Source of the DNA: Luteimonas fraxinea
Lineage (GTDB): Bacteria; Pseudomonadota; Gammaproteobacteria; Xanthomonadales; Xanthomonadaceae
Direction of reading: 5' to 3'
NCBI RefSeq assembly: GCF_021233355.1
Contig: NZ_CP089507.1
Coordinates: 1,922,001-1,986,000, forward strand
Length of the DNA: 64,000 nt
Shown one piece after another: positions 1 through 64,000 of this stretch. The stretch's first letter is position 1. Each line of letters begins with the position of its first letter. The translations under genes were made by a program, and so were the position numbers. The notes beneath the pieces are model-generated. The model was not told the origin of the DNA. It ran no database searches and saw only the letters and a program-made list of their open reading frames with translations.

Positions 1-11
1 GGTCGACCGGA

Positions 12-35
12 CGCGGGCCTCAGGCCCGCGTTTTT

Positions 36-37
<2 letters not shown>
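12..37 (+). terminator. Intrinsic terminator of an upstream plus-strand gene
   Basis: A GC-rich hairpin (CGCGGGCCT / AGGCCCGCG with a minimal loop) is followed directly by seven T on the plus strand. The T tract is on the plus strand, so it should end a transcript entering from left of the window. Its run of T overlaps the stop codon of the convergent kinase gene. Confidence 0.8.
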
Positions 38-1181
<1,144 letters not shown>

Positions 1182-1299
1182 TGGCTTCCGGGGTGGCCCC
1201 GAACGGGGAATGGGCGACACGCGACGCAGACGTGCGATCCGCCCGGCACGTTACCAGAAAGCCGGTCGACTGCGGACCCCGCCCGGACCGTCTGTGCCC

Positions 1300-1836
1300 T
1301 TAAAGCGCCCGCCAGGCGCCGGGCGCCAGCGTGTCCAGCGACCAGTCGCCGATCGCCACCCGCACCAGCCGCAGCGTCGGCAGGCCCACCGCCGCGGTCA
1401 TGCGCCGCACCTGGCGGTTGCGGCCTTCGCGGATGGTCAGTTCCAGCCAGGCGTCGGGCACGGTCTTGCGGAACCGCACCGGCGGATCGCGCGGCCACAG
1501 CACCGGCGGCGGGTCGAGCAGCGTGACCTGCGCCGGGCGGGTCGGCCCGTCGTTGAGCGTCACGCCGTCGCGCAGCGCCTGCAGCTGGTCCGGCGACGGC
1601 GTGCCTTCCACCTGCACCCGGTAGGTCTTGGGCAGCTTGTGGCGCGGATCGGTGATGCGGTTGGCCAGCGGGCCGTCGTCGGTCAGCAGCAGCAGGCCTT
1701 CGCTGTCGTGGTCGAGGCGCCCGGCGGCGTAGACATCGGGCGGCAGGCCGAAGCCGGCCAGCGTCGGACGCGGCGGCGTGCTGCGGTCGGTGAACTGGCA
1801 GAGCACGCCGTAGGGCTTGTTGAAGGCGACGAGCAT
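1300..1836 (-). CDS. rluE: 23S rRNA pseudouridine synthase, RluE/RsuA family
   Basis: A 178-residue protein of the RsuA/RluB/RluE family, which isomerises uridine to pseudouridine in rRNA. It starts MLVAFNKPYGVLCQF, the typical family opening. The catalytic motif AGRLDHDSEGLLLLT carries the nucleophilic Asp. The segment ELTIREGRNRQVRRMTAAVG is the family's C-terminal RNA-contact signature. It lacks an N-terminal S4 domain, which fits RluE (23S U2457) rather than RsuA or RluB. Assignment to position 2457 is from family knowledge. Confidence 0.9.
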   Translation of the reverse strand: MLVAFNKPYGVLCQFTDRSTPPRPTLAGFGLPPDVYAAGRLDHDSEGLLLLTDDGPLANRITDPRHKLPKTYRVQVEGTPSPDQLQALRDGVTLNDGPTRPAQVTLLDPPPVLWPRDPPVRFRKTVPDAWLELTIREGRNRQVRRMTAAVGLPTLRLVRVAIGDWSLDTLAPGAWRAL

Positions 1837-1937
1837 GGAATTCGCAGATCGATCGGAACGGCACCGCGACCGACACCAGCACCGGACGACCGCGATCGTC
1901 CAGCGCTGACGTCTGACCGCTTAAGCCCTCACGGCTT

Positions 1938-2792
1938 TCAGGGCTTCACAAACCGCAGCGTCATCCGGTCGCTCTCGCCGATCGCGGCGTACTTTGCCGC
2001 GTCCGCAGGGGCATGCCGATTGGCCGGCGGCAGCATCCACACGCCATCGGCATGGTCGCGTGTGTCCTTCGGATTCGCATTGACCTCGCTGCTGCCGTCG
2101 ACGCGGAAACCCGCGGCCTGGGCGAGCGCGATGACCTGCGCGGTCCCGACATAGCCGCTGCGGTCGTCGGCGGGCACGTCGGCCTTGGCACGATGTTCGA
2201 CCACGCCCAGCACGCCGCCCGGGCGCAGCACGTCGTAGAAGCCCTTGAACATGCCCTCGGCCTGACCGGACGAACGCCAGTTGTGCACGTTGCGGAAGGT
2301 GAGCACGACATCGGCGGAGTTCGACGGGCCGAAGCGCGGTGCCTTCGGGTCGTAGCTCACCATGCGCGCGCGATCGAACTGCGCGGGCGCGCCGTCGAAG
2401 CGGGCCTGCAAACCGTCACGCTGGCTGGTCTGGTAATCGCGGCCCCGGCCCTCGGCGGCGCTTGCCGGGTCGACCATCGCCGCGATGTAGCGACCGTTGT
2501 CGCGCAGGTACGGCGCCAGCACTTCGGCGTACCACGCGCCGCTGCCGGGGGTGATCTCGATGACGGTCTGCTCCGGACGCACGCCGAAGAACGCCAGCGT
2601 TTCGCGCGGATGACGGTACTGGTCACGCGCGCGGTTCTCGGCGCTGCGCCAGTCACCGGCGAGTGCGCTGTCGAGGCGGGCGACATTGCTGGAGTCGAGG
2701 TCGGCGGCCGAATCGGCGGGCACCTGCGGCGCGCTGGCGCAGCCGGCGAGGGCGATCAGGGCGACGGCGCAGAACGACAAGCTGCGTTGCAT
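1938..2792 (-). CDS. Predicted class I SAM methyltransferase-like lipoprotein
   Basis: A 284-residue protein with a lipoprotein signal peptide ending LAGCAS, so probably anchored in the envelope. The mature part resembles predicted extracytoplasmic methyltransferases: a SAM-site-like stretch VIEITPGSGAWYAEVLAPYL, then FRNVHNW and LRPGGVLGVVEH as in Rossmann-fold methyltransferases. An exported enzyme using SAM is odd, and family members have no agreed substrate. Start at 2792 (MQRSL) gives the signal peptide; the longer upstream frame is out of context. Its stop codon lies in a small AAGCCCT/AGGGCTT hairpin. Confidence 0.75.
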   Translation of the reverse strand: MQRSLSFCAVALIALAGCASAPQVPADSAADLDSSNVARLDSALAGDWRSAENRARDQYRHPRETLAFFGVRPEQTVIEITPGSGAWYAEVLAPYLRDNGRYIAAMVDPASAAEGRGRDYQTSQRDGLQARFDGAPAQFDRARMVSYDPKAPRFGPSNSADVVLTFRNVHNWRSSGQAEGMFKGFYDVLRPGGVLGVVEHRAKADVPADDRSGYVGTAQVIALAQAAGFRVDGSSEVNANPKDTRDHADGVWMLPPANRHAPADAAKYAAIGESDRMTLRFVKP

Positions 2793-2973
2793 GGGCGGAA
2801 CTCCGGACGCGGACGTGGCGCAAGGGTGCCACAAGCCGCGTGGCGAACGTCGTCGCCCGTCCTGCGGGTCGACGGGACGTCGTGCCGGAACACTGCTTTG
2901 CGTGTCCCCCGGTGTCGGTCGCGCGTCGGCCCTGCCTATGCTGTCGCCATTCTTTTGCAGGCAGGAGCGGCAC

Positions 2974-3924
2974 ATGTCGGAACGCGAACTCGGACGTTCG
3001 GGACTCAGGGTTTCGCCACTGGCGTTCGGTGGCAACGTCTTCGGCTGGAGCGCCGACGAGGCCACGACACATGCGCTGCTCGACGAATGCGTCGCGCTGG
3101 GCCTCAATCTCGTCGATACCGCCGACGTGTATTCGGCCTGGGTCGACGGCAACCAGGGTGGCGAATCGGAAACACTGATCGGCCGCTGGCTGCAGAAGAG
3201 CGGCAAGCGCGAGCGGGTGGTGATCGCCACCAAGGTCGCCAAGTGGCCGCAGCGCAGGGGCCTGTCGCCGGCCAACATCCAGGCCGCGTGCGAGGACTCG
3301 CTGCGCCGCCTGCGCACCGATGTCATCGATCTCTACCAGGCGCACGAGGACGACCCGTCGGTGCCGCTGGAAGACACGCTGGGCGCGTTCTCGCGCCTGA
3401 TCGAACAGGGCAAGGTGCGCGCGATCGGCGCGTCGAACTACATCGCGCCGCGTCTGGCCGAAGCACTCGACGTGGCCAAGCGCCACCACCTGCCGCGTTA
3501 CGAAACGCTGCAGCCCGAATACAACCTCGTCGACCGCGCCGGTTACGAGGCCGCGCTGGAACCGCTGGTGCGCGAGCACGGGCTCGGCGTGATCGGCTAC
3601 TACTCCCTGGCGAGCGGCTTTCTCAGCGGCAAATACCGCACCGAGGCCGACGCGGCGAAGAGCAGCGCGCGCGGCGCGCAGGTCGTGAAGCAGTACCTCA
3701 ATGCACGCGGCAAGCGCGTGCTCGCTGCGCTCGACGATGCCGCGTGCCGGCATGCGGCGACCGTGGCCCAGATCGCGCTCGCATGGTTGATCGCACGGCC
3801 CGGCGTGACCGCGCCGATCGTCAGCGCGACCAGCATCACCCAGCTGCGCGAACTCGCGGCGGCGCGCACGTTGCTGCTGACGAAGTCCGACATCGCCGCG
3901 CTCGACGGCGCCAGCGCCGGATGA
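2974..3924 (+). CDS. Aldo/keto reductase
   Basis: A 316-residue TIM-barrel NADPH-dependent oxidoreductase. Near the N-terminus are the family motifs GRSGLRVSPLAFGGNVFGW and NLVDTADVYSAW, the latter with catalytic Asp and Tyr. Lys in IATKVAKW and His in LYQAHEDD complete the tetrad. A GASNY segment and the C-terminal cofactor-binding region are present. The ATG at 2974 has AGGAG about 7 bases upstream. It overlaps the next gene by 4 bp (ATGA). Closest by pattern to YajO/Tas-like general reductases; the substrate is unknown. Confidence 0.9.
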   Translation: MSERELGRSGLRVSPLAFGGNVFGWSADEATTHALLDECVALGLNLVDTADVYSAWVDGNQGGESETLIGRWLQKSGKRERVVIATKVAKWPQRRGLSPANIQAACEDSLRRLRTDVIDLYQAHEDDPSVPLEDTLGAFSRLIEQGKVRAIGASNYIAPRLAEALDVAKRHHLPRYETLQPEYNLVDRAGYEAALEPLVREHGLGVIGYYSLASGFLSGKYRTEADAAKSSARGAQVVKQYLNARGKRVLAALDDAACRHAATVAQIALAWLIARPGVTAPIVSATSITQLRELAAARTLLLTKSDIAALDGASAG

Positions 3925-4351
3925 GCACCGCGCGCGACTTCGATGCGCTGTGGCGCACGCGCACCGACACGCGCGGGCAGCCGCCGCGGGTGATGATTCG
4001 CGTGTTCGTGGCACCCGGCGAACTCGAGACTTCAGTCGCGTTCTACGAACAGCTGCAAGGGGTGACGGCCGATGGCGGCTTTCCGTTTCCCGAGCCGGCC
4101 TGCGCCTGGCGATGGTCGGCGCGTTCCTGCTGATCGAAGGCATCGACGCGGCTCTGGCGCCGTTCCGCTCGACGGTCGGCACCCTGCTCGTCGACGATGT
4201 GCAGCCCTACTACGACCGGCTGGTCGCCGCGGGCGCGGAGATCATCTTCCCCTTGCAGCGCGTGCCGACCGGCGCCGCGTTCAATGCCGTGCACCCCGAC
4301 GGCACTGTGGTCGAGTACGTGCATCACCGCCCCGATCCGCAGGGCCGCTGA
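3921..4351 (+). pseudogene. VOC (glyoxalase/bleomycin-resistance fold) protein, frameshifted
   Basis: Two overlapping frames give one VOC-like protein. Frame one (from ATG 3921) reads MIRVFVAPGELETSVAFYEQLQG and FPFPEP, then goes out of frame and stops at 4133. Frame two resumes near 4098 with AGLRLAMVGAFLLIEG, TLLVDDVQPYYDRLVAAGAE and NAVHPDGTVVEYVHH, ending at 4351. The join needs a one-base gain near 4095-4105 in a GCCGGCC run. It is either a true loss of function or a sequencing error. It is coupled to the aldo/keto reductase by a 4-bp overlap. Confidence 0.75.
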
Positions 4352-4420
4352 GCGCGGCGATTGACGGCGCCGCACGGTCGCGTGCGCTATGAAGGGTGTC
4401 CAATCGAACAGGCCGACCCG

Positions 4421-5443
4421 ATGAGCGACTCCACCGCCACCCGCATCGTCCTCGCCGCGCGCCCGACCGGCGCGCCGACACCCGATGACTTCCGCGTCGA
4501 AACATTCCAGGTGCCTGCGCCGCGCAACGGCCAGGTGCTGCTGCGCAACCGCTGGCTGTCGCTCGACCCCTACATGCGCGGCCGCATGAACGCCGGTCGC
4601 TCCTACGCCGCGCCGGTCGAGATCGGTGAGGTCATGGACGGCGGCACGATCTCGGAAGTGGTGCAGTCGCTGCATCCGGCCTGGTCGCCGGGCGATCTGG
4701 TGCTCGCGCATGCCGGCTGGCAGACACACGCCGTCGTCGATGGCGAAAGCCTGCGCCGCAAACTCGGCCCCGCCGGCCTGCCGGTGCAGACCGCACTCGG
4801 CGTCCACGGCATGCCCGGCTTCACCGCCTACGCCGGCCTGCACGAGATCGGCAAGCCGCAGCACGGCGAAACCGTCGTCGTCGCCGCGGCGAGCGGACCG
4901 GTGGGCGCGACTGTCGGCCAGATCGCGAAACTCCACGGCGCACGCGCCGTCGGCATCGCCGGAGGCCCGGACAAGGTCGCGCACGTCCGCGACGACCTCG
5001 GCTTCGATGTCGCCCTCGACCGCCGCGCCGACGACTTCGCCGAGCAGCTCGCGGCTGCGTGCCCGGACGGCATCGACGTCTACTTCGAGAACGTCGGTGG
5101 CAAGGTGTTCGACGCCGTGCTGCCCCTGCTCAACGACTTCGCCCGCATTCCGGTGTGCGGCCTCGTCGCCCACTACAACGACACCGCTCCGCCCGCCGGC
5201 CCCGACCGCGTGCCGCAACTGATGGGCGCGATCCTGAGCCGCCACCTGACCGTCCGCGGTTTCATCCAGCGCGACTTCATCGCGCTCTATCCCGAGTTCG
5301 TGCGCGAGATGGGGCAGTGGTTGCGCGATGGACGCGTGCGGTATCGGGAGGATGTCGTGGAGGGTCTGGAGAACGCGCCGGAGGCATTCATCGGGATGTT
5401 GGCAGGGCGGAATTTCGGGAAGTTGCTGGTCAAGCTGGACTGA
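4421..5443 (+). CDS. NADP-dependent medium-chain reductase, CurA/leukotriene B4 dehydrogenase-like
   Basis: A 340-residue zinc-free MDR-family reductase. The N-terminal GroES-like domain has the signature RNRWLSLDPYMRGRM. The nucleotide-binding motif AAASGPVGATVGQIAKLHGA lies mid-protein, followed by DVYFENVGGKVFDAVLPLL and VCGLVAHYN, all typical of CurA/PTGR-type enzymes that reduce activated C=C bonds. The C-terminus EAFIGMLAGRNFGKLLVKL is also diagnostic. The true substrate is unknown. It ends about 107 bp before the palindromic element. Confidence 0.9.
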   Translation: MSDSTATRIVLAARPTGAPTPDDFRVETFQVPAPRNGQVLLRNRWLSLDPYMRGRMNAGRSYAAPVEIGEVMDGGTISEVVQSLHPAWSPGDLVLAHAGWQTHAVVDGESLRRKLGPAGLPVQTALGVHGMPGFTAYAGLHEIGKPQHGETVVVAAASGPVGATVGQIAKLHGARAVGIAGGPDKVAHVRDDLGFDVALDRRADDFAEQLAAACPDGIDVYFENVGGKVFDAVLPLLNDFARIPVCGLVAHYNDTAPPAGPDRVPQLMGAILSRHLTVRGFIQRDFIALYPEFVREMGQWLRDGRVRYREDVVEGLENAPEAFIGMLAGRNFGKLLVKLD

Positions 5444-5549
5444 TTTTTTGCGCCTCGCGCGATGGCGCTCTGGCCTCTGCGTTTCCGCTGTCGCTCTGCG
5501 CTCTGCGCTCCGGGCTTTTGATCTCTGTAACGCACCCGCACCCGCACTT

Positions 5550-5965
5550 ACCCGGAGGGCGTCGGCCATGGATGGCCGGCGTTTTCCGACCGAGGCAGGA
5601 TGCCGAGTCGGAAAATCCAGATGCGCTAAGAGCCGCGGGCTTCGGACGTGTCGGGGAGACGTTTTTCTTTGGTTTCGTTTCTTTTGGCGTCAACCAAAAG
5701 AAATGAACTCGGCCGCGTCAGCGGACGAAAGCGTTTGATCTACGCCTGTGCGTTTGCCTGCGCCGGGAGACGCAACGTCAAACGCTTCCACTCGCCTTGC
5801 GGCGAGCGGGTTCATTTCTTTTGCTGGCCCTAAAGAAACGGAACCAAAGAAAAGGGCCAGCCCCGAGGGAGCAAATCCGGCCAGTCATTCGTTCCGGGAT
5901 TTTTCGACTCGCCATCCTGGCTCGGTCGAAAAACGCCGCACATCCATGTGCGACGCCCTACGGGT
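5550..5965. repeat. 416-bp palindromic dispersed element, copy 1
   Basis: A non-coding element nearly matched in length and sequence by 56173-56587. The outer 69 bp at each end (5550-5618 and 5896-5965) are inverted copies differing at about nine positions. Inside each arm are local hairpins: CGGCC-atggat-GGCCG on the left against CGCAC-atccat-GTGCG on the right, and TTTTCCGAC/GTCGGAAAA against TTTTTCGAC/GTCGAAAAA. The stems differ but still pair. A further hairpin TTTCTTTTGG/CCAAAAGAAA follows. It lies between the convergent genes ending at 5443 and 6046. No transposase is encoded. Confidence 0.85.
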
Positions 5966-6045
5966 CTGCATACAGACGCGGTGGCGTTACGGCGATCAAC
6001 AGCGAAGAGCAGAGCAGGCACCGCCTCCGGCGCGTGCCGACACAC

Positions 6046-7098
6046 TTACCTGCCGACCGGCACAACCTCCTCCTCGACATCCACCACCGGCACCACCACC
6101 CGCCGCGTCGCCTTCTCCAGCTGCGCAAGCGCCACCTTGCCCGCCGCCTTCGCTTCCAGTGCCTGCTGCTGCACCTGGCAGAGCGTCTGCATGTGGTCGG
6201 CGTCGAAGTTCAGGCGTTCGATCAGGAAATCGACGAACGCGCGCACCTTCGGTGACACCAGTCGGCCGCCGGGGAAGACGGCGTTGAAGTCGACTTCAGG
6301 GCCGGTCCAGCCGGCGAGCACGCGTTGCGCCATGCCGGCTTCGACGAAGGCCTTGGCCATCACATCGCCGGTGAGCATCAGGCCTTCGCCCTTGATCAGT
6401 GCCCAGTTCAGCGCGGCGGGATCGTTGGCAACGAGCTGCGGGTTCACCGGGAAATCGCGCAGCGCGCGGCCGTCGGTGAGCGACCAGATGAAGCGGTTGT
6501 TCGCGTTATGGCTCTTGCGCATCACCAGGGTGCGGTGGTGCTGCAGGTCGTCGGGATGCAGCGGTTCGCCGTGCTGTTCGATGTAGGACTGGCTGGCGAA
6601 GACCTGCGTGCGCAGGCTGCCGAGCTTGCGCGCGACGAGGTTGGAATCGGGCAGCGTGCCGATGCGCAGGGCGAGGTCGGCTTCGCCTGCGATCAGGTCG
6701 AGCTTCTCGTTGCCCATGTGCATGTCGAGCTGGATCTCGGGGTACTGCGCCTGGAAGTCGCCGAGCAGCGGCGCGATCCAGGTGATGCCGATCGAATACG
6801 GCACGGTGAAACGCAGCCAGCCGCGCGGGCCGGACTGCAACTGCGCGACGGCGCTTTCGGCGTCTTCGAGGCCGCGCGCGATGCGCTGGCAATGCTCGTG
6901 ATAGATGCTGCCGGCCTCGGTCAGGCCAAGCCGGCGCGTGGTGCGGTTGAGCAGGCGCGCGCCGAGTCGCTGTTCGAGTTCCTGCACTTTGCGGCTGACC
7001 GTGGTCTTGGGCAGGCCAAGCGCATTGGCGGCAGCGATGAAGCTGCCCTGCTCGACCACCTTGACGAAGATCAGGGTCTCGTTGAGATCGTGTGCCAT
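6046..7098 (-). CDS. LysR-family transcriptional regulator of the efflux operon
   Basis: A 350-residue LTTR. The N-terminal winged helix-turn-helix is clear (FVKVVEQGSFIAAANALGLPKTTVSRKVQELEQRLGARLLNRTTR). The effector-binding domain includes LRFTVPYSIG and ADLALRIGTLPDSNLVARKLG, the CrgA/DsdC-like subgroup. About 40 extra residues at the C-terminus, rich in Ala and Val, exceed the usual 300-310. It is divergent from the SDR-RND operon across 381 bp, like MexT and MexEF-OprN, so it probably controls that operon and itself. Efflux control is inference from position. Confidence 0.9.
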   Translation of the reverse strand: MAHDLNETLIFVKVVEQGSFIAAANALGLPKTTVSRKVQELEQRLGARLLNRTTRRLGLTEAGSIYHEHCQRIARGLEDAESAVAQLQSGPRGWLRFTVPYSIGITWIAPLLGDFQAQYPEIQLDMHMGNEKLDLIAGEADLALRIGTLPDSNLVARKLGSLRTQVFASQSYIEQHGEPLHPDDLQHHRTLVMRKSHNANNRFIWSLTDGRALRDFPVNPQLVANDPAALNWALIKGEGLMLTGDVMAKAFVEAGMAQRVLAGWTGPEVDFNAVFPGGRLVSPKVRAFVDFLIERLNFDADHMQTLCQVQQQALEAKAAGKVALAQLEKATRRVVVPVVDVEEEVVPVGR

Positions 7099-7158
7099 GT
7101 GGAACTCCTGGAGCGGGCGCGCGCACGGTGCGCGGAGGATTGGACCGTGACGGGGATA

Positions 7159-7183
7159 ATTATTCCCTCGAATAGGGACTAAT
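7159..7183. promoter_or_regulatory. Palindromic operator between lysR and the efflux operon
   Basis: ATTATTCCCT-CGAAT-AGGGACTAAT is a dyad of 10+10 bases with one mismatch around a 5-bp centre. It lies 60 bp upstream of the lysR start, where LTTRs usually bind for autoregulation and divergent activation. The AT-rich ends contrast with the GC-rich surroundings. The rest of the gap (7184-7479) holds no gene I can support. Confidence 0.6.
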
Positions 7184-7479
7184 CAAGTCCCCTTTCGAGG
7201 CGGATGATCTGCGGCATCCCCCGAGTCGCCGCCGCCCATGTCCGCCCTCCGTCCCGCCGCGCCCCCTGTGCAACGCCCTGCGACCGCCCCCGCGCGTCGC
7301 CGTGGGCTGCGCATGGAAATCCCGCCGAATCAATCGTCTAGCGCACGGATCGCCACCCCCAAGCGGCTCCAGGCCGGCCATGCCGGCTGGGGCTGGCTGT
7401 GGTCCTGGTTGCCCGGCAATGCCCGCCGCCGCAGTGCCCCGGCATCGATCGAAGACCGGTTTTCGGGAGACAAAATCCC

Positions 7480-8310
7480 ATGAAAGGGACAATCAGGGCG
7501 CCTCTGGTGATTGTGGGCGCCACCGGGATGGTCGGAACGCGCGTGGTTGCGCAGGCATTGGCCGCCGGGCGCCGCACGATCGCGGTCGCCAATGACGCCG
7601 AAGCGCTCGACCAGCTGACGGTCCGGCACAGTGCCGGACTGACCACGCTGTTCGCGGATATCCGCAGCGATGGTGATGCGGCCGATCTCGCCACGCGCCT
7701 GCGCGCACTGCCCGGCCCGGCACCGGGTTCGGTGATCGCGGCGATCCGTGGCGCGGCCGGCAGTCAGCGTGTGCTCGATGCGCCCGCGGACTTCCTGCGT
7801 CGCCGCCTTGATGAAGATCTGCTGCCGCACCTGTCGATCGCGCGCCATCTGCTGCCGCTGCTCGCCACGCAGCCGCGCGCCGGCTACGTGCTGGTCGGCG
7901 GCCCCGGCGCGGACCATCCGTGGTCGGGTTACGGCCATCACTCGATCGGCGCGTCCGCGCTGCGGATGCTCGCGCGGGTGCTGCACGAAGAAGCCCGCAC
8001 GCTGCCGGTGCGCGTGCAGATGCTGGCCGTCGATTCGCCGGTGCGCTGCGATGCCAACGCCGCCCATGCGCGTGCGCAATGGCCGGATGTCGATGCGATC
8101 GCCGACCACGCGCTGCGTCTGGTCGATGGCGCCGCGAATGCAGACGTCGCCCTCGTGCGCTTCCCGATCGGCGCGGCCGTGCGCCCGCCGGGTCTGTCCG
8201 ACGACCTCGATGTCGGCCCCTGCGCACCCACCCATTCCCACCAGACCGATGCCAGCGCCTTGCTGCGTCGCCTCGCCACCGCCGCCTCCCCCCAGGAATC
8301 ACGCTCATGA
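7480..8310 (+). CDS. Short-chain dehydrogenase-like protein, first gene of the efflux operon
   Basis: A 276-residue protein with an N-terminal Rossmann motif VIVGATGMVGTRVVAQAL (GxxGxxG). The later region (GYGHHSIGASALRMLARVLHEEA) sits where SDR enzymes have YxxxK, but that motif is not intact, so it may be an atypical or non-catalytic SDR. It overlaps the adaptor gene by 4 bp (ATGA), which indicates translational coupling. Starts at ATG 7480 with GGGAG upstream. Its role with the pump is unknown; MexS-type oxidoreductases modulating MexEF-OprN are a possible parallel. Confidence 0.7.
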   Translation: MKGTIRAPLVIVGATGMVGTRVVAQALAAGRRTIAVANDAEALDQLTVRHSAGLTTLFADIRSDGDAADLATRLRALPGPAPGSVIAAIRGAAGSQRVLDAPADFLRRRLDEDLLPHLSIARHLLPLLATQPRAGYVLVGGPGADHPWSGYGHHSIGASALRMLARVLHEEARTLPVRVQMLAVDSPVRCDANAAHARAQWPDVDAIADHALRLVDGAANADVALVRFPIGAAVRPPGLSDDLDVGPCAPTHSHQTDASALLRRLATAASPQESRS

Positions 8311-9491
8311 TCCGCTCCCACCTCACACCGCGCGCGTGGCGCGCCCTTGCTGGCACCGGTCTCGCCGTTGCCGTCGCGCTGGTCATCGCCGGCTGCGACA
8401 CCCAGGCCCAGGAACAGACCCAGCCGCCACCGCCGGATGTCGGCGTCGCCGCCGTGCTGTCGGAACAGGTGCAGGACTGGAACGACGCCACCGGCCGCAT
8501 CGCCGCGATCGAAAGCGTCGAACTGCGCCCCCGCGTCAGCGGTTACGTGCAGCGCGTGGCCTACGCCGAAGGCGATGAAGTGAAGCAGGGCGACCTGCTG
8601 TTCGTCATCGATCCGCGTCCGTATCGCGCCGCGCTGCAGCGCGCGGAAGCCGAACTCGCCCGTGCCCGCGCCGATGCGCAGCTGGCGACCACGCGTCATG
8701 CCCGCGCACAGTCGCTGATCGATGCCAGCGCGATCTCGCGCGACGATTTCGAAGCCCGCAGCGCCGGTCGCGCCGAAGCCGAAGCCGCGGTACGCGGTGC
8801 GCAGGCCGCGGTCGAAACCGCACGACTGGATCTGGCATTCACCGAAGTGCGTGCGCCGGTTGCCGGTCGCGCCGGTCGCGCGATGCTGACCACCGGCAAC
8901 CTCGCCCAGGCCGATGCGTCGATGCTGACCACCGTGGTCTCGCAGGATCCGGTGCACGTCTACTTCGAGACTGATGAGCGCACCTATCTGCGCCACCAGG
9001 CGATGTCGCGCGCCGGCGAGCGCACCAATGCCGACAACGCGGTGCGCGTGGGTCTGGCCGACGAGACCGGTTATCCGCACGCCGGCACCGTCGACTTCCT
9101 CGACAACCAGATCGATCCCGCGACCGGCACCGTGCGCGCCCGCGCCGTACTGCCGAACCCGGACCGCCGCTTCACCCCGGGCCTGTTCGCTCGCGTGCAG
9201 CTGGAAGGCGCGGCCGCGCGCCCGGCGATCCTGATCGACGACAAGGCCGTGATCACCGACCAGGACCGCAAGTTCGTCTACGTCGTCGGCGAGGACAACA
9301 CCGCACAGCGCCGCGACATCGTGCCGGGCCGCGTCGTCGAAGGCCTGCGCGTCGTCGAATCGGGTCTCGCCGCCGGCGACCGCGTGATCGTCAACGGCGT
9401 GCAGAAGGTCTTCATGCCGGGCATGCCGGTTGCGCCGAAGGCCGTCGCGATGCGCGGTGGTGCGCCGATCGAGGCGGTCGCGAAGCGCTGA
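8307..9491 (+). CDS. RND efflux periplasmic adaptor (membrane fusion protein) lipoprotein
   Basis: A 394-residue HlyD/AcrA-type adaptor. The signal peptide ends VIAGCDTQ, a lipobox, so it is lipid-anchored in the inner membrane facing the periplasm. The biotinyl-lipoyl half RPRVSGYVQRVAYAEGDEVKQGDLLFVIDPRPY, an Ala/Arg-rich hairpin (about 100-165), the second lipoyl half FTEVRAPVAGRAGRA and the beta-barrel (FLDNQIDPATGTVRARA) are in normal order. The pattern is MexE-like. It should bridge the downstream RND pump and the outer-membrane channel. Confidence 0.93.
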   Translation: MIRSHLTPRAWRALAGTGLAVAVALVIAGCDTQAQEQTQPPPPDVGVAAVLSEQVQDWNDATGRIAAIESVELRPRVSGYVQRVAYAEGDEVKQGDLLFVIDPRPYRAALQRAEAELARARADAQLATTRHARAQSLIDASAISRDDFEARSAGRAEAEAAVRGAQAAVETARLDLAFTEVRAPVAGRAGRAMLTTGNLAQADASMLTTVVSQDPVHVYFETDERTYLRHQAMSRAGERTNADNAVRVGLADETGYPHAGTVDFLDNQIDPATGTVRARAVLPNPDRRFTPGLFARVQLEGAAARPAILIDDKAVITDQDRKFVYVVGEDNTAQRRDIVPGRVVEGLRVVESGLAAGDRVIVNGVQKVFMPGMPVAPKAVAMRGGAPIEAVAKR

Positions 9492-9506
9492 CGCGCGCTT
9501 GACCCA

Positions 9507-9641
9507 CACCTCTCCCTTCGGGAGAGGTCGACGCGCGCAGCGCGTCGGGTGAGGGCGAGGCGTCACCGTTGAAACCCCGCCCTCATCCGCCCCTCCGGGG
9601 CACCTTCTACCCCGAGGGCACGTTGTCCCAGAGGGAGAAGT
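9507..9641. repeat. REP-type hairpin pair in the adaptor-pump gap
   Basis: Two imperfect palindromic blocks of the CTCTCCC-TTCGGGAGAG type with flanking GTGAGGG/CCCTCA tails face each other (9507-9557 and 9582-9641). The same blocks recur at 17.6, 23.5, 23.6 and 45.9-46.1 kb. They fill the only sizeable gap in the efflux operon, so they may act on mRNA stability between adaptor and pump. This role is inference. Confidence 0.7.
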
Positions 9642-9699
9642 GCTTGCCGTTCCCGCGTTCTTTTCTCTGCGGCCCCGCGCCGCCCACAAGGATTTCCCC

Positions 9700-12600
9700 G
9701 TGGACTTCTCCCGCTTCTTCATCGACCGGCCGATCTTCGCCGCGGTGCTGTCGATCCTGATCTTCGCAGGTGGCCTGATCGCCATCCCGCTGCTGCCGAT
9801 CGGCGAATACCCCGAGGTCGTGCCGCCCTCGGTGGTCGTGCGCACCGTGTATCCCGGTGCCAACCCGAAGGTGATCGCCGAAACCGTGGCGACGCCGCTC
9901 GAGGAAGCCATCAACGGCGTCGAGGACATGATGTACGTCAAGTCCGTCGCCGGCTCCGACGGCGTGCTGCAGCTCACCGTGACCTTCAAGCCCGGCACCG
10001 ATGCCGACGAAGCGGCGGTGCGCGTGCAGAACCGCGTGGCGCAGGCGCTGGCGCGGTTGCCCGAGGATGTCCGACGGCAAGGCGTGACAACGCAGAAGCA
10101 GTCGCCGGTGTTCCTGATGGTCGTGCATCTGACCTCGGAAGACGGCCGTTACGACTCGCTGTACCTGCGCAACTACATGCGGCTGCACGTCAAGGACGAG
10201 ATGGCCAAGATCACCGGCGTCGGCGATGCGCAGCTGTTCGGTGGCGGCGATTACGCGATGCGGCTGTGGCTCGATCCCGACAAGATCGCGGCGCGCGGTA
10301 TGACCGCGAGCGACGTGGTGCGCGCAGTGCGCGAGCAGAACGTGCAGGTCTCGGCCGGCCAGCTCGGCGCGGAACCGATGCCCAACGGCAGCGATTTCCT
10401 GCTGCCGATCAATGCCAAGGGTCGACTGGAGAGCGTCCAGGAATTCGGCGACATCGTGCTGAAGTCCGGCGCCGACGGTGAGCTGGTGCGCCTGGCCGAT
10501 GTCGCGCGTATCGAACTCGCGGCCGGCGACTACACGCTGCGCGCGCGCCTCGACGGCAAGAACGCCGCTGCGATCGGCATCTTCCAGGCACCGGGCGCGA
10601 ATGCGCTCGACATCCGCGACGGCGTGGTCGCGAAGATGGAGGAGCTGCGCCCGCAGCTGCCGCCGGGCGTGCAGATCCAGTCGATCTACGACACCACGAT
10701 CTTCGTGCGCGATTCGATCAAGTCGGTCGTGGTGACGCTGATCGAAGCCACGCTGCTGGTGGTGCTGGTGGTGATCCTGTTCCTGCAGACCTGGCGCGCG
10801 TCGATCATTCCATTGCTCGCGGTGCCGGTGTCGATCGTCGGCACGTTCGCGGTGCTGTACCTGCTCGGTTACTCGATCAACACGCTGACCCTGTTCGGGC
10901 TGGTGCTGGCGATCGGCATCGTGGTCGACGACGCGATCGTCGTGGTGGAGAACGTCGAGCGGCACATCGAACTCGGCGCCACGCCATTGGAGGCCGCGCA
11001 TCTGGCGATGAAGGAGGTCTCCGGCCCGATCATCGCGATCGCGCTGGTGCTGTGTGCGGTGTTCGTGCCGATGGCGTTCCTCACCGGCGTGACCGGCCAG
11101 TTCTACAAGCAGTTCGCGGTGACCATCGCGATCTCGACGGTGATCTCGGCGATCAACTCGTTGACCCTGTCGCCCGCGCTCGCCGCCAAGCTGCTGCAGC
11201 CGCACGGCGCGCCGAAGGATCGCCTGACGCGCATCATCGATCGCCTGTTCGGCTGGCTGTTCCGTCCGTTCAACCGCTTCTTCAACCGCAGCTCGGCGCG
11301 TTACGAGAGTGCGGTGTCGCGTTCGCTGGGCCGTCGCGGTGCGGTGTTCCTGGTCTACGCGGTGCTGCTGGTCGGCGCGGGCGTGATGTTCAAGGTGGTG
11401 CCGGCCGGCTTCATTCCGGTGCAGGACAAGCTGTACGTGATCGCCGGCGTGAAGATGCCGGAGGGCGCATCGATCGAACGCACCGACGTGGTGCTCAAGA
11501 AGATGGCCGCGCTCGCCAGTGAAGTGGACGGCGTCGCCAGCGAGATCGCGTTCCCGGGCCTCAACCCGCTGCAGTTCACCAATACGCCCAACAACGGCGT
11601 GATCTTCTTCACCCTCGATCCCTTCAGCGAGCGCTCGCGCACCGCCGAAGAGATCACCGCCGAACTCAACCAGAAGTTCTCGACGATCCAGGAAGGTTTC
11701 ACCTTCGCCTTCATGCCGCCGCCCATCCAGGGCCTCGGCAACGGTTCGGGCTGGTCGCTGTTCGTCGAAGACCGCACGCGTCTGGGCTACGGCGAACTGC
11801 AGGCCGCCGTGCAGGCGTTCCAGGGGGCGGCGATGCAGACGCCGGGCCTGGGCTATCCGATCAGCAGCTACCAGGCGAACGTGCCGCAGCTCGATGCCGA
11901 CGTGGATCGGGTCAAGGCCAAGGCGCAGGGCGTGCCGCTGACGGAACTGTTCGACACGCTGCAGACCTATCTCGGTTCGGCCTACGTCAACGACTTCAAC
12001 ATGTTCGGTCGCACCTGGCAGGTCATCGCCCAGGCCGACGGCCAGTTCCGCGACGAGGTGACCGACATCGCCAACCTGCGCACGCGCAATGACGCGGGCG
12101 AGATGGTGCCGGTGGGTTCGATGGTCAACGTACGCCAGACCTACGGTCCCGATCCGGTGATCCGCTTCAACGGCTATCCCGCGGCCGACCTGCTAGGCGA
12201 TGCCGACCCGCGCGTGCTGTCGTCGGGCGAGGCCATGGCCAAGGTCACCGAACTCGCCGGACAGGTGCTGCCGGCCGGCATGGGCATCGGCTGGAGCGAC
12301 CTGAGCTATCAGCAGTCGAACCAGAGCGGTGCGGCGATGGTGGTGTTCCCGCTCGCGGTGTTGCTGGCGTTCCTCGTGCTCGCGGCGCTCTATGAGAGCT
12401 GGTCGCTGCCGCTGGCGGTGATCCTGATCGTGCCGATGACGCTGCTGTCCGCACTGTTCGGCGTGTGGCTGGCGGGCGGTGACAACAACGTGTTCGTGCA
12501 GGTGGGGCTGGTCGTGCTGATGGGCCTGGCGTGCAAGAACGCGATCCTGATCGTCGAGTTCGCACGCGAACTGGAAATGCAGGGCAAGGGCATCGTCGAA

Positions 12601-12879
12601 TCCGCGCTGGAAGCCAGCCGTCTGCGTCTACGCCCGATCGTCATGACCTCGGTCGCCTTCATCGCCGGCACCGTGCCGCTGGTGCTGTCGACGGGTGCAG
12701 GTGCGGAAGTCCGCTCGATCACCGGCGTCACCGTGTTCGCCGGCATGTTGGGCGTGACCCTGTTCGGCCTGTTCCTGACGCCGGTGTTCTACGTCGCACT
12801 GCGCAAGCTCGCCAATACCCCGGTGGTGTCGCACAAGCCGGTGCCGCACGACGCACCCGTCAGCAGCACGCACGCATGA
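9700..12879 (+). CDS. RND multidrug efflux permease, MexF-like
   Basis: A 1059-residue HAE1-family proton/drug antiporter of the inner membrane. The start DFSRFFIDRPIFAAVLS and VYPGANPKVIAETVATPLEEAI are typical. TM4 carries the proton-relay pair GIVVDDAIVVVENVER (Asp-Asp). Two large periplasmic loops and about 12 TM segments are visible in the usual duplicated pattern, ending GMLGVTLFGLFLTPVFYVALR. I chose GTG 9700 with AAGGAT upstream; the longer frame from 9640 adds non-conserved residues. The sequence style (EYPEVVPPSVVVRT) is that of MexF/BpeF rather than AcrB. Confidence 0.93.
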   Translation: MDFSRFFIDRPIFAAVLSILIFAGGLIAIPLLPIGEYPEVVPPSVVVRTVYPGANPKVIAETVATPLEEAINGVEDMMYVKSVAGSDGVLQLTVTFKPGTDADEAAVRVQNRVAQALARLPEDVRRQGVTTQKQSPVFLMVVHLTSEDGRYDSLYLRNYMRLHVKDEMAKITGVGDAQLFGGGDYAMRLWLDPDKIAARGMTASDVVRAVREQNVQVSAGQLGAEPMPNGSDFLLPINAKGRLESVQEFGDIVLKSGADGELVRLADVARIELAAGDYTLRARLDGKNAAAIGIFQAPGANALDIRDGVVAKMEELRPQLPPGVQIQSIYDTTIFVRDSIKSVVVTLIEATLLVVLVVILFLQTWRASIIPLLAVPVSIVGTFAVLYLLGYSINTLTLFGLVLAIGIVVDDAIVVVENVERHIELGATPLEAAHLAMKEVSGPIIAIALVLCAVFVPMAFLTGVTGQFYKQFAVTIAISTVISAINSLTLSPALAAKLLQPHGAPKDRLTRIIDRLFGWLFRPFNRFFNRSSARYESAVSRSLGRRGAVFLVYAVLLVGAGVMFKVVPAGFIPVQDKLYVIAGVKMPEGASIERTDVVLKKMAALASEVDGVASEIAFPGLNPLQFTNTPNNGVIFFTLDPFSERSRTAEEITAELNQKFSTIQEGFTFAFMPPPIQGLGNGSGWSLFVEDRTRLGYGELQAAVQAFQGAAMQTPGLGYPISSYQANVPQLDADVDRVKAKAQGVPLTELFDTLQTYLGSAYVNDFNMFGRTWQVIAQADGQFRDEVTDIANLRTRNDAGEMVPVGSMVNVRQTYGPDPVIRFNGYPAADLLGDADPRVLSSGEAMAKVTELAGQVLPAGMGIGWSDLSYQQSNQSGAAMVVFPLAVLLAFLVLAALYESWSLPLAVILIVPMTLLSALFGVWLAGGDNNVFVQVGLVVLMGLACKNAILIVEFARELEMQGKGIVESALEASRLRLRPIVMTSVAFIAGTVPLVLSTGAGAEVRSITGVTVFAGMLGVTLFGLFLTPVFYVALRKLANTPVVSHKPVPHDAPVSSTHA

Positions 12880-12964
12880 GCCACATCGCACACATCCCCT
12901 TTTTCGATCCAGGCCGCGCCGACGCGCGCGGCCTCAACCCGGATCCCCACGCCAGGAGTCACCC

Positions 12965-13714
12965 ATGAACACCTCGTACCGCATCGCCCTCGTCACCGGC
13001 GCCACCCGCGGCATCGGTCTGGAAACCGTGCGGCAGCTCGCGGAAGCCGGCGTGCACACGCTGCTGGCGGGCCGCAACCGTGACCGCGCTGTCGCAGCCG
13101 CATTGAAGCTGCAGGCCGAAGGCCTGCCGGTCGAGGCCATCGCGCTCGACGTCACCGATGCCGCGAGCATCGCCGCGGCCGCGAAGACCCTCGAAGACCG
13201 CCACGGCCGCCTCGACATTCTGGTCAACAACGCCGGTATCGGGCTCGACGACGCGCAGCTCGGCACGGCAGGCCAGTCGATCGACACCTGGCGCGCGACG
13301 TTCGAAACCAACGTGTTCGGACTGATCGCCACCACGCAGGCGCTGCTGCCACTGCTGCACAAGTCGGCAGCCGGCCGCATCGTCAACGTGTCCAGCCTGC
13401 TCGGCTCGATCAGCGAGCATCAGAATCCGGATTCCTTCATCTACGACTTCAAGGGCGTGCCGGCCTACAACGTGTCCAAGAGCGCAGTCAACGCCTGGAC
13501 CGTGCATCTGGCGCACGTGCTCAAGGACGCCGGCATCAAGGTCAACACGATCCATCCGGGTTACGTGCGCACCGACATGAACAAGTCGGGCGACGAACAG
13601 AACGGCGAACTCGAAGTCGCCGACGGCGCGCGCACCAGCGTGCGTCTGGCGCTGATCGACGATGCCGGCCCGACCGGCGGCTACTTCTATCTCGACGAGG
13701 TGCTGCCGTGGTGA
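12965..13714 (+). CDS. Classical short-chain dehydrogenase/reductase inside the efflux operon
   Basis: A 249-residue classical SDR: TGATRGIGLETVRQLAEAG (NAD(P)-binding TGxxxGIG), LVNNAGIG (NNAG), the Ser in NVSSLLGSIS and the catalytic YNVSKSA (YxxxK). The IHPGYVRTDM segment is typical. It overlaps the outer-membrane channel gene, so it is part of the operon. It probably reduces a carbonyl or quinone compound linked to the pump's inducing stress; that is inference. A small GC hairpin lies in the gap upstream (12912-12945). Confidence 0.9.
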   Translation: MNTSYRIALVTGATRGIGLETVRQLAEAGVHTLLAGRNRDRAVAAALKLQAEGLPVEAIALDVTDAASIAAAAKTLEDRHGRLDILVNNAGIGLDDAQLGTAGQSIDTWRATFETNVFGLIATTQALLPLLHKSAAGRIVNVSSLLGSISEHQNPDSFIYDFKGVPAYNVSKSAVNAWTVHLAHVLKDAGIKVNTIHPGYVRTDMNKSGDEQNGELEVADGARTSVRLALIDDAGPTGGYFYLDEVLPW

Positions 13715-15180
13715 TGCGTCCACTGATCACGGTGCTGGCGGCGGCGCTGCTCACCGCCTGCGCCGTCGGCCCCGAGCACGTGCGGCCGTCGATGGCCGTG
13801 CCGCAGACCTTCGAAGGCACTGCCGCACCGGATGCGACCGCGGCGACCGCGAACCCGGCGACCGCCACCGCCGCGCCGGTCGTGGCTGACACCGCGTTCT
13901 GGCAGGCGTTCGGCGACCCGCAGTTGAACGCGCTGGTCGACGACACGCTGCTCGCGAATCACGACCTGCGCATCGCACTCTCCCGCTATGACCGCGCGAA
14001 CGCGTTGCTGCGCGGTACGCGCTTCGACCAACTGCCGACGATCAATGCCAGCGGGACCGCCAGCAGCAATCGCGCGAGCGCCGACCAAGCGCCCGGCGTG
14101 CCGCGCGATGCACGCGACACCGACAGCTTCGATGTCGGCATCGGCGCCAGCTGGGAACTCGACCTGTTCGGCCGCGTGCGACGCAGCGTCGAGGCCGGAC
14201 GCGCCGATGTGGCCGCGAGCGCGGACGATCTGCGTGCCTTACAGGTCGCGATCGTCGGTGAAGTCGCGACGGCCTATCTCGATCTGCGTGGCCTGCAGGA
14301 ACGGCTCCGCGTGGCGACCGAGAACGCCGGCAACCAGCAGCACACGCTGGCGCTGGTCGACGCGCGCCGCAACGCCGGACAGGACAGCGATTTCGACAGC
14401 GCACGCGCTTCGGCGCAGGCCGCGTCGACGGCGGCACGCATTCCGATGCTGGAAGCCGAGATCGCCGTCGCCACCCACCGTATCGCCGTGCTGACCGGGC
14501 GCACGCCCGATGCATTGCGCGCGCAGCTGACCGTTGCGCGTGCATTGCCTGCGGTGCCGCGCGCGATCGATCCCGGCACGCCGGCCGACGTGCTGCGTTT
14601 GCGTCCGGACGTCTCCGCGGCCGAGCATCGCCTGCACTCGGCGACCGCGCGCGTCGGCGTCGCGACGGCGGATCTGTTTCCGCGGCTCACGCTGGGTGGC
14701 CTGATCGGCAGCCAGGCCGGCGACATCGACGCACTGTTCGGACGCGACAGCGAAACACGACTGGTCGCGCTGGGTATCGACTGGTCGTTCCTCGACATCG
14801 GTCGCGTGCGTGCACGCATCGCCGCGGCTGACGCCGACGCCTCGATGGAACTCGCGCGCTACCAGCAGACGGTGCTGCGCGCACTCGAAGACACCGGCAA
14901 TGCCCTGGTGCGTTTCGACCGGGCCCACGACGCCGACGTCGAACTCGAACGCGCCGCCCGCGACAGCGCCCGCGCCGCCCAGCTCGCCCGCCTGCGTTTC
15001 GACGCCGGCGGCACCAGCCTGCTGGAAGTCCTCGACGCCGAGCGCACGCAGCTGCAGGCCGAAGACGCCTTCGCCTCCGGACGTACGCGCACTGCGACGG
15101 ATGCGGTCGCGCTGTATCGCGCGCTTGCAGGTGGCTGGCCGCAGACCTTGCCGGCGCGTGAGATGGCGGGGGTGCGCTGA
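13708..15180 (+). CDS. Outer-membrane efflux channel lipoprotein, OprN/NodT family
   Basis: A 490-residue TolC-like outer membrane factor. A signal peptide with lipobox LLTACAVGP precedes the usual PxxFxG segment and FWQAFGDPQLNALVDDTLLANHDLRIA. The duplicated helical repeats include SWELDLFGRVRRSVEAGRAD, diagnostic of NodT/OprM proteins, and PADVLRLRPDVSAAEHRL. GTG 13708, GTG 13711 and ATG 13714 are all possible starts; GAGG at 13696-13700 favours one of the GTGs. It completes a tripartite pump with the adaptor and RND permease. Confidence 0.92.
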   Translation: MVMRPLITVLAAALLTACAVGPEHVRPSMAVPQTFEGTAAPDATAATANPATATAAPVVADTAFWQAFGDPQLNALVDDTLLANHDLRIALSRYDRANALLRGTRFDQLPTINASGTASSNRASADQAPGVPRDARDTDSFDVGIGASWELDLFGRVRRSVEAGRADVAASADDLRALQVAIVGEVATAYLDLRGLQERLRVATENAGNQQHTLALVDARRNAGQDSDFDSARASAQAASTAARIPMLEAEIAVATHRIAVLTGRTPDALRAQLTVARALPAVPRAIDPGTPADVLRLRPDVSAAEHRLHSATARVGVATADLFPRLTLGGLIGSQAGDIDALFGRDSETRLVALGIDWSFLDIGRVRARIAAADADASMELARYQQTVLRALEDTGNALVRFDRAHDADVELERAARDSARAAQLARLRFDAGGTSLLEVLDAERTQLQAEDAFASGRTRTATDAVALYRALAGGWPQTLPAREMAGVR

Positions 15181-15354
15181 AGCGTTCGCAGCTGTACTTC
15201 TTGGCGCTCTTCCAGGGGCGGGTCACGTCATCCTGGCAGAGCAACCATCGTCATCCCGGCATTGCCCGGGGTGACGACGCGGAAGCCAGTCTGTCGATGT
15301 GATCAGGTTCGTTTCGCAGAAGACGAAGTGTCCATTCGCGCAAACCCGAATCGC

Positions 15355-16743
15355 TTAGAGCGCCGGCCCATCCACCTGATGCGCTGGCGCCGGGCCGTGC
15401 GCACCACCGCGCGCCGCGACCTCGCGCGACTGCTGTTCCAGCGCTTCGAATCCTTGCTGTAGCCACGTCTGCCCCGCATCACTCGCCAGCTGCTCGCGTA
15501 GACGCTCCGAAATCGCATGCCCGTCCTCGCGCGCGGCCGCCGACAGCAGTTCACTTGCGAACGCGGCTTTTTCGAGACCCGCATCGCGCACCGGCACATT
15601 GCCCTGCACCGGCCCGATTCCGACACGCTGCCACTCCAGCGCCTCGGCCATCGCCTCGTTGCGCGGCATCGCGTCGCGGCAATCGATCTGGCACAGCGAC
15701 GGCGGTGCCAACAGATCCCGCATGCCGCGCGCACCCGCCTTGTCGAAGATCGAAGTGCCGTAGATGGAGAGATGCTCTTCGGACCGATGGACCACGTAGC
15801 GATCCGGATCGTCGGGAAGCGCGCGTTTCTCCAGCGGCGGCGGCCGGATCATGCTGTTGAGGTAATCGACACCAAGGTTCCCCGCAAGGATTCCGAGCCC
15901 ATCGCGTCGATAGCCGCCACCGATGTCGCTGTGCGCACCCGCGACGCCGACGTTGAGAAAGCGGCCATCCGACGTGGCGCCGAAGTCGGTGATCCATGTG
16001 CCCTGGAACAGATTGCGCCGCTCGCTCATCGCCGTGATCTGGAACGCGGACACGACGGACTCCGCGAGGCGCCGGTCATTCTGGCGCGGTGCGCCGGTGC
16101 CGACCGGATCGAATAACGCAGCGGCCTGGATCACACCTCCAGGTTCGCGCAACGGTGGACGCGGGTAGATCACCTGACCGACGATCAGGCCATCCGCATT
16201 TCGCTTGATCACTGCGTCCGTCGGATCCTGGATGCCACGCTCTTCTACCAGCCGGGTGAATCCGGCGGCTTGCTCAGCGCCCCGGCTGAAGCCGGTGGCG
16301 AGGATACGGATGTCCGCGTCGGAATTCTCGATCAACCATTTTTGAGATTGAAGAACGAACTGGAAATACATGTCCTCGATGCGCGCTTCATAACTGCCGC
16401 CGTGCATCGCATCGATCATCCCGCTGATGCCGCCCTGCGTGCCTGGGCCCTCGACGTAGCCCCTCTCGATCGGCGTGTATCCGAGCCGATCCTTTGCCTC
16501 CATTGCATGGCTACGGATCTGCTCATCAATCAGCGCCACGTTGGTAAATTTCTCCGGATCCCGTTTGCTGTTTCCGGTGCCGTCGAACGATGCGACAAAT
16601 AATCGCTGCTCTACCCTGTTCTCATCGAGCAGGAGCGGTGCGGCGAATTCTTCAAGATTACGCTCGGCGACATCGAAACTCGCCAGATGCACTGCAGTCG
16701 CGATATCCGCCCCAATGCCATCGGGTTGTCGGTTCCCACCCAT
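15355..16743 (-). CDS. DUF2235/Tle-type alpha/beta-hydrolase phospholipase, probable antibacterial effector
   Basis: A 462-residue protein without signal peptide. It contains FVASFDGTGNS (DUF2235 start motif), the lipase elbow ILATGFSRGAEQAAGF (G-x-S-x-G) and AGAHSDIGGGY, a later conserved His/Asp segment. These mark the Tle-like family of secreted phospholipases injected into rival cells by type VI (or, in Xanthomonadales, type IV) systems. I see no clear PAAR, VgrG or XVIPCD tail, so the export route is open. The C-terminus is Ala/Gln/Glu-rich and helical. It lies 24 bp downstream of a lipoprotein gene that could be its immunity factor. Confidence 0.75.
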   Translation of the reverse strand: MGGNRQPDGIGADIATAVHLASFDVAERNLEEFAAPLLLDENRVEQRLFVASFDGTGNSKRDPEKFTNVALIDEQIRSHAMEAKDRLGYTPIERGYVEGPGTQGGISGMIDAMHGGSYEARIEDMYFQFVLQSQKWLIENSDADIRILATGFSRGAEQAAGFTRLVEERGIQDPTDAVIKRNADGLIVGQVIYPRPPLREPGGVIQAAALFDPVGTGAPRQNDRRLAESVVSAFQITAMSERRNLFQGTWITDFGATSDGRFLNVGVAGAHSDIGGGYRRDGLGILAGNLGVDYLNSMIRPPPLEKRALPDDPDRYVVHRSEEHLSIYGTSIFDKAGARGMRDLLAPPSLCQIDCRDAMPRNEAMAEALEWQRVGIGPVQGNVPVRDAGLEKAAFASELLSAAAREDGHAISERLREQLASDAGQTWLQQGFEALEQQSREVAARGGAHGPAPAHQVDGPAL

Positions 16744-16767
16744 GGTCCACCTCCATGTGGATCGGGG

Positions 16768-17400
16768 TCAGTACGTCCTGCTCCATGCGAGGACAAGATC
16801 GTTTCGGGAATTGCTGTACCGGTTGTCCGGAATGCGAGGCGCTTTCAGCGAAAGGTATGCCCGCATGTAGACATTGATCGTGCGGTCGTTGATTTCCATC
16901 ACGATGTCCGGGTTCACCATTGGCGTGCGATCCGAGATCTCCTCACGCGGTGCCTCGTAAAGCACCAGCTCGTCCCTGAAGATCTCGCCGATATCCACGT
17001 CCGCTTCCAATGGCGTGCCATCCCGGCTCTTCCACTTCACCACCGCGGGTGGCGGGAAGTTGCGGATCATGAGATGGCCAGCGCCGGAGGCGTTGAGCGA
17101 GTTGGGATGCACGTCCTCTCGCGCAGGGCGAGGCCCGCCCGAGTAGGGACGATCGGCGTAGACCACCGTGTATTCCTGCAACGCGTAGGTCGTGATACCG
17201 AAGTTGTGCCGCAGAAATCTGAGCGGCCACTCGGTCAATGGGCCGAGTTGCGCACTGTCGGATGCGGTTGGAACCGAGTCCTGAGTCATCGCCATGCCCT
17301 GGCATCCTGTCGTGGTGAGTGCGGCTGCAAAGATCGCGGTCGCGATCCCCTGCGCTGGACTGCCTTCTCGAGGCGGACGCCCGATCCTGTGGGCCATCAT
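16768..17400 (-). CDS. Lipoprotein, probable immunity partner of the phospholipase
   Basis: A 210-residue protein. The signal region AIFAAALTTTGCQG ends in a lipobox, so it is periplasmic and lipid-anchored. The mature part contains DRPYSGG, PPAVVKWKSRDG and INVYMRAYLSL, a pattern like the DUF3304-type lipoproteins found next to Tle effectors. It is co-oriented with, and immediately upstream of, the phospholipase. Start is ATG 17400 (or 17397) with AGGGAG upstream. An immunity role is inferred from context; the family match is by eye. Confidence 0.6.
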   Translation of the reverse strand: MMAHRIGRPPREGSPAQGIATAIFAAALTTTGCQGMAMTQDSVPTASDSAQLGPLTEWPLRFLRHNFGITTYALQEYTVVYADRPYSGGPRPAREDVHPNSLNASGAGHLMIRNFPPPAVVKWKSRDGTPLEADVDIGEIFRDELVLYEAPREEISDRTPMVNPDIVMEINDRTINVYMRAYLSLKAPRIPDNRYSNSRNDLVLAWSRTY

Positions 17401-17619
17401 CGTGCTCCCTGCCGTTGAACGGTTCCGCCCTGCGCCCCGGCACCTGGCCGATGTGTCCGGCGGGTTCGAACGGACGCGGGACGGAGGCAGACAGGATGGC
17501 GCAAGCCGATGCTGCTTGGAATCGGGGCATACCGGATCGCGGTGTGGGGATTGACGGGCTGGCAGTTCATGAGCGCATCGACATGCGGTCAAGCGATGAG
17601 GTGTCCCTCAAGCCAAAGC

Positions 17620-17759
17620 GCCCTCACCCCAACCCCTCTCCCAGGGGGAGAGGGGCTATGAGACGACGCGCGCGTCTCGGAATCGCGACGTACACGCTTT
17701 GAGCCGCTCTCCCTCGGGGACTACGTGCCCACCGGGGTAGAGGGGTTGGGGTGAGGGCG
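17620..17759. repeat. Inverted pair of REP-type blocks
   Basis: CCCTCACCCCAACCCCTCTCCC... at the left and its near reverse complement ...GAGGGGTTGGGGTGAGGG at the right flank about 70 bp of unrelated sequence, forming a large stem. It occupies part of the 600-bp gap 17401-18001, which has no supportable gene. The same blocks occur elsewhere in the window. Confidence 0.7.
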
Positions 17760-17925
17760 GACACGTGGTGGAACACAACGAAATTGTATGCCCAACCGGA
17801 CGACATCCGGCTCATCGTCCACAGCATAAGCGTGCGTCTTGCAGCTGTTGTTTCGCACGCGCAAAGCAGCGAGGCAGTTTCGCGCGCGTCACGCTTCATG
17901 CGCTCGGAACGTGTGCCGCACTCAA

Positions 17926-17949
17926 CCCTCCCCCGCGTGCGGGGGAGGG
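17926..17949. repeat. GC hairpin CCCTCCCCC-GCGTGC-GGGGGAGGG downstream of htpG
   Basis: A perfect 9-bp stem lies about 50 bp downstream of the htpG stop. The same stem type recurs at 40722-40877 and 42121-42147. It has no U tract, so I read it as a REP-like element that could stabilise the htpG 3' end rather than a classical terminator. Confidence 0.55.
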
Positions 17950-18001
17950 CTCAAAACTTGACGCCGCAACTGATGGGCTGCATGCGCTTCAGCAGCCTGC
18001 C

Positions 18002-19903
18002 TCAGCCGCCCAACAGCACCCGGTTCATCCGCTGCACGAACGCAGCGGGATCCGGCAGCGGCGCGCCCGCGGCGATCTCGGCCTGCTCCAGCAGCAGCGT
18101 CGAAAGATCGGTCGCCTTCGCATCATCCGCTTCGCTTTCGATCCGCTGCAGCAACGCGTGCTGCGGGTTGATCTCGAGCGTCGGCTTGCTCTCGGGCACG
18201 TCCTGGCCGGCTTCGCGCAGCAGGCGGGCGAGGTGCGGGGCCATTTCGTAGTCGGCGAGCGCGAGGCAGGACGGCGAATCGGTGAGGCGAGCGGACACGC
18301 GCACATCGCCGACGCGGTCGCCGAGCAGATCCTTGATGCGCTCGACCAGCGGTGCGGCGGCAGTCGTGGCTTCGGCCTGCTTCGCCTTGTCAGCTTCATC
18401 GAGCGGCAGTTCGCCCTTGGCGACGTTCTTCATCGACTTGCCGGCGTACTCGTGCAGGCTGCCGAGCATCCATTCGTCGATGCGGTCGAACATCAGCAGC
18501 ACTTCGATGTCCTTCGCGCGGAAGGCTTCGAGCTGCGGACTGCCGGCAGCGGCCTTGTAGCCATCGGCGGTGATGTACCAGATGGTGTCCTGGCCGACCG
18601 GCATGCGGCCGACGTAGTCGTCGAGCGACACGGTCTGCGATGCGCCCTCGCCCTTCGTCGACGCGAAGCGCAGCAGCTTGGCGATGCGCTCGCGGTTGCT
18701 GGCGTCTTCGACGATGCCTTCTTTCAGCGTGTTGCCGAAGGCCTTGTAGAACGCGGTGAACTTCTCGGGCTCGTCGCGCGCGAGCTTCTCGATCAGATCG
18801 AGCACGCGCTTCACGCACGCGCCCTTGATGCGGTCGAGCTGGCGGTTGTGCTGCAGCAGTTCGCGGCTGACGTTGAGCGGCAGATCGTCGGCATCGACGA
18901 CGCCGCGCACGAAGCGCAGGTAATTCGGCAGCAGTTCCTCGGCGGCGTCCATGACGAACACGCGCTTGATGTAGAGCTTCAGTCCCTTGCGCTCGTCGCG
19001 CCCGCCCATCATCAGATCGAACGGCGGCTGCGACGGCAGATACAGCAGCGTGGTGAAGCTCTGGCTGCCTTCGACGCGGTTGTGGGTCCACGCGGCCGCG
19101 TCGTTGAAGTCGTGGCCGAGCGCCTTGTAGAAGCCCTGGTATTCCGCTTCGGTGATCTCGGATTTCGGGCGGGTCCACAGCGCGGATGCGTCGTTCGCGG
19201 TCTCCCACTCCGGCGCGGCGTCGGCCTTCGGCTCGTCCTCGCCTTCAGCGGCCGACAGCGCGTCCTTGGGCATGCGGATCGGAAACGCGACGTGGTCGGA
19301 GTACTTCGTCACCAGCGAGCGCAGCTTCCAGCCGTCGAGGAACTCGTCCTCGTCTGCCTTGAGATGCAGCACGACGGTGGTGCCGCGCTCGGGCAGGGTG
19401 ACGTCTTCGAGCGAATACTCGCCGCGGCCGTCGCTTTCCCACTTCACACCGGCGTCGGGCGCAGCGCCCGCGTGGCGGGTCAGCACGGTCACGCGATCGG
19501 CGACCACGAAGGCCGAGTAGAAACCGACACCAAACTGGCCGATCAGGCGTGCATCGGCCTTCTGCTCGCCGCTCATCGCTTCGAGGAAGCGGCGCGTGCC
19601 GGAGCTGGCGATGGTGCCGATGTTGGCGACCACGTCGTCGCGGTTCATGCCGATGCCGGTGTCGCGGATCGTCACCGTGCGCGCCGCCTTGTCCCAGCTG
19701 ACATCGATGTGCAGCTCGCCGTCGCCCGCCAGAAGGTCGGGATTGGCGATCGATTCGAAGCGCAGCTTGTCGCAGGCATCCGAGGCGTTGGAGATCAGCT
19801 CGCGCAGGAAGATCTCCTTGTGCGAGTACAGCGAGTGCGTGACCAGATGCAGGACCTGGGCGACTTCGGCTTCGAACTTGCGGGTTTCGGCGGGTGCGGT
19901 CAT
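18002..19903 (-). CDS. htpG: Molecular chaperone HtpG (Hsp90)
   Basis: A 633-residue ATP-dependent chaperone of the cytosol, of family-normal length. The N-terminal GHKL ATPase motifs are ELISNASDACDKLRF, IRDTGIGMNRDDVVANIGTIA and GQFGVGFYSAFVVAD. The middle domain has YIKRVFVMDAAEELLPNYLRFVRGVVD and LPLNVSRELLQ. The C-terminal dimerisation domain ends in VQRMNRVLLGG. A heat-shock-type promoter lies upstream. It is flanked by unrelated genes, so it is probably monocistronic. Confidence 0.98.
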   Translation of the reverse strand: MTAPAETRKFEAEVAQVLHLVTHSLYSHKEIFLRELISNASDACDKLRFESIANPDLLAGDGELHIDVSWDKAARTVTIRDTGIGMNRDDVVANIGTIASSGTRRFLEAMSGEQKADARLIGQFGVGFYSAFVVADRVTVLTRHAGAAPDAGVKWESDGRGEYSLEDVTLPERGTTVVLHLKADEDEFLDGWKLRSLVTKYSDHVAFPIRMPKDALSAAEGEDEPKADAAPEWETANDASALWTRPKSEITEAEYQGFYKALGHDFNDAAAWTHNRVEGSQSFTTLLYLPSQPPFDLMMGGRDERKGLKLYIKRVFVMDAAEELLPNYLRFVRGVVDADDLPLNVSRELLQHNRQLDRIKGACVKRVLDLIEKLARDEPEKFTAFYKAFGNTLKEGIVEDASNRERIAKLLRFASTKGEGASQTVSLDDYVGRMPVGQDTIWYITADGYKAAAGSPQLEAFRAKDIEVLLMFDRIDEWMLGSLHEYAGKSMKNVAKGELPLDEADKAKQAEATTAAAPLVERIKDLLGDRVGDVRVSARLTDSPSCLALADYEMAPHLARLLREAGQDVPESKPTLEINPQHALLQRIESEADDAKATDLSTLLLEQAEIAAGAPLPDPAAFVQRMNRVLLGG

Positions 19904-19941
19904 TGCGTGCGGCGTCCGTGTGGATGTGGTGCGAATGTTGG

Positions 19942-19969
19942 ATATAGGTGTCGATGGCGCGGAATCAAG
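19942..19969 (-). promoter_or_regulatory. Putative sigma-32 promoter of htpG
   Basis: Read on the minus strand, CTTGATT, a 12-base spacer and CACCTATAT sit about 40-65 bases before the htpG ATG. This resembles the heat-shock sigma factor pattern (CTTGAAA and CCCCATNT), with the -10 also close to a housekeeping TATA box. The match is imperfect and is read by eye. Confidence 0.45.
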
Positions 19970-20012
19970 CGCCGACGCCAGCGACCGGGTCGTCTGCAGG
20001 CGATCCGCCGTC

Positions 20013-20432
20013 TCAAACGTGCGCGATCCACTGGCGCAGCAGGGTCTGCACCGCGTCGGCGCGGGCTTCGATGTCGTCGCGGTTGGCGAACGCGAGCAGT
20101 GCGCGATCCGGTGATGGCCAGGTCAGCAGTCCGTCGAGATCGTCAATCGCGAGTCCGCCGTCGGGCAGTGCACGCGCTTTGGCGCCGCGGTGCAGGACCA
20201 GGCCGATGCCGGAGGTCGCGCGCAGCTGCGTGGTCGCGAAGTATTCGGTGGTGCGCCAGCTCGGCGCGTTCCATTTGATGCCTTCCGCGACCGTTGGATC
20301 GACGCCCAGCACCAGCGCGCGCAGGCGTTGCACGGCGTCGACGTGCGGGTGATCGAGATCGGCCATAAAGGCATCGACGGCGACCGAAGTGTCGGCCGGT
20401 GTGCTGTGTCGCGGACGGGCGGTCTTCGCCAT
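20013..20432 (-). CDS. DUF1801 (YdhG-like) protein
   Basis: A 139-residue protein. VDAVQRLRALVLGVDPTVAEGIKWNAPSW is the DUF1801 signature, followed by the hydrophobic beta-strand region GIGLVLHRGAK. The fold is iron-chaperone/frataxin-like in relatives, but the function is unsettled. AGGAGTCC precedes the ATG. It stands alone between htpG and the cytochrome b561 pair. Confidence 0.8.
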   Translation of the reverse strand: MAKTARPRHSTPADTSVAVDAFMADLDHPHVDAVQRLRALVLGVDPTVAEGIKWNAPSWRTTEYFATTQLRATSGIGLVLHRGAKARALPDGGLAIDDLDGLLTWPSPDRALLAFANRDDIEARADAVQTLLRQWIAHV

Positions 20433-20486
20433 GGCTGGACTCCTGTCGAAAGAATCCAGCCTAACGAAGCAGGTGTCGCAAGCGGC

Positions 20487-21077
20487 TCAAGGCGCGTCGA
20501 TCTCCGTGCGCGCGGCCACGCGGTCATCGTGCGGACGCGGCCCCAGCGGCACCGGCGCCATCGTGCGGTACACGCCATCGCGACGGACCCACGCGTGATA
20601 CAGCGCGGCGGCGAGATGCAGCAGGATCACCGCGAGCAACGCGCGCGCCAGCCACGTGTGCGCGGCGCGCAACACGCTGTAGATCGCGGGATCGTGCGGC
20701 GCGATCGACGGCAGATGCAGATCGCCCCACACCACGACCGGATTACCGGCCGCCGACACCATCGCCCACCCTATCAACGGCATCGCGAACATCAACGCGT
20801 ACAGCGCAACATGGGAGGCATGCGCCGCAGCGCGCTGCCACTGCGGGAGATCGCGCGGCAACTCGGGCGTGCGACGCCGCAGTCGATGGATCAAGCGCAC
20901 GATCACCAGCACCAGCAGCGCGATGCCGATCGGCCGGTGCAGCATCAGCAGCGACGGGCGCAACGTCATCGACGACACCATCGCCACACCGACGAACAGC
21001 ATCGCCAGGATCAGGATCGCCATGCTCCAGTGCAGCACGCGGGCGAATGCATCATGGCGATCGGTCGGCGCGTTCAT
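20487..21077 (-). CDS. Cytochrome b561-family membrane electron carrier
   Basis: A 196-residue four-helix membrane protein. HRPIGIALLVLVIVRLIHR and the His in RVLHWSMAILILAM, ASHVALYALMFAMPLIGW and ARALLAVILLHLAAALYHAW supply paired haem-ligand histidines in the usual places. It overlaps the SrpA-like gene by 4 bp and lies downstream of it, so the two are co-translated. It would pass quinol electrons to the periplasmic partner. The last 25 residues are a polar tail. Confidence 0.9.
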   Translation of the reverse strand: MNAPTDRHDAFARVLHWSMAILILAMLFVGVAMVSSMTLRPSLLMLHRPIGIALLVLVIVRLIHRLRRRTPELPRDLPQWQRAAAHASHVALYALMFAMPLIGWAMVSAAGNPVVVWGDLHLPSIAPHDPAIYSVLRAAHTWLARALLAVILLHLAAALYHAWVRRDGVYRTMAPVPLGPRPHDDRVAARTEIDAP

Positions 21078-22156
21078 CGGGCGGCCTCCGGGGGTGGTGT
21101 GCCGTCGACATCGGCGCCGCGCGCGACCTCGCGCTCGCGTCGATCGAAGGACTGCGCATACACGGCTGCGCGTGCGGCGAGGATCGGATCGTCCGACAGC
21201 GCAACGCCGGTCGGGATGATGGTTGGATCGAAGTTCAGATCGCGGCACGCACCGGTCGCCTGGTCCTGCGCGTCGGTCACCACGACGGTGCCGACGACGA
21301 CCTGTTCGCGATCATCGGGCCAGGGCGTGCTCGGATCGCTGGCATCGTCGCCATCGGCAGCGATCGTGGCGACCATGTCCCATCGCAACGGCCCATTCGC
21401 AAGCCGCTCACGCAGTTCGTCCTGCAGATAATTGCCTTCCGCCGCCTCGCGCTGCGCGGCGGTCATCTCGACGAACGGCGCCTGCGGACGCATCGACCAG
21501 CGCACCAGGCGTTCACCGCCCTTGCCGGTGAAGCGGTAGGCGTGGATGCCGTTGTACTGCGTGTTGGCGAAGCTGTCGGACCACGGCGCGGACTTCGCCC
21601 ACGCGGCGAAGCGCTGCGCTTCGGAATGCTGCGCGGCGAACGCGGCCATACGTTCTGGATCCGGCTTGCCGGTCGCCGGATCCGGCGCCGACGCGCGCGT
21701 CTGTTCGAGAAAGGTCTCGATCGACGCCGCACCGAAGAACGGAAAACTGTTCATCGCCATGCGCCACTCGCTGCCGTCGGCGCCCTTGAGCACCAGCGAC
21801 ATGCTGCGTACGCGCGCCTGCGCGTCCAGGCCGTAAGGCGAGCCACCGCCGATCGACAGGCGCCCGAGCACTGGCGTATCGGTCCGGGAGAACACACTTG
21901 CGCTGCTGAGCGCGGCGCCTTCCGGATTGCCTTCGAAATGACCAACGACGCAGATGCCCTTGGCATGTGCGCGCCGGAAGCCGGGATACGGCGTGGTCGA
22001 TGTCGCCTCGATCGCATCGGTCATGCGCGCGGACGTGAGCCGGTCCGGCGTGAGCCAGCCTGCGGTCCAGGCGAAGGCACCGCCGACGGCGGCCACGATC
22101 GCCGCGATCGCGACATAGGCACCGGTGCGGCGGCGGGGTGCGGGGACTTGCGACAT
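21074..22156 (-). CDS. Periplasmic catalase-related peroxidase, SrpA/YMR-like
   Basis: A 360-residue protein with an N-terminal membrane anchor (AYVAIAAIVAAVGGAFAWTAGW). The mini-catalase core includes FRRAHAKGICVVGHFEGNPEG (distal His region), RMAMNSFPFFGA and QYNGIHAYRFTGKG, all as in SrpA-type haem peroxidases. It is shorter than true catalases, as is normal for this group. Coupling to cytochrome b561 suggests quinol-fed peroxide removal at the envelope. ATG 22156 is chosen; an upstream in-frame start would lengthen the N-terminus without conservation. Confidence 0.85.
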   Translation of the reverse strand: MSQVPAPRRRTGAYVAIAAIVAAVGGAFAWTAGWLTPDRLTSARMTDAIEATSTTPYPGFRRAHAKGICVVGHFEGNPEGAALSSASVFSRTDTPVLGRLSIGGGSPYGLDAQARVRSMSLVLKGADGSEWRMAMNSFPFFGAASIETFLEQTRASAPDPATGKPDPERMAAFAAQHSEAQRFAAWAKSAPWSDSFANTQYNGIHAYRFTGKGGERLVRWSMRPQAPFVEMTAAQREAAEGNYLQDELRERLANGPLRWDMVATIAADGDDASDPSTPWPDDREQVVVGTVVVTDAQDQATGACRDLNFDPTIIPTGVALSDDPILAARAAVYAQSFDRREREVARGADVDGTPPPEAAR

Positions 22157-22250
22157 GGGCGCGGCTCGTGGCGGATCGCGGCGAGCGTACGCCCGTTGCG
22201 GGGCCGGGCGGGTGAAGGCTGTATCGTCGCGACCGGTCAACGCGCGCGAC

Positions 22251-22697
22251 TTACTGCAGCTGGATCTGCGCCGCGTCGGTCACGCGCACATGGGTCTGGT
22301 AGTAGTACTTGCCCGTTGGCTGGCCGGCCGTGGTGAAGTTGATCCGCACTCGCGTTGCCGCGCCCTGTACCAGGATGCGTTTGTGCTCGAGTGCGACGGC
22401 GAGTGGCTCGCCGAGGCGCAGTTCCAGCTGGCGTGCCGCCGCAGGCGTCAGCGCGACCGTCAGATTGCGCTGGTCGCGGTAATCGGTCTCGGAGTTGAGA
22501 TAGGTCGCGCCGTCCTGATGACCGATCGCATTGACCTGCATCGAGAAGGTGCCAGCAGCGCCACGTGGCGCAGCGTCGGCGGCGAGCTGGATCGCCTGCG
22601 CAGGTTGCAGCCAGCGCGCCTGGTCGTTGGAAACGCCGCTCACACAGCCGGTCGCGAAAAGTGCGGCAACCACTACCGTCATGCGTATCGAAGTCAT
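22251..22697 (-). CDS. Small lipoprotein of unknown function
   Basis: A 148-residue protein with a signal peptide and lipobox ALFATGCVSG. The mature domain is beta-rich with alternating polar residues (TFSMQVNAIGHQ, RNLTVALTPAAARQLELRLGEP, TRVRINFTTAGQPTGKYYYQTHVRV). I do not recognise a family. GGAAG precedes the ATG at a good distance. No obvious operon partner. Confidence 0.75.
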   Translation of the reverse strand: MTSIRMTVVVAALFATGCVSGVSNDQARWLQPAQAIQLAADAAPRGAAGTFSMQVNAIGHQDGATYLNSETDYRDQRNLTVALTPAAARQLELRLGEPLAVALEHKRILVQGAATRVRINFTTAGQPTGKYYYQTHVRVTDAAQIQLQ

Positions 22698-22821
22698 GTG
22701 TCTTCCTTGAAGGGCTGAAACGTCCTGGCGTCGAATCGAAACAGACCGCACGCGCGGGTTATCCGCCCGTACAGTCTGTCAGACCGCGATGACGATGACA
22801 TCGCGATCCATGGTCCTGCGG

Positions 22822-23226
22822 TCAAGGCTGGTAGCAGGCACCCGACGGATCGGCTTCGATCTGGATCAGCTCGCTGCCACCGCCGCCCCACACATTGCCG
22901 CCCGTGAAGATCAGGCAGCCCTCGTCGCGAAACAGCGCCTGCAGGCGCGTCGCGTCGTTACCGAAGTAGAACGGGATCCAGCGCTTGCCGGACTCGTAGG
23001 TGTGGAAGCGATCCGGCGCGCGATCCAGCAGTTCCTGCACGTCCTGCATGCTCATGCCGATTTCGAGCTGCGCGAACTTGCTGCCTTCGGCGGGCGTACC
23101 GACGATCTCGCCGGTGAACGTGCCGTCCTTCGACTGGACCTCTCGCGTCTGTCCATCCTGCGCGACGACCGACCCCGAAGCCGCCACGGCCAGCGCCAAC
23201 GCGGCGCCGATTCCCCAATTGCGCAT
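22822..23226 (-). CDS. Secreted small protein with a SmpA/BamE-like segment
   Basis: A 134-residue protein with a cleavable signal peptide (ALALAVAASGSVVAQ). The mature sequence has FAQLEIGMSMQDVQELLDRAP and WIPFYFGNDATRLQALFRDEGCLIFTGG. The first segment has the rhythm of BamE/SmpA-like helices (IxxGMsxxxVxxLLG), but identity is not certain. It contains two Cys that could form a periplasmic disulfide. Confidence 0.7.
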   Translation of the reverse strand: MRNWGIGAALALAVAASGSVVAQDGQTREVQSKDGTFTGEIVGTPAEGSKFAQLEIGMSMQDVQELLDRAPDRFHTYESGKRWIPFYFGNDATRLQALFRDEGCLIFTGGNVWGGGGSELIQIEADPSGACYQP

Positions 23227-23476
23227 TGCAATCCCCTTGCGTGCTGCGTCGCCGGAATGGCGACGGCGTGGGGATGCTAGCAGGCAGGATCGACCGGGAT
23301 GCGGCGTCATCCCTCAGCAGGTGTGTCGAAGCAGGCAATTGATGCTCGGTGCGCGCCGCCCCACCATTTCTCGATGTTCTCAACTGACAACAAGCCTGAT
23401 TTGCACAGTGCACATACGTCGCCGATGCGCGTCGCGCCATCTCGCTCATTCCGTCTTGGCTCAGGCAGATTTTTAG

Positions 23477-23652
23477 CCCCTCTCCCTTCGGGAGAGGGGT
23501 TGGGGTGAGGGACAGGGCGCTCGCGACCGCCTGGAGGACAGGCAATTCAAGCGACCGGCAACGGGCGACGCCATGACGCCATGACGCCATGACGCCAACG
23601 ATTCGCCCTCACCCGACGCGCATGCGCGTCGACCTCTCCCAGAGGGAGAGGT
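23477..23652. repeat. REP-type blocks and a 9-bp tandem repeat
   Basis: CCCCTCTCCC-TTC-GGGAGAGGGG plus a GTGAGGG tail lies at 23477-23511. CGCCCTCACCCGACGCG..CTCTCCCAGAGGGAGAGG lies at 23605-23652 in opposite orientation. Between them, CATGACGCC is repeated about three times (23567-23596). The wider gap 23227-23793 has no gene I can support. Confidence 0.7.
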
Positions 23653-23793
23653 GCTTCTCGCACGAAATCAGGCATGCATCGGTCGGCGCCCAACGGGTGG
23701 AAAGCGTCTTGCGCGCACGCTTGTTGGCCTAGGAAGTTCGGCTGGCTTTGACACAGAACACGTCGCAATCCAGAACGACATCGGTCCCCGGCG

Positions 23794-24189
23794 CTACACC
23801 AGACTCTGCGCCGCCCCGTTGCTGCGTCCGATCTCACCGATGGCCGTGACATCCACGCCCTCGATACACGCCAGATTGAACCCGTATTCGTTCGGCGCGC
23901 TTCGGCGCTGGTGGTGGGTGTAGATGCCGCAGACGCTGCAGAACCAGTGCTTGGCGATCTTCGTGTTCCACTGGTACAGGCTGAGCACATTGGCGCCGCG
24001 GGTCACGCGCAGGCGGTCGAGCGTCACGCCGGCCATCACCGCGCCCTTGCGACTGCAGATCGAGCAGTTGCAGCGGCGGATGTTCTCGAAGCCGTCGATC
24101 AGATCGACCTCGAATTCGACGGCCTTGCAGTGACAGGTGCCGATGACCGTCTGCATCGCGGGCCGCTCGGCGGCAGAGGCGTCGGTCAC
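23794..24189 (-). CDS. GFA-family (glutathione-dependent formaldehyde-activating fold) protein
   Basis: A 131-residue Cys-rich zinc protein. The motifs GTCHCKAVEFEVD, RRCNCSICSRKG and HWFCSVCGIYTHH give the GFA zinc-binding pattern. The C-terminal NLACIEGVDV is typical. Most members have unknown substrates. It overlaps the start of an upstream 72-residue gene by 4 bp. Confidence 0.9.
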   Translation of the reverse strand: MTDASAAERPAMQTVIGTCHCKAVEFEVDLIDGFENIRRCNCSICSRKGAVMAGVTLDRLRVTRGANVLSLYQWNTKIAKHWFCSVCGIYTHHQRRSAPNEYGFNLACIEGVDVTAIGEIGRSNGAAQSLV

Positions 24190-24404
24190 TTCTGCAGACC
24201 TGCCACGACTTCCGACACGTTGAGGCCCAGTTCGAGCTGCAGGCGCACGTACTCGCGCTCCTTGCGCGACAGGCTGCGGCCCATCTCGATACGCACATCC
24301 TCGGCTTGCATGATGCGGATGATCCGAGGCATCGCCGAGCCGATGGCGTCCGGGCCGTAGCCGGCTTCGCGCAGGGCCGCGATGAGAAGGGCTTCAAGTT
24401 CCAT
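24186..24404 (-). CDS. 72-residue helical protein coupled to the GFA gene
   Basis: A small, charged, fully helical protein (AALREAGYGPDAIGSAMPRIIRIM, then GRSLSRKEREYVRLQLELGLNVSEVVAG). The last part could be a helix-turn-helix, but it is too short to assign. ATG 24404; its end overlaps the GFA start by 4 bp, so the two are translated together. Function unknown. Confidence 0.6.
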   Translation of the reverse strand: MELEALLIAALREAGYGPDAIGSAMPRIIRIMQAEDVRIEMGRSLSRKEREYVRLQLELGLNVSEVVAGLQK

Positions 24405-24573
24405 GACACGTCCGGATCGAATTCGAGACTCGTATTGTGCGCCAGGCGTCACGGGTCGACACGCACGCAGCTCGGCTTTCGGCATCAGTGCGGCGCCATG
24501 ACTTGCGGCCTTTGTGCGTGCATGCGCGGCAGGCAAGGATGGCAACCGATCCCCGACCGGCCATCTCGCGCCA

Positions 24574-25410
24574 ATGCCCATCATCACCGGCACTGCTGAC
24601 ACAGCTGCCCACGGATTTCGAATCAGACGCTGGACCGCGTTGCCGATCATCGCGGTCTTCCTGTGGCTGGATCACTTCCATCTCGATCTGTTCCGCGCCG
24701 TTGCCGGCGACTGGAACGGCGCGACGCGCACATGGGCGCTTGCGCTGCTGGGCTATCTGCCGCACTGGATCGTCGCATTGGGCGTAGCGGCATTATTGAC
24801 CCGGCCACGCCACGCCGCCCGTGCGCTCGGCCTCGACGGCCGTCCCCTCCGCGCGTTGGTGCTCGGTCTGCTGTTGACCGCGCCGATGGCACTGGGACTC
24901 GCACTCAAAGCGCCGCTGACACTCGATGCCGATACGCCGCATGCACTGATGCGCCACGCGCTGCTGCCCGGCTGCGGCGAAGAACTCCTGTATCGCGGCC
25001 TGTTGTTCGGCCTGCTGTTCCGCATCGCGGGCTGGGGGTTCGTGCCGGCGGCGTTGACCGGCGCGCTGCTGTTCGGCGCCGCGCATCTGTCGCAAGGCGG
25101 CAGCGCGGTCGAGGCGGCCGGCATCTTCGCCATCACCGCGCTGGGCGGTGTGTGGTTCGCGTGGCTCTACGTCGAATGGGATTTCGATCTGTGGGTGCCG
25201 GTGGCGTTCCATGTCCTGATGAACGCCTGGTGGGTGGTGTTCCCGGTGGCCGACAACGCACTCGGGCCGCTGTGGACCGTCGGCCTGCGGCTGCTGGTGA
25301 TCGCGCTTTCGGTCGGTGTCACGCTCGCGTACGCAAGACGCCGCGGCGGCCGGCGCATCCGCGGACGACACTGGTTCTGGATTCGTGCAAACAGCAGTGT
25401 CATGCGCTGA
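24574..25410 (+). CDS. CPBP-family intramembrane glutamic/metallo-endopeptidase
   Basis: A 278-residue membrane protein with about eight TM segments. The Abi/CPBP motifs are visible: GCGEELLYRGLLFGLLFR (EExxxR), FGAAHLSQGG (FxxxH) and PVAFHVLMNAWW (HxxxN). Family members include Rce1-type proteases and bacteriocin self-immunity proteins. ATG 24574 is chosen because the longer frame adds only low-complexity residues. The C-terminus is Arg-rich (RRRGGRRIRGR). Substrate unknown. Confidence 0.85.
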   Translation: MPIITGTADTAAHGFRIRRWTALPIIAVFLWLDHFHLDLFRAVAGDWNGATRTWALALLGYLPHWIVALGVAALLTRPRHAARALGLDGRPLRALVLGLLLTAPMALGLALKAPLTLDADTPHALMRHALLPGCGEELLYRGLLFGLLFRIAGWGFVPAALTGALLFGAAHLSQGGSAVEAAGIFAITALGGVWFAWLYVEWDFDLWVPVAFHVLMNAWWVVFPVADNALGPLWTVGLRLLVIALSVGVTLAYARRRGGRRIRGRHWFWIRANSSVMR

Positions 25411-25517
25411 AGCGGGCGGACGCCGCACGATCACCCGCGCGACATCACCCTCGCATTCGTTGTCCGGCCGGTTACGCTTCGGCAGCCCACACCGGGTGAT
25501 CAGCAGAGGAACGCGCG

Positions 25518-26174
25518 ATGCGTCGACTGGGGGCTTGTCTTGCGCTGCTGTGGCTTGCGGGCTGCGCGTCGCAGCCGGACGCCGTGATCGAACGCGACGG
25601 ATGCCGCGTGCTGCCTGCCAGAGCGTCGCTCACCGATGTCCGCATGCACGCGCTCACGCTGAAGCAGGACGCCAAAGGCTGCCGCGCCGTCGGCCGCGCG
25701 CCCACGCAGGACATCGCGGCGATGCAGCAGCGGGCACTGGTCGTGATGGCCACCGCGCACTGCGGCGCCATGGCCACACCGGGTGAGATCCAACAGGCGA
25801 ACACCCAGGGCGTCGCGTCCTACGGCTTCACACTGCTGCTCGCGGCCAAGCCCGATGCCGTCTGCCATGCGCCCGGCACAGGCGATCGCGCGATGCCCGT
25901 GGTCTCGATCGACGAAGCGTCCCGTCGAAGCAATCCACCGCGGTATCCACCCACGATGACCCACGCCGGCATCGAAGGCCGCGTCATCCTGACCCTCCTG
26001 GTCGAGCCCGACGGCGCAGCGGCGGCCGCGCTCGTGCAGACCAGCAGCGGCCAGGCGGCGTTCGACCAGTCCGCCACCGAGGCCGCGCGCAAGTGGCGGT
26101 TCCATCGGGATGCTGCCTCGAAGCACGAGGGCCTCGCGGTGGTGCGCGTGCCCGTGCGATTCGCAATGGATTGA
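25518..26174 (+). CDS. Lipoprotein with a TonB-like C-terminal domain
   Basis: A 218-residue protein. The signal peptide ends LAGCASQ, a lipobox. The C-terminal 80 residues match the TonB_C fold: RYPPTMTHAGIEGRVILTLLVEPDGAAAAALVQTSSG and EAARKWRFH. It lacks the Pro-rich spacer and the N-terminal TM of classical TonB, so it is probably not an energy transducer. The N-terminal part (about residues 20-130) has several Cys and no family I recognise. AGAGGA precedes the ATG. Confidence 0.8.
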   Translation: MRRLGACLALLWLAGCASQPDAVIERDGCRVLPARASLTDVRMHALTLKQDAKGCRAVGRAPTQDIAAMQQRALVVMATAHCGAMATPGEIQQANTQGVASYGFTLLLAAKPDAVCHAPGTGDRAMPVVSIDEASRRSNPPRYPPTMTHAGIEGRVILTLLVEPDGAAAAALVQTSSGQAAFDQSATEAARKWRFHRDAASKHEGLAVVRVPVRFAMD

Positions 26175-26227
26175 GGCCCGATGCCCGTCCGCACATGCTG
26201 CATCCGTCGCATCAGAGCGCGCCATCC

Positions 26228-26905
26228 ATGAAGATCACCCGGCTGCTCGGCATCTACGCACTCGGCATGGGGCTGGTCTTCGTGCTGCTGCTCACATGGA
26301 TCGGCGCGGTGTACGCGATCAATGTCTACACCACGGCGGAGCTGTCGGCCGAGGCCATCCTCAACACGATGCTGACCGGGCTGCTGAGCGTCGTCGTCTT
26401 TCCGATCGTGCATCGTGCTGTGTACCGGCATTACTGGGCCATCAGTCGCAAGCTGGCGTCCGGTGAACTGCAGGTCGGCGACCACATGCCGGTCATCGGC
26501 GCCGAACCCGCTTCGCCGGTGCCGCGGGTCCGCAAGACGCGCTTGCAGATCGCGCTGTACGTTGCGCTTTACGCACTCGCGATGGCATCGCTGCTCGCCG
26601 CCTACGCGCCCCCCGGGCATCAGGAAGCGTTGAACGCCTACCTCGCCCGTTTCAGCTTCGGGCGCAGTTCGTTCTCCAGCCTCGCCACGCTGGTGGTGGT
26701 GTACGCACCGATGGCGATCGGACTCGGGATCGCGATGCCGCTGCTGGAGATCGATCGCAGGCGCATGCAGTCACGCGAACTGCCTGCAACCGAAGCGCTG
26801 CGTCTGCAGCTCCGTCAGGACTGGGTGTTCTCGTTCGTGATGTCGTACGTCACCGTCAGCTTCCTCGCATTCGTGACGGGCAACATGATCCTCAATCATC
26901 TTTGA
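26228..26905 (+). CDS. Five- or six-TM membrane protein of unknown function
   Basis: A 225-residue integral membrane protein: hydrophobic segments near residues 5-30, 42-60, 98-118, 140-165 and 197-222, with a polar loop in between. No motif suggests a transporter or enzyme. It follows the TonB_C lipoprotein by 53 bp in the same direction and may be co-transcribed. Confidence 0.75.
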   Translation: MKITRLLGIYALGMGLVFVLLLTWIGAVYAINVYTTAELSAEAILNTMLTGLLSVVVFPIVHRAVYRHYWAISRKLASGELQVGDHMPVIGAEPASPVPRVRKTRLQIALYVALYALAMASLLAAYAPPGHQEALNAYLARFSFGRSSFSSLATLVVVYAPMAIGLGIAMPLLEIDRRRMQSRELPATEALRLQLRQDWVFSFVMSYVTVSFLAFVTGNMILNHL

Positions 26906-26959
26906 GGCGCGCCACACGCTTGAGTGTTCATTCGCAAACCCGCAGTCACACAAGCTGCA

Positions 26960-27499
26960 TCACCCCGCATCGAGCAACGCACGCAGCTTGAGCACCGTCG
27001 CCCAGTTGCGGGTCGTCAATGCGCGACCTGCCTTGCCCAGAAGCGCGGGCGCGACCTTGCTCTCCAGCAAGCCGGCCGGACATTCCAGATAGCCGGCGTC
27101 GTCGGTGACGACGAGCCGCTCCGGCAACACCGCCAGCGGCTGCAGATCGTCCAGCAGCCGCAGCGCTTCCGGTGCCTGCGCGAAGATCACCAGACACCGC
27201 GAATGCTCTGACTCGGCCGGCGCCATCGGGCTCTCGCTGACGATGCGGTCCACCTCCGCTGCCGACTTGACGATGACCGGCGTCGACACGCCCAGCTGCG
27301 CGGACAACGCATCGGCAATGGTCTGCGCGAACTTCGCCGTCGAGCGCACCGGCGCAGTGACCACCGCATTGCCGCTGTTGAGCAGCGTCCGCACCTGCGT
27401 ACAGCCCAGGGATTCGAGCAGTTGCTTGAACGCCGCCATCGGTACACGGTTGCCCTTGCCGACATTGACGCCACGGAGCAGAACGACGAAACGAGGCAT
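26960..27499 (-). CDS. DUF1697 family protein
   Basis: A 179-residue protein. It opens MPRFVVLLRGVNVGKGNRVPM and continues FKQLLESLGCTQVRTLLNSGNAVV, the hallmark of DUF1697. The ATG at 27499 has AGGTGA at good spacing; an upstream GTG (27508) is less likely. Function unknown in the family. Confidence 0.92.
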   Translation of the reverse strand: MPRFVVLLRGVNVGKGNRVPMAAFKQLLESLGCTQVRTLLNSGNAVVTAPVRSTAKFAQTIADALSAQLGVSTPVIVKSAAEVDRIVSESPMAPAESEHSRCLVIFAQAPEALRLLDDLQPLAVLPERLVVTDDAGYLECPAGLLESKVAPALLGKAGRALTTRNWATVLKLRALLDAG

Positions 27500-27569
27500 G
27501 GCGGTCACCTGGAAATGTCAGGGAGTCAGCGAGTGTGCAGTGAAGCGGACGGTGCAGCGACTGACACCG

Positions 27570-28115
27570 TTACCGGCCCGGATCGACCGGGTCGTCTGAA
27601 CTAGACGCGGGCACCTTGCGCGTAATCGTCTCTTGGAGACGGCCGATCGGAATGCCGAGCAGTCTGACCACGCCCACGTTGTCGATCGTGCGCCCGTCCG
27701 CGGACAGCACCAGTTCCTGATGCATGAACACCGGTCCCTTCACCCTGTAGCGCAGCGACAGGCGCGGTCCCGAGACCGACGCCTCGACCGGCCCGGCCGC
27801 GTCGCTGAGCGTTGCCGCGTAGTGATGCGCCGCGGTCCGTGTCATGACCCAGAAGCGCGACTGCGGCGGCTCGCCGGCGAAGGTGATGGTCTGATCCAGA
27901 CGGAACGTCCCGTCGCTCTGTTCGATGCCGTGACTGGTGACGTGAAACGCGCGCGGCTTGCGAAAGACGAATTTCAGCGTACCGCGACCCTCGCTCTCCC
28001 CCCCGAATCCAGCGCGCGGCGTGAACTCGACGGGGGTCTGCGCATCGGCCAGCGGGCACGCCACGGTCGCTGCAACAAGCAGTGCAAGGCACAGCCATTT
28101 CAGTGTTCTCGTCAT
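27570..28115 (-). CDS. DUF3833-like secreted protein
   Basis: A 181-residue protein with a signal peptide (WLCLALLVAATVACPLADAQ). The mature part is beta-rich: EGRGTLKFVFRKPRAFHVTSHG, GTFRLDQTITFAGEPPQSRFWVM and LSLRYRVKGPVFMHQELVLS, as in DUF3833 proteins, which are envelope proteins of unknown role. ATG 28115 gives the signal peptide directly. Confidence 0.75.
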   Translation of the reverse strand: MTRTLKWLCLALLVAATVACPLADAQTPVEFTPRAGFGGESEGRGTLKFVFRKPRAFHVTSHGIEQSDGTFRLDQTITFAGEPPQSRFWVMTRTAAHHYAATLSDAAGPVEASVSGPRLSLRYRVKGPVFMHQELVLSADGRTIDNVGVVRLLGIPIGRLQETITRKVPASSSDDPVDPGR

Positions 28116-28329
28116 ACTCGAAGCCTGACCGGAACGGACACGCATTGTGGCGGCAAAGCGGCCACCGATTGCGTTCGGCGTTGCCAGCCCAAGGCACTTG
28201 CCGCGCAAGAGATCCACACCCGAGTCCGAGTGCGACAAGTCCGTTGACGCGTTGCTCGACGTTTCGAGCGAAACCCGATGCGCCGCCGTCGTGAATCAGC
28301 GACGAACTCGAACAGCAAACCCGAGCCCG

Positions 28330-28605
28330 TTACCGGAGCGCCTGCGTCACCCCGATCGCAAGGGCAGCCGAGAGCAGCCAGACCACGCCACGCGTGAGGA
28401 AGGCCTTGTCGACAGCGCCTCGACCTACCGTCTGATTCGGCCCGAAGCCCACAACGAACGCGTGTGCCGGCAGCGCAACGGCGAGCAGGAAGGCGACGAC
28501 CATCAGCATGGTGTCGTCCGCCAGTCGCAACCAGAAAACCGACATCGCCGTGCCTGCGACGATGCCTGCAAGCGCAGCGGTGATCGGTGTAGGCGTGATT
28601 CTCAA
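28330..28605 (-). CDS. 91-residue membrane protein
   Basis: A small protein with three probable TM segments (ITAALAGIVAGTAMSVFWL, MLMVVAFLLAVALPAHAFVV, TRGVVWLLSAALAIGVTQAL). No family is recognised. The surrounding gap 28606-28830 holds no convincing gene. Confidence 0.65.
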   Translation of the reverse strand: MRITPTPITAALAGIVAGTAMSVFWLRLADDTMLMVVAFLLAVALPAHAFVVGFGPNQTVGRGAVDKAFLTRGVVWLLSAALAIGVTQALR

Positions 28606-28830
28606 GATATCCGGACCATTTGATTCAGTGCCGGAAGTCTAAGCGAATGCGTCTTTTGCATTTGCAAGCGGGTGCGATGCGCATCCCGACGTCTGGCGCC
28701 TGCGGTCTTCTTCTGTCGCGACGTTGAAATCGGTGAAACCGCGCCTTCATTCTTCGCAGCAGATCGGTCCATGCCTCGCGCGACGCTCCCCGCAAGGCGG
28801 AGTTCACCGAGCACCGTTACGCCGTGCGAC

Positions 28831-29172
28831 TCACGATGCGGGATCGAACTGGAAGACCCGCAGTTCCTGATCGCATCGGCAGGCAGTTGCAAGCCGCGCG
28901 GCCCACGCCACCGCTGCGTCGCGTGACGGAAGCTCGAGGACCGCGAAGCCCCCATCGAGTTCGGAACCGGATGGATAGCCGCCTTTAGCAACGGTGCCAT
29001 CGCCCGACACGCGCACCACCGGCACGCCCGCATCGATGCCCCCGCCGAACACATAGACACCGGCCGCTTTCGCCGCTTCGATGACCGCATGCGAATCGCG
29101 GCTGGCGTGTTCCAGCTCGACGTCGCGCACCACCATCGCGGCGGCAGGGAAGGAGATCAGGTACTTGGCCAT
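28831..29172 (-). CDS. YCII-related domain protein
   Basis: A 113-residue ferredoxin-like-fold protein. It starts MAKYLISFPAAAMVV, with GGIDAGVPVVRVSGDG and GGFAVLELPSRDAAVAWAARLA, the usual YCII/DGPF pattern of small cytosolic proteins often next to sigma factors. AAAGGAT precedes the ATG. No sigma factor is nearby. Function unknown. Confidence 0.8.
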   Translation of the reverse strand: MAKYLISFPAAAMVVRDVELEHASRDSHAVIEAAKAAGVYVFGGGIDAGVPVVRVSGDGTVAKGGYPSGSELDGGFAVLELPSRDAAVAWAARLATACRCDQELRVFQFDPAS

Positions 29173-29279
29173 CGGGATCCATCCTTTCAGGAGATCGGCG
29201 TAACCACGGGACGCGAATCTGGCACCGTCATCTACGCGTGTCGCGAGCATCCATCCGGACACCTGTTTCAGGCGCTACA

Positions 29280-29567
29280 TCAGAACAGGAGCGTGCCGAT
29301 GACGAAGACGGCTGGAATCGACAGCACACCGTAAGTGACCAGCGTTGCGCGATAGGCCGATGTGTTCGGAACAAGTCGCTTACCCCAGGCCCGCATCAGC
29401 AACGCAACCAGCAACAGCGCCGGGAGAAAGAGCAGTGCCGACAGGTATCCGGCGCTCCCTTCAAACGTCGATGCACCCGCGATGTAGGGGACGAGGAACG
29501 CAATCGCACCTGCCACGGTCACCGCAGCCAGCAATGCAAAACATCGATGTATGGCGCTTGTTTTCAT
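29280..29567 (-). CDS. 95-residue membrane protein
   Basis: Three hydrophobic segments (LLAAVTVAGAIAFLVPYIAG, YLSALLFLPALLLVALLM, LVTYGVLSIPAVFVIGTLLF). ATG 29567 begins MKTSAIHR; a longer upstream frame adds unlikely residues. No family is recognised. Confidence 0.65.
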   Translation of the reverse strand: MKTSAIHRCFALLAAVTVAGAIAFLVPYIAGASTFEGSAGYLSALLFLPALLLVALLMRAWGKRLVPNTSAYRATLVTYGVLSIPAVFVIGTLLF

Positions 29568-29735
29568 GGAATCCCTGGATGTGCATAGCGTCGCGCCTTC
29601 GCAGTCGACGCCTTGCGCGACGATTCCACCACAATCAGGTGCACCTGGCACCGTATCTTCCGGTGCGACGACAGCAGAAGCAGGCGCGAACACCTGCATC
29701 TGCCTTTCGACGTCTAGAACTGCGCCGTACCCGAT

Positions 29736-30416
29736 CTAGTGGAACTGCACGTGCTTCGAGGCGCAGGCGTGCTGCAGGTGTAGGCGCGCAGGCGCAACGC
29801 CGTACACAGCCGGCGCTTCACGAACGCGGTTCTGCGCCGAGCTTTGATCAAGCGTCTGATCTTCAACCTGCAGAAGGATCTCGCGCACCTTGGCCGCGTG
29901 GTCGAAGATCGCGTGCCCTACGACAGGCATCGTCTGCGTCGCGTAGTCCGCCATCTCGCCGGCCGACACCACATCACCATGCGCCGAAATCAGCTCGAGC
30001 AGGCGGTTCAGCGCATCGATCTGGTCCAGCGTCACACCGAAGCGCAGTACGGGCGCGTCGGCGACGGCAGCGTGCACGCCGATAGCTTTGTCAGCCTCTG
30101 CGCCGTCTTCTTCCTCATCGTCATCGTCGCCTTCGGTGTCCTCGGCCGCAGATCGCGCCTTGCGTGCCTTCCGCATCGCCGGGAACGTCACCTCGTCCAG
30201 CACCAGTTCCACCTGTTCGCCCAGCAACTCCAGGCAGACCGCCACTTCGCCTGCGCGGATGTCCGGGATGTACTCATCGTCCTCGTTCGCCGTGCGCGGC
30301 TGCGACACACGCGACAGGAAATCCATGTGCTCGCGCAGCTTCTTCAGCCGGAACTGGCTGTCCTCGGGCAGGAAGTAGCCCACCGTATCTTCGTCATCCA
30401 TCTCGAACTTCGACAT
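29736..30416 (-). CDS. XAC0095-like protein with acidic central tract
   Basis: A 226-residue cytosolic protein. The start DTVGYFLPEDSQFRLKKLREHMDFLSR is the pattern of the Xanthomonadaceae XAC0095 family. A Glu/Asp run (EDTEGDDDDEEEDGAE) separates it from a helical second part (LDQIDALNRLLELISAHGD). The last 40 residues look less conserved, so the true C-terminus may have been altered by an indel. Function unknown; it supports placement in this family of bacteria. Confidence 0.75.
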   Translation of the reverse strand: MSKFEMDDEDTVGYFLPEDSQFRLKKLREHMDFLSRVSQPRTANEDDEYIPDIRAGEVAVCLELLGEQVELVLDEVTFPAMRKARKARSAAEDTEGDDDDEEEDGAEADKAIGVHAAVADAPVLRFGVTLDQIDALNRLLELISAHGDVVSAGEMADYATQTMPVVGHAIFDHAAKVREILLQVEDQTLDQSSAQNRVREAPAVYGVAPARLHLQHACASKHVQFH

Positions 30417-30584
30417 CGTCGCCTCTCCTCAATCCATGAAGTGCCCGGCCACCGGAATGGTGGACGGGAAGTCGGGAGGCTAGAAACCGCGTACAGACGG
30501 CGGGCGTATTTCCCCGAAGGGTGTTGTATTAGCCGCCCTCCCGACGCAGGCATCGCGTCGGTTGCACCCGCTAGAAGACGGGCA

Positions 30585-30615
30585 CAAAAAACCCACCGGT
30601 TTTTCGGAGGTGGGT
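30585..30615 (-). terminator. Intrinsic terminator closing the minus-strand cassette/protease region
   Basis: On the minus strand ACCCACC, a loop, GGTGGGT and then a run of six T. It lies 190 bp past the protease stop codon and would end transcripts coming from the cassette array. The intervening 30616-30806 shows no gene. Confidence 0.75.
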
Positions 30616-30806
30616 ACCGCTGTACGAGGAGTTTCTAGGCTCCTTGGGATCGAGTCTGCTACGGCTCGACCTCGACGGTCAAGTCAGAGAACTTGCATGG
30701 TGCGGGTCAGACATTCCGATGTGGTCGCACTTAACGCGACTACCCAATTCCCTTCAAGTGCCGATGCGGTCTCGGACGAAATTGCACTCGGACCCCTGTT
30801 TCGACC

Positions 30807-31589
30807 TTACGACCCTGGAGTGCCGCTCATCGTCGCATCGATCCACGGCAGGTAGTACGACACCCGAATTTGATGGCTCTGCTGCCCGTAAAACCCCGGC
30901 GCTGCTGTGCTGAGCCTACCGCGTGCCAAACCCACCAGCTCCCAGTCGTGGTCGTTCTGGACGAGCACTGGGCCGCCGCTGTCCCCATTGCCAAGCATGC
31001 CCTCAAGTGGCAAGGCAGCGGCGCCAGATTCGAACGTGTAGACAAGCGCCCGTTCTTCGACAGCAGAGATGACGTTTTCCGCGCTTCGAAGTTTCGTGCG
31101 ATTTGCGCCAGCAATTTCGCCGTTCAGGCCGTTTCCGGTCGCCCCCTTGCCGAAAAGCACAACCGTCTTTCCGAGCTCGGCGTTGCCTCTGTACAGCGCC
31201 ACCGGCTTAATCCTCGTGACAGGCAGCGCCAGCTTGATGAGCGCAATGTCGTCGAGACCAGCTAGAAATCTGATAGCCCCCTCCGGATCCTGTACCGCCA
31301 GTTGCTCTGGGAGTTGCTTGTAGCCGGGATGGAAAAAGACCTGCTCAACCTTGAGACATTCGCCGTTGAGCATGACCTCGGCAATCGGATGCAACTGGGT
31401 GCTATGCGCCGCAGTGAGGACCCATCGCGGTGCGACAAGCACGCCACGCCTCTCATGCGGGAGGTCCACCAGAGCCGGCAGAGCAGCGTCCGGCACCAGG
31501 TAGGCGGAATCGGGTACGTCGTGTCGAACGACAATCGCACCTGCGGTCATGCAGGCGAGCAGCAATGGAATCGCAACAAGACGATTCAT
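30807..31589 (-). CDS. Secreted trypsin-like serine protease (S1 family)
   Basis: A 260-residue protein with a signal peptide (VAIPLLLACMTAGAIV). The catalytic triad is intact: His in VLTAAHS, Asp in LDDIALIKL and Ser in GNGDSGGPV. Length is normal for a single-domain chymotrypsin-fold protease. CGGAG precedes the ATG. It starts 15 bp after the last degraded attC, exactly where a cassette gene would start, but I find no attC downstream, so it is either a cassette that lost its attC or the chromosomal flank. Confidence 0.9.
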   Translation of the reverse strand: MNRLVAIPLLLACMTAGAIVVRHDVPDSAYLVPDAALPALVDLPHERRGVLVAPRWVLTAAHSTQLHPIAEVMLNGECLKVEQVFFHPGYKQLPEQLAVQDPEGAIRFLAGLDDIALIKLALPVTRIKPVALYRGNAELGKTVVLFGKGATGNGLNGEIAGANRTKLRSAENVISAVEERALVYTFESGAAALPLEGMLGNGDSGGPVLVQNDHDWELVGLARGRLSTAAPGFYGQQSHQIRVSYYLPWIDATMSGTPGS

Positions 31590-31603
31590 ATGTCTCCGAA
31601 TAA

Positions 31604-31664
31604 TGCCTAATAGCTGAGTTAATCCGCGGCGCGAAGCGGCGTCGGCTTGGACGAATTGCTAGAT
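31604..31664 (-). repeat. attC site 8 (decayed), after the HNH-like cassette
   Basis: The stem AAGCCGACGCCGCTTCGCGCCGCGG is kept, but both core sites have changed (CTAGC for CTAAC, and GCTATTAGG for GCGTTAGG). The HNH-like gene's TAG stop lies within it. Probably a weak or dead recombination site. Confidence 0.8.
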
Positions 31665-32465
31665 TACATTGTCTACGAATCGTGGCCGCTGATATGCAAG
31701 GTATGTCTCGAAAGACTCCCGGACTAAAGCCAGCTGGGAAGAATCGAGTGCCCTTAGCTCAGCCGTGCTGACAGGTGACGGCGGCATGGGCCAGATCTTC
31801 TGAAGGCCGGGATAGCAAAGATCCCGATCGAGCTCGAAGCCTGAGACCCGCGCAGCGAGAACGTGAAAGACCAAACGGCCGAGGATGAAAGTCACGGTTT
31901 GAACGTTGCGGGACAGGCCGTCTAGGAGCGGTGGTTGAACGGTGCTGCTCAACGAAATCGTCGACGAGTGGCGATATAGCCACGTAACGGACTGTGTGGA
32001 CTGCGCGCCTAGATAGATACGGTAATAGCCAGGGATAGCGCGCGCTTCATAGAAGGCCCGGCGATCTGCAGCTGGTGTGGAAGCCAGCTCTGAATCTGCG
32101 TGCTCAGAAATCATGGTTTTCAGGCATACCCATTGAGCCAGCAACGTTATGTCTGGAATCTCAAGCGTACGCTCCTGCCCCGTAACCGCAATGACGAGCA
32201 GCGGCTTCACCGCCGACTCCAGTTGACTCATCCACCCGTTGTTGCACGGTCGACACACGACGCGGAGCGTTTTGGAGATTAGGTGCCCTTGGCGCCTGTA
32301 ACGCTCAGTGACTTCCTTAGGGCCAGCCCCAAGTTGAGTAACGAGGGTCGCGACGTTATGCACCTTGCCGGATTCAATAAATTCAGCCAACCAAGCAGGA
32401 TAGAAATGCTCCTTGCTCTGATTGCCATAAGCGCCACAGAAGATGCATGGCTTTGACTGCTTCAC
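31659..32465 (-). CDS. HNH-nuclease-like cassette protein
   Basis: A 268-residue protein. Two zinc knuckles, CIFCGAYGNQSKEHFYPAWL at the N-terminus and VCRPCNNGWMSQLE around residue 70-85, give the CxxC..EH..CxxC pattern of HNH-type nucleases. The remaining 180 residues are of no family I know. The start is GTG 32465 with GGGAG rather far upstream, so the start is less certain. A defence or mobile-element role is inference. Confidence 0.7.
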   Translation of the reverse strand: MKQSKPCIFCGAYGNQSKEHFYPAWLAEFIESGKVHNVATLVTQLGAGPKEVTERYRRQGHLISKTLRVVCRPCNNGWMSQLESAVKPLLVIAVTGQERTLEIPDITLLAQWVCLKTMISEHADSELASTPAADRRAFYEARAIPGYYRIYLGAQSTQSVTWLYRHSSTISLSSTVQPPLLDGLSRNVQTVTFILGRLVFHVLAARVSGFELDRDLCYPGLQKIWPMPPSPVSTAELRALDSSQLALVRESFETYLAYQRPRFVDNVI

Positions 32466-32486
32466 GCGCGACGTTGTCTCCCAATG

Positions 32487-32548
32487 TCGTCTAACCGCCA
32501 GAATTAATCCGACCCGCAGAGCAGGATCGGATCGAATGAACTGTCAGC
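32487..32548 (-). repeat. attC site 7 (decayed), after the 190-residue cassette
   Basis: The outer core GCGGTTAGACG is intact, but the inner core reads GCTGACAG where GCTAACAA is expected, and the central stem is imperfect (GATCCTGCTCTGCGGGTC). It still pairs with the cassette's own start TTAGCGG. Confidence 0.75.
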
Positions 32549-32553
32549 ACCGA

Positions 32554-33126
32554 TCACGCCGAGTTTGCCAGCTGTACGGCCTGGCGAGTAATAATGAACT
32601 TTCTAGTGCCCTTGCTGCCGTAGTCGAGTCTGAGGATGCCAAATTCAACCAAAGTGTCTAGGTCATCTTCAACAAATCGCGGCTCATCGATCTGGAGTCC
32701 ATCGGATCCGCCGATAAAGTGGTAGCGGGTTCCAGCTGGGCCAAGGACTTTGCGCTCCCAGCATTCGTTAGCCCCCGAGGCAACGAACTGCTTAACAATA
32801 GAAATTGCTTGAGCTGACAGAACAGTGCTTGGCCGAACTGAAGTAGCTAGATTTGAAAAAGTTCCTACATGAGATGCTACAGAGGCAAGAACTGAATCGA
32901 GACTGTCGAGACGTTGCACAAGCTCTTGGTGGTTAAGCGCGAGTATGGACTTCAGCTGCACTGCGAGTGCCTGATTGCGCTCAATTCTCAGGGCAACGTC
33001 CTCATGGCGCTTTTCTCTCAGCCATTCAACGAAATCTGACAGTTGATTGCCGGATCGTTCACTCTTGAAATTACTCAGCAAGCCGACGATCGTCGCGAAG
33101 CTAGTTGCCGCCGTTAGTGGATCCAT
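32554..33126 (-). CDS. 190-residue cassette protein with a coiled helical N-terminus
   Basis: The N-terminus MDPLTAATSFATIVGLLSNF is hydrophobic and helical, followed by a charged helical stretch (LREKRHEDVALRIERNQALA, LVQRLDSLDSVLASVASHVG). The C-terminal third (RYHFIGGSDG, FVEDDLDTLVEFGILRLDYGSKG) looks like a winged-helix domain. I do not recognise a family. AGGA lies 11 bases before the ATG. Confidence 0.65.
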   Translation of the reverse strand: MDPLTAATSFATIVGLLSNFKSERSGNQLSDFVEWLREKRHEDVALRIERNQALAVQLKSILALNHQELVQRLDSLDSVLASVASHVGTFSNLATSVRPSTVLSAQAISIVKQFVASGANECWERKVLGPAGTRYHFIGGSDGLQIDEPRFVEDDLDTLVEFGILRLDYGSKGTRKFIITRQAVQLANSA

Positions 33127-33144
33127 AAAGTAGTGTCCTGTGAC

Positions 33145-33204
33145 CGCTAACGCGCGAATTAAGCCGTTCCGCGAAGCGGCGCCGGCTTGAATGAAATGTT
33201 AGCC
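33145..33204 (-). repeat. attC site 6, after the 158-residue cassette
   Basis: Canonical 60-bp attC: GGCTAACATTTC, CAAGCCG, loop GCTTCGC, CGGCTTAATTC, GCGTTAGCGG. The TAA stop of the upstream cassette gene is part of its inner core site. Confidence 0.9.
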
Positions 33205-33675
33205 ATTACGCAGAAGAACTGCGACAAGACCGGTGATTGAACCAATGATGCCTGTCAGTGCTGTGATCCAGACAAGAAAACGAGAGCTACTTTCATGGCG
33301 ATCTTTAAGCTCTTGTCGAATCTCCTGCCGAAGAGAGCGGACACCTGCAACGGTCAAGTACCGGCCACCAGTTTGCCGCCCCTCATACCAAATATCTGAT
33401 TCCGTATCGTCAGAGCTTCGGATGTAAGGAATTGGAACCCTTAATCGCCTAGATTGTCGTAGTAGCTCTGACGTGAGGTAGCTGTCCTCCAGCTCCTGCT
33501 GCAGTTCCATCTCGAATCGTTCTGCTCCTTCGAGCTCAGCGACCTCATTGAACTTCTTGGCGCTTCGTGCCGCAGCGATCGCATTACCGTAGCCGCGCTG
33601 GATAGCCCGCCTAGACCACGCCAATCGAATTCTCTCCGGGGCAAGCTTGTGAATGATGTTGGATAAGCGCGACAT
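33199..33675 (-). CDS. 158-residue cassette protein with a C-terminal membrane helix
   Basis: A charged, helical N-terminal two thirds (WSRRAIQRGYGNAIAAARSA, GAERFEMELQQELEDSYLTSELL) and one TM segment at the end (FLVWITALTGIIGSITGLVAVLL), so a tail-anchored inner-membrane protein facing the cytosol. No family is recognised. No clear Shine-Dalgarno before ATG 33675. Confidence 0.65.
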   Translation of the reverse strand: MSRLSNIIHKLAPERIRLAWSRRAIQRGYGNAIAAARSAKKFNEVAELEGAERFEMELQQELEDSYLTSELLRQSRRLRVPIPYIRSSDDTESDIWYEGRQTGGRYLTVAGVRSLRQEIRQELKDRHESSSRFLVWITALTGIIGSITGLVAVLLRNG

Positions 33676-33687
33676 TGGGTCAAGAGT

Positions 33688-33717
33688 GGCTAACAGTTGA
33701 ATGAATTGTTATGTGGC
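33688..33717 (-). repeat. attC site 5, internally deleted
   Basis: Both outer core sites remain (GCCACATAACAATTCATTC and GTTAGCCAC) but the central stem-loop of about 33 bp is missing. It should no longer fold into the hairpin that an integrase recognises, so the repeat-protein cassette and its neighbour are probably fused into one unit. Confidence 0.75.
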
Positions 33718-33720
33718 ACC

Positions 33721-34188
33721 TCAGTGGTACTTGCCATCTACACCGAGGATGGAGCCAGGCGGATGGTACGCGCCATCCACGCCAAGGAAGTAGCCAAGAG
33801 GGTGATATTTGCCATCTATGCCCAAGAGGCTTCCCTTGGGATGGTACTGACCATCAAGGCCGAGAAAGTGATCTTTGGGGTGGTACTGGCCGTCGAGACC
33901 AAGCACTGAGTCCTTGGGGTGGTACTTTCCGTCCAGCCCAAGAACCTCTCCTTGCTTGTGATATTGGCCATCTAATCCGAGGGTAGAACCATTTTCGTGA
34001 TACTTCCCGTCCATGCCAAGAGTTGATCCGGCTTTGTGATACTTGCCGTCGAGGCCAAGTTGGTAGCCTTTAGGGTGGTACTGGCCGTCAAGGCCCAAAA
34101 ATGAACCTGGGGCGTGGTACTTGCCGTCTTGTCCAAGGAACCAACCAGCCGGATGGTACTTTCCGTCAGCGCCGAGAAACTTGGTCAT
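33721..34188 (-). CDS. Cassette protein built of twelve 13-residue repeats
   Basis: A 155-residue protein: MTKF and then eleven full 13-residue units plus a final 8, consensus L-G-x-D-G-[KQ]-Y-H-x-x-G-x-x. Nearly every unit keeps LG, DG and YH. At the DNA level it is a 39-bp tandem repeat. The regular Asp/His spacing could bind metal, and the turns (DG, xxG) suggest a beta-hairpin solenoid. No signal peptide or TM. CGGAG before the ATG supports expression. I do not recognise a described family. Confidence 0.8.
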   Translation of the reverse strand: MTKFLGADGKYHPAGWFLGQDGKYHAPGSFLGLDGQYHPKGYQLGLDGKYHKAGSTLGMDGKYHENGSTLGLDGQYHKQGEVLGLDGKYHPKDSVLGLDGQYHPKDHFLGLDGQYHPKGSLLGIDGKYHPLGYFLGVDGAYHPPGSILGVDGKYH

Positions 34189-34220
34189 TGCAAATCTCCG
34201 ATTGTGACGAACTCCAGTGC

Positions 34221-34282
34221 CACATAACGCTTGAGTAAAGCCGCATCGCGAAGCGGCGTCGGCTTGAATGGATTGTTATGTT
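34221..34282 (-). repeat. attC site 4, after the nuclease-like cassette
   Basis: Canonical: ACATAACAATCC, CAAGCCGACGCCGCTTCGCG, GCTTTACTCAAGCGTTATGTGG. It overlaps the last codon and stop of the nuclease-like gene. Confidence 0.9.
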
Positions 34283-35187
34283 GCAATCTTTCTGACCGGA
34301 AAAAGAATGGTTCCAAGTCTAACGATTGAATCTAGCTTCGCTCGCATCGCATCAGCAAACAGGACGCGGCCGCTCAGCACGAGCGCCAAGTCCTCCCCAG
34401 TCATAAGAATTATCCGGGGCGAGTCGCCCGAGTACTTTTGCACCGCCATATCATCAAATCCGTTGGCCGACACGAAGAAGCCCCTCGTGCTCTGCGCCTT
34501 GCCGCGTATCTTCCCATCAAAAATTGACAGGTCAGGTTGCTTTGTGAGCTCTTGCGTCCACTTGACCTCTACGAGGTAGTCAAACTTCTCGTACTTGAAG
34601 TGACCGTCAATTTGCTCGCGACCTGGTGTGCGATACGGCTTCGAGTGTTCAAGCTCACTCAGGTGGAGAAGCTGAAAGAACAGCAGCTCAAGCTTAAACC
34701 CCCGCTGTTGCGGGGTGACATCACTTGCGGTTGTGAGATTAAGAAACTCAGAATTCAAGTCTTCAAGGCGTTTGCCTTGGGCGCGCCGATCAGCGATTGA
34801 CTGTGCGTGGGTGGCTTTTGCTCGCTCGTGCTCTCGCTTCTTGATTTCGGCTTCGATCGGATCGTCACCGATGGCTTGGTGGAACTCTGACAGCAGCCTC
34901 TTAGCTTTTTTTTCGTCGAGCTGGTCCCGATCAATTGGGCCTTTCAGCCGGTAGAAGCCGGATGCAATGGCGTTGACTAGATCGCTGTTACCCACCTGAT
35001 CGAGGTCTTCGAGCACCGCGCGCATCATTGTGTATTTATTGTATGTCTCTCGTGGGTATTTGCGTTGCACAGTCTTTGGAACGCCGCAGCTGTCGAGGAA
35101 GCTATAGAAGCCCGCCCAATACCAAAAGCAAGCTCCGGCGAGCTCCACCATCTTCTCTTTAGCTTCGAAGCTGAGCTTTTTGGCCAT
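34276..35187 (-). CDS. PD-(D/E)xK restriction-endonuclease-like cassette protein
   Basis: A protein of 303 residues from ATG 35187 (MAKKLSF). The C-terminal half shows the Mrr-type nuclease core: RGFKLELLFFQLLHLSELEH, REQIDGHFKYEKFDY and LVEVKWTQE, so D-x(n)-E-x-K. It is followed by GFFVSANGFDD as in Mrr-like enzymes. The N-terminal half is helical and novel (FWYWAGFYSFLDSCGVP). The frame is also open back to 35214, starting inside the preceding attC. Likely an antiviral or mobile-element nuclease; inference. Confidence 0.75.
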   Translation of the reverse strand: MAKKLSFEAKEKMVELAGACFWYWAGFYSFLDSCGVPKTVQRKYPRETYNKYTMMRAVLEDLDQVGNSDLVNAIASGFYRLKGPIDRDQLDEKKAKRLLSEFHQAIGDDPIEAEIKKREHERAKATHAQSIADRRAQGKRLEDLNSEFLNLTTASDVTPQQRGFKLELLFFQLLHLSELEHSKPYRTPGREQIDGHFKYEKFDYLVEVKWTQELTKQPDLSIFDGKIRGKAQSTRGFFVSANGFDDMAVQKYSGDSPRIILMTGEDLALVLSGRVLFADAMRAKLDSIVRLGTILFPVRKIAT

Positions 35188-35210
35188 GGGTCGCCGGATT
35201 GTTTGTTGCA

Positions 35211-35271
35211 ACATAACACCTGAATTAAGCCGACTTGCGAAGCAAGTTCGGCTTGAATGAATTGTTAGAGG
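35211..35271 (-). repeat. attC site 3, after the 218-residue cassette
   Basis: Canonical 61-bp site: CTCTAACAATTCATTC, stem CCGAACTTGC/GCAAGTCGG, TTAATTCAGGTGTTATGT. Confidence 0.92.
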
Positions 35272-35284
35272 TCACAAGCCGTCA

Positions 35285-35941
35285 TCATCGAGGCTTACCT
35301 GTGGTGTCTTGTGCGCCCGGCTCTTCGCTTGGAGTTGTTTCAGGTGTCGGCACAGGTTTAGATGACGCCGGTCTTGGGGTAATCTCAGCGGCAGTAATTC
35401 CTTTTATGATCCTAGTCTCGCCGCTAATGATCTTTGAAATAACTTCGTCGGACGGATTGTTCCGTGAGCTTGTCATTGAAGCCTCCTCAGCATTTGTGGC
35501 TACGAAAACCGCAGTTGAAAAAACAGCCAGTCCAAAAAGCGCTCCGGAAAACCAGTTGAGTCCATTACTTAACTTCAACGGACCATTCTTCTCTTGCAGC
35601 GCGCTTTCATCAGAGTCGAGGTAGTAACGCTTGGCAAGCTTAAGCTGTTTCTGGATCCCAATCTGACTGACAAGGAAGGATGCGACTGTGATAATTATGC
35701 AGAAAACAAACAAGAACCATGATGCGTACAGGACGTAAGGCAAACTCGCCGTGTCGAGCGAAACAAAGTCTTTAAGAAAGCCAAGTGAAAGCGCGAGTGC
35801 TCCGCTTGAGAAGGTAAGTATCGCTTTATCGAAGTTTTCTGCGTTCGAGACTTGACGCTTGAACAGCTCAGTCTTAAGTTCCGAGAAGGTGCGCTCATTG
35901 AACGACCTAAGATCGTCGGCCGGAGCATCCTGATCTGGCAT
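35285..35941 (-). CDS. 218-residue cassette membrane protein
   Basis: Three to four TM segments (FSSGALALSLGFLKDFV, VLYASWFLFVFCIIITVASFLVS, GLNWFSGALFGLAVFSTAVFVA) after a charged N-terminus. The C-terminal 70 residues are Pro/Thr-rich and disordered. AGGAG lies 6 bases before ATG 35941. No family is recognised. Many integron cassettes encode such membrane proteins of unknown role. Confidence 0.7.
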   Translation of the reverse strand: MPDQDAPADDLRSFNERTFSELKTELFKRQVSNAENFDKAILTFSSGALALSLGFLKDFVSLDTASLPYVLYASWFLFVFCIIITVASFLVSQIGIQKQLKLAKRYYLDSDESALQEKNGPLKLSNGLNWFSGALFGLAVFSTAVFVATNAEEASMTSSRNNPSDEVISKIISGETRIIKGITAAEITPRPASSKPVPTPETTPSEEPGAQDTTGKPR

Positions 35942-35957
35942 GAACGTCTCCTGTGAC

Positions 35958-36019
35958 CTCTAACGCTTGAATTAAGTCGACCCGCGAAAGCGGGTTCGGC
36001 TTGAATGAATTGTTAGGCG
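35958..36019 (-). repeat. attC site 2, after the 81-residue cassette
   Basis: Canonical: GCCTAACAATTCATTC, CCGAACCCGCTTTCGCGGGTCGA, TTAATTCAAGCGTTAGAGG. Confidence 0.92.
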
Positions 36020-36033
36020 GCGTGCCTACCAAC

Positions 36034-36279
36034 TCAATCTCCATTGGTGTTCGTTCTTACGTTGAGTTTCCAGCGTATAGCGCCTTGACCGGCTTGGTGC
36101 TGGTGATGGTTCTGCGGGGGGAATGGGTCATCCTTGTTGGATGTAATTTCTCTCTTGCAACCCAGGCAACGGTAAATGCCAGAGACGGGGACGTCATCGC
36201 CCGGGTCGTAAACGGTGGTCCACCAAGTCTTGTTTCCGTCGCTCTGAACCAATACCGAACTGTTGATATGCCACGACAT
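36034..36279 (-). CDS. 81-residue CxxC cassette protein
   Basis: Starting at ATG 36279 (MSWHINSS) with AAGGAGAG upstream. The centre reads DDVPVSGIYRCLGCKREITSNKDDPFPP, a single CxxC knuckle in a small beta domain like the short zinc-ribbon-type proteins common in cassettes. A His/Gln cluster (QNHHQHQ) follows and could add metal ligands. The longer open frame to 36480 overlaps the attC and is not used. Confidence 0.75.
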   Translation of the reverse strand: MSWHINSSVLVQSDGNKTWWTTVYDPGDDVPVSGIYRCLGCKREITSNKDDPFPPQNHHQHQAGQGAIRWKLNVRTNTNGD

Positions 36280-36332
36280 TTCTCTCTCCTTGTAGAAACA
36301 CGAACAACACTGGTTAGGACACTTAGTCAGCC

Positions 36333-36393
36333 GCCTAACGCCTGAATTAAGCCGAGCCGCGAAGCGGGTTCGGCTTGAATGAATTGTTAGCGC
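36333..36393 (-). repeat. attC site 1, after the 159-residue cassette
   Basis: Canonical: GCGCTAACAATTCATTC, CCGAACCCGCTTCGCGGCTCGGC, TTAATTCAGGCGTTAGGC. It meets the stop codon of the 159-residue gene. Confidence 0.92.
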
Positions 36394-36872
36394 TACTTGA
36401 CAAGCGTGCCCCGCATGAGACGTGCAAACACCACTCCAACGCCACTCAAATAAAGCCAAGCAACCAGACCTGCAACACAAATCAGTACGCGGATCAACAA
36501 GTGCTTGCGCTTATGGGCGAAGCGGGCAACAGCACCGCCGACATACCAGCCAAGTAATGCGACTACTGCCGATAGAAAAGCCGCGCCGATAGCGCCAGCC
36601 AAAGCTCCGCCAAGTTCGCGCCCAACCGTGGCACCGGCGATTGCCGCGAATAGTATGGGCAACAACTTTGGTTTAAATGGCTTTGGCGCAAGGTCAACAT
36701 CAAAGCTAGATGGACGAGGAACTGGATCAGCCAAGTCTATGCCGCGTCTCCGGAACTCATCTTCCGCGAGAGGCTTGGCCTCATCGCTAAATAGTCCGTC
36801 TTTCCAACGCTGTATAAGCTGATAATCATCCATTCCGGCGATGGATTTTCCGATTGCATCTAGTGAGTACAT
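36393..36872 (-). CDS. 159-residue cassette membrane protein, first coding cassette
   Basis: ATG 36872 is preferred over GTG 36878, as GGGGAG sits 5 bases before it. The N-terminal 60 residues are charged (YQLIQRWKDGLFSDEAKPLAEDEFRRRGI); the rest has two or three TM segments (GALAGAIGAAFLSAVVALLGWYVGG, LIRVLICVAGLVAWLYLSGVGVV). No family is recognised. Confidence 0.7.
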   Translation of the reverse strand: MYSLDAIGKSIAGMDDYQLIQRWKDGLFSDEAKPLAEDEFRRRGIDLADPVPRPSSFDVDLAPKPFKPKLLPILFAAIAGATVGRELGGALAGAIGAAFLSAVVALLGWYVGGAVARFAHKRKHLLIRVLICVAGLVAWLYLSGVGVVFARLMRGTLVK

Positions 36873-36888
36873 GGACACTCCCCTGTAG

Positions 36889-37039
36889 CGCTAACTAGTA
36901 TTCGACCCCGGATGCGAGGTGTTGCACCAAGTATGGCGCGTCGGCGGGTCTCCTGCCACGCAGCATAATTTCATGAAGATCAGTCGCTTGCGCAGCTCCT
37001 GCCTGTAGCCCTGCGAAACCGAACGCCGCGTTATGCGAC
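36889..37039 (-). repeat. Putative long attC of a non-coding first cassette
   Basis: The inner end GTCGCATAAC (37030-37039) is the complement of GTTATGCGAC at 37073-37082, the rule followed by all the other cassettes, and the outer end AGTTAGCGC begins the next cassette. Between them, TTCG pairs with CGAA near both ends. At about 150 bp it is much longer than the other sites. The implied cassette (36889-37082) has no convincing gene. Confidence 0.45.
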
Positions 37040-37102
37040 ATCCCGATCTCCAGCGCGTTATCAATCGTTTTCGTCGCATAACGCAGGGATCGATCTACGC
37101 GC

Positions 37103-37132
37103 ACAGAAGAAAGGCGGCCCGAGGGCCGCCTT
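37103..37132 (-). terminator. Intrinsic terminator of dcp
   Basis: On the minus strand AAGGCGGCCC-TC-GGGCCGCCTT is followed by TCTTCT. It lies about 40 bp past the dcp stop codon and separates this host gene from the cassette array. Confidence 0.8.
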
Positions 37133-37174
37133 CCTGCATGCTTCAACTCAGTGCAAGCAGCCACGCATCGCGTT

Positions 37175-39331
37175 TCACTTCAACCCACGATGCTCCAACA
37201 ATGGCTCCACACTCGGTTCCTTGCCACGGAACTCGCGATACGCCCCGGCGAGATCCTGCGAATGGCCGATCGACAGGATCTTGTCGCGGAAGATCTGGCC
37301 GTTTTCGCGGGTCAGGCCGCCGTTCTCGCGGAACCACTGGAAGGCGTCGTGGTCGAGAACTTCGGCGCCGAAGTAGGCGTAGTAGCCGGCCGCGTAGCCG
37401 CCGCCCCAGATGTGGCTGAAGTAACTCGTGCGGTAGCGCGGGGGCACGGCGGCGAGGTCGACCTTGTACTGCGTCAACGCCTGCTTCTCGAATGCATCGA
37501 CGTCCTGCTTGGCGTCGCCGGCGGGCAGCGTGTGCCAGGCGAGGTCGAGCAGTGCGGCCGAGAGATATTCGGTGGTCGCGTAGCCCTGGTTGAAGGTGCG
37601 CGCGGTGACGATCTTGTCGACCAGTTCCTGCGGCATGGCTTCGCCGGTCTGGTAGTGCTTGGCGTAGTTGGCGAAGACCTTGGGGTCGAGTGCCCAGTGC
37701 TCGTTGAACTGCGACGGAAACTCGACGAAGTCGCGCGGGGTGTTGGTGCCGGCGACGGACGGGTACTTGGTGTTCGAGAAGAAGCCGTGCAGCGCGTGGC
37801 CGAACTCGTGGAACAGGGTGGTCACGTCGTCGAAGCTCAACAGCGCGGGCTGGCCGGCGGCGGGCTTGGTGAAGTTCTCGACGTTGTAGACGACGGGAAT
37901 CGTGCCGGTCAGGCCGTTCTGTTCGACGAAGTTGCCCATCCACGCGCCGCCCTGCTTGCTGTCGCGCTTGAAGGGGTCGAGATAGAACAGGGCAAGCTGC
38001 TTGCCGTCGGCGTCGAAGATGTCGAACACGCGCACGTCGGGGTGGTAGACGGGGATATCCTTCCGCTCCTTGGCGGTGATGCCATAGAGCTGGTTGGCGG
38101 CGAAGAACACGCCGTCGTTGAGCACGCGGTCGAGCTCGAAGTAGGGCTTGATCTGCGACTCGTCGAGATCGAACTCGGCCTTGCGCACCTGCTCGGCGTA
38201 GAAATCCCAATCCGCGGCGCCGGCGGTGAAGCCGCCGTTCTGTGCATCGACCACGCCCTGGATCTTGGCGAGCTCGGCGCGCGCACGCGCGGTGGCGGCG
38301 GGCACGGTGTCGGTGAGCAGTTTCAGCGCGGCTTCCGGGGTCTTCGCCATCTGGTCGGCGATGCTGTAGGCGGCGTAGTTCGGGAAGCCGAGCAGCTGCG
38401 CCTTCTGCGCGCGCAGTTCGGCGAGGCGCTGGATGGTGGCGCGGGTGTCGTTGGCGTCGCCGTGTTCGGCGCGACCGGTGGACGCGGCGAGCACGCGCTC
38501 ACGCAGGGCACGGTTCTTCAGCGAGGCGAGCACCGGCTGCTGCGTGGTGTTCTGCAGGCTCAGCAGCCACTGGCCTTCTTTACCGGCGGCCTTGGCGGCA
38601 TCGGCAGCGGCAGCGATCGCGCCTTCATCCAGACCGTCGAGTTCGGCGACATCGGTTACGAACACGCCACCCGCGTTGCCGGCTGCGAGCAGCTTGTTGC
38701 CGAACGCCGTCGACAGCGAGCTTTCCTCGATGTTGAGCTTGCGCAGCAGCGGCTTGCCGTCTTCGCGCTCCGACAGCTGCGCGCCGGCGCGCACGAAGGA
38801 CTCCTGGTAATGCTCGACCAGACGCTTCTGCTGCGGATCGGTCAGCGACTCACGCGCTTCGTAGATGGTTTCGACGCGGGCAAACAGCGCGGGGTCGAGA
38901 TAGATCGCGTCGCTGTGCTCGGCGAGCTTCGGCGCCAGCGCTTCCTCGGCGGTCTGCAGCGCCGGGTTGGTATTGGCGCCGGTGAGCATGAAGAACACAT
39001 TGGTCGCGCGGGTCAGCAGTTCGCCGCTGCGCTCCATGGCTTCGATGGTGTTCTCGAAGGTGGGCGCTTCGGGGTTGTCGGCGATCGCGCGGATCTCGGC
39101 CAGGTGCTGCTTCATGCCTTCTTCGATGGCCGGCTGGTAGTCGGCATCTTTCAGCTTGTCGAAGGGCGGGGCCTGGAACGGCAGCGCGCTGGCGGTGAAC
39201 AGGGCGTTCTCGGTAGGCGCGGCGGTGGCGGCGGTATCGGTAGCGGGCATCGTGGGCTCGGCAGGGGTGCGGTCGCCGCAGGCGGACAGCGCCAGCGCGA
39301 TCGCGGAAGACAGGAGCAACGTACGCAACAT
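37175..39331 (-). CDS. dcp: Peptidyl-dipeptidase Dcp, M3 metallopeptidase lipoprotein
   Basis: A 718-residue zinc peptidase that removes C-terminal dipeptides. The signal peptide ends ALALSACGD, a lipobox, so it is envelope-anchored rather than cytosolic as in E. coli. The active site is LFHEFGHALHGFFSNT (HExxH) with the downstream Glu in RDFVEFPSQFNEHW. Length fits the family. Just before the cassette array; transcription ends at the hairpin 37103-37132. Confidence 0.95.
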   Translation of the reverse strand: MLRTLLLSSAIALALSACGDRTPAEPTMPATDTAATAAPTENALFTASALPFQAPPFDKLKDADYQPAIEEGMKQHLAEIRAIADNPEAPTFENTIEAMERSGELLTRATNVFFMLTGANTNPALQTAEEALAPKLAEHSDAIYLDPALFARVETIYEARESLTDPQQKRLVEHYQESFVRAGAQLSEREDGKPLLRKLNIEESSLSTAFGNKLLAAGNAGGVFVTDVAELDGLDEGAIAAAADAAKAAGKEGQWLLSLQNTTQQPVLASLKNRALRERVLAASTGRAEHGDANDTRATIQRLAELRAQKAQLLGFPNYAAYSIADQMAKTPEAALKLLTDTVPAATARARAELAKIQGVVDAQNGGFTAGAADWDFYAEQVRKAEFDLDESQIKPYFELDRVLNDGVFFAANQLYGITAKERKDIPVYHPDVRVFDIFDADGKQLALFYLDPFKRDSKQGGAWMGNFVEQNGLTGTIPVVYNVENFTKPAAGQPALLSFDDVTTLFHEFGHALHGFFSNTKYPSVAGTNTPRDFVEFPSQFNEHWALDPKVFANYAKHYQTGEAMPQELVDKIVTARTFNQGYATTEYLSAALLDLAWHTLPAGDAKQDVDAFEKQALTQYKVDLAAVPPRYRTSYFSHIWGGGYAAGYYAYFGAEVLDHDAFQWFRENGGLTRENGQIFRDKILSIGHSQDLAGAYREFRGKEPSVEPLLEHRGLK

Positions 39332-39579
39332 GGGAGGGAACTCCGGAAAGACAACGCAGGGATGACGTCGGTCGCGCTGGGCGCGGCCCGCCAGCCGCGC
39401 AGCGTGCGCCTGTCGCGGGCGCTTGGGTATGTGCCGTTGGTTGGCCGATTCAGCTTTTGGTGCGGGAGGGCGCGGCGCGGCCGGTACGGTTCTGCAGCCT
39501 CGGGGCCGACATCGCGCACGCGGCTCCCGCTCACGGGCATCGACGCGTTACGCACCGCACGCCCCGTGCCGATGCCCGG

Positions 39580-40188
39580 TCAGACGGTGCCGCGGTTCTT
39601 GCCCATCCAAGGCGCATACCAGTTGCGGATCATCGCCATGTCGGCGTCGGCATCGTCGCTGGGCTGGAACATCGGGCCGAAGCCGATGACCTTGTCGGGG
39701 TAATGGAAATACAGCGTCTGGATCGGCACGTTGGCGGCCTTGGCGATCTTCCAGAAACCGGTCTTCCAGCGTTCGACACGCTTGCGCGTGCCCTCGGGCG
39801 CGAGGCCGTACCAGAAGGCGTCATTGCCATTGATCGCGGCGGCGGCCTGTTCGATGACGCGCGAGGCGCGGCTGCGATCGACCGGAATCACGCCGAGCGC
39901 GCGCAGTGCCCAGCCGAGTACCGGAATGCGGAACAGCGAATCCTTGCCGAGCACGCGGATGTCGAGGCCCAGCGCGGCCTTGGCGGCGAAGCCCCAGACG
40001 CCGTCCCAGTTGGACGAGTGCGGCGCGCCGATCAGCACCAGGCGCGGGACGTCGGGCAATTCACCGACGACGCGCCAGCCACCGACACGCAGGATGCTGC
40101 GGCCGATCCAGCGTGCGAGGCAGCTGGGCCTGACACGCGGAGCGCGCGGTGGCACGGGAACCAGGAACGGATACTTCGAAGTACTCAT
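39580..40188 (-). CDS. Lysophospholipid (1-acylglycerol-3-phosphate) acyltransferase-like protein
   Basis: A 202-residue PlsC-family enzyme. Motif I is APHSSNWDGV (HxxxxD), followed by FRIPVLGWALRALGVIPVDRS and motif III GLAPEGTRKRVERWKTGFWKIA. It resembles the short, glycerophospholipid-type acyltransferases of Proteobacteria rather than full PlsC, and may lack the last motif. It acts at the inner membrane. Confidence 0.88.
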   Translation of the reverse strand: MSTSKYPFLVPVPPRAPRVRPSCLARWIGRSILRVGGWRVVGELPDVPRLVLIGAPHSSNWDGVWGFAAKAALGLDIRVLGKDSLFRIPVLGWALRALGVIPVDRSRASRVIEQAAAAINGNDAFWYGLAPEGTRKRVERWKTGFWKIAKAANVPIQTLYFHYPDKVIGFGPMFQPSDDADADMAMIRNWYAPWMGKNRGTV

Positions 40189-40220
40189 GCGTCCTCGGCG
40201 CAGGGCCTACTGTGACGGGA

Positions 40221-40631
40221 TCAATCCCAGTCGCGCGTGGCACGACCGCGCTTGATGGTACTGCGTTCGCGTTTGGCCCCCAGCCGCCGCTCCTTGGAGC
40301 CGCGCGTGGGTTTCGTCGCCACGCGCGCCTTGGGCACTTCGTAACCGAAAGCGACGAACGCCGCGAGGCGTTCGCGCGCGTCTTCGCGGTTGCGGTCCTG
40401 GGTGCGGAAGCGTTGTGCGTTGATCACCAGCACGCCGGCTTCGGTGATGCGCCGGTCGCGGCGTGCCAGCAACCGCGTGCGGACGTGTTCGGGCAGCGAC
40501 GGCGAACCGGCGATGTCGAAACGCAGCTCGACCGCGGTCGACACCTTGTTGACGTTCTGGCCACCGGGACCGCTCGCGCGCACGAAACGCTCGACGAGTT
40601 CGTCTTCTGGAATGGCGGGCGGCGTGGACAT
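40221..40631 (-). CDS. arfB: Alternative ribosome-rescue factor ArfB (YaeJ)
   Basis: A 136-residue class I release-factor homologue. The catalytic RASGPGGQNVNKVST (GGQ) loop lies at residues 18-32. The C-terminal tail is basic (KPTRGSKERRLGAKRERSTIKRGR), as needed to enter the empty mRNA channel of stalled ribosomes. It lacks the codon-recognition domain of RF1/2. ATG 40631 is chosen over longer frames with low-complexity N-termini. Confidence 0.93.
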   Translation of the reverse strand: MSTPPAIPEDELVERFVRASGPGGQNVNKVSTAVELRFDIAGSPSLPEHVRTRLLARRDRRITEAGVLVINAQRFRTQDRNREDARERLAAFVAFGYEVPKARVATKPTRGSKERRLGAKRERSTIKRGRATRDWD

Positions 40632-40721
40632 CGGCGGCGATTGTAGACGCTGACATGCGACGGCCCCACCGCATGCGATGGGGCCGAAGGGTTTGTGGTG
40701 TTTCGATGCCTGCTGGTCGAG

Positions 40722-40877
40722 CCCTCCCCTGCGTCGCGGGGGAGGGTTGGGAGGGGGCGAACTGTCCGGCTGCGAACGAATGGCGATGCTGATGGACCGA
40801 CGCATCGCGCGATAGAACTTCATTCGAGATCTGATGGGTCGCCCCCATCCCAGCCTTCCCCCGCACGCGGGGGAAGG
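40722..40877. repeat. Two GC-hairpin repeat blocks (CCCTCCCC/GGGGAGGG)
   Basis: Blocks at 40722-40757 and 40842-40877 are inverted relative to each other and share GGTTGGGAGGGGGC / GCCCCCATCCCAGCC tails. They fill the gap between arfB and the next minus gene, which has no other content. Confidence 0.65.
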
Positions 40878-40887
40878 GGCAGCAAGG

Positions 40888-41958
40888 TCAAACGCGCGGC
40901 GTGGTGCTGCGCGTGTGCACGACGGTGTCTTCGCGCAGACGGGTGCGGCTGCCCAGCAGGCCGGCACCGGCGCTGGCGGCGGCGCCCAGCAGCAGGGCGA
41001 AGAACGCCCACAGGGCCGAACGCGCGATCGCGCCGGCAGCCTTGTCGGCCTGTTCGCGGGCCTTGGCCTCGAACTCGGTCATCTGCTGACGGGCTTCTTC
41101 GACGCGGGTTTCCAGCGCGGCCAGACGCTCGTTGGCGGTGCGACGGGTCTCCTCGAAGCGCGCGATCAGACGGTCGGCTTCGGTCTCGGCTTCGGCGCGG
41201 GTCATGTCGGTGTTCTCGACCAGTGCGTTGACGACGGCCTCGCGATCGACGTCCTTGCCGACGGCCTCGACGCGCGTGCGCAGGGCAGCGGTCAGTTCGT
41301 CGGTGATCGCGGAGAACTCGTTCGGGTTGCTGGCCAGACGGCGGACCGCACGGCCGGCGTCATCGCGTGCGCCTTCGAGCTGCGAACGCAGGTACTCGGG
41401 CTGCAGCGATTCGGCGCCGGTGTCGCGCAGCACGTCGGCGACGTTCTGCTCGATGCGCTCGCCGTCGAGCTCGGTGTCGATGTCGAGTTCCGCGCCGATG
41501 CGCTCGGCCACGCCGCCCAGACCACTGGCGGCGCCGCCTGCTGCGGAACCTGCGGCGGAGGCCACGCTGCCGGCGGCCGAGAACACGCCGCCGATGGCGC
41601 TGCCGGCCAGACGCGCGGTGCCGCCGATCGCCATGCTCGCGAGCACGGCCGCGAAGATCAGCGAGGTCGCCCACACGAGGAAACCGTGCGCCATGCCGCT
41701 GCGACCGGCCAGACGACCGGCGACGAAACCACCGGCGGCGAGCGCGATCAGCAGCGTGATCGCAGAGCCGATCCCGAACGCGGCGCCGACGCCATCGAGC
41801 GGATCGGACGACATCGGATCGGCGACGCCGAAACCGAGTGCGGTGGTGAGCAGCGACAGCAGGATCGACACGGCGAGCACGGTGACGACGCCCCCGATGA
41901 TGCTGCCCCAGGACGCACGACGTGCGTCGTAGTGTTCGGCGGTTGCGACAAGGGTCAT
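40888..41958 (-). CDS. Membrane protein with Ala/Gly-rich helices (YrzE-like)
   Basis: A 356-residue protein. Two TM segments at the N-terminus (IIGGVVTVLAVSILLSLLTTALGFGV, ALAAGGFVAGRLAGRSG), one or two more around 90-120, a long charged coiled region (residues 150-300, with EARQQMTEFEAKAREQADKA), and a last TM (ALWAFFALLLGAAASAGAGLLG). The layout is like membrane-stress or PhnA-type YrzE proteins. Function unknown. Confidence 0.65.
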   Translation of the reverse strand: MTLVATAEHYDARRASWGSIIGGVVTVLAVSILLSLLTTALGFGVADPMSSDPLDGVGAAFGIGSAITLLIALAAGGFVAGRLAGRSGMAHGFLVWATSLIFAAVLASMAIGGTARLAGSAIGGVFSAAGSVASAAGSAAGGAASGLGGVAERIGAELDIDTELDGERIEQNVADVLRDTGAESLQPEYLRSQLEGARDDAGRAVRRLASNPNEFSAITDELTAALRTRVEAVGKDVDREAVVNALVENTDMTRAEAETEADRLIARFEETRRTANERLAALETRVEEARQQMTEFEAKAREQADKAAGAIARSALWAFFALLLGAAASAGAGLLGSRTRLREDTVVHTRSTTPRV

Positions 41959-42120
41959 GAGGGCATTGCTCGGTGATGGGGCGGCGATTCTTTCCGGCGT
42001 GGGATGAGGTTTCCGTGAGCGCGTTGCGGTTGGCTGAAGCGTTCAGGGGGAGGTGGCTGCGGTGCGGGGTGGATCACCGCAGGTGACCTCGCCGCAACTG
42101 CAATCGTGAGCGTGTTTTTG

Positions 42121-42147
42121 AGCCCTCCCGTTTTACGGGGGAGGGCT
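42121..42147. terminator. Hairpin after the pseudouridine synthase
   Basis: AGCCCTCCC-GTTTTACG-GGGGAGGGCT directly follows the stop codon of the minus-strand gene (42148). It has a strong stem but only a weak A/T tail (CAAAAACACG), so it may be a weak terminator or REP-type element. Confidence 0.5.
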
Positions 42148-42837
42148 TCAGAGTGCAGGCATTCCGGGAAACAACAGCAACGCCTTCGCGAACTCGTCGC
42201 CCGGCGGCGTATCCACCACCAGGCGTTCGCCCGTCTGCGGATGATCGAAGCCCACGCGCTCGGCGTGCAACAACATGCGATGGATGCCGAGCATGCGGAA
42301 GTTGCGGTTGTGGCGGCCGTCGCCGTGGCTGGTGTCGCCGATCAGGTGATGCGACAGATGCTTGAGGTGCCGGCGGATCTGGCGGAAGCGGCCGGTCATC
42401 GGTTCGGCGCGCAGCAGTGCGTAGCGCGAGGTCGGGAAACCCGCCGACGGCACCGACAGCTCGGTCGTCGCCAGTCGGGTGAAACGCGTGATCGCGGGCT
42501 TCTTCACCGGCTTGCCGGGGCCGCCATCGAGCGGGTGGTCGACGACGATGTCGTCCGGCCAGCCGCGGCAGATCGCGAGGTAGTGCTTGTCGACGCTGCG
42601 CGCCATCCACTGCGTGCCGAGTGCGGACGCGGTGTCGCGGTCGAAGGCCACGAGCAGGCCGCCGCTGGTCGCGCGGTCGAGCCGATGGATCAGAAACAGC
42701 GGGCGACCGAACTGTTCGCGCAGTCGATCGGCGAGAAAGTCGTGTTCGTCGCGCGCGAGCGCGCTGTCGTGGACCATCAGGCCCGCCGGCTTGTTGACGA
42801 CGGCCAGCCATTCGTCCGCGTAACGCACCTCGATCAT
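42148..42837 (-). CDS. truC: tRNA pseudouridine synthase TruC-like (RluA family)
   Basis: A 229-residue RluA-family enzyme. The catalytic motif is FLIHRLDRATSGGLLVAFD, with Asp as nucleophile. NKPAGLMVHDS and PMTGRFRQIRRHLKHLSHHLIGD match TruC, which modifies tRNA U65, more than RluA. No S4 domain. Start at 42837 (MIEVRYADE). The tRNA target is from family knowledge. Confidence 0.88.
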   Translation of the reverse strand: MIEVRYADEWLAVVNKPAGLMVHDSALARDEHDFLADRLREQFGRPLFLIHRLDRATSGGLLVAFDRDTASALGTQWMARSVDKHYLAICRGWPDDIVVDHPLDGGPGKPVKKPAITRFTRLATTELSVPSAGFPTSRYALLRAEPMTGRFRQIRRHLKHLSHHLIGDTSHGDGRHNRNFRMLGIHRMLLHAERVGFDHPQTGERLVVDTPPGDEFAKALLLFPGMPAL

Positions 42838-42921
42838 CGTGAATCCACTGGCGTGTCGCCGCCAGTCGGCCGCAACTGATCTGCTATTTTCGTCGATCGT
42901 CTTCTCCAACGGGGGATCCGC

Positions 42922-45645
<2,724 letters not shown>

Positions 45646-45683
45646 GGGGCGTTGTTGTTCTTTCTTGGAAAGAGAACGCAGCC

Positions 45684-45831
45684 TCGTAGGATGGGTAGAG
45701 CGAAGCGAAACCCATCGCTGCACAGCAATCCAGGCGGTCTTTCAGAAGTCGGTATGTCCGCTACCGGCGTCGATGTCATGTGTGACGTCGACGTCTGATG
45801 GGTTTCGCTGACGCTCTACCCATCCTACGAG
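45684..45831. repeat. REPIN-like inverted pair (GTAGGATGGGTAGAGC arms)
   Basis: CGTAGGATGGGTAGAGCG at the left and CGCTCTACCCATCCTACG at the right (45797-45831) are inverted copies about 80 bp apart. Each continues with GAAGCGAAACCCATC or its complement. This is the common bacterial GATGGGT repeat family, here as a paired REP unit in the gap after the M16 gene. Confidence 0.8.
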
Positions 45832-45850
45832 GGCATTGACCTCTCTACCT

Positions 45851-46139
45851 GCCCTCACCCGACGCACCGTGCGCGTCGACCCCGGATCAGGTCCGGGGCA
45901 GGCTCTCTCCCAGAGGGAGAGGTGCTGATCCACTGCTGCGGATGGGTCAGCGCCTGATCGGTCATCGCTGAGAGTTGCGGCGTCTTTCTGTTGAGCCCTT
46001 CTCCCTTTGGGAGAAGGTGCCCGAAGGGCGGATGAGGGCGCTTGTGAACGCTTCCTCTCTTCCATCCCTCACCCGACGCGCCGTGCGCGTCGACCCCGGA
46101 TCAGGTCCGGGGCAGGCTCTCTCCCAGAGGGAGAGGTGC
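45851..46139. repeat. REP array with a duplicated 75-bp block
   Basis: A 75-bp block (CCCTCACCCGACGC..CCCCGGATCAGGTCCGGGG..CTCTCCCAGAGGGAGAGG) occurs at 45851-45924 and again at 46065-46139, in direct orientation. Between them an inverted variant (45996-46040) carries CTTCTCCC/GGGAGAAG. It fills the gap between the convergent genes at 45645 and 46158. Confidence 0.8.
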
Positions 46140-46157
46140 ATAAAGAGCACTCTTGAC

Positions 46158-46655
46158 TCAACCCGCCGGCGGCGGCGGTGCCTGCGAGGCCATCGCTTCG
46201 AGCTCGTCGCACATCTGCTTCTGCTGCGGCGGCGTGGCCTGGGTGAACTGGGCGTTGGTCTTTTCGTGTGCGGACGCGAACTCGCCGTCGAAGGTGCCGA
46301 CGTCGCCGCCCATCTTGGTGAATTCCTGGCGCAGCTGATCCTTGGCCTGGTTGAGCTGTGCGTCCGAGACGTTCGGATCGCACAGCTTCGCGGCGGCGTG
46401 CATCGCGCCGGCGATGCCGGCGATCTGGGTCAGCATGGTGCTCGCCGCATCGCCGGTCAGAGGGGCGTCGACCGGCGGTGTGCCCGATTCGATCTGCGCC
46501 TGCGCGGCTTCCGATGGCTGGGTCTGCCTGTCCTCGACCGGCTGGGTCTGCGCTGCGTCATCGGTCGCGGGCTGCGGCGCGGCGCCACAGGCGGCGAGGC
46601 CGAACACCGCGGGTACGAGCAGGCAGGCGAAACGTCGGGTACGGGGAAGCATCAT
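46158..46655 (-). CDS. Small lipoprotein with a helical domain
   Basis: A 165-residue protein with lipobox FGLAACGA. After a disordered Gln/Pro/Thr linker there is a helical domain (LTQIAGIAGAMHAAAKLC, DAQLNQAKDQLRQEFTKMGGD, QKQMCDELEAMASQ) with two Cys that could pair. No family is recognised. Confidence 0.7.
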   Translation of the reverse strand: MMLPRTRRFACLLVPAVFGLAACGAAPQPATDDAAQTQPVEDRQTQPSEAAQAQIESGTPPVDAPLTGDAASTMLTQIAGIAGAMHAAAKLCDPNVSDAQLNQAKDQLRQEFTKMGGDVGTFDGEFASAHEKTNAQFTQATPPQQKQMCDELEAMASQAPPPPAG

Positions 46656-46720
46656 GCGGCCATCTCCATCAGGGGAGCGGCGAGCCTAGCAAACGCGTTG
46701 CGAAGGACAGGCGTTCTGCG

Positions 46721-47677
46721 TCAGGGCGTCTGCGGTGTCGCGCGGCGCAAGCGATAGGCCTGCAGATGCACCCAGGCCGCATCGAGATGCGGCACCGCGC
46801 GACCGCTCGCATGCGCGCGTGCGCGCAGGTCGCCAATGATCTGCAGCGCCTCCACGTCCTGACCGGATTCGAGATCGCGCAGCATCGAGGCGGTGACCGT
46901 GGAACCAGGCTTCGTCAGCAGAGCACGCGCCTGCTGCGCGGCTTCGGCCGGAATCGCGTGGCCGTCCGCGGCGGCAACTGCGAGACATTCCTCGTGCAGC
47001 GCCGACAGGAATTCAGTGCCGCCGTCGGTGTCGACGATACGGCCGATGCTGGCGCGCATCAGGCAAGTCGCCGCAGCGAGCGCGGCGAGGAAGGTGAACT
47101 TGTTCCAGGCGGCCTGCATGAAGCTGTCGCTGCGCACGGCATCGAAGCCGGATGCGCCTGCGCACACCGCTTCCAGCGCGCGCGTCCGTGCGCTGCCGTT
47201 GTGCGCGGAATCGCGCTCGCCGAAGGTCATCGACGGCGGCGACGGCAGATGCACGACTTCGCCGTCCTCGCCCTTCATCGCGCTGATGAAACACAGACCG
47301 CCGAGCACACGGTCGGCGCCGAAGCGTGCGTCGAGCGCGGCGTAATGCAGCAGGCCGTTGAGAATCGGCAGCACGGCGGTGTCCGCAGTCACGGCCGGGG
47401 CGATCGCGTCGATCGAACTGTCGAGGTCGTAGGCCTTGCAGCTCAGCAGCACCAGATCGAACGGCCGTTCCGCAGCAAGCGCGGGCAGCGCATCGGCGGT
47501 GACGTGCGCGACCGGGAACTGCGCATCGCCCAGGCCACTGCGGATGCGCAGACCGTCGCGTTCGAGCTGCGCCGCGCGTGCGGGACGCACGAGGAAGGTG
47601 ACGTCGACCCCGGCCTGCGCAAGGCGACCGCCGAAGTAACCGCCGGTGCCGCCGGCGCCGAGAACGAGAATGCGCAT
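46721..47677 (-). CDS. panE: 2-dehydropantoate 2-reductase (ketopantoate reductase)
   Basis: A 318-residue NADPH-dependent enzyme of pantothenate/coenzyme A synthesis. The Rossmann loop is ILVLGAGGTGGYFGGRLA. VLPILNGLLHYAAL is the conserved NG(L/M) segment with catalytic Asn, and NKFTFLAALAAATCLM with Lys follows. The C-terminal helical domain has SMLRDLESGQDVEALQIIGD (catalytic Glu region). AAGGAC precedes the ATG. Paralogues with other substrates exist. Confidence 0.88.
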   Translation of the reverse strand: MRILVLGAGGTGGYFGGRLAQAGVDVTFLVRPARAAQLERDGLRIRSGLGDAQFPVAHVTADALPALAAERPFDLVLLSCKAYDLDSSIDAIAPAVTADTAVLPILNGLLHYAALDARFGADRVLGGLCFISAMKGEDGEVVHLPSPPSMTFGERDSAHNGSARTRALEAVCAGASGFDAVRSDSFMQAAWNKFTFLAALAAATCLMRASIGRIVDTDGGTEFLSALHEECLAVAAADGHAIPAEAAQQARALLTKPGSTVTASMLRDLESGQDVEALQIIGDLRARAHASGRAVPHLDAAWVHLQAYRLRRATPQTP

Positions 47678-47729
47678 GACCAGTCCTTGTGCAGGGATGC
47701 GCGCGGCGCTCACCGCGCGCGGATAAACC

Positions 47730-48535
47730 TCAGCTGCGCAGACCGATGCCGCGCTTGAGCAGCCACAGCGCCAGCGCGCCGAGTGCGATGACGAAGCCGA
47801 TCATCAGCGCGAACGACACGCCCAGCGAGACGTCGCTGACGCCGAGCAGGCCGTAGCGGAACGCGTTGACCATGTAGAAGATCGGGTTGGCATGCGTCGC
47901 GGTTTCGGCCCAGCCGGGCAGCAGCGAGACCGAATAGAACACGCCGCCCAGGTACGTCAGCGGGGTGAGGATGAAGATCGGCACGATGGCGACGTCGTCG
48001 AATTTCTTCGCATAGACCGCGTTGACGAAACCGGCCAGCGCGAAGATCGTCGCGCCCAGCAGCACGGTGGCGAAGGTGACCAGCGGATGCGGAATGCGCA
48101 CGGTGGTGAACAGCATCGCGATGCACAGCACGATGACGCCGACGGCAAGACCGCGCGTCACCGCGCCGATCACGTAACCGCCCAGGATCACCCAGCTCGG
48201 CATCGGGCTGACCAGCAGTTCCTCGACGTGGCGGCCGAACTTCGCGCCGAAGAAACTCGACGAGATGTTGCCGTAGCTGTTCTGGATCACGCTCATCATC
48301 ACCAGGCCCGGCACGATGAAATCCATGTAGCGGATGCCGTCCATTTCGCCGACACGCGCGCCGATCAGGCCGCCGAAGATCAGGAAGTACAGCGTCATCG
48401 TGATCGCCGGCGGCACGAGGGTCTGGCCCCAGATGCGCAGGATGCGGACGATCTCGCGCCGCGCGATCGTGTACAGCGCGACCCAGTGGCGCTGCGCGGT
48501 GCCTTCGATGGCGGCGACGTCGGTGCTCTTCGTGC

Positions 48536-48539
<4 letters not shown>
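47730..48539 (-). CDS. ABC-2 type exporter permease
   Basis: A 269-residue membrane protein with six TM segments (VPPAITMTLYFLIFGGLIG, YMDFIVPGLVMMSVIQ, LAVGVIVLCIAMLFTTV, ILLG-type segments). The ABC-2 signature is around PLTYLGGVFYSVSLLPGW..ANPIFYMVNAFRYG. It overlaps the ATPase gene by 4 bp (start of permease in end of ATPase). Substrate unknown; the layout is like NodJ/DrrB polysaccharide or drug exporters. Confidence 0.9.
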
Positions 48540-49504
<965 letters not shown>

Positions 49505-49726
49505 CGCTCGTGCCGCGGATGGCGCGGCGGGGGTCCGTAGTATAGGGACGCCCCGACGGGCCCGGCCGCAACGGCGCGTTGCACGCGTGGGGCCGTGCAG
49601 GTGCGCAACACGGCATTGCGGCGTCTGCACCGGCCGTGGCGGGCCGACCCGCTACCATAGCGGCATGGAGCCCCACCGGCCGCGGACCGCGCCGGACGCT
49701 CGTCGAATCACGGACAAATTCCCGCA

Positions 49727-50476
49727 GTGGCCATCACGCAGTTCCCCATCAAGCTCGTCTCGCGGCGCATGGTCGCGCCGACCGTCGCCCACCTGTCCTT
49801 CGTCCGCGCCGACGGCCAGCCGCTGGACTTCATCCCCGGGCAGTTCATCCAGATCCATTTCGAGTACGCCGACGGCACCGCCACCAAGCGCTCGTATTCG
49901 CTGGCGACGATCCACGATCACGCGATCGGTCCGGGCGAGGCGATCGAGGTCGCCGTGAGCTATGTGCCCGGTGGCGCGGCGACGGCGCTGTTCGAGGGCA
50001 TGGATCTGGGCAGCACGGTGCAGGCCAGCGGCCCGTTCGGGCGCTTCTGCCTGATGCCGCAGGACACCAACCGCCGCTATCTGCTGGTCGGCACCGGCAC
50101 CGGCGTGACCCCGTACCGGGCGATGCTGCCGCTGCTGGAGACGGCGATCGCCGAGCGCGGCGTCGAGGTGGTGCTGCTGATGGGTGCGCGTACGCCGGCC
50201 GAACTGCTGTACGGCGACGACTTCCGCGCATTCGCCGATCGGCATCCGAACTTCCGCTTCGTACCGTGCTTCTCGCGCGAGTTGCCGGACGCGCCGCATG
50301 CCGACGTGCGCCACGGCTATGTGCAGCAGTTCCTCGAGGAATTCGCACCGGGCGACGGTGACATCGCCTACCTGTGCGGCAATCCGAACATGGTCGACGC
50401 GACGTTCGAGGCGCTCAAGGGCTTCGGCCTGCCGGTGCCGCTGATTCGTCGCGAGAAGTACGTCAGCAGCAAGTGA
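49727..50476 (+). CDS. fpr: Ferredoxin/flavodoxin-NADP(+) reductase-like
   Basis: A 249-residue FAD enzyme. FAD-binding RSYSLATIHDH (RxYS), the NADP motif LVGTGTGVTPYRAML and the C-terminal end YLCGNPNMVDATFEALKGFG. The start is GTG 49727 with a weak Shine-Dalgarno. It shuttles electrons between NADPH and ferredoxin or flavodoxin. The final YVSSK end differs from the aromatic end of E. coli Fpr. Confidence 0.85.
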   Translation: MAITQFPIKLVSRRMVAPTVAHLSFVRADGQPLDFIPGQFIQIHFEYADGTATKRSYSLATIHDHAIGPGEAIEVAVSYVPGGAATALFEGMDLGSTVQASGPFGRFCLMPQDTNRRYLLVGTGTGVTPYRAMLPLLETAIAERGVEVVLLMGARTPAELLYGDDFRAFADRHPNFRFVPCFSRELPDAPHADVRHGYVQQFLEEFAPGDGDIAYLCGNPNMVDATFEALKGFGLPVPLIRREKYVSSK

Positions 50477-50486
50477 CCCGTCGCGG

Positions 50487-51686
50487 ATGACGACGCCCGA
50501 CAGCGCCACGACGTCGCATCCCCAGTTCGCCTCTCTCATGCCGCCCGCGCCCGAGGCGTCGGCGAAACGCCCGCTGTGGCGGCGCGCGCTGCGGCCGCTG
50601 GCGCTGTTTGTCGCCGGCGGTCTGTTCGGCGTGGGCGTCGCCAGACTCGGCCTGCCGGCGCTGGAAGCGCTGCCGCCCGGCACCGGACTCGCGCTGCTGG
50701 CCGGCTTTTTCCTGTCGCTGTGGCCGCACATCGTGCTGCACGAGGCCGGACATGCGCTCGCGGGCCTGTCGCGCGGCATGCATGCGATCGGGTTCGGTGT
50801 CGGACCATTCCGGTTCGAGCGCGGCAGCGACGATCGCTGGCGCTGGCGCTACGGCGGTGGCGTGCGCGGCATCGGCGGCTTCGCCGCGTTGCTGCCCCGC
50901 GGCGAACGCGGCCTGTCGCGCCTCGACCAGACGGTCTTCCTGCTGGGCGGGCCGCTGGCCAACCTGGTGACGGCTGCGCTGTGCCTGGCCCTGGTGGCCT
51001 GGGTGCCGATGTCGACCTGGTGGATGGCCGCGGGTCTGGGCGTGGCGCTCGGCGCCGCGTGCATGGGCCTGGGCAATCTGGTGCCGCTGCACCGGGAGGG
51101 TTGGCGCTCCGATGGCCGCGGCCTGCTCGATCTCGCGCGTCGCACACCCGATGCCGCGCTGCAGTTGCAGATCAACCAGTTGATGGCGCTGAGCCTGGCC
51201 GACGTGCGACCGCGCGACTGGCCGGCCACGTCGATCCCCGTCGTGGACGGCGGCGTCGCCAGCAGCGGCCTGGAGCTGACGGCGCGCCTGTTGCGTCTGT
51301 CGCACGCCTCCGATTGCCGCGATGCCGACGCTGCGCGCGAGGAAGCCGAGGCGCTGGCCGCCGCATTTCCGAAGGCGCCGGCGGTGTTCCAGCCCGCCAT
51401 CGCCGTCACGCTCGCCAGCCATGCGGCGCTGCTGGTTGGCGACCGCGCCCTGCTTGCCGCCTGGCGCGCGCGTTGCGAGGGCGGGCTGATGGACCTGTCG
51501 CCGTATCGTGCGTGGATCGATGCCGAACTCGCATCCCTGGACGGCGACGCAGACGCGCTCGCGGCGCATCTGCAACAGGCGCACGCACTCGCGGACCGGT
51601 TGCCGGACGCCGCCAGCCGGCGCGTGTTCGATGAGCGGCTCGCCGTGCTGGCGCAGACCCGCGACGCCGCGGTCGTCGCGATCTGA
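50487..51686 (+). CDS. M50-like membrane zinc peptidase with helical C-terminus
   Basis: A 399-residue protein. TM segments flank WPHIVLHEAGHALAGLSRG (HExxH), and FLLGGPLANLVTAALCLALV is the second M50 motif (NPDG-like position less clear). The C-terminal 180 residues are cytosolic or periplasmic helices with tetratricopeptide-like rhythm (LLRLSHASDCRDADAAREEAEALAAAF). Possibly a regulatory intramembrane protease. ATG 50487 lies 11 bp after the fpr stop. Confidence 0.75.
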   Translation: MTTPDSATTSHPQFASLMPPAPEASAKRPLWRRALRPLALFVAGGLFGVGVARLGLPALEALPPGTGLALLAGFFLSLWPHIVLHEAGHALAGLSRGMHAIGFGVGPFRFERGSDDRWRWRYGGGVRGIGGFAALLPRGERGLSRLDQTVFLLGGPLANLVTAALCLALVAWVPMSTWWMAAGLGVALGAACMGLGNLVPLHREGWRSDGRGLLDLARRTPDAALQLQINQLMALSLADVRPRDWPATSIPVVDGGVASSGLELTARLLRLSHASDCRDADAAREEAEALAAAFPKAPAVFQPAIAVTLASHAALLVGDRALLAAWRARCEGGLMDLSPYRAWIDAELASLDGDADALAAHLQQAHALADRLPDAASRRVFDERLAVLAQTRDAAVVAI

Positions 51687-51701
51687 CGCGACGGCGCAGC
51701 C

Positions 51702-51764
51702 TGTCAAGCACGCTTGACACAGGAATTCGCCCCGCGCATGCTCCGTGTCAAGCCCACTTGACAC
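51702..51764 (+). promoter_or_regulatory. Twin operators and promoter of the membrane protein/Xre pair
   Basis: Two dyads, TGTCAAG-CACG-CTTGACA (51702-51719) and TGTCAAG-CCCA-CTTGACA (51746-51763), are 44 bp apart, about four helical turns. TTGACA of the first can serve as -35, with CATGCT 17 bases on as -10, so the second dyad would cover the transcription start. The Xre-type regulator encoded two genes later is the obvious binder. Confidence 0.65.
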
Positions 51765-51775
51765 ACGGTCCCGCC

Positions 51776-52351
51776 ATGGACGCATCGTCCGCCCGTCTTT
51801 CGCTTCGCGCCGTCGCCTTGATTCTGCTCGCTGCGGCAGTCGCCTTGCGGCTGCTGGCGCCGACGGCGCCGGAATGGGCCAGCGTCCTGATCCTGCTGTC
51901 GGCGGTGGGCATCGGCGTGGTGTCGCTGTCGCGGCGTGCAACGGCCTGCGATGGCGCGCCGGCGGCGCTGCAGCGTCGCTACACCCGCAACGTCCTCATC
52001 GGCATGGGCGCCTACACCGTGCTGCTGTTCGTCTCGTTGCTGCTGCTGCGCAGTGTCGAGGCGCCGGTGCTGCGCGCGCTGATCGCCCTGATGCCGGTCG
52101 CGCCGATCGCACTGGTGCTAAGGGCGATGGTCCATTTCGTCCGCGGCGTCGACGAGCTGCAGCAGCGCATCGAGTTCGAAGCGGTCTGCATCGCCGCCGC
52201 GCTGGTCGCGTTCGCGTACATGACCGCCGGATTCCTACAGGCGGCGCGTGTCATCGACGTGCCCGCGAGCGCGGCGATGCTGTGGGTGTTTCCGCTGCTG
52301 TGCGGCACCTACGGCATCGCCAAAGCCATCATCGCGCGGCGCTACCGGTGA
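51776..52351 (+). CDS. Membrane protein of unknown function, operon with an Xre regulator
   Basis: A 191-residue protein with five to six TM segments (ALILLAAAVALRLLAP, VLIGMGAYTVLLFVSLLLL, RALIALMPVAPIALVLRAM, AAALVAFAYMTAGFLQAA, AMLWVFPLLCGTYGIAKAII). It resembles small proteins paired with YozG-type regulators. ATG 51776 is close behind the second operator, so the 5' leader is short. Confidence 0.7.
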   Translation: MDASSARLSLRAVALILLAAAVALRLLAPTAPEWASVLILLSAVGIGVVSLSRRATACDGAPAALQRRYTRNVLIGMGAYTVLLFVSLLLLRSVEAPVLRALIALMPVAPIALVLRAMVHFVRGVDELQQRIEFEAVCIAAALVAFAYMTAGFLQAARVIDVPASAAMLWVFPLLCGTYGIAKAIIARRYR

Positions 52352-52361
52352 GCGCGCGCGG

Positions 52362-52562
52362 ATGAAGAGCCGGGTGCGCGAACTGCGCGAGGCCTGCGGC
52401 TGGTCACAAGCACAGCTCGGCGACCGTCTGGATGTATCGAGACAGACGATCAACGCGATCGAAACCGGAAAGTACGACCCCAGCCTGCCGCTGGCGTTCC
52501 GGATCGCGCGCGAGTTCGCCGAGCCCATCGAATCCATTTTCCTGTTCGAGGACGTTCCATGA
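52362..52562 (+). CDS. Small Xre-family transcriptional regulator
   Basis: A 66-residue single HTH domain: RVRELREACGWSQAQLGDRLDVSRQTINAIETGKYDPS, then LAFRIAREFAEPIESIFLFED, the typical YozG/Cro-type core with no extra domain. It overlaps the hydrolase gene by 4 bp. By position it probably represses the operators at 51702-51764. Such stand-alone domains act as dimers. Confidence 0.88.
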   Translation: MKSRVRELREACGWSQAQLGDRLDVSRQTINAIETGKYDPSLPLAFRIAREFAEPIESIFLFEDVP

Positions 52563-54085
52563 CAGCAACGAGGCTTTCCCTGCTGGCGCTGGCCGCGAGT
52601 GCGACGCTCGCCGGCTGCAGCGGCGGTACACCAGCGCCCGCCGATGGCGACGGCGCGCGACCGGCGCGCATGTTCGGCCAGATCCCGTTCCACGCTTGCA
52701 CGCTCGACGGCGGCAACGCCGCCACGCGCGTCGAAGCGCAGTGCGCGACCTTCGAAGTGCCGGAGAATCCCGACGCACCGGAAGGCCGCAAGATCGGTCT
52801 CAACATCGCGTGGCTGCCGGCGGATTCGAACGACGGCGGCACCGCCGATCCGGTGTTCTTCCTCGCCGGCGGCCCCGGCCAGGCGGCGACCGAACTGGCC
52901 GCGCAGATCAACAACGGCCTGCGCGAAGTGCGCCGCCAGCGCGACATCGTGCTGGTCGACCAGCGCGGCACCGGCAGTTCGAATCCGCTGACCTGCACCG
53001 ATGCCGATGGCGAGGCGATGGAACTCGATGCACTGACCGCGCCCGACGACGCCGCGCTCGACGCCTACGTCGGCCGATGCCTGGCCGGCCTGGAAGACCG
53101 CGCGGATCCGCGTTTCTACACGACGGCCAACGCGATCCGCGACCTCGACACCGTGCGCGCCGCGCTCGGCGCCGAACAGGTGAATCTGGTCGGGGGCTCC
53201 TACGGCACGCGCGTGGCGCAGCAGTATGCGATGGCGTATCCGCAGCACACGCGCAGCATCGTGCTCGACGGCGTGGCGCCGAACGATCTGGTCGTCGGCG
53301 GCGAGTTCGCGCACACCTTCGAAGATGCGCTCAGCTTGCAGTCGAAGCAGTGCGCGCAGGACGCCGCTTGCCGCGAACGCTTTCCGACCGATCTGCAGGC
53401 ACAACTGCGCGGCGTGCTGTCGACGCTGCAGACGACGCCGGCGCCGGTGACCTATCGCGATCCGACTACTGGCGCGCAGCGCGATGGCGTGGTCACGCCG
53501 GACACGGTGACCGGCCTCGCGTTCCTGTTCTCGTACGCGCCGCAGACCGCATCGCTGCTGCCGCTGATCCTCGATGAAGCCGCGCAGGGCCGCTACGGTC
53601 CGCTGATGTCGCTGTCGCAACTCATGTACAGCAACGTGGGCGGACAGATGACGCGCGGCATGCAGTGGTCGGTGATCTGCGCCGAAGACGCGGGCCGCTA
53701 CCGCGAAGACGGCCGCGTCGCGGACACGATCCTCGGTCCCGGTGTCGCCAGCATGTTCTTCGGCGCCTGCCGCACCTGGCCCACCGGCACGCCGCCGGCC
53801 AACCACACCGCGGCGCTGCAGTCCGAGGTGCCCGCGCTGCTGATGTCGGGTGAACTCGACCCGGTGACGCCGCCCGCGTATGCCGAGCGCGTGCTGGCCG
53901 GTCTGCCCAACGGACGCCATCTGGTGTTCAAGGGTCAGGGCCACGGCACGTTCGCGCTCGGCTGCGCGCCCAAGCTGCTCGCGCAGTTCATCGAATCGAC
54001 CGATGCCAAGGCGCTCGACGCCACCTGCCTGGATGCGATGCGTCCGGTGCCGCCATTCATCAGCTTCAACGGGTGGTCGCCGTGA
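52559..54085 (+). CDS. Alpha/beta hydrolase, TAP-like peptidase (SlpD/E family), lipoprotein
   Basis: A 508-residue enzyme with lipobox TLAGCSGG. The nucleophile elbow is NLVGGSYGTRVAQQYA (GxSxG); the acid lies in MSGELDPVTPPAYAE and the His in GQGHGTFALGC, so the triad is complete. FFLAGGPGQAA and VLVDQRGTGSSNPL give the oxyanion region. TAP-like C-terminal part. Probably an exported aminopeptidase; coupled to the Xre gene upstream. Confidence 0.88.
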   Translation: MTATRLSLLALAASATLAGCSGGTPAPADGDGARPARMFGQIPFHACTLDGGNAATRVEAQCATFEVPENPDAPEGRKIGLNIAWLPADSNDGGTADPVFFLAGGPGQAATELAAQINNGLREVRRQRDIVLVDQRGTGSSNPLTCTDADGEAMELDALTAPDDAALDAYVGRCLAGLEDRADPRFYTTANAIRDLDTVRAALGAEQVNLVGGSYGTRVAQQYAMAYPQHTRSIVLDGVAPNDLVVGGEFAHTFEDALSLQSKQCAQDAACRERFPTDLQAQLRGVLSTLQTTPAPVTYRDPTTGAQRDGVVTPDTVTGLAFLFSYAPQTASLLPLILDEAAQGRYGPLMSLSQLMYSNVGGQMTRGMQWSVICAEDAGRYREDGRVADTILGPGVASMFFGACRTWPTGTPPANHTAALQSEVPALLMSGELDPVTPPAYAERVLAGLPNGRHLVFKGQGHGTFALGCAPKLLAQFIESTDAKALDATCLDAMRPVPPFISFNGWSP

Positions 54086-54131
54086 CCGCGCCGCGCCTGT
54101 CGACTTCCCTCTTTCTTCCGGAGCTCCGCCG

Positions 54132-54874
<743 letters not shown>

Positions 54875-54878
<4 letters not shown>

Positions 54879-56056
54879 GCAACATGAAATGGATGTGGTG
54901 CGTGGTGCGCAAGGAGCTGCTCGACATCGCGCGCGACCGGCGCACGTTGTTCATGGCGCTGCTGCTCGGCCCGTTGATGTACCCGCTGCTGATGCTGGGC
55001 ATGAACTTCATGGCCGAGAAGCGCATGAAGACCGAACAGGACCGCGTGCTGGAAGTGCCGGTGATCGGCGCCGAACACGCGCCCAATCTCGTCGCGCATC
55101 TGGCGACGCTCGGCATCCAGGCCGTCGATGCACCGGCGGATCTCGACGCGGCGATCGCCGGCCAGGACATCGACGTGGCGATCGAGATTCCGGCGAGCTT
55201 CGCCGAGGACTGGCACGCCGGTCGTCCGGCGACGGTCGAGATCATCAGCGACAGCACGCGCCGCAACGCCGAGACGCCGACGCGTCGTGTGCGGAATGCG
55301 ATCACCGCCTACGGCCAGCAGGTCGGCGCCCTGCGCCTGCTCGCCCGCGGCATCGATCCGTCGGTGGTGCAGCCGGTTGCAGTCGGCACACGCGACACGG
55401 CGACCGAGGAAGCCAAGCGCGGCATCCTGCTGGCGATCCTTCTGCCGTATCTGCTGATCCTGTCGAGCTTCATCGGCGGCTCGTATCTGATCCTCGACGC
55501 CACCGCCGGCGAACGCGAACGCCAGTCGCTGGAACCGCTGCTGGCCACCCCCGCCTCGCGCGGCGCGATCGTCAGCGGCAAGATCGCCGCCGCCTGCATC
55601 ATCGGCATGGTCTCGCTGCTGCTCACCCTGCTCGCCTTCAAGATCAGCGCGCAGATGGGCACGAGCGCCTCGCGGATGCTCGACGTCAGCTTCGTCGCGA
55701 TCGGCAAGATGCTGCTGGTGCTGCTGCCGATGCTGTTCGTCGGCACGTCGCTGCTGACCTTCCTCGCCGCGACCGCCAAGAGCATGAAGGAAGCCCAGAG
55801 CCACATCGTCTGGCTGATGCTGCTGCCGATGGTTCCGAGCTTCGTGCTGATGATCAACCCGATCAAGACCGAGCTGTGGCAGTTCGCCGTGCCGTTCCTC
55901 GCACAGAACCAGCTGCTGCTGAAGATCATCCGCGCCGAACCGATCGCGCCGGAAGTGTGGGGTGTGTATCTGGGGGCGAGCCTGGCATTGGCTGCGGCGC
56001 TGTGGCTGCTGGCCGTGTGGCGCTATGGGCAGGAGAAGTTGGCAGTTGCCGGCTGA
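54875..56056 (+). CDS. natB: ABC transporter permease, NatB-like
   Basis: A 393-residue ABC-2 permease with one N-terminal TM (RTLFMALLLGPLMYPLLMLGM), a large extracytoplasmic domain (about 40-190) and five TM segments in the second half, including the conserved TAGERERQSLEPLLATPASRGAIVSGK segment. This is the NatB/CcmB-like layout. Co-translated with natA. A rho-independent terminator follows 25 bp later. Confidence 0.88.
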
Positions 56057-56080
56057 CGGCAGCCTTCGCCTTCATAAGAA

Positions 56081-56106
56081 AGCCCGGCATCTGCCGGGCT
56101 TTTTCT
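56081..56106 (+). terminator. Intrinsic terminator of the natAB operon
   Basis: AGCCCGGCA-TC-TGCCGGGCT is followed by TTTTTC on the plus strand, 25 bp after the natB stop codon. Confidence 0.9.
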
Positions 56107-56172
56107 TGCGCGTACTCGTCAGACGCCTCAACGCGTGACGCGGCTGTACGTGATGCCGCGATGCACCTGCGT

Positions 56173-56587
56173 ACCCGGAGGGCGCCGCCCATGGATGGGC
56201 GGCGTTTTCCGACCGAGGCAGGATGCCGAGTCGGAAAATCCCGGTGCGCTAAGAGCCGCGGGCTGTGGACGTGTCGGGGAGACGTTTTTCTTTGGTTCCG
56301 TTTCTTTTGGCGTCCACCAAAAGAAATGAACTCGGCCGCGTCAGCGGACGAAAGCGTCTGACGTTGCTATTCCGCTTCGCTCTCACGGCGAGAAGCAAGA
56401 TCAAACGCTTCCACTCGCCTTGCGGCGAGCGGGTTCATTTCTTTTGCTGGCCCAAAAGAAACGGAACCAAAGAAAACGGCCAGCCCCGACGGAGCAAACC
56501 CGGCCAGTCATTCGTTCCGGGATTTTTCGACTCGCCATCCTGGCTCGGTCGAAAAACGCCGCACGTCCTGTGCGGCGCCCTACGGGT
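56173..56587. repeat. 416-bp palindromic dispersed element, copy 2
   Basis: It has the same orientation, length (415 bp) and order of blocks as 5550-5965. Its left tip hairpin is CCGCCC-atggat-GGGCGG and its right tip is CCGCAC-gtcct-GTGCGG: again different stems that still pair. The variable middle (about 56375-56400) is the main difference. It lies between natB and the TonB-like gene, which converge, leaving 117 bp and 86 bp on either side. Confidence 0.85.
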
Positions 56588-56673
56588 CTGCGATCAGCAT
56601 CGGCACGTTTCGCTCATGCAAAAGCAGGTGCAGAAAGCGGGAGACGAAGCAAAAGCAAAAGCAGAGCGCCGAA

Positions 56674-57723
56674 TCAATTCGCCGTCGGCGCAAACCCGAT
56701 CGTCCGCCGCGTCGTCACCGGCGCCGGTACCGGCTCGAACCGCCAACGCCGCACCGCCGCCAACGCCTCCCGATCGAACGTGCGCGGTGGATCGGCGCGG
56801 ACCACGCGGGCGTTGCTGACCGAGCCGTCGACGCCGACGGTGAATTCGACCATGACTTCGCCACTCGTGCCGGCGCGTAAGGCGTCGGCGGGATAGCGCG
56901 GGGCGGGCGTGCTCAGTGGACGCAGCTGTGCGGGCGCAGCAGCCGGCGCGGGTGCCGCAGGTGCGGGCGCAGGCGTTTCCTGCGGCGCGGGTTCGGGGCG
57001 GGCCGGCTGCGGGCGCGCGGCTTCTTCACGGGCGGCGGCCTGACGGGCCGCCTCTTCGCGGGCCGCCTGGTCGGTCGCGGTCTGCTGCTGCGCGAGCTGC
57101 TGCGCGGCGGCGGCCTGTTGCTGCTGTTGTTGCGCTGCGCGTTCGCGTTCGACGGTCTGCGCGCGCTGGGCTTCCTGTTCGGCGGTCAGCTTCTGCTGCT
57201 CGACGCGGGCCGCGGCCTGTTCCTCGGACGTGGCGATGCTCGCGCGCAGGCGCTCGAGCGCGGGATGCTTGCTGTCGGCGCGTTCGATCAGGCCGAGCAG
57301 ACGACGCGCTTCGGCGTAGTCGCCGCGGTCGCGGCTTTGCTCGGTGGCGATGACGCTCATCGGCAGCAGGTCGATCAGCGCGCTCGATGCGGCGGCGTCA
57401 CCGGCCTGCTTTTCGCGCAACGCGAGGTAGTACTCCATCGCGTTCTCGCCGGCCGGCGCATACAGCCGGCTTTCCTGGTACGCGGCCGCGCCTGCGCTGC
57501 GCAGCTCGTCGACCGAGAGCCCGGCGATCGCATCGTCGGCCGCCTGCTGACGCGCGGCGGCCTGCTGGCTGGCCTGCGCGGTGACCGCGCCCGGCGCGGC
57601 GGCGACAGGCGCTTCGGCCTCGTCACTACGCCCGCAGGCGGCAAGTACACAGGCGAGACCCACGGCGGCGGCCAGCCGCGCGCTGGACGCGCGACGGGTC
57701 GTCGGAATCTTCGAGACCATCAT
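56674..57723 (-). CDS. TonB-like lipoprotein with long Ala/Gln-rich coiled region
   Basis: A 349-residue protein. Signal peptide with lipobox ACVLAACGRSD. Residues 60-150 are helical (TPR-like: AAAYQESRLYAPAGENAMEYYLAL), 150-230 are Ala/Gln/Glu coiled-coil, then a Pro/Ala linker and a TonB_C domain (PRYPADALRAGTSGEVMVEFTVGVDGSVSNARVV, EALAAVRRWRFEPVPA). The N-terminal membrane segment of real TonB is replaced by a lipid anchor. Start MM at 57723 with GGGGAA upstream. Confidence 0.85.
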   Translation of the reverse strand: MMVSKIPTTRRASSARLAAAVGLACVLAACGRSDEAEAPVAAAPGAVTAQASQQAAARQQAADDAIAGLSVDELRSAGAAAYQESRLYAPAGENAMEYYLALREKQAGDAAASSALIDLLPMSVIATEQSRDRGDYAEARRLLGLIERADSKHPALERLRASIATSEEQAAARVEQQKLTAEQEAQRAQTVERERAAQQQQQQAAAAQQLAQQQTATDQAAREEAARQAAAREEAARPQPARPEPAPQETPAPAPAAPAPAAAPAQLRPLSTPAPRYPADALRAGTSGEVMVEFTVGVDGSVSNARVVRADPPRTFDREALAAVRRWRFEPVPAPVTTRRTIGFAPTAN

Positions 57724-57885
57724 CTTTCCCCAAGGATGCATGTCCGCAAGAGTGCGTAGAACGCGTCAGCGGAGACGATTTGTCAATGCTTGCGGGTTGG
57801 CCGGGCGCGCAGGCTGTCGACGCGATCACGAATCTTGGCGCCCCGATCGCCGTCGATGTCGCCTGTTCGGCGCTGCGGTTGCCGG

Positions 57886-59223
57886 CTATTTGCCGATGCA
57901 GAAACTCGAGAAAATGTGTCCGAGCAGATCGTCGGGCAGGATCCGCCCGGTGATCGCGCCGACCGCATCGTGCGCGACGCGCAACGATTCGGCGGCGAGT
58001 TCGAGATGTTGCGCGGCCAGCGTGCCGCGCGCGTCGTCGACCGCGTCGGCCGCGTCGCGCAATGCGTCGACATGCCGCTGCCGCGCAGTGAACGCGCCTT
58101 CGCCTGCGAGGGTGTCGCCGCCGAGCCGCGACTGCAGCGCGTCGCGCAGTGTGTCGAGGCCGACGCCGGTGCGCGCGGAGACCTGCACGGCATCGCGCAA
58201 ATGCATTGCGTCGGCTGCGAGCAGATCGGTCTTGTTGTGCACGACGATGCGGTCCGCCACATCGGCAATGGCGTCTTCCACCGATGCCCAACCCGCCTCC
58301 GGATCGCGCGCATCGAGCACCACCAGCGCAAGATCGGCGCGCTGCAGTTCGGCGCGTGCGCGGCGCATGCCTTCGCGCTCGATCGCGTCGCCTTCGCTGC
58401 GCAGGCCCGCGGTATCGACCAGGGTCAGTTCGACCCCGCCGATGCGCAGCGTCTCGTGCAGCAGATCGCGCGTGGTGCCGGCGATGTCGGTGACGATCGC
58501 GCGGTCGACGCCGGCCAGCGCATTGAGCAGCGAACTCTTGCCGGCATTCGGTGGACCGACGATCACCGCATGCAGGCCGTCGCGCAGACGCCGGCCCTGT
58601 TCGGCCTCCGCCAGCAGTTGCGACAGCGACACGGCGAGTGCATCGATACGACGCGCGACCTCGTCGCCACCGAGGGTGTCGATCGGCTCGTCGGAGAAAT
58701 CGATCATCGCTTCGACGTAGACGCGCAGATGCAGCAGCTCGGCGGCGAGCGACTCGCAGCGATCGGAGAACACGCCGTCGAGTGCGCGACGGGCGGCACG
58801 CGCGGCGCGTTCGTCGCCTGCCGCGATCAGATCGGCGACGGCTTCGGCCTGCGCGAGATCGAGCCGGCCGTTGAGAAACGCGCGTTCGCTGAACTCACCG
58901 GGCCGGGCGAGCCGCGCGCCGAGCATGCGACAGCGCGACAGCAACTGCTGCAGCACGACCGGACTGCCGTGCGCCTGCAGCTCGACGACATCCTCGCCTG
59001 TGTAGCTGGCCGGGCCGGGGAACGCGAGCGCGAGGCCGTCGTCCAGCACCGCGCCATCACTGTCGCGGAAGCGGACGTGGTGCGCATGCCGCGCGCGCAG
59101 GGCGCGTCCGCAGACCGCACGCGCGATCGACAGCGAGGCCGGGCCCGACAGACGCACGATGCCGACGCCGCCGGCGCCGGGCGCAGTGGCGATCGCGGCG
59201 ATGGTCTCGGTCGATGTCGTCAT
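57886..59223 (-). CDS. mnmE: tRNA modification GTPase MnmE
   Basis: A 445-residue enzyme forming cmnm5U at tRNA wobble U34, with MnmG. The N-terminal folate-binding domain starts [22 protein letters not shown]. The G domain has G1 [12 protein letters not shown]3 DTAGLR and G4 NKTD. The C-terminal Cys motif is FCIGK. GAGGAGG lies 6 bases before ATG 59223. Conserved with yidC-rnpA-rpmH upstream. Confidence 0.97.
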
Positions 59224-59240
59224 GTCGTTCCTCCTCAACG

Positions 59241-59268
59241 CACGAGCCCGCCATGCGGCGGGCTCGTG
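59241..59268. promoter_or_regulatory. Perfect 12-bp hairpin between yidC and mnmE
   Basis: CACGAGCCCGCC-ATGC-GGCGGGCTCGTG sits 21 bp after the yidC stop and 18 bp before the mnmE start. It has no U tract, so it may be a processing or mRNA-stability element, or a weak terminator setting the yidC:mnmE ratio. Confidence 0.55.
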
Positions 59269-59289
59269 GAGATCGCGTCAGCGCGGCCG

Positions 59290-61002
59290 TCAGGCCTTCG
59301 CCGGCGCCTCGCTGTAGCGGCGGATCATCCACCACTGCTGCAGCAGGCCGAGGCCGCCGTTGGTGACCCAGTACAGCACCAGACCGGACGGGAAGAAGAT
59401 CATGATCGCGCCGAACACCAGCGGCATGAACTGCATGATCTTCGCCTGCATCGGATCCATGCCGACCATCGGCGTGAGCTTCTGCGTCGCCCACATGATC
59501 GCGATGTTGAGCACCGGCAGGATGAAGTACGGATCGCGCGCGGTCAGATCCTGGATCCACAGCATCCACGGCGTGTGGCGCAGTTCCACCGACTCGAGCA
59601 GCACCCAGTACAGCGCGAAGAACACCGGCATCTGCAGCAGCACCGGCAGACAGCCGCCGATCGGGTTGATCTTCTCTTTCTTGTAGAGCTCCATCATTGC
59701 CTGCTGGAACTTCTGCTTGTCGTCGCCGTAGCGCTCCTTGAGCTGGGCGATGCGCGGCTGGAACTTGCGCATCTTCGCCATCGACTTGTACTGCGCGACC
59801 GACAGCGGATACAGCGCCAGCTTCACCAGCAGCACCAGACCGATGATCGACCAGCCCCAGTTGCCGATCAGGCCGTGCAGCTTGGCCAGCACCCAGAACA
59901 GGCCTTCGCCGAGCATCGCGAAGATCGAGAAGCGGCTGTAGTCGACGACGCGGTCGAGACCGCGCACGCCCTGCGCCTGGATCAGGTCGACCTGCTTGGG
60001 ACCGACCCACAGACGCGCGGTCGTCGAAGCCTGCTGGCCAGCGGCGACTGCGATCGGCGCACCGAACTCGCGGATCAGATAGCGCGGCGCACCGGTGCTG
60101 CGATCGATCTGCATCGAGATCGTGCCGGTGTCGTCGGGACGCGGAATCCACGCACTGAAGAAGTGGTGCTGGACCATCGCGATCCAGATCTGGCTGTCCT
60201 TCGCATTGAGCGGACCGTCGCTCTCGAAGTCACCCAGCTGGCGACGGCTGTAACCGATGTCGCTGCCGAACCAGGTCGCGCCGGTCAGGCTGTAGGACTC
60301 CGGATTGGTCATGCCGCGCTTGACCGCCGGCGCGGTGCGGATCAGCTGGCGGTAGGGGAAGCCCTGCCACGCGGCTGTGCCGGTATTGACGATTTCGTCG
60401 CGGACTTCGATCGCGTAGTCGCCGCGGGTCAGCACGAAGCTGCGGCGGATCGTCACGCCGTCGGCGCCGGTCCACACGAACGGCACGATGACGGTGTTCT
60501 CACCCTGCGCGAGCACGGCCGACGTCGCGGTGCCTTCGGGCACGAACTGGCCCTCGTGGCTCGGCGCGGCATTGCTGCTGCTGACCCAGCCGGTCTGCGC
60601 GGCGTAGTAATGCAGCGGATCGGTGTCGAACATCCGCACCGGCGGCGCACCGTCTTCGCGGGTCTGCGGATACGCCAGCAGATCGGCTTCGATCACGTTG
60701 CCGGCGTCGAGCACCACCCGCAACACATCGGTCTGGGCGACGACCTGGCGCGCGGCAGGTGCGGCAGCAGCGGATACAGGCGCGGCGCCCGGGGCCGGCG
60801 GCACCGGCGCGGCATCGGTGGGCGCGGTCGGCACGGCGGCACTGCCGGCGGCGGCGCCAGGCACGGTGACCGACGGCGACGCCTGGACGGCGCTGGTCTG
60901 CGGCTGGGTCGCGGCTGCGGTCTTTTCCTTGCCCCACTCCATCCACAACAACACGGCCACCATCAGCCAGGCGAGGACGAGGAAAGTACGGATCTGGTTC
61001 AT
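59290..61002 (-). CDS. yidC: Membrane protein insertase YidC
   Basis: A 570-residue Gram-negative YidC. N-terminal TM (IRTFLVLAWLMVAVLLWMEW), a Pro/Ala linker, the large periplasmic P1 domain and the conserved core: WGWSIIGLVLLVKLALYPLSVAQYKSM, NPIGGCLPVLLQMPVFFALYWVLLES, ending in a short tail RYSEAPAKA. Inserts inner-membrane proteins alone or with SecYEG. It lies 13 bp downstream of rnpA. Confidence 0.97.
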   Translation of the reverse strand: MNQIRTFLVLAWLMVAVLLWMEWGKEKTAAATQPQTSAVQASPSVTVPGAAAGSAAVPTAPTDAAPVPPAPGAAPVSAAAAPAARQVVAQTDVLRVVLDAGNVIEADLLAYPQTREDGAPPVRMFDTDPLHYYAAQTGWVSSSNAAPSHEGQFVPEGTATSAVLAQGENTVIVPFVWTGADGVTIRRSFVLTRGDYAIEVRDEIVNTGTAAWQGFPYRQLIRTAPAVKRGMTNPESYSLTGATWFGSDIGYSRRQLGDFESDGPLNAKDSQIWIAMVQHHFFSAWIPRPDDTGTISMQIDRSTGAPRYLIREFGAPIAVAAGQQASTTARLWVGPKQVDLIQAQGVRGLDRVVDYSRFSIFAMLGEGLFWVLAKLHGLIGNWGWSIIGLVLLVKLALYPLSVAQYKSMAKMRKFQPRIAQLKERYGDDKQKFQQAMMELYKKEKINPIGGCLPVLLQMPVFFALYWVLLESVELRHTPWMLWIQDLTARDPYFILPVLNIAIMWATQKLTPMVGMDPMQAKIMQFMPLVFGAIMIFFPSGLVLYWVTNGGLGLLQQWWMIRRYSEAPAKA

Positions 61003-61015
61003 CAGGCAGGCAGGC

Positions 61016-61432
61016 TCATGCGCCGGAAGACACCGGCGTGGATGGAATCGGGGAGGCGGGCATTGTGCCGGCCGCAGATGACGGCGGCAACGCGCGGGCG
61101 CGCCGCAACACATTGAGGAAGGCAGCGCGCAAGGCGGGATTGTCGGCCTGCGCCGCGGCCGGACGGGCCACGACGACATAGCTGCCCGGCGCCAGCTGGG
61201 GCTGCATCAGGCGGAAGGCATCGCGCAGCACGCGCTTGATCCGGTTGCGACCGACGGCGCGCTTGTCGACCTTGCGCGAGACCGCGAGGCCCAGACGCGC
61301 CGGGCCTTCTTCGGACAACAGGTGCACGGCCAGCATCGGCGACGCGGTCCGCGTCGCACTGGCGAAGATTCGATCGAAATCCGCACGCGCGCGCACACGC
61401 ACGTGCCGCGGATAGCGGACACCGGCGGTCAT
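61016..61432 (-). CDS. rnpA: Ribonuclease P protein component
   Basis: A 138-residue protein that aids the RNase P RNA in tRNA 5' maturation. RVRARADFDRIFASA, LGLAVSRKVDKRAVGRNRIKRVLRDAFR (RNR motif) and SYVVVARPAA are family-typical. It has a longer Pro/Ser/Ala C-terminal tail than E. coli RnpA. Lies next to rpmH, as in most bacteria. Confidence 0.95.
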   Translation of the reverse strand: MTAGVRYPRHVRVRARADFDRIFASATRTASPMLAVHLLSEEGPARLGLAVSRKVDKRAVGRNRIKRVLRDAFRLMQPQLAPGSYVVVARPAAAQADNPALRAAFLNVLRRARALPPSSAAGTMPASPIPSTPVSSGA

Positions 61433-61493
61433 GGAAGCTGCGCTGCAGAACGGGTCGGGAGTGCGGAGACGCGACTCACCGACCCGGAGGGCT

Positions 61494-61634
61494 TCAGGCC
61501 GAGAGGACCTTGCGGCCCTTCGCGCGGCGACGCGCGAGGATCTTGCGGCCGTCGGCCGTCGCCATGCGGGCACGGAAACCGTGGTCGCGCTTGCGCTTGA
61601 GGTTGCTGGGCTGATAGGTGCGCTTGGTAGCCAT
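61494..61634 (-). CDS. rpmH: 50S ribosomal protein L34
   Basis: A 46-residue basic protein: [20 protein letters not shown], then [22 protein letters not shown]. This is the complete, usual L34. It begins the conserved rpmH-rnpA-yidC-mnmE string divergent from dnaA. Confidence 0.97.
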
Positions 61635-61838
61635 GGTCGAGCCCTTCGGGCAACGTGACGAATAGAACCGGAAATTCTAGCGGCCCGGTACGGGGCCGGT
61701 CAAGCCAGTGCGTGCGTCGCGTCGGCGGAGGCCGCGCAGGGCCGGGCCTCGGGCGGCGACATGATAGTCTGCGTGCCCTTCCCCGGCGACCTTGCCGCGC
61801 ACCTGCGTGGCGGCGCCCGCTTTGTCGAATTCCGCCGC

Positions 61839-63179
61839 ATGATGGATGCCTGGCCCCGCTGCCTACAACGCCTCGAAGCCGAGTTTCCGGCCGAGGATGT
61901 CCACACCTGGCTCAAGCCCTTGCAGGCCCACGCCGACGACCGCTCGACCGTGCTCTACGCGCCCAATGCCTTCGTCCGCGACGAGGTGCAGGCGCGCTAC
62001 ATGCCGCGTATCCGTGAGCTGCTGGCGCATTTCGCCGGCGTCGAGGATGTGAGCCTGCAGGTCGGCTCGCTGCCGCGTGCGGTTGCGCCGCCGTCCGCGA
62101 CCTCGCTGTCGGGTGGCGATGCGCGCGCCCAATCCGCCGCGCCGATCGAAGCCTTCGCCGGCAACATGGACAGTCACTACACCTTCGACAACTTCGTCGA
62201 GGGTCGCAGCAACCAGATGGGACGTGCCGCCGCTTGGCAGGCAGCGCTCAAGCCGGGCGACCGCGCCCACAACCCGTTGCTGCTCTACGGTGGCACGGGT
62301 CTGGGCAAGACCCATCTGATGTTCGCCGCCGGCAATGCGATGCGTCAGGCCAATCCGCGTGCGCGCGTGCTGTATCTGCGTTCGGAAGAGTTCTACAGCG
62401 CGTTCTTCCGCTCGATCCAGGAAAAGACGTCCGACCAGTTCAAGCGCCAGTTCCGCCAGATCGACGCGCTTCTGATCGACGACATCCAGTTCTTCGCCGG
62501 CAAGGACCGCACCCAGGAAGAGTTCTTCCACACCTTCAACACGCTGTTCGACAGCAAGCAGCAGATCATCATGACCTGCGACCGCTATCCGCGTGAGGTG
62601 GACGGCCTGGAGCCGCGGCTGAAGTCGCGCCTGGCCTGGGGCCTGTCGGTGGCGATCGATCCGCCCGATTTCGAGACCCGCGCGGCGATCGTGCTGGCCA
62701 AGGCCGCCGAACGCGGCACCCAGGTGCCGGACGACGTGGCGTTCCTGCTGGCCAAGAAGATGCACTCGAACGTGCGCGATCTCGAGGGCGCGCTCAATAC
62801 GCTGGCTGCACGTGCGAACTTCATGGGCCGGGCGATCACCGTTGAATTCGCCCAGGAGACGCTGCGCGACCTGCTGCGCGCCCAGCAGCAGGCGATCAGC
62901 ATGTCCAACATCCAGAAGGTCGTGGCCGATTACTACGGCCTGCAGATCAAGGACCTGCTCTCCAAGCGCCGTACGCGCTCGCTGGCGCGTCCGCGTCAGG
63001 TGGCGATGGCACTGTCCAAGGAACTCACCGAACACAGCCTGCCGGAGATCGGCGAGGCCTTCGCGGGCCGCGACCACACCACCGTGCTGCATGCCTGCCG
63101 GCAGATCCGCACGCTGATCGAAAGCGACGGCAAACTGCGCGAGGATTGGGACAAGCTGATCCGTAAACTCAGCGAGTAA
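61839..63179 (+). CDS. dnaA: Chromosomal replication initiator DnaA
   Basis: A 446-residue initiator. Domain I ([25 protein letters not shown]), a short linker, the AAA+ domain with Walker [15 protein letters not shown], Walker [14 protein letters not shown], sensor I and the arginine finger region [11 protein letters not shown], and domain IV with [14 protein letters not shown] (DnaA-box-binding motif). MM at 61839/61842 is preferred over the long frame from 61761. It faces the oriC-dnaN gap. Confidence 0.98.
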
Positions 63180-63433
63180 GCTGTGCATCGCCGGGCCCTG
63201 CACAACAGGGGGACCGGAGGTGGAGAGCCTGTGGACAACTTGAGGGGTCGAAAGTTGTCCACAGCTTGATCCACCACTCCACACCGCACTGTCCACCGGG
63301 TTTGGAGGTCTGAAAAACGCAATCGATTCAGTGGTTTGCAGTAGATACCAACCGATTTTGGCCTCACCCAGCACCACCATTTTTAGATTTATATCCTTTT
63401 TATAAAAGCACGGGACAAGGGGATAACACCGAC
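63180..63433. other. Origin of replication (oriC) between dnaA and dnaN
   Basis: A 254-bp intergenic region. Two perfect boxes lie face to face: TGTGGACAA (63230-63238) and TTGTCCACA (63255-63263), matching TTWTNCACA; CTGTCCACC (63287-63295) is a weaker one. An AT-rich stretch (TTTTTAGATTTATATCC, 63379-63407) downstream is the likely unwinding element. Position in dnaA-dnaN is that of many Gammaproteobacteria. The promoter of dnaN must also lie here. Confidence 0.8.
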
Positions 63434-64000
63434 ATGCGTTTCAGTCTCCAACGCGAAACACTGCTCAAGCCGCTGGCCCAGGTCGTCAACGTCGTCGAGC
63501 GCCGCCAGACCCTGCCCGTGCTGGCCAACCTGCTGGTCCAGGTCCAGGACGGCCAGCTGTCGTTGACCGGTACCGACCTCGAAGTCGAGATGGTCTCGCG
63601 TCGTGCGGTCGACGATGCCCAGGACGGCGAGACCACGATTCCGGCGCGCAAGCTGTTCGACATCGTTCGTGCACTGCCCGACGGCAGCAAGGTCGTGATC
63701 TCCCAGTCCGGCGAGAAGATCACCGTGCAGGCCGGTCGCAGCCGCTTCACGCTGTCGAGCCTGCCGGCAGGCGACTTCCCGTCCGTGGACGAGGTCGAAG
63801 CCACTGACCGCATCGCGGTGCCGGAAGCCGCGCTCAAGGAACTCATCGAGCGCACCGCGTTCGCGATGGCGCAGCAGGACGTCCGCTACTACCTCAACGG
63901 CCTGCTGTTCGATCTCGGCGATACCCGCCTGCGCTGCGTGGCGACCGATGGTCACCGCCTCGCGCTGTGCGAGACGACGCTGGAGACGGCGGTCCAGACC
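63434..64000 (+). CDS. dnaN: DNA polymerase III beta sliding clamp, N-terminal part
   Basis: The first 189 residues of the ring clamp, cut by the window end. MRFSLQRETLLKPLAQVVNVVERRQTLPVLANLL opens domain 1, and FTLSSLPAGDFPSVDEV is the conserved loop. Domain 2 begins at about 125 (AALKELIERTAFAMAQQDVRYYLNGLLF). AAGGGG precedes the ATG. Follows oriC. Confidence 0.97.
   Translation, partial: MRFSLQRETLLKPLAQVVNVVERRQTLPVLANLLVQVQDGQLSLTGTDLEVEMVSRRAVDDAQDGETTIPARKLFDIVRALPDGSKVVISQSGEKITVQAGRSRFTLSSLPAGDFPSVDEVEATDRIAVPEAALKELIERTAFAMAQQDVRYYLNGLLFDLGDTRLRCVATDGHRLALCETTLETAVQT

Follow-up and report, generated by a model that had tools for sequence, protein, structure and literature searches.

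A 64,000-nt stretch of the Luteimonas fraxinea genome (contig NZ_CP089507.1; hereafter the window) carries two copies of a palindromic repeat, each arm of which folds into two adjacent hairpins, H1 and H2. CsrA/RsmA is a global regulator, and the sequence CANGGAYG in a hairpin loop is a CsrA/RsmA site; loops of this kind are kept in both hairpins while the stems drift, which is the new point about this repeat and takes it beyond an ordinary REP family. The repeat is dispersed, its arm fold is upheld by covariation, and relatives differ in its presence. The reading to which about even credence is given here is that of a dispersed REP-like RNA repeat, whose paired RsmA-binding hairpins near gene ends would titrate RsmA or tether the transcript.

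From the tip inward, each half of the element (Table 1) consists of ACCC-GNA-GGG, H1 with the loop CA(N)GGA(Y)G, TTTT, H2, a linker, an A/T-rich hairpin (H3), a short GC hairpin and the centre. H2 has the same type of loop as H1 and a GA/GA mismatch within its stem. The halves are inverted copies of each other, and the centre varies in sequence and length. The two copies, their lengths and their outer 69-nt inverted repeats, as described in the initial annotation, were confirmed; these repeats are 87% complementary in copy 1 and were detected as two pieces in copy 2, of 52 nt (88%) and 19 nt (89%). All four window arms fold better than 200 of 200 dinucleotide shuffles (z −3.73 to −4.18). In the best RNA fold of the left arms of both copies H1 is longer and H2 shorter, the GGA loops being kept either way. 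Left and right arms represent two sequence types, and elements with two like arms also occur. The loop length differs by one letter among arms (5 of 60 have no N in H1), which would shift the frame in any protein-coding reading. Gene context was obtained throughout with a codon-based gene caller made for this analysis.

Table 1. Features of the two repeat copies and their neighbourhood (window positions)
Feature	Position	Strand	Remarks
Element copy 1	5550..5965 (416 nt)		head-to-head palindrome, two halves round a variable centre
Left arm tip, copy 1	5550..5618	+	H1 5560-5581 (GGA 5570-5572), H2 5582-5615 (GGA 5598-5600)
Right arm tip, copy 1	5897..5965	-	inward from 5965: H1 5955-5934, H2 5933-5900
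H3, A/T-rich hairpin, left half of copy 1	5674..5707	+	
Element copy 2	56173..56587 (415 nt)		orthologous gene pair without element in seven relatives
Left arm tip, copy 2	56173..56241	+	H1 56183-56204, H2 56205-56238
Right arm tip, copy 2	56520..56587	-	inward from 56587: H1 56577-56557 (5-nt loop AGGAC), H2 56556-56523
Terminator-like hairpin AGCCCGGCATCTGCCGGGCTTTTT	56081..56104		between left gene and copy 2; similar one in empty sites of relatives; by eye
Left flanking gene, copy 1	4382..5443	+	stop 107 nt from tip; open frame begins at 4361
Right flanking gene, copy 1	6046..7098	-	tip-to-stop distance 81 nt
Left flanking gene, copy 2	54875..56056	+	tip 117 nt past stop
Right flanking gene, copy 2	56674..57723	-	tip-to-stop distance 87 nt; open frame runs to 57741

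Some further features were observed around the arms (G, C and L numbers denote genomes, contigs and loci). In three copies of the L. fraxinea genome (G000 C1 335869-336344, 1026777-1027324 and 328215-328751) one or both halves have an additional hairpin-rich block (about 62 bp) at the position of H3, and an extra block lies in the same place at loci L327, L332 and L334 of G145, which belongs to another genus. Tandem hexamer-like runs (GTTGCC, GTTGCT, GCTTTT) are found just beyond the tips of many copies, for example at G000 C1 2036524 and 3049435 and at G090 loci; a loose RACGY motif about 22 nt before most tips and pyrimidine-rich repeats were also seen in L. fraxinea. A promoter was sought by eye upstream of the tips in this genome and in G145; no clear −35/−10 was seen, and G145 has a conserved leader. 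Elsewhere in the window, Rfam matches were obtained for sRNA-Xcc1 (RF02221; 30463-30545, minus strand; 74.1 bits, over gathering) and whalefall-1 (RF01762; 23605-23654, minus strand; 37.3 bits, barely over the gathering score of 37).

On searching the complete L. fraxinea genome (4,008,183 bp) by blastn with copy 1, this copy and 12 further sites were found, two facing half copies being counted as one site. A covariance model of the 69-nt arm tip, built with the GGA loops (R1), gave 25 arms at 13 sites, all with E < 1e-19, the next match having an E of 0.014. Eleven elements have two arms and one has a single recognised tip; the remaining site carries two single arms with their tips facing. 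Blastn gave matches in 21 of 61 genomes (L. fraxinea counted), of which 19 belong to the genus. With R1 the architecture was found in at least 169 of 297 family genomes and at least 44 of 54 genera, as scored on 17-18 candidates per genome, so that genomes may be missed and arms undercounted. In a sample of 274 genomes from the class, R1 matched at least 35, at least two of which belong to the family; matches at this level have lower scores and are partly loop-dependent.

An exact sequence pattern was found, among the matches listed, in Xanthomonas, Stenotrophomonas, Lysobacter, Pseudoxanthomonas, Dyella, Methylomonas and others; judged by eye, many of the matches outside the family have just an H1-type hairpin in common. 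A related form, CCCGNAGGGCGAG-NNN-CATGGATG-NNN-CGAGT, often preceded by mini-hairpins, occurs in many Gammaproteobacteria outside the family (L191, L209, L210, L241 and others), and locus L047 (G026 C24 9019-12201) has three tandem half elements spaced by about 220 nt. Copy 1 had no match in plasmid and phage records. Two IMG/VR contigs fit the sequence pattern with an H1-type hairpin alone, and were not matched by the loop-masked model R2 (see below) at E 0.1. No account of this repeat was found in the openly accessible literature searched, and no Xanthomonas terms were found in passages of PMC2267715.

Selection on the fold through compensatory changes had been proposed from the four window arms, which made a thin case. 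The four different tip stems listed for it are in fact three cores, both right arms carrying CGCAC/GTGCG, and the second-stem change from TTTTCCGAC to TTTTTCGAC is one change common to both right arms. The proposal became firm with 60 arms (53 distinct), for which covariation was tested by pair counts with shuffle and slide controls. It was found that 96.8% of the cells are paired, compared with 86.5% on shuffling, that both sides change in 9 of 21 pairs (5.4 shuffled), and that the covariation score is 0.265 against 0.087 for shuffled and at most 0.075 for slid structures; none of 500 shuffles reached any of the five measures, in a control that ignores relatedness, a point that counts against the RNA reading. 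In other genera the stems are strongly altered and both hairpins are still there. Among 151 distinct arms, 26 different H1 5' stems were counted, two of them with gaps.

The loops behave differently from the stems. Of the 151 distinct arms in the R1-based set, 150 have GGA in the loop of H1 and 145 in that of H2; among the 25 arms of L. fraxinea the numbers are 24 and 23. Since R1 itself contained the loops, a second model (R2) was made with the loop letters masked; it gave 217 matches from 160 sources, 159 of them distinct. Of these 159 arms, 153 have GGA in H1, 145 in H2 and 143 in both hairpins, where chance would give 10% for H1 and 8% for H2, nearly all input loci having been obtained by copy 1, R1 or the CATGGATG pattern. 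Some of the R2 arms without GGA are truncated or are antisense overlaps. The arms thus present several GGA motifs in hairpin loops, as CsrA/RsmA-sequestering RNAs do. According to passages of PMC4333381, CsrA sites are hairpins with GGA in the loop and are generally paired. The L. fraxinea genome encodes one CsrA, with L4 and R44, residues that are named as important for RsmE-RNA binding in the part of PMC4950607 consulted; this agrees with the RNA reading.

If the selected molecule were DNA, the GGA strand would be expected to show as many G.T as A.C cells. In 120 well-aligned rows, 28 G.U and 5 A.C cells were counted (p 7e-5), and in the strictest 87 rows 24 and 4 (p 2e-4); all 151 rows contain 35 G.U and 13 A.C cells, together with 91 other and 50 gap cells. 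When counted by distinct pair and type, the numbers are 14 versus 5 (p 0.06), which weakens the case for RNA. The G.U excess favours RNA over DNA in a suggestive but not final way.

Both window copies lie between convergent genes, as had been noted, but this does not hold as a rule, since 5 of the 13 L. fraxinea sites are convergent, 8 tandem and none divergent (control gaps 11, 72 and 19). For this genome alone, convergent enrichment has a p of 0.018 and divergent depletion a p of 0.12. When G090, G145, G081, G205 and G087 were added, 30 of 75 sites were convergent, 42 tandem and 3 divergent, the corresponding numbers for 281 control gaps (minimum length 50 nt in L. fraxinea, 80 nt elsewhere) being 32, 180 and 69; the suggested preference for convergent gaps was therefore borne out as a bias (p 8e-8), accompanied by divergent depletion (p 2e-5). 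This set covered 21 of 32 arms of G090 and 26 of 63 of G145, and 13 regions of G081 (29 arms in the genome), 4 of G205 (21 arms) and 3 of G087 (37 arms); L328, with two arms at a contig end, was left out. A tip lies 58-198 nt past a stop codon at 12 of the 13 L. fraxinea sites, the exception being the site with facing single arms.

The location near gene 3' ends is firm. The reading of arms as sense 3'UTRs is not, because in the other genomes 13 of the 20 single arms lying in tandem gaps point towards the 5' end of a gene, which often makes their GGA strand antisense to the genes beside it; the sense-3'UTR rule fails for these arms, and they argue against a pure 3'UTR model and to that extent against the RNA reading. 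The listed arms of G090 are strand-biased, with 12 of 12 on the plus strand of C2 and 4 of 4 on the minus strand of C4, as if tied to the direction of replication.

Comparison of orthologous sites indicated that the element is mobile or labile. At the locus of copy 2, for which ten relatives were compared, G020 has the element, and in G062, G009, G068, G032, G022, G024 and G063 the same two neighbours are separated by a gap of 79-428 nt with no arm; in G036 and G074 the right gene is missing there. A GCCCGG...CCGGGC hairpin was seen by eye in each of the seven empty gaps, so the element probably arrived beside an existing terminator. Seven loci were compared for copy 1. The orientation is kept in G074, and in G020 (L357) the same two genes, both members of the genus's pair, flank an element that is inverted in place. 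In G062 the gene pair is present, and its gap contains only a low-scoring match (18.2 bits, E 0.017) that may be left over from the element. In G022, G032 and G063 the right gene occurs with an element and the left gene lies elsewhere, adjoining another copy; G036 has none. The inversion and the rearrangements at copies fit recombination between copies, and lend some support to the earlier suggestion of a recombination hotspot. Of the suggestion that the element is non-autonomous and mobile, mobility or lability was upheld by the presence or absence and the in-place inversion between relatives. No partner transposase was found in a search for Y1_Tnp, the only type sought, and no target duplication was read at the locus of copy 2, where the empty sites are too divergent to fix the ends.

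A number of known RNA families have features in common with the arms. TwoAYGGAY (RF01731) is a predicted CsrA-binding RNA, and a tandem GA in a stem is noted for it in passages of PMC4333381. The arms likewise have two hairpins with AYGGAY-type loops and a tandem GA in one stem; 107 of 151 distinct arms have a strict AYGGAY loop in H1, and the H2 loop is often one letter shorter. Unlike TwoAYGGAY, the element occurs in many dispersed copies as head-to-head palindromes, and the L. fraxinea arms have no visible outer stem. RsmW (RF02809) and RsmU are RsmA-binding sRNAs derived from 3'UTRs, according to parts of PMC4950607 and PMC7694677. As in these, the GGA hairpins lie close to gene 3' ends; RsmW and RsmU are, however, single genes for which RsmA binding has been shown, whereas the element has many repeat copies, for which binding is predicted from sequence.

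The L. fraxinea copies gave no CsrA-clan Rfam match on their arms, even at E 10, which speaks against the RNA reading. Relatives were scanned at 34 loci with E up to 1, at which chance-level matches to other families also turned up. TwoAYGGAY matched below its gathering score of 43 at the arms of L145 and L161 (36 and 35.1 bits) and, at a distance from the arm match, in L436 (40.2 bits); RsmW matched below its gathering score of 52 at related double hairpins detected with R1 outside the family (L430, L431, L432, L433 and L441; best 33.4 bits). Both belong to clan CL00106, and the matches other than that in L436 are in favour of the RNA reading. Membership of either family was rejected, as the gathering scores were reached neither by the L. 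fraxinea copies nor by the relatives. An rsmX match near the window copies (21.5 bits, gathering 56) was also rejected: it lies on a gene end and terminator, off the arms, and the other matches are weak.

RsmU comes from the comEA 3'UTR in Xanthomonas (passages of PMC7694677). A comEA-family gene, presumably the counterpart of the RsmU locus, was found in L. fraxinea and in six probable Xanthomonas genomes. The L. fraxinea comEA 3'UTR contains GGAGCAGGACGCTCC as well as the hairpin GGCAGGATGCC, which many arms have in identical form at the apex of H2; the presence of this hairpin in the 3'UTR supports the RNA reading. The comEA 3'UTRs (L421, L415) were not matched by the arm model R2 at E 0.1, which tells against that reading and led to the rejection of RsmU as a family member. 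It is further stated in parts of PMC7694677 that RsmU with all four GGA changed to AAU was still bound by RsmA, in a smaller complex and with the phenotype kept, which also weighs against the RNA reading. By the tests made, the element is not TwoAYGGAY, RsmW or REP; it most probably works like a CsrA-binding RNA.

In the preferred RNA reading, each arm transcribed inward from its tip would yield H1 and H2 side by side, with CANGGAYG loops about 28 nt apart, and this loop pair would form a double site of the kind that a CsrA/RsmA dimer can clamp. The head-to-head palindrome would offer the pair to transcripts from either side; transcription entering the element would expose a pair of RsmA hairpins, in the manner of RsmW and RsmU, and the many copies would serve as sites or decoys for RsmA. 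Since the stems change and the loops keep the CsrA/RsmA motif, the repeat may be a dispersed decoy or docking site. Covariation on 60 arms, the loop-blind GGA counts, the G.U excess and the avoidance of divergent gaps (3/75 versus 69/281) all point in this direction. Of the roles first suggested for the repeat, that of an RNA sponge gains most, as both loops bear the CsrA/RsmA motif, which the initial annotation did not mention. Transcription of the arms, binding of RsmA, the sponge role and a benefit to the host beyond the element's own are what we infer from these features. At the locus of copy 2 a terminator-like hairpin separates the left gene from the element, which is a point against the RNA reading.

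The main rival is a role in DNA: the repeat would be a REP/BIME-like element whose hairpins, in single-stranded DNA, are recognised by a transposase of the RAYT or some other HUH type, with the loops kept for that enzyme and any RNA incidental. This is possible, though doubtful. Like REP, BIME and REPIN elements and the SMAGs of S. maltophilia, the repeat consists of dispersed intergenic palindromes and inverted pairs with a bias against divergent gaps (passages of PMC3733652); it has GNAG ahead of a hairpin, shows insertion polymorphism between relatives and is strand-biased along the contigs of G090, and REPs are reported in the same passages to sit mainly between convergent and unidirectional genes. 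It differs from them in being much longer, in its fixed loops and in having no link to a RAYT, and any of three letters can stand at the N of GNAG (G in 30, T in 18 and A in 12 of 60 arms), so that there is no fixed GTAG-type tag. Y1_Tnp is absent from the complete L. fraxinea genome, and is present in 33 of 52 genus genomes with none in the element-rich G022 and G026. No copy lies at any of the genus's 30 RAYT loci, where the longest match was 25 nt with an E of 4.9, and a RAYT origin was rejected on these grounds. The preponderance of G.U over A.C also runs counter to a role in DNA.

An improbable alternative is a MITE-like non-autonomous transposon, whose RNA fold would have no role for the host and whose covariation would arise by template switching or conversion between hairpin arms. 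MITEs are short, with inverted-repeat ends and insertion polymorphism, and the element has these features, including terminal inverted repeats; its in-place inversion, the rearrangements at copies and the elements with two like arms would also agree with such an origin. Template switching, however, predicts free stems, not CANGGAYG-fixed loops in two hairpins across genera, and neither a target duplication nor a partner enzyme was found in the comparison of divergent empty sites and the search for Y1_Tnp alone. It is very unlikely that the repeat is a bidirectional terminator or 3'-end stabiliser for the neighbouring genes: in the genus all 60 arms have a GC-rich H1 with TTTT after it (TTTC in a single arm), convergent gaps are enriched and the tips lie shortly past stop codons, but several other genera have TTCGCGG, GTGAGCG or TGCGGG after H1 and no T run, relatives without the element possess their own terminator-like hairpin at the locus of copy 2, and 8 of the 13 L. 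fraxinea sites are tandem. A terminator role, among those first proposed, is thus unlikely as the conserved function, and the first interpretation stands in part, as regards a structured family, mobility or lability and a convergent bias.

To our knowledge, the known antagonists of CsrA/RsmA are a few dedicated sRNAs. Tentatively, a CsrA/RsmA-binding double hairpin may have become the conserved body of a family of mobile repeats in the Lysobacteraceae that has relatives in other Gammaproteobacteria; this family may act as a distributed RsmA sponge or be a selfish element that uses RsmA as a host factor. If this is true, its spread would seed dozens of RsmA sites at gene ends, and copy number together with read-through of many genes would set the level of free RsmA, as a distributed sponge beside or replacing dedicated RsmX/Y/Z-type genes. 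A repeat with paired RsmA-type sites across much of the family would be an unrecognised sink for CsrA/RsmA, and its spread would thereby be tied to global regulation. A class of intergenic palindromes that are usually called REP-like would also be given a concrete and testable function.
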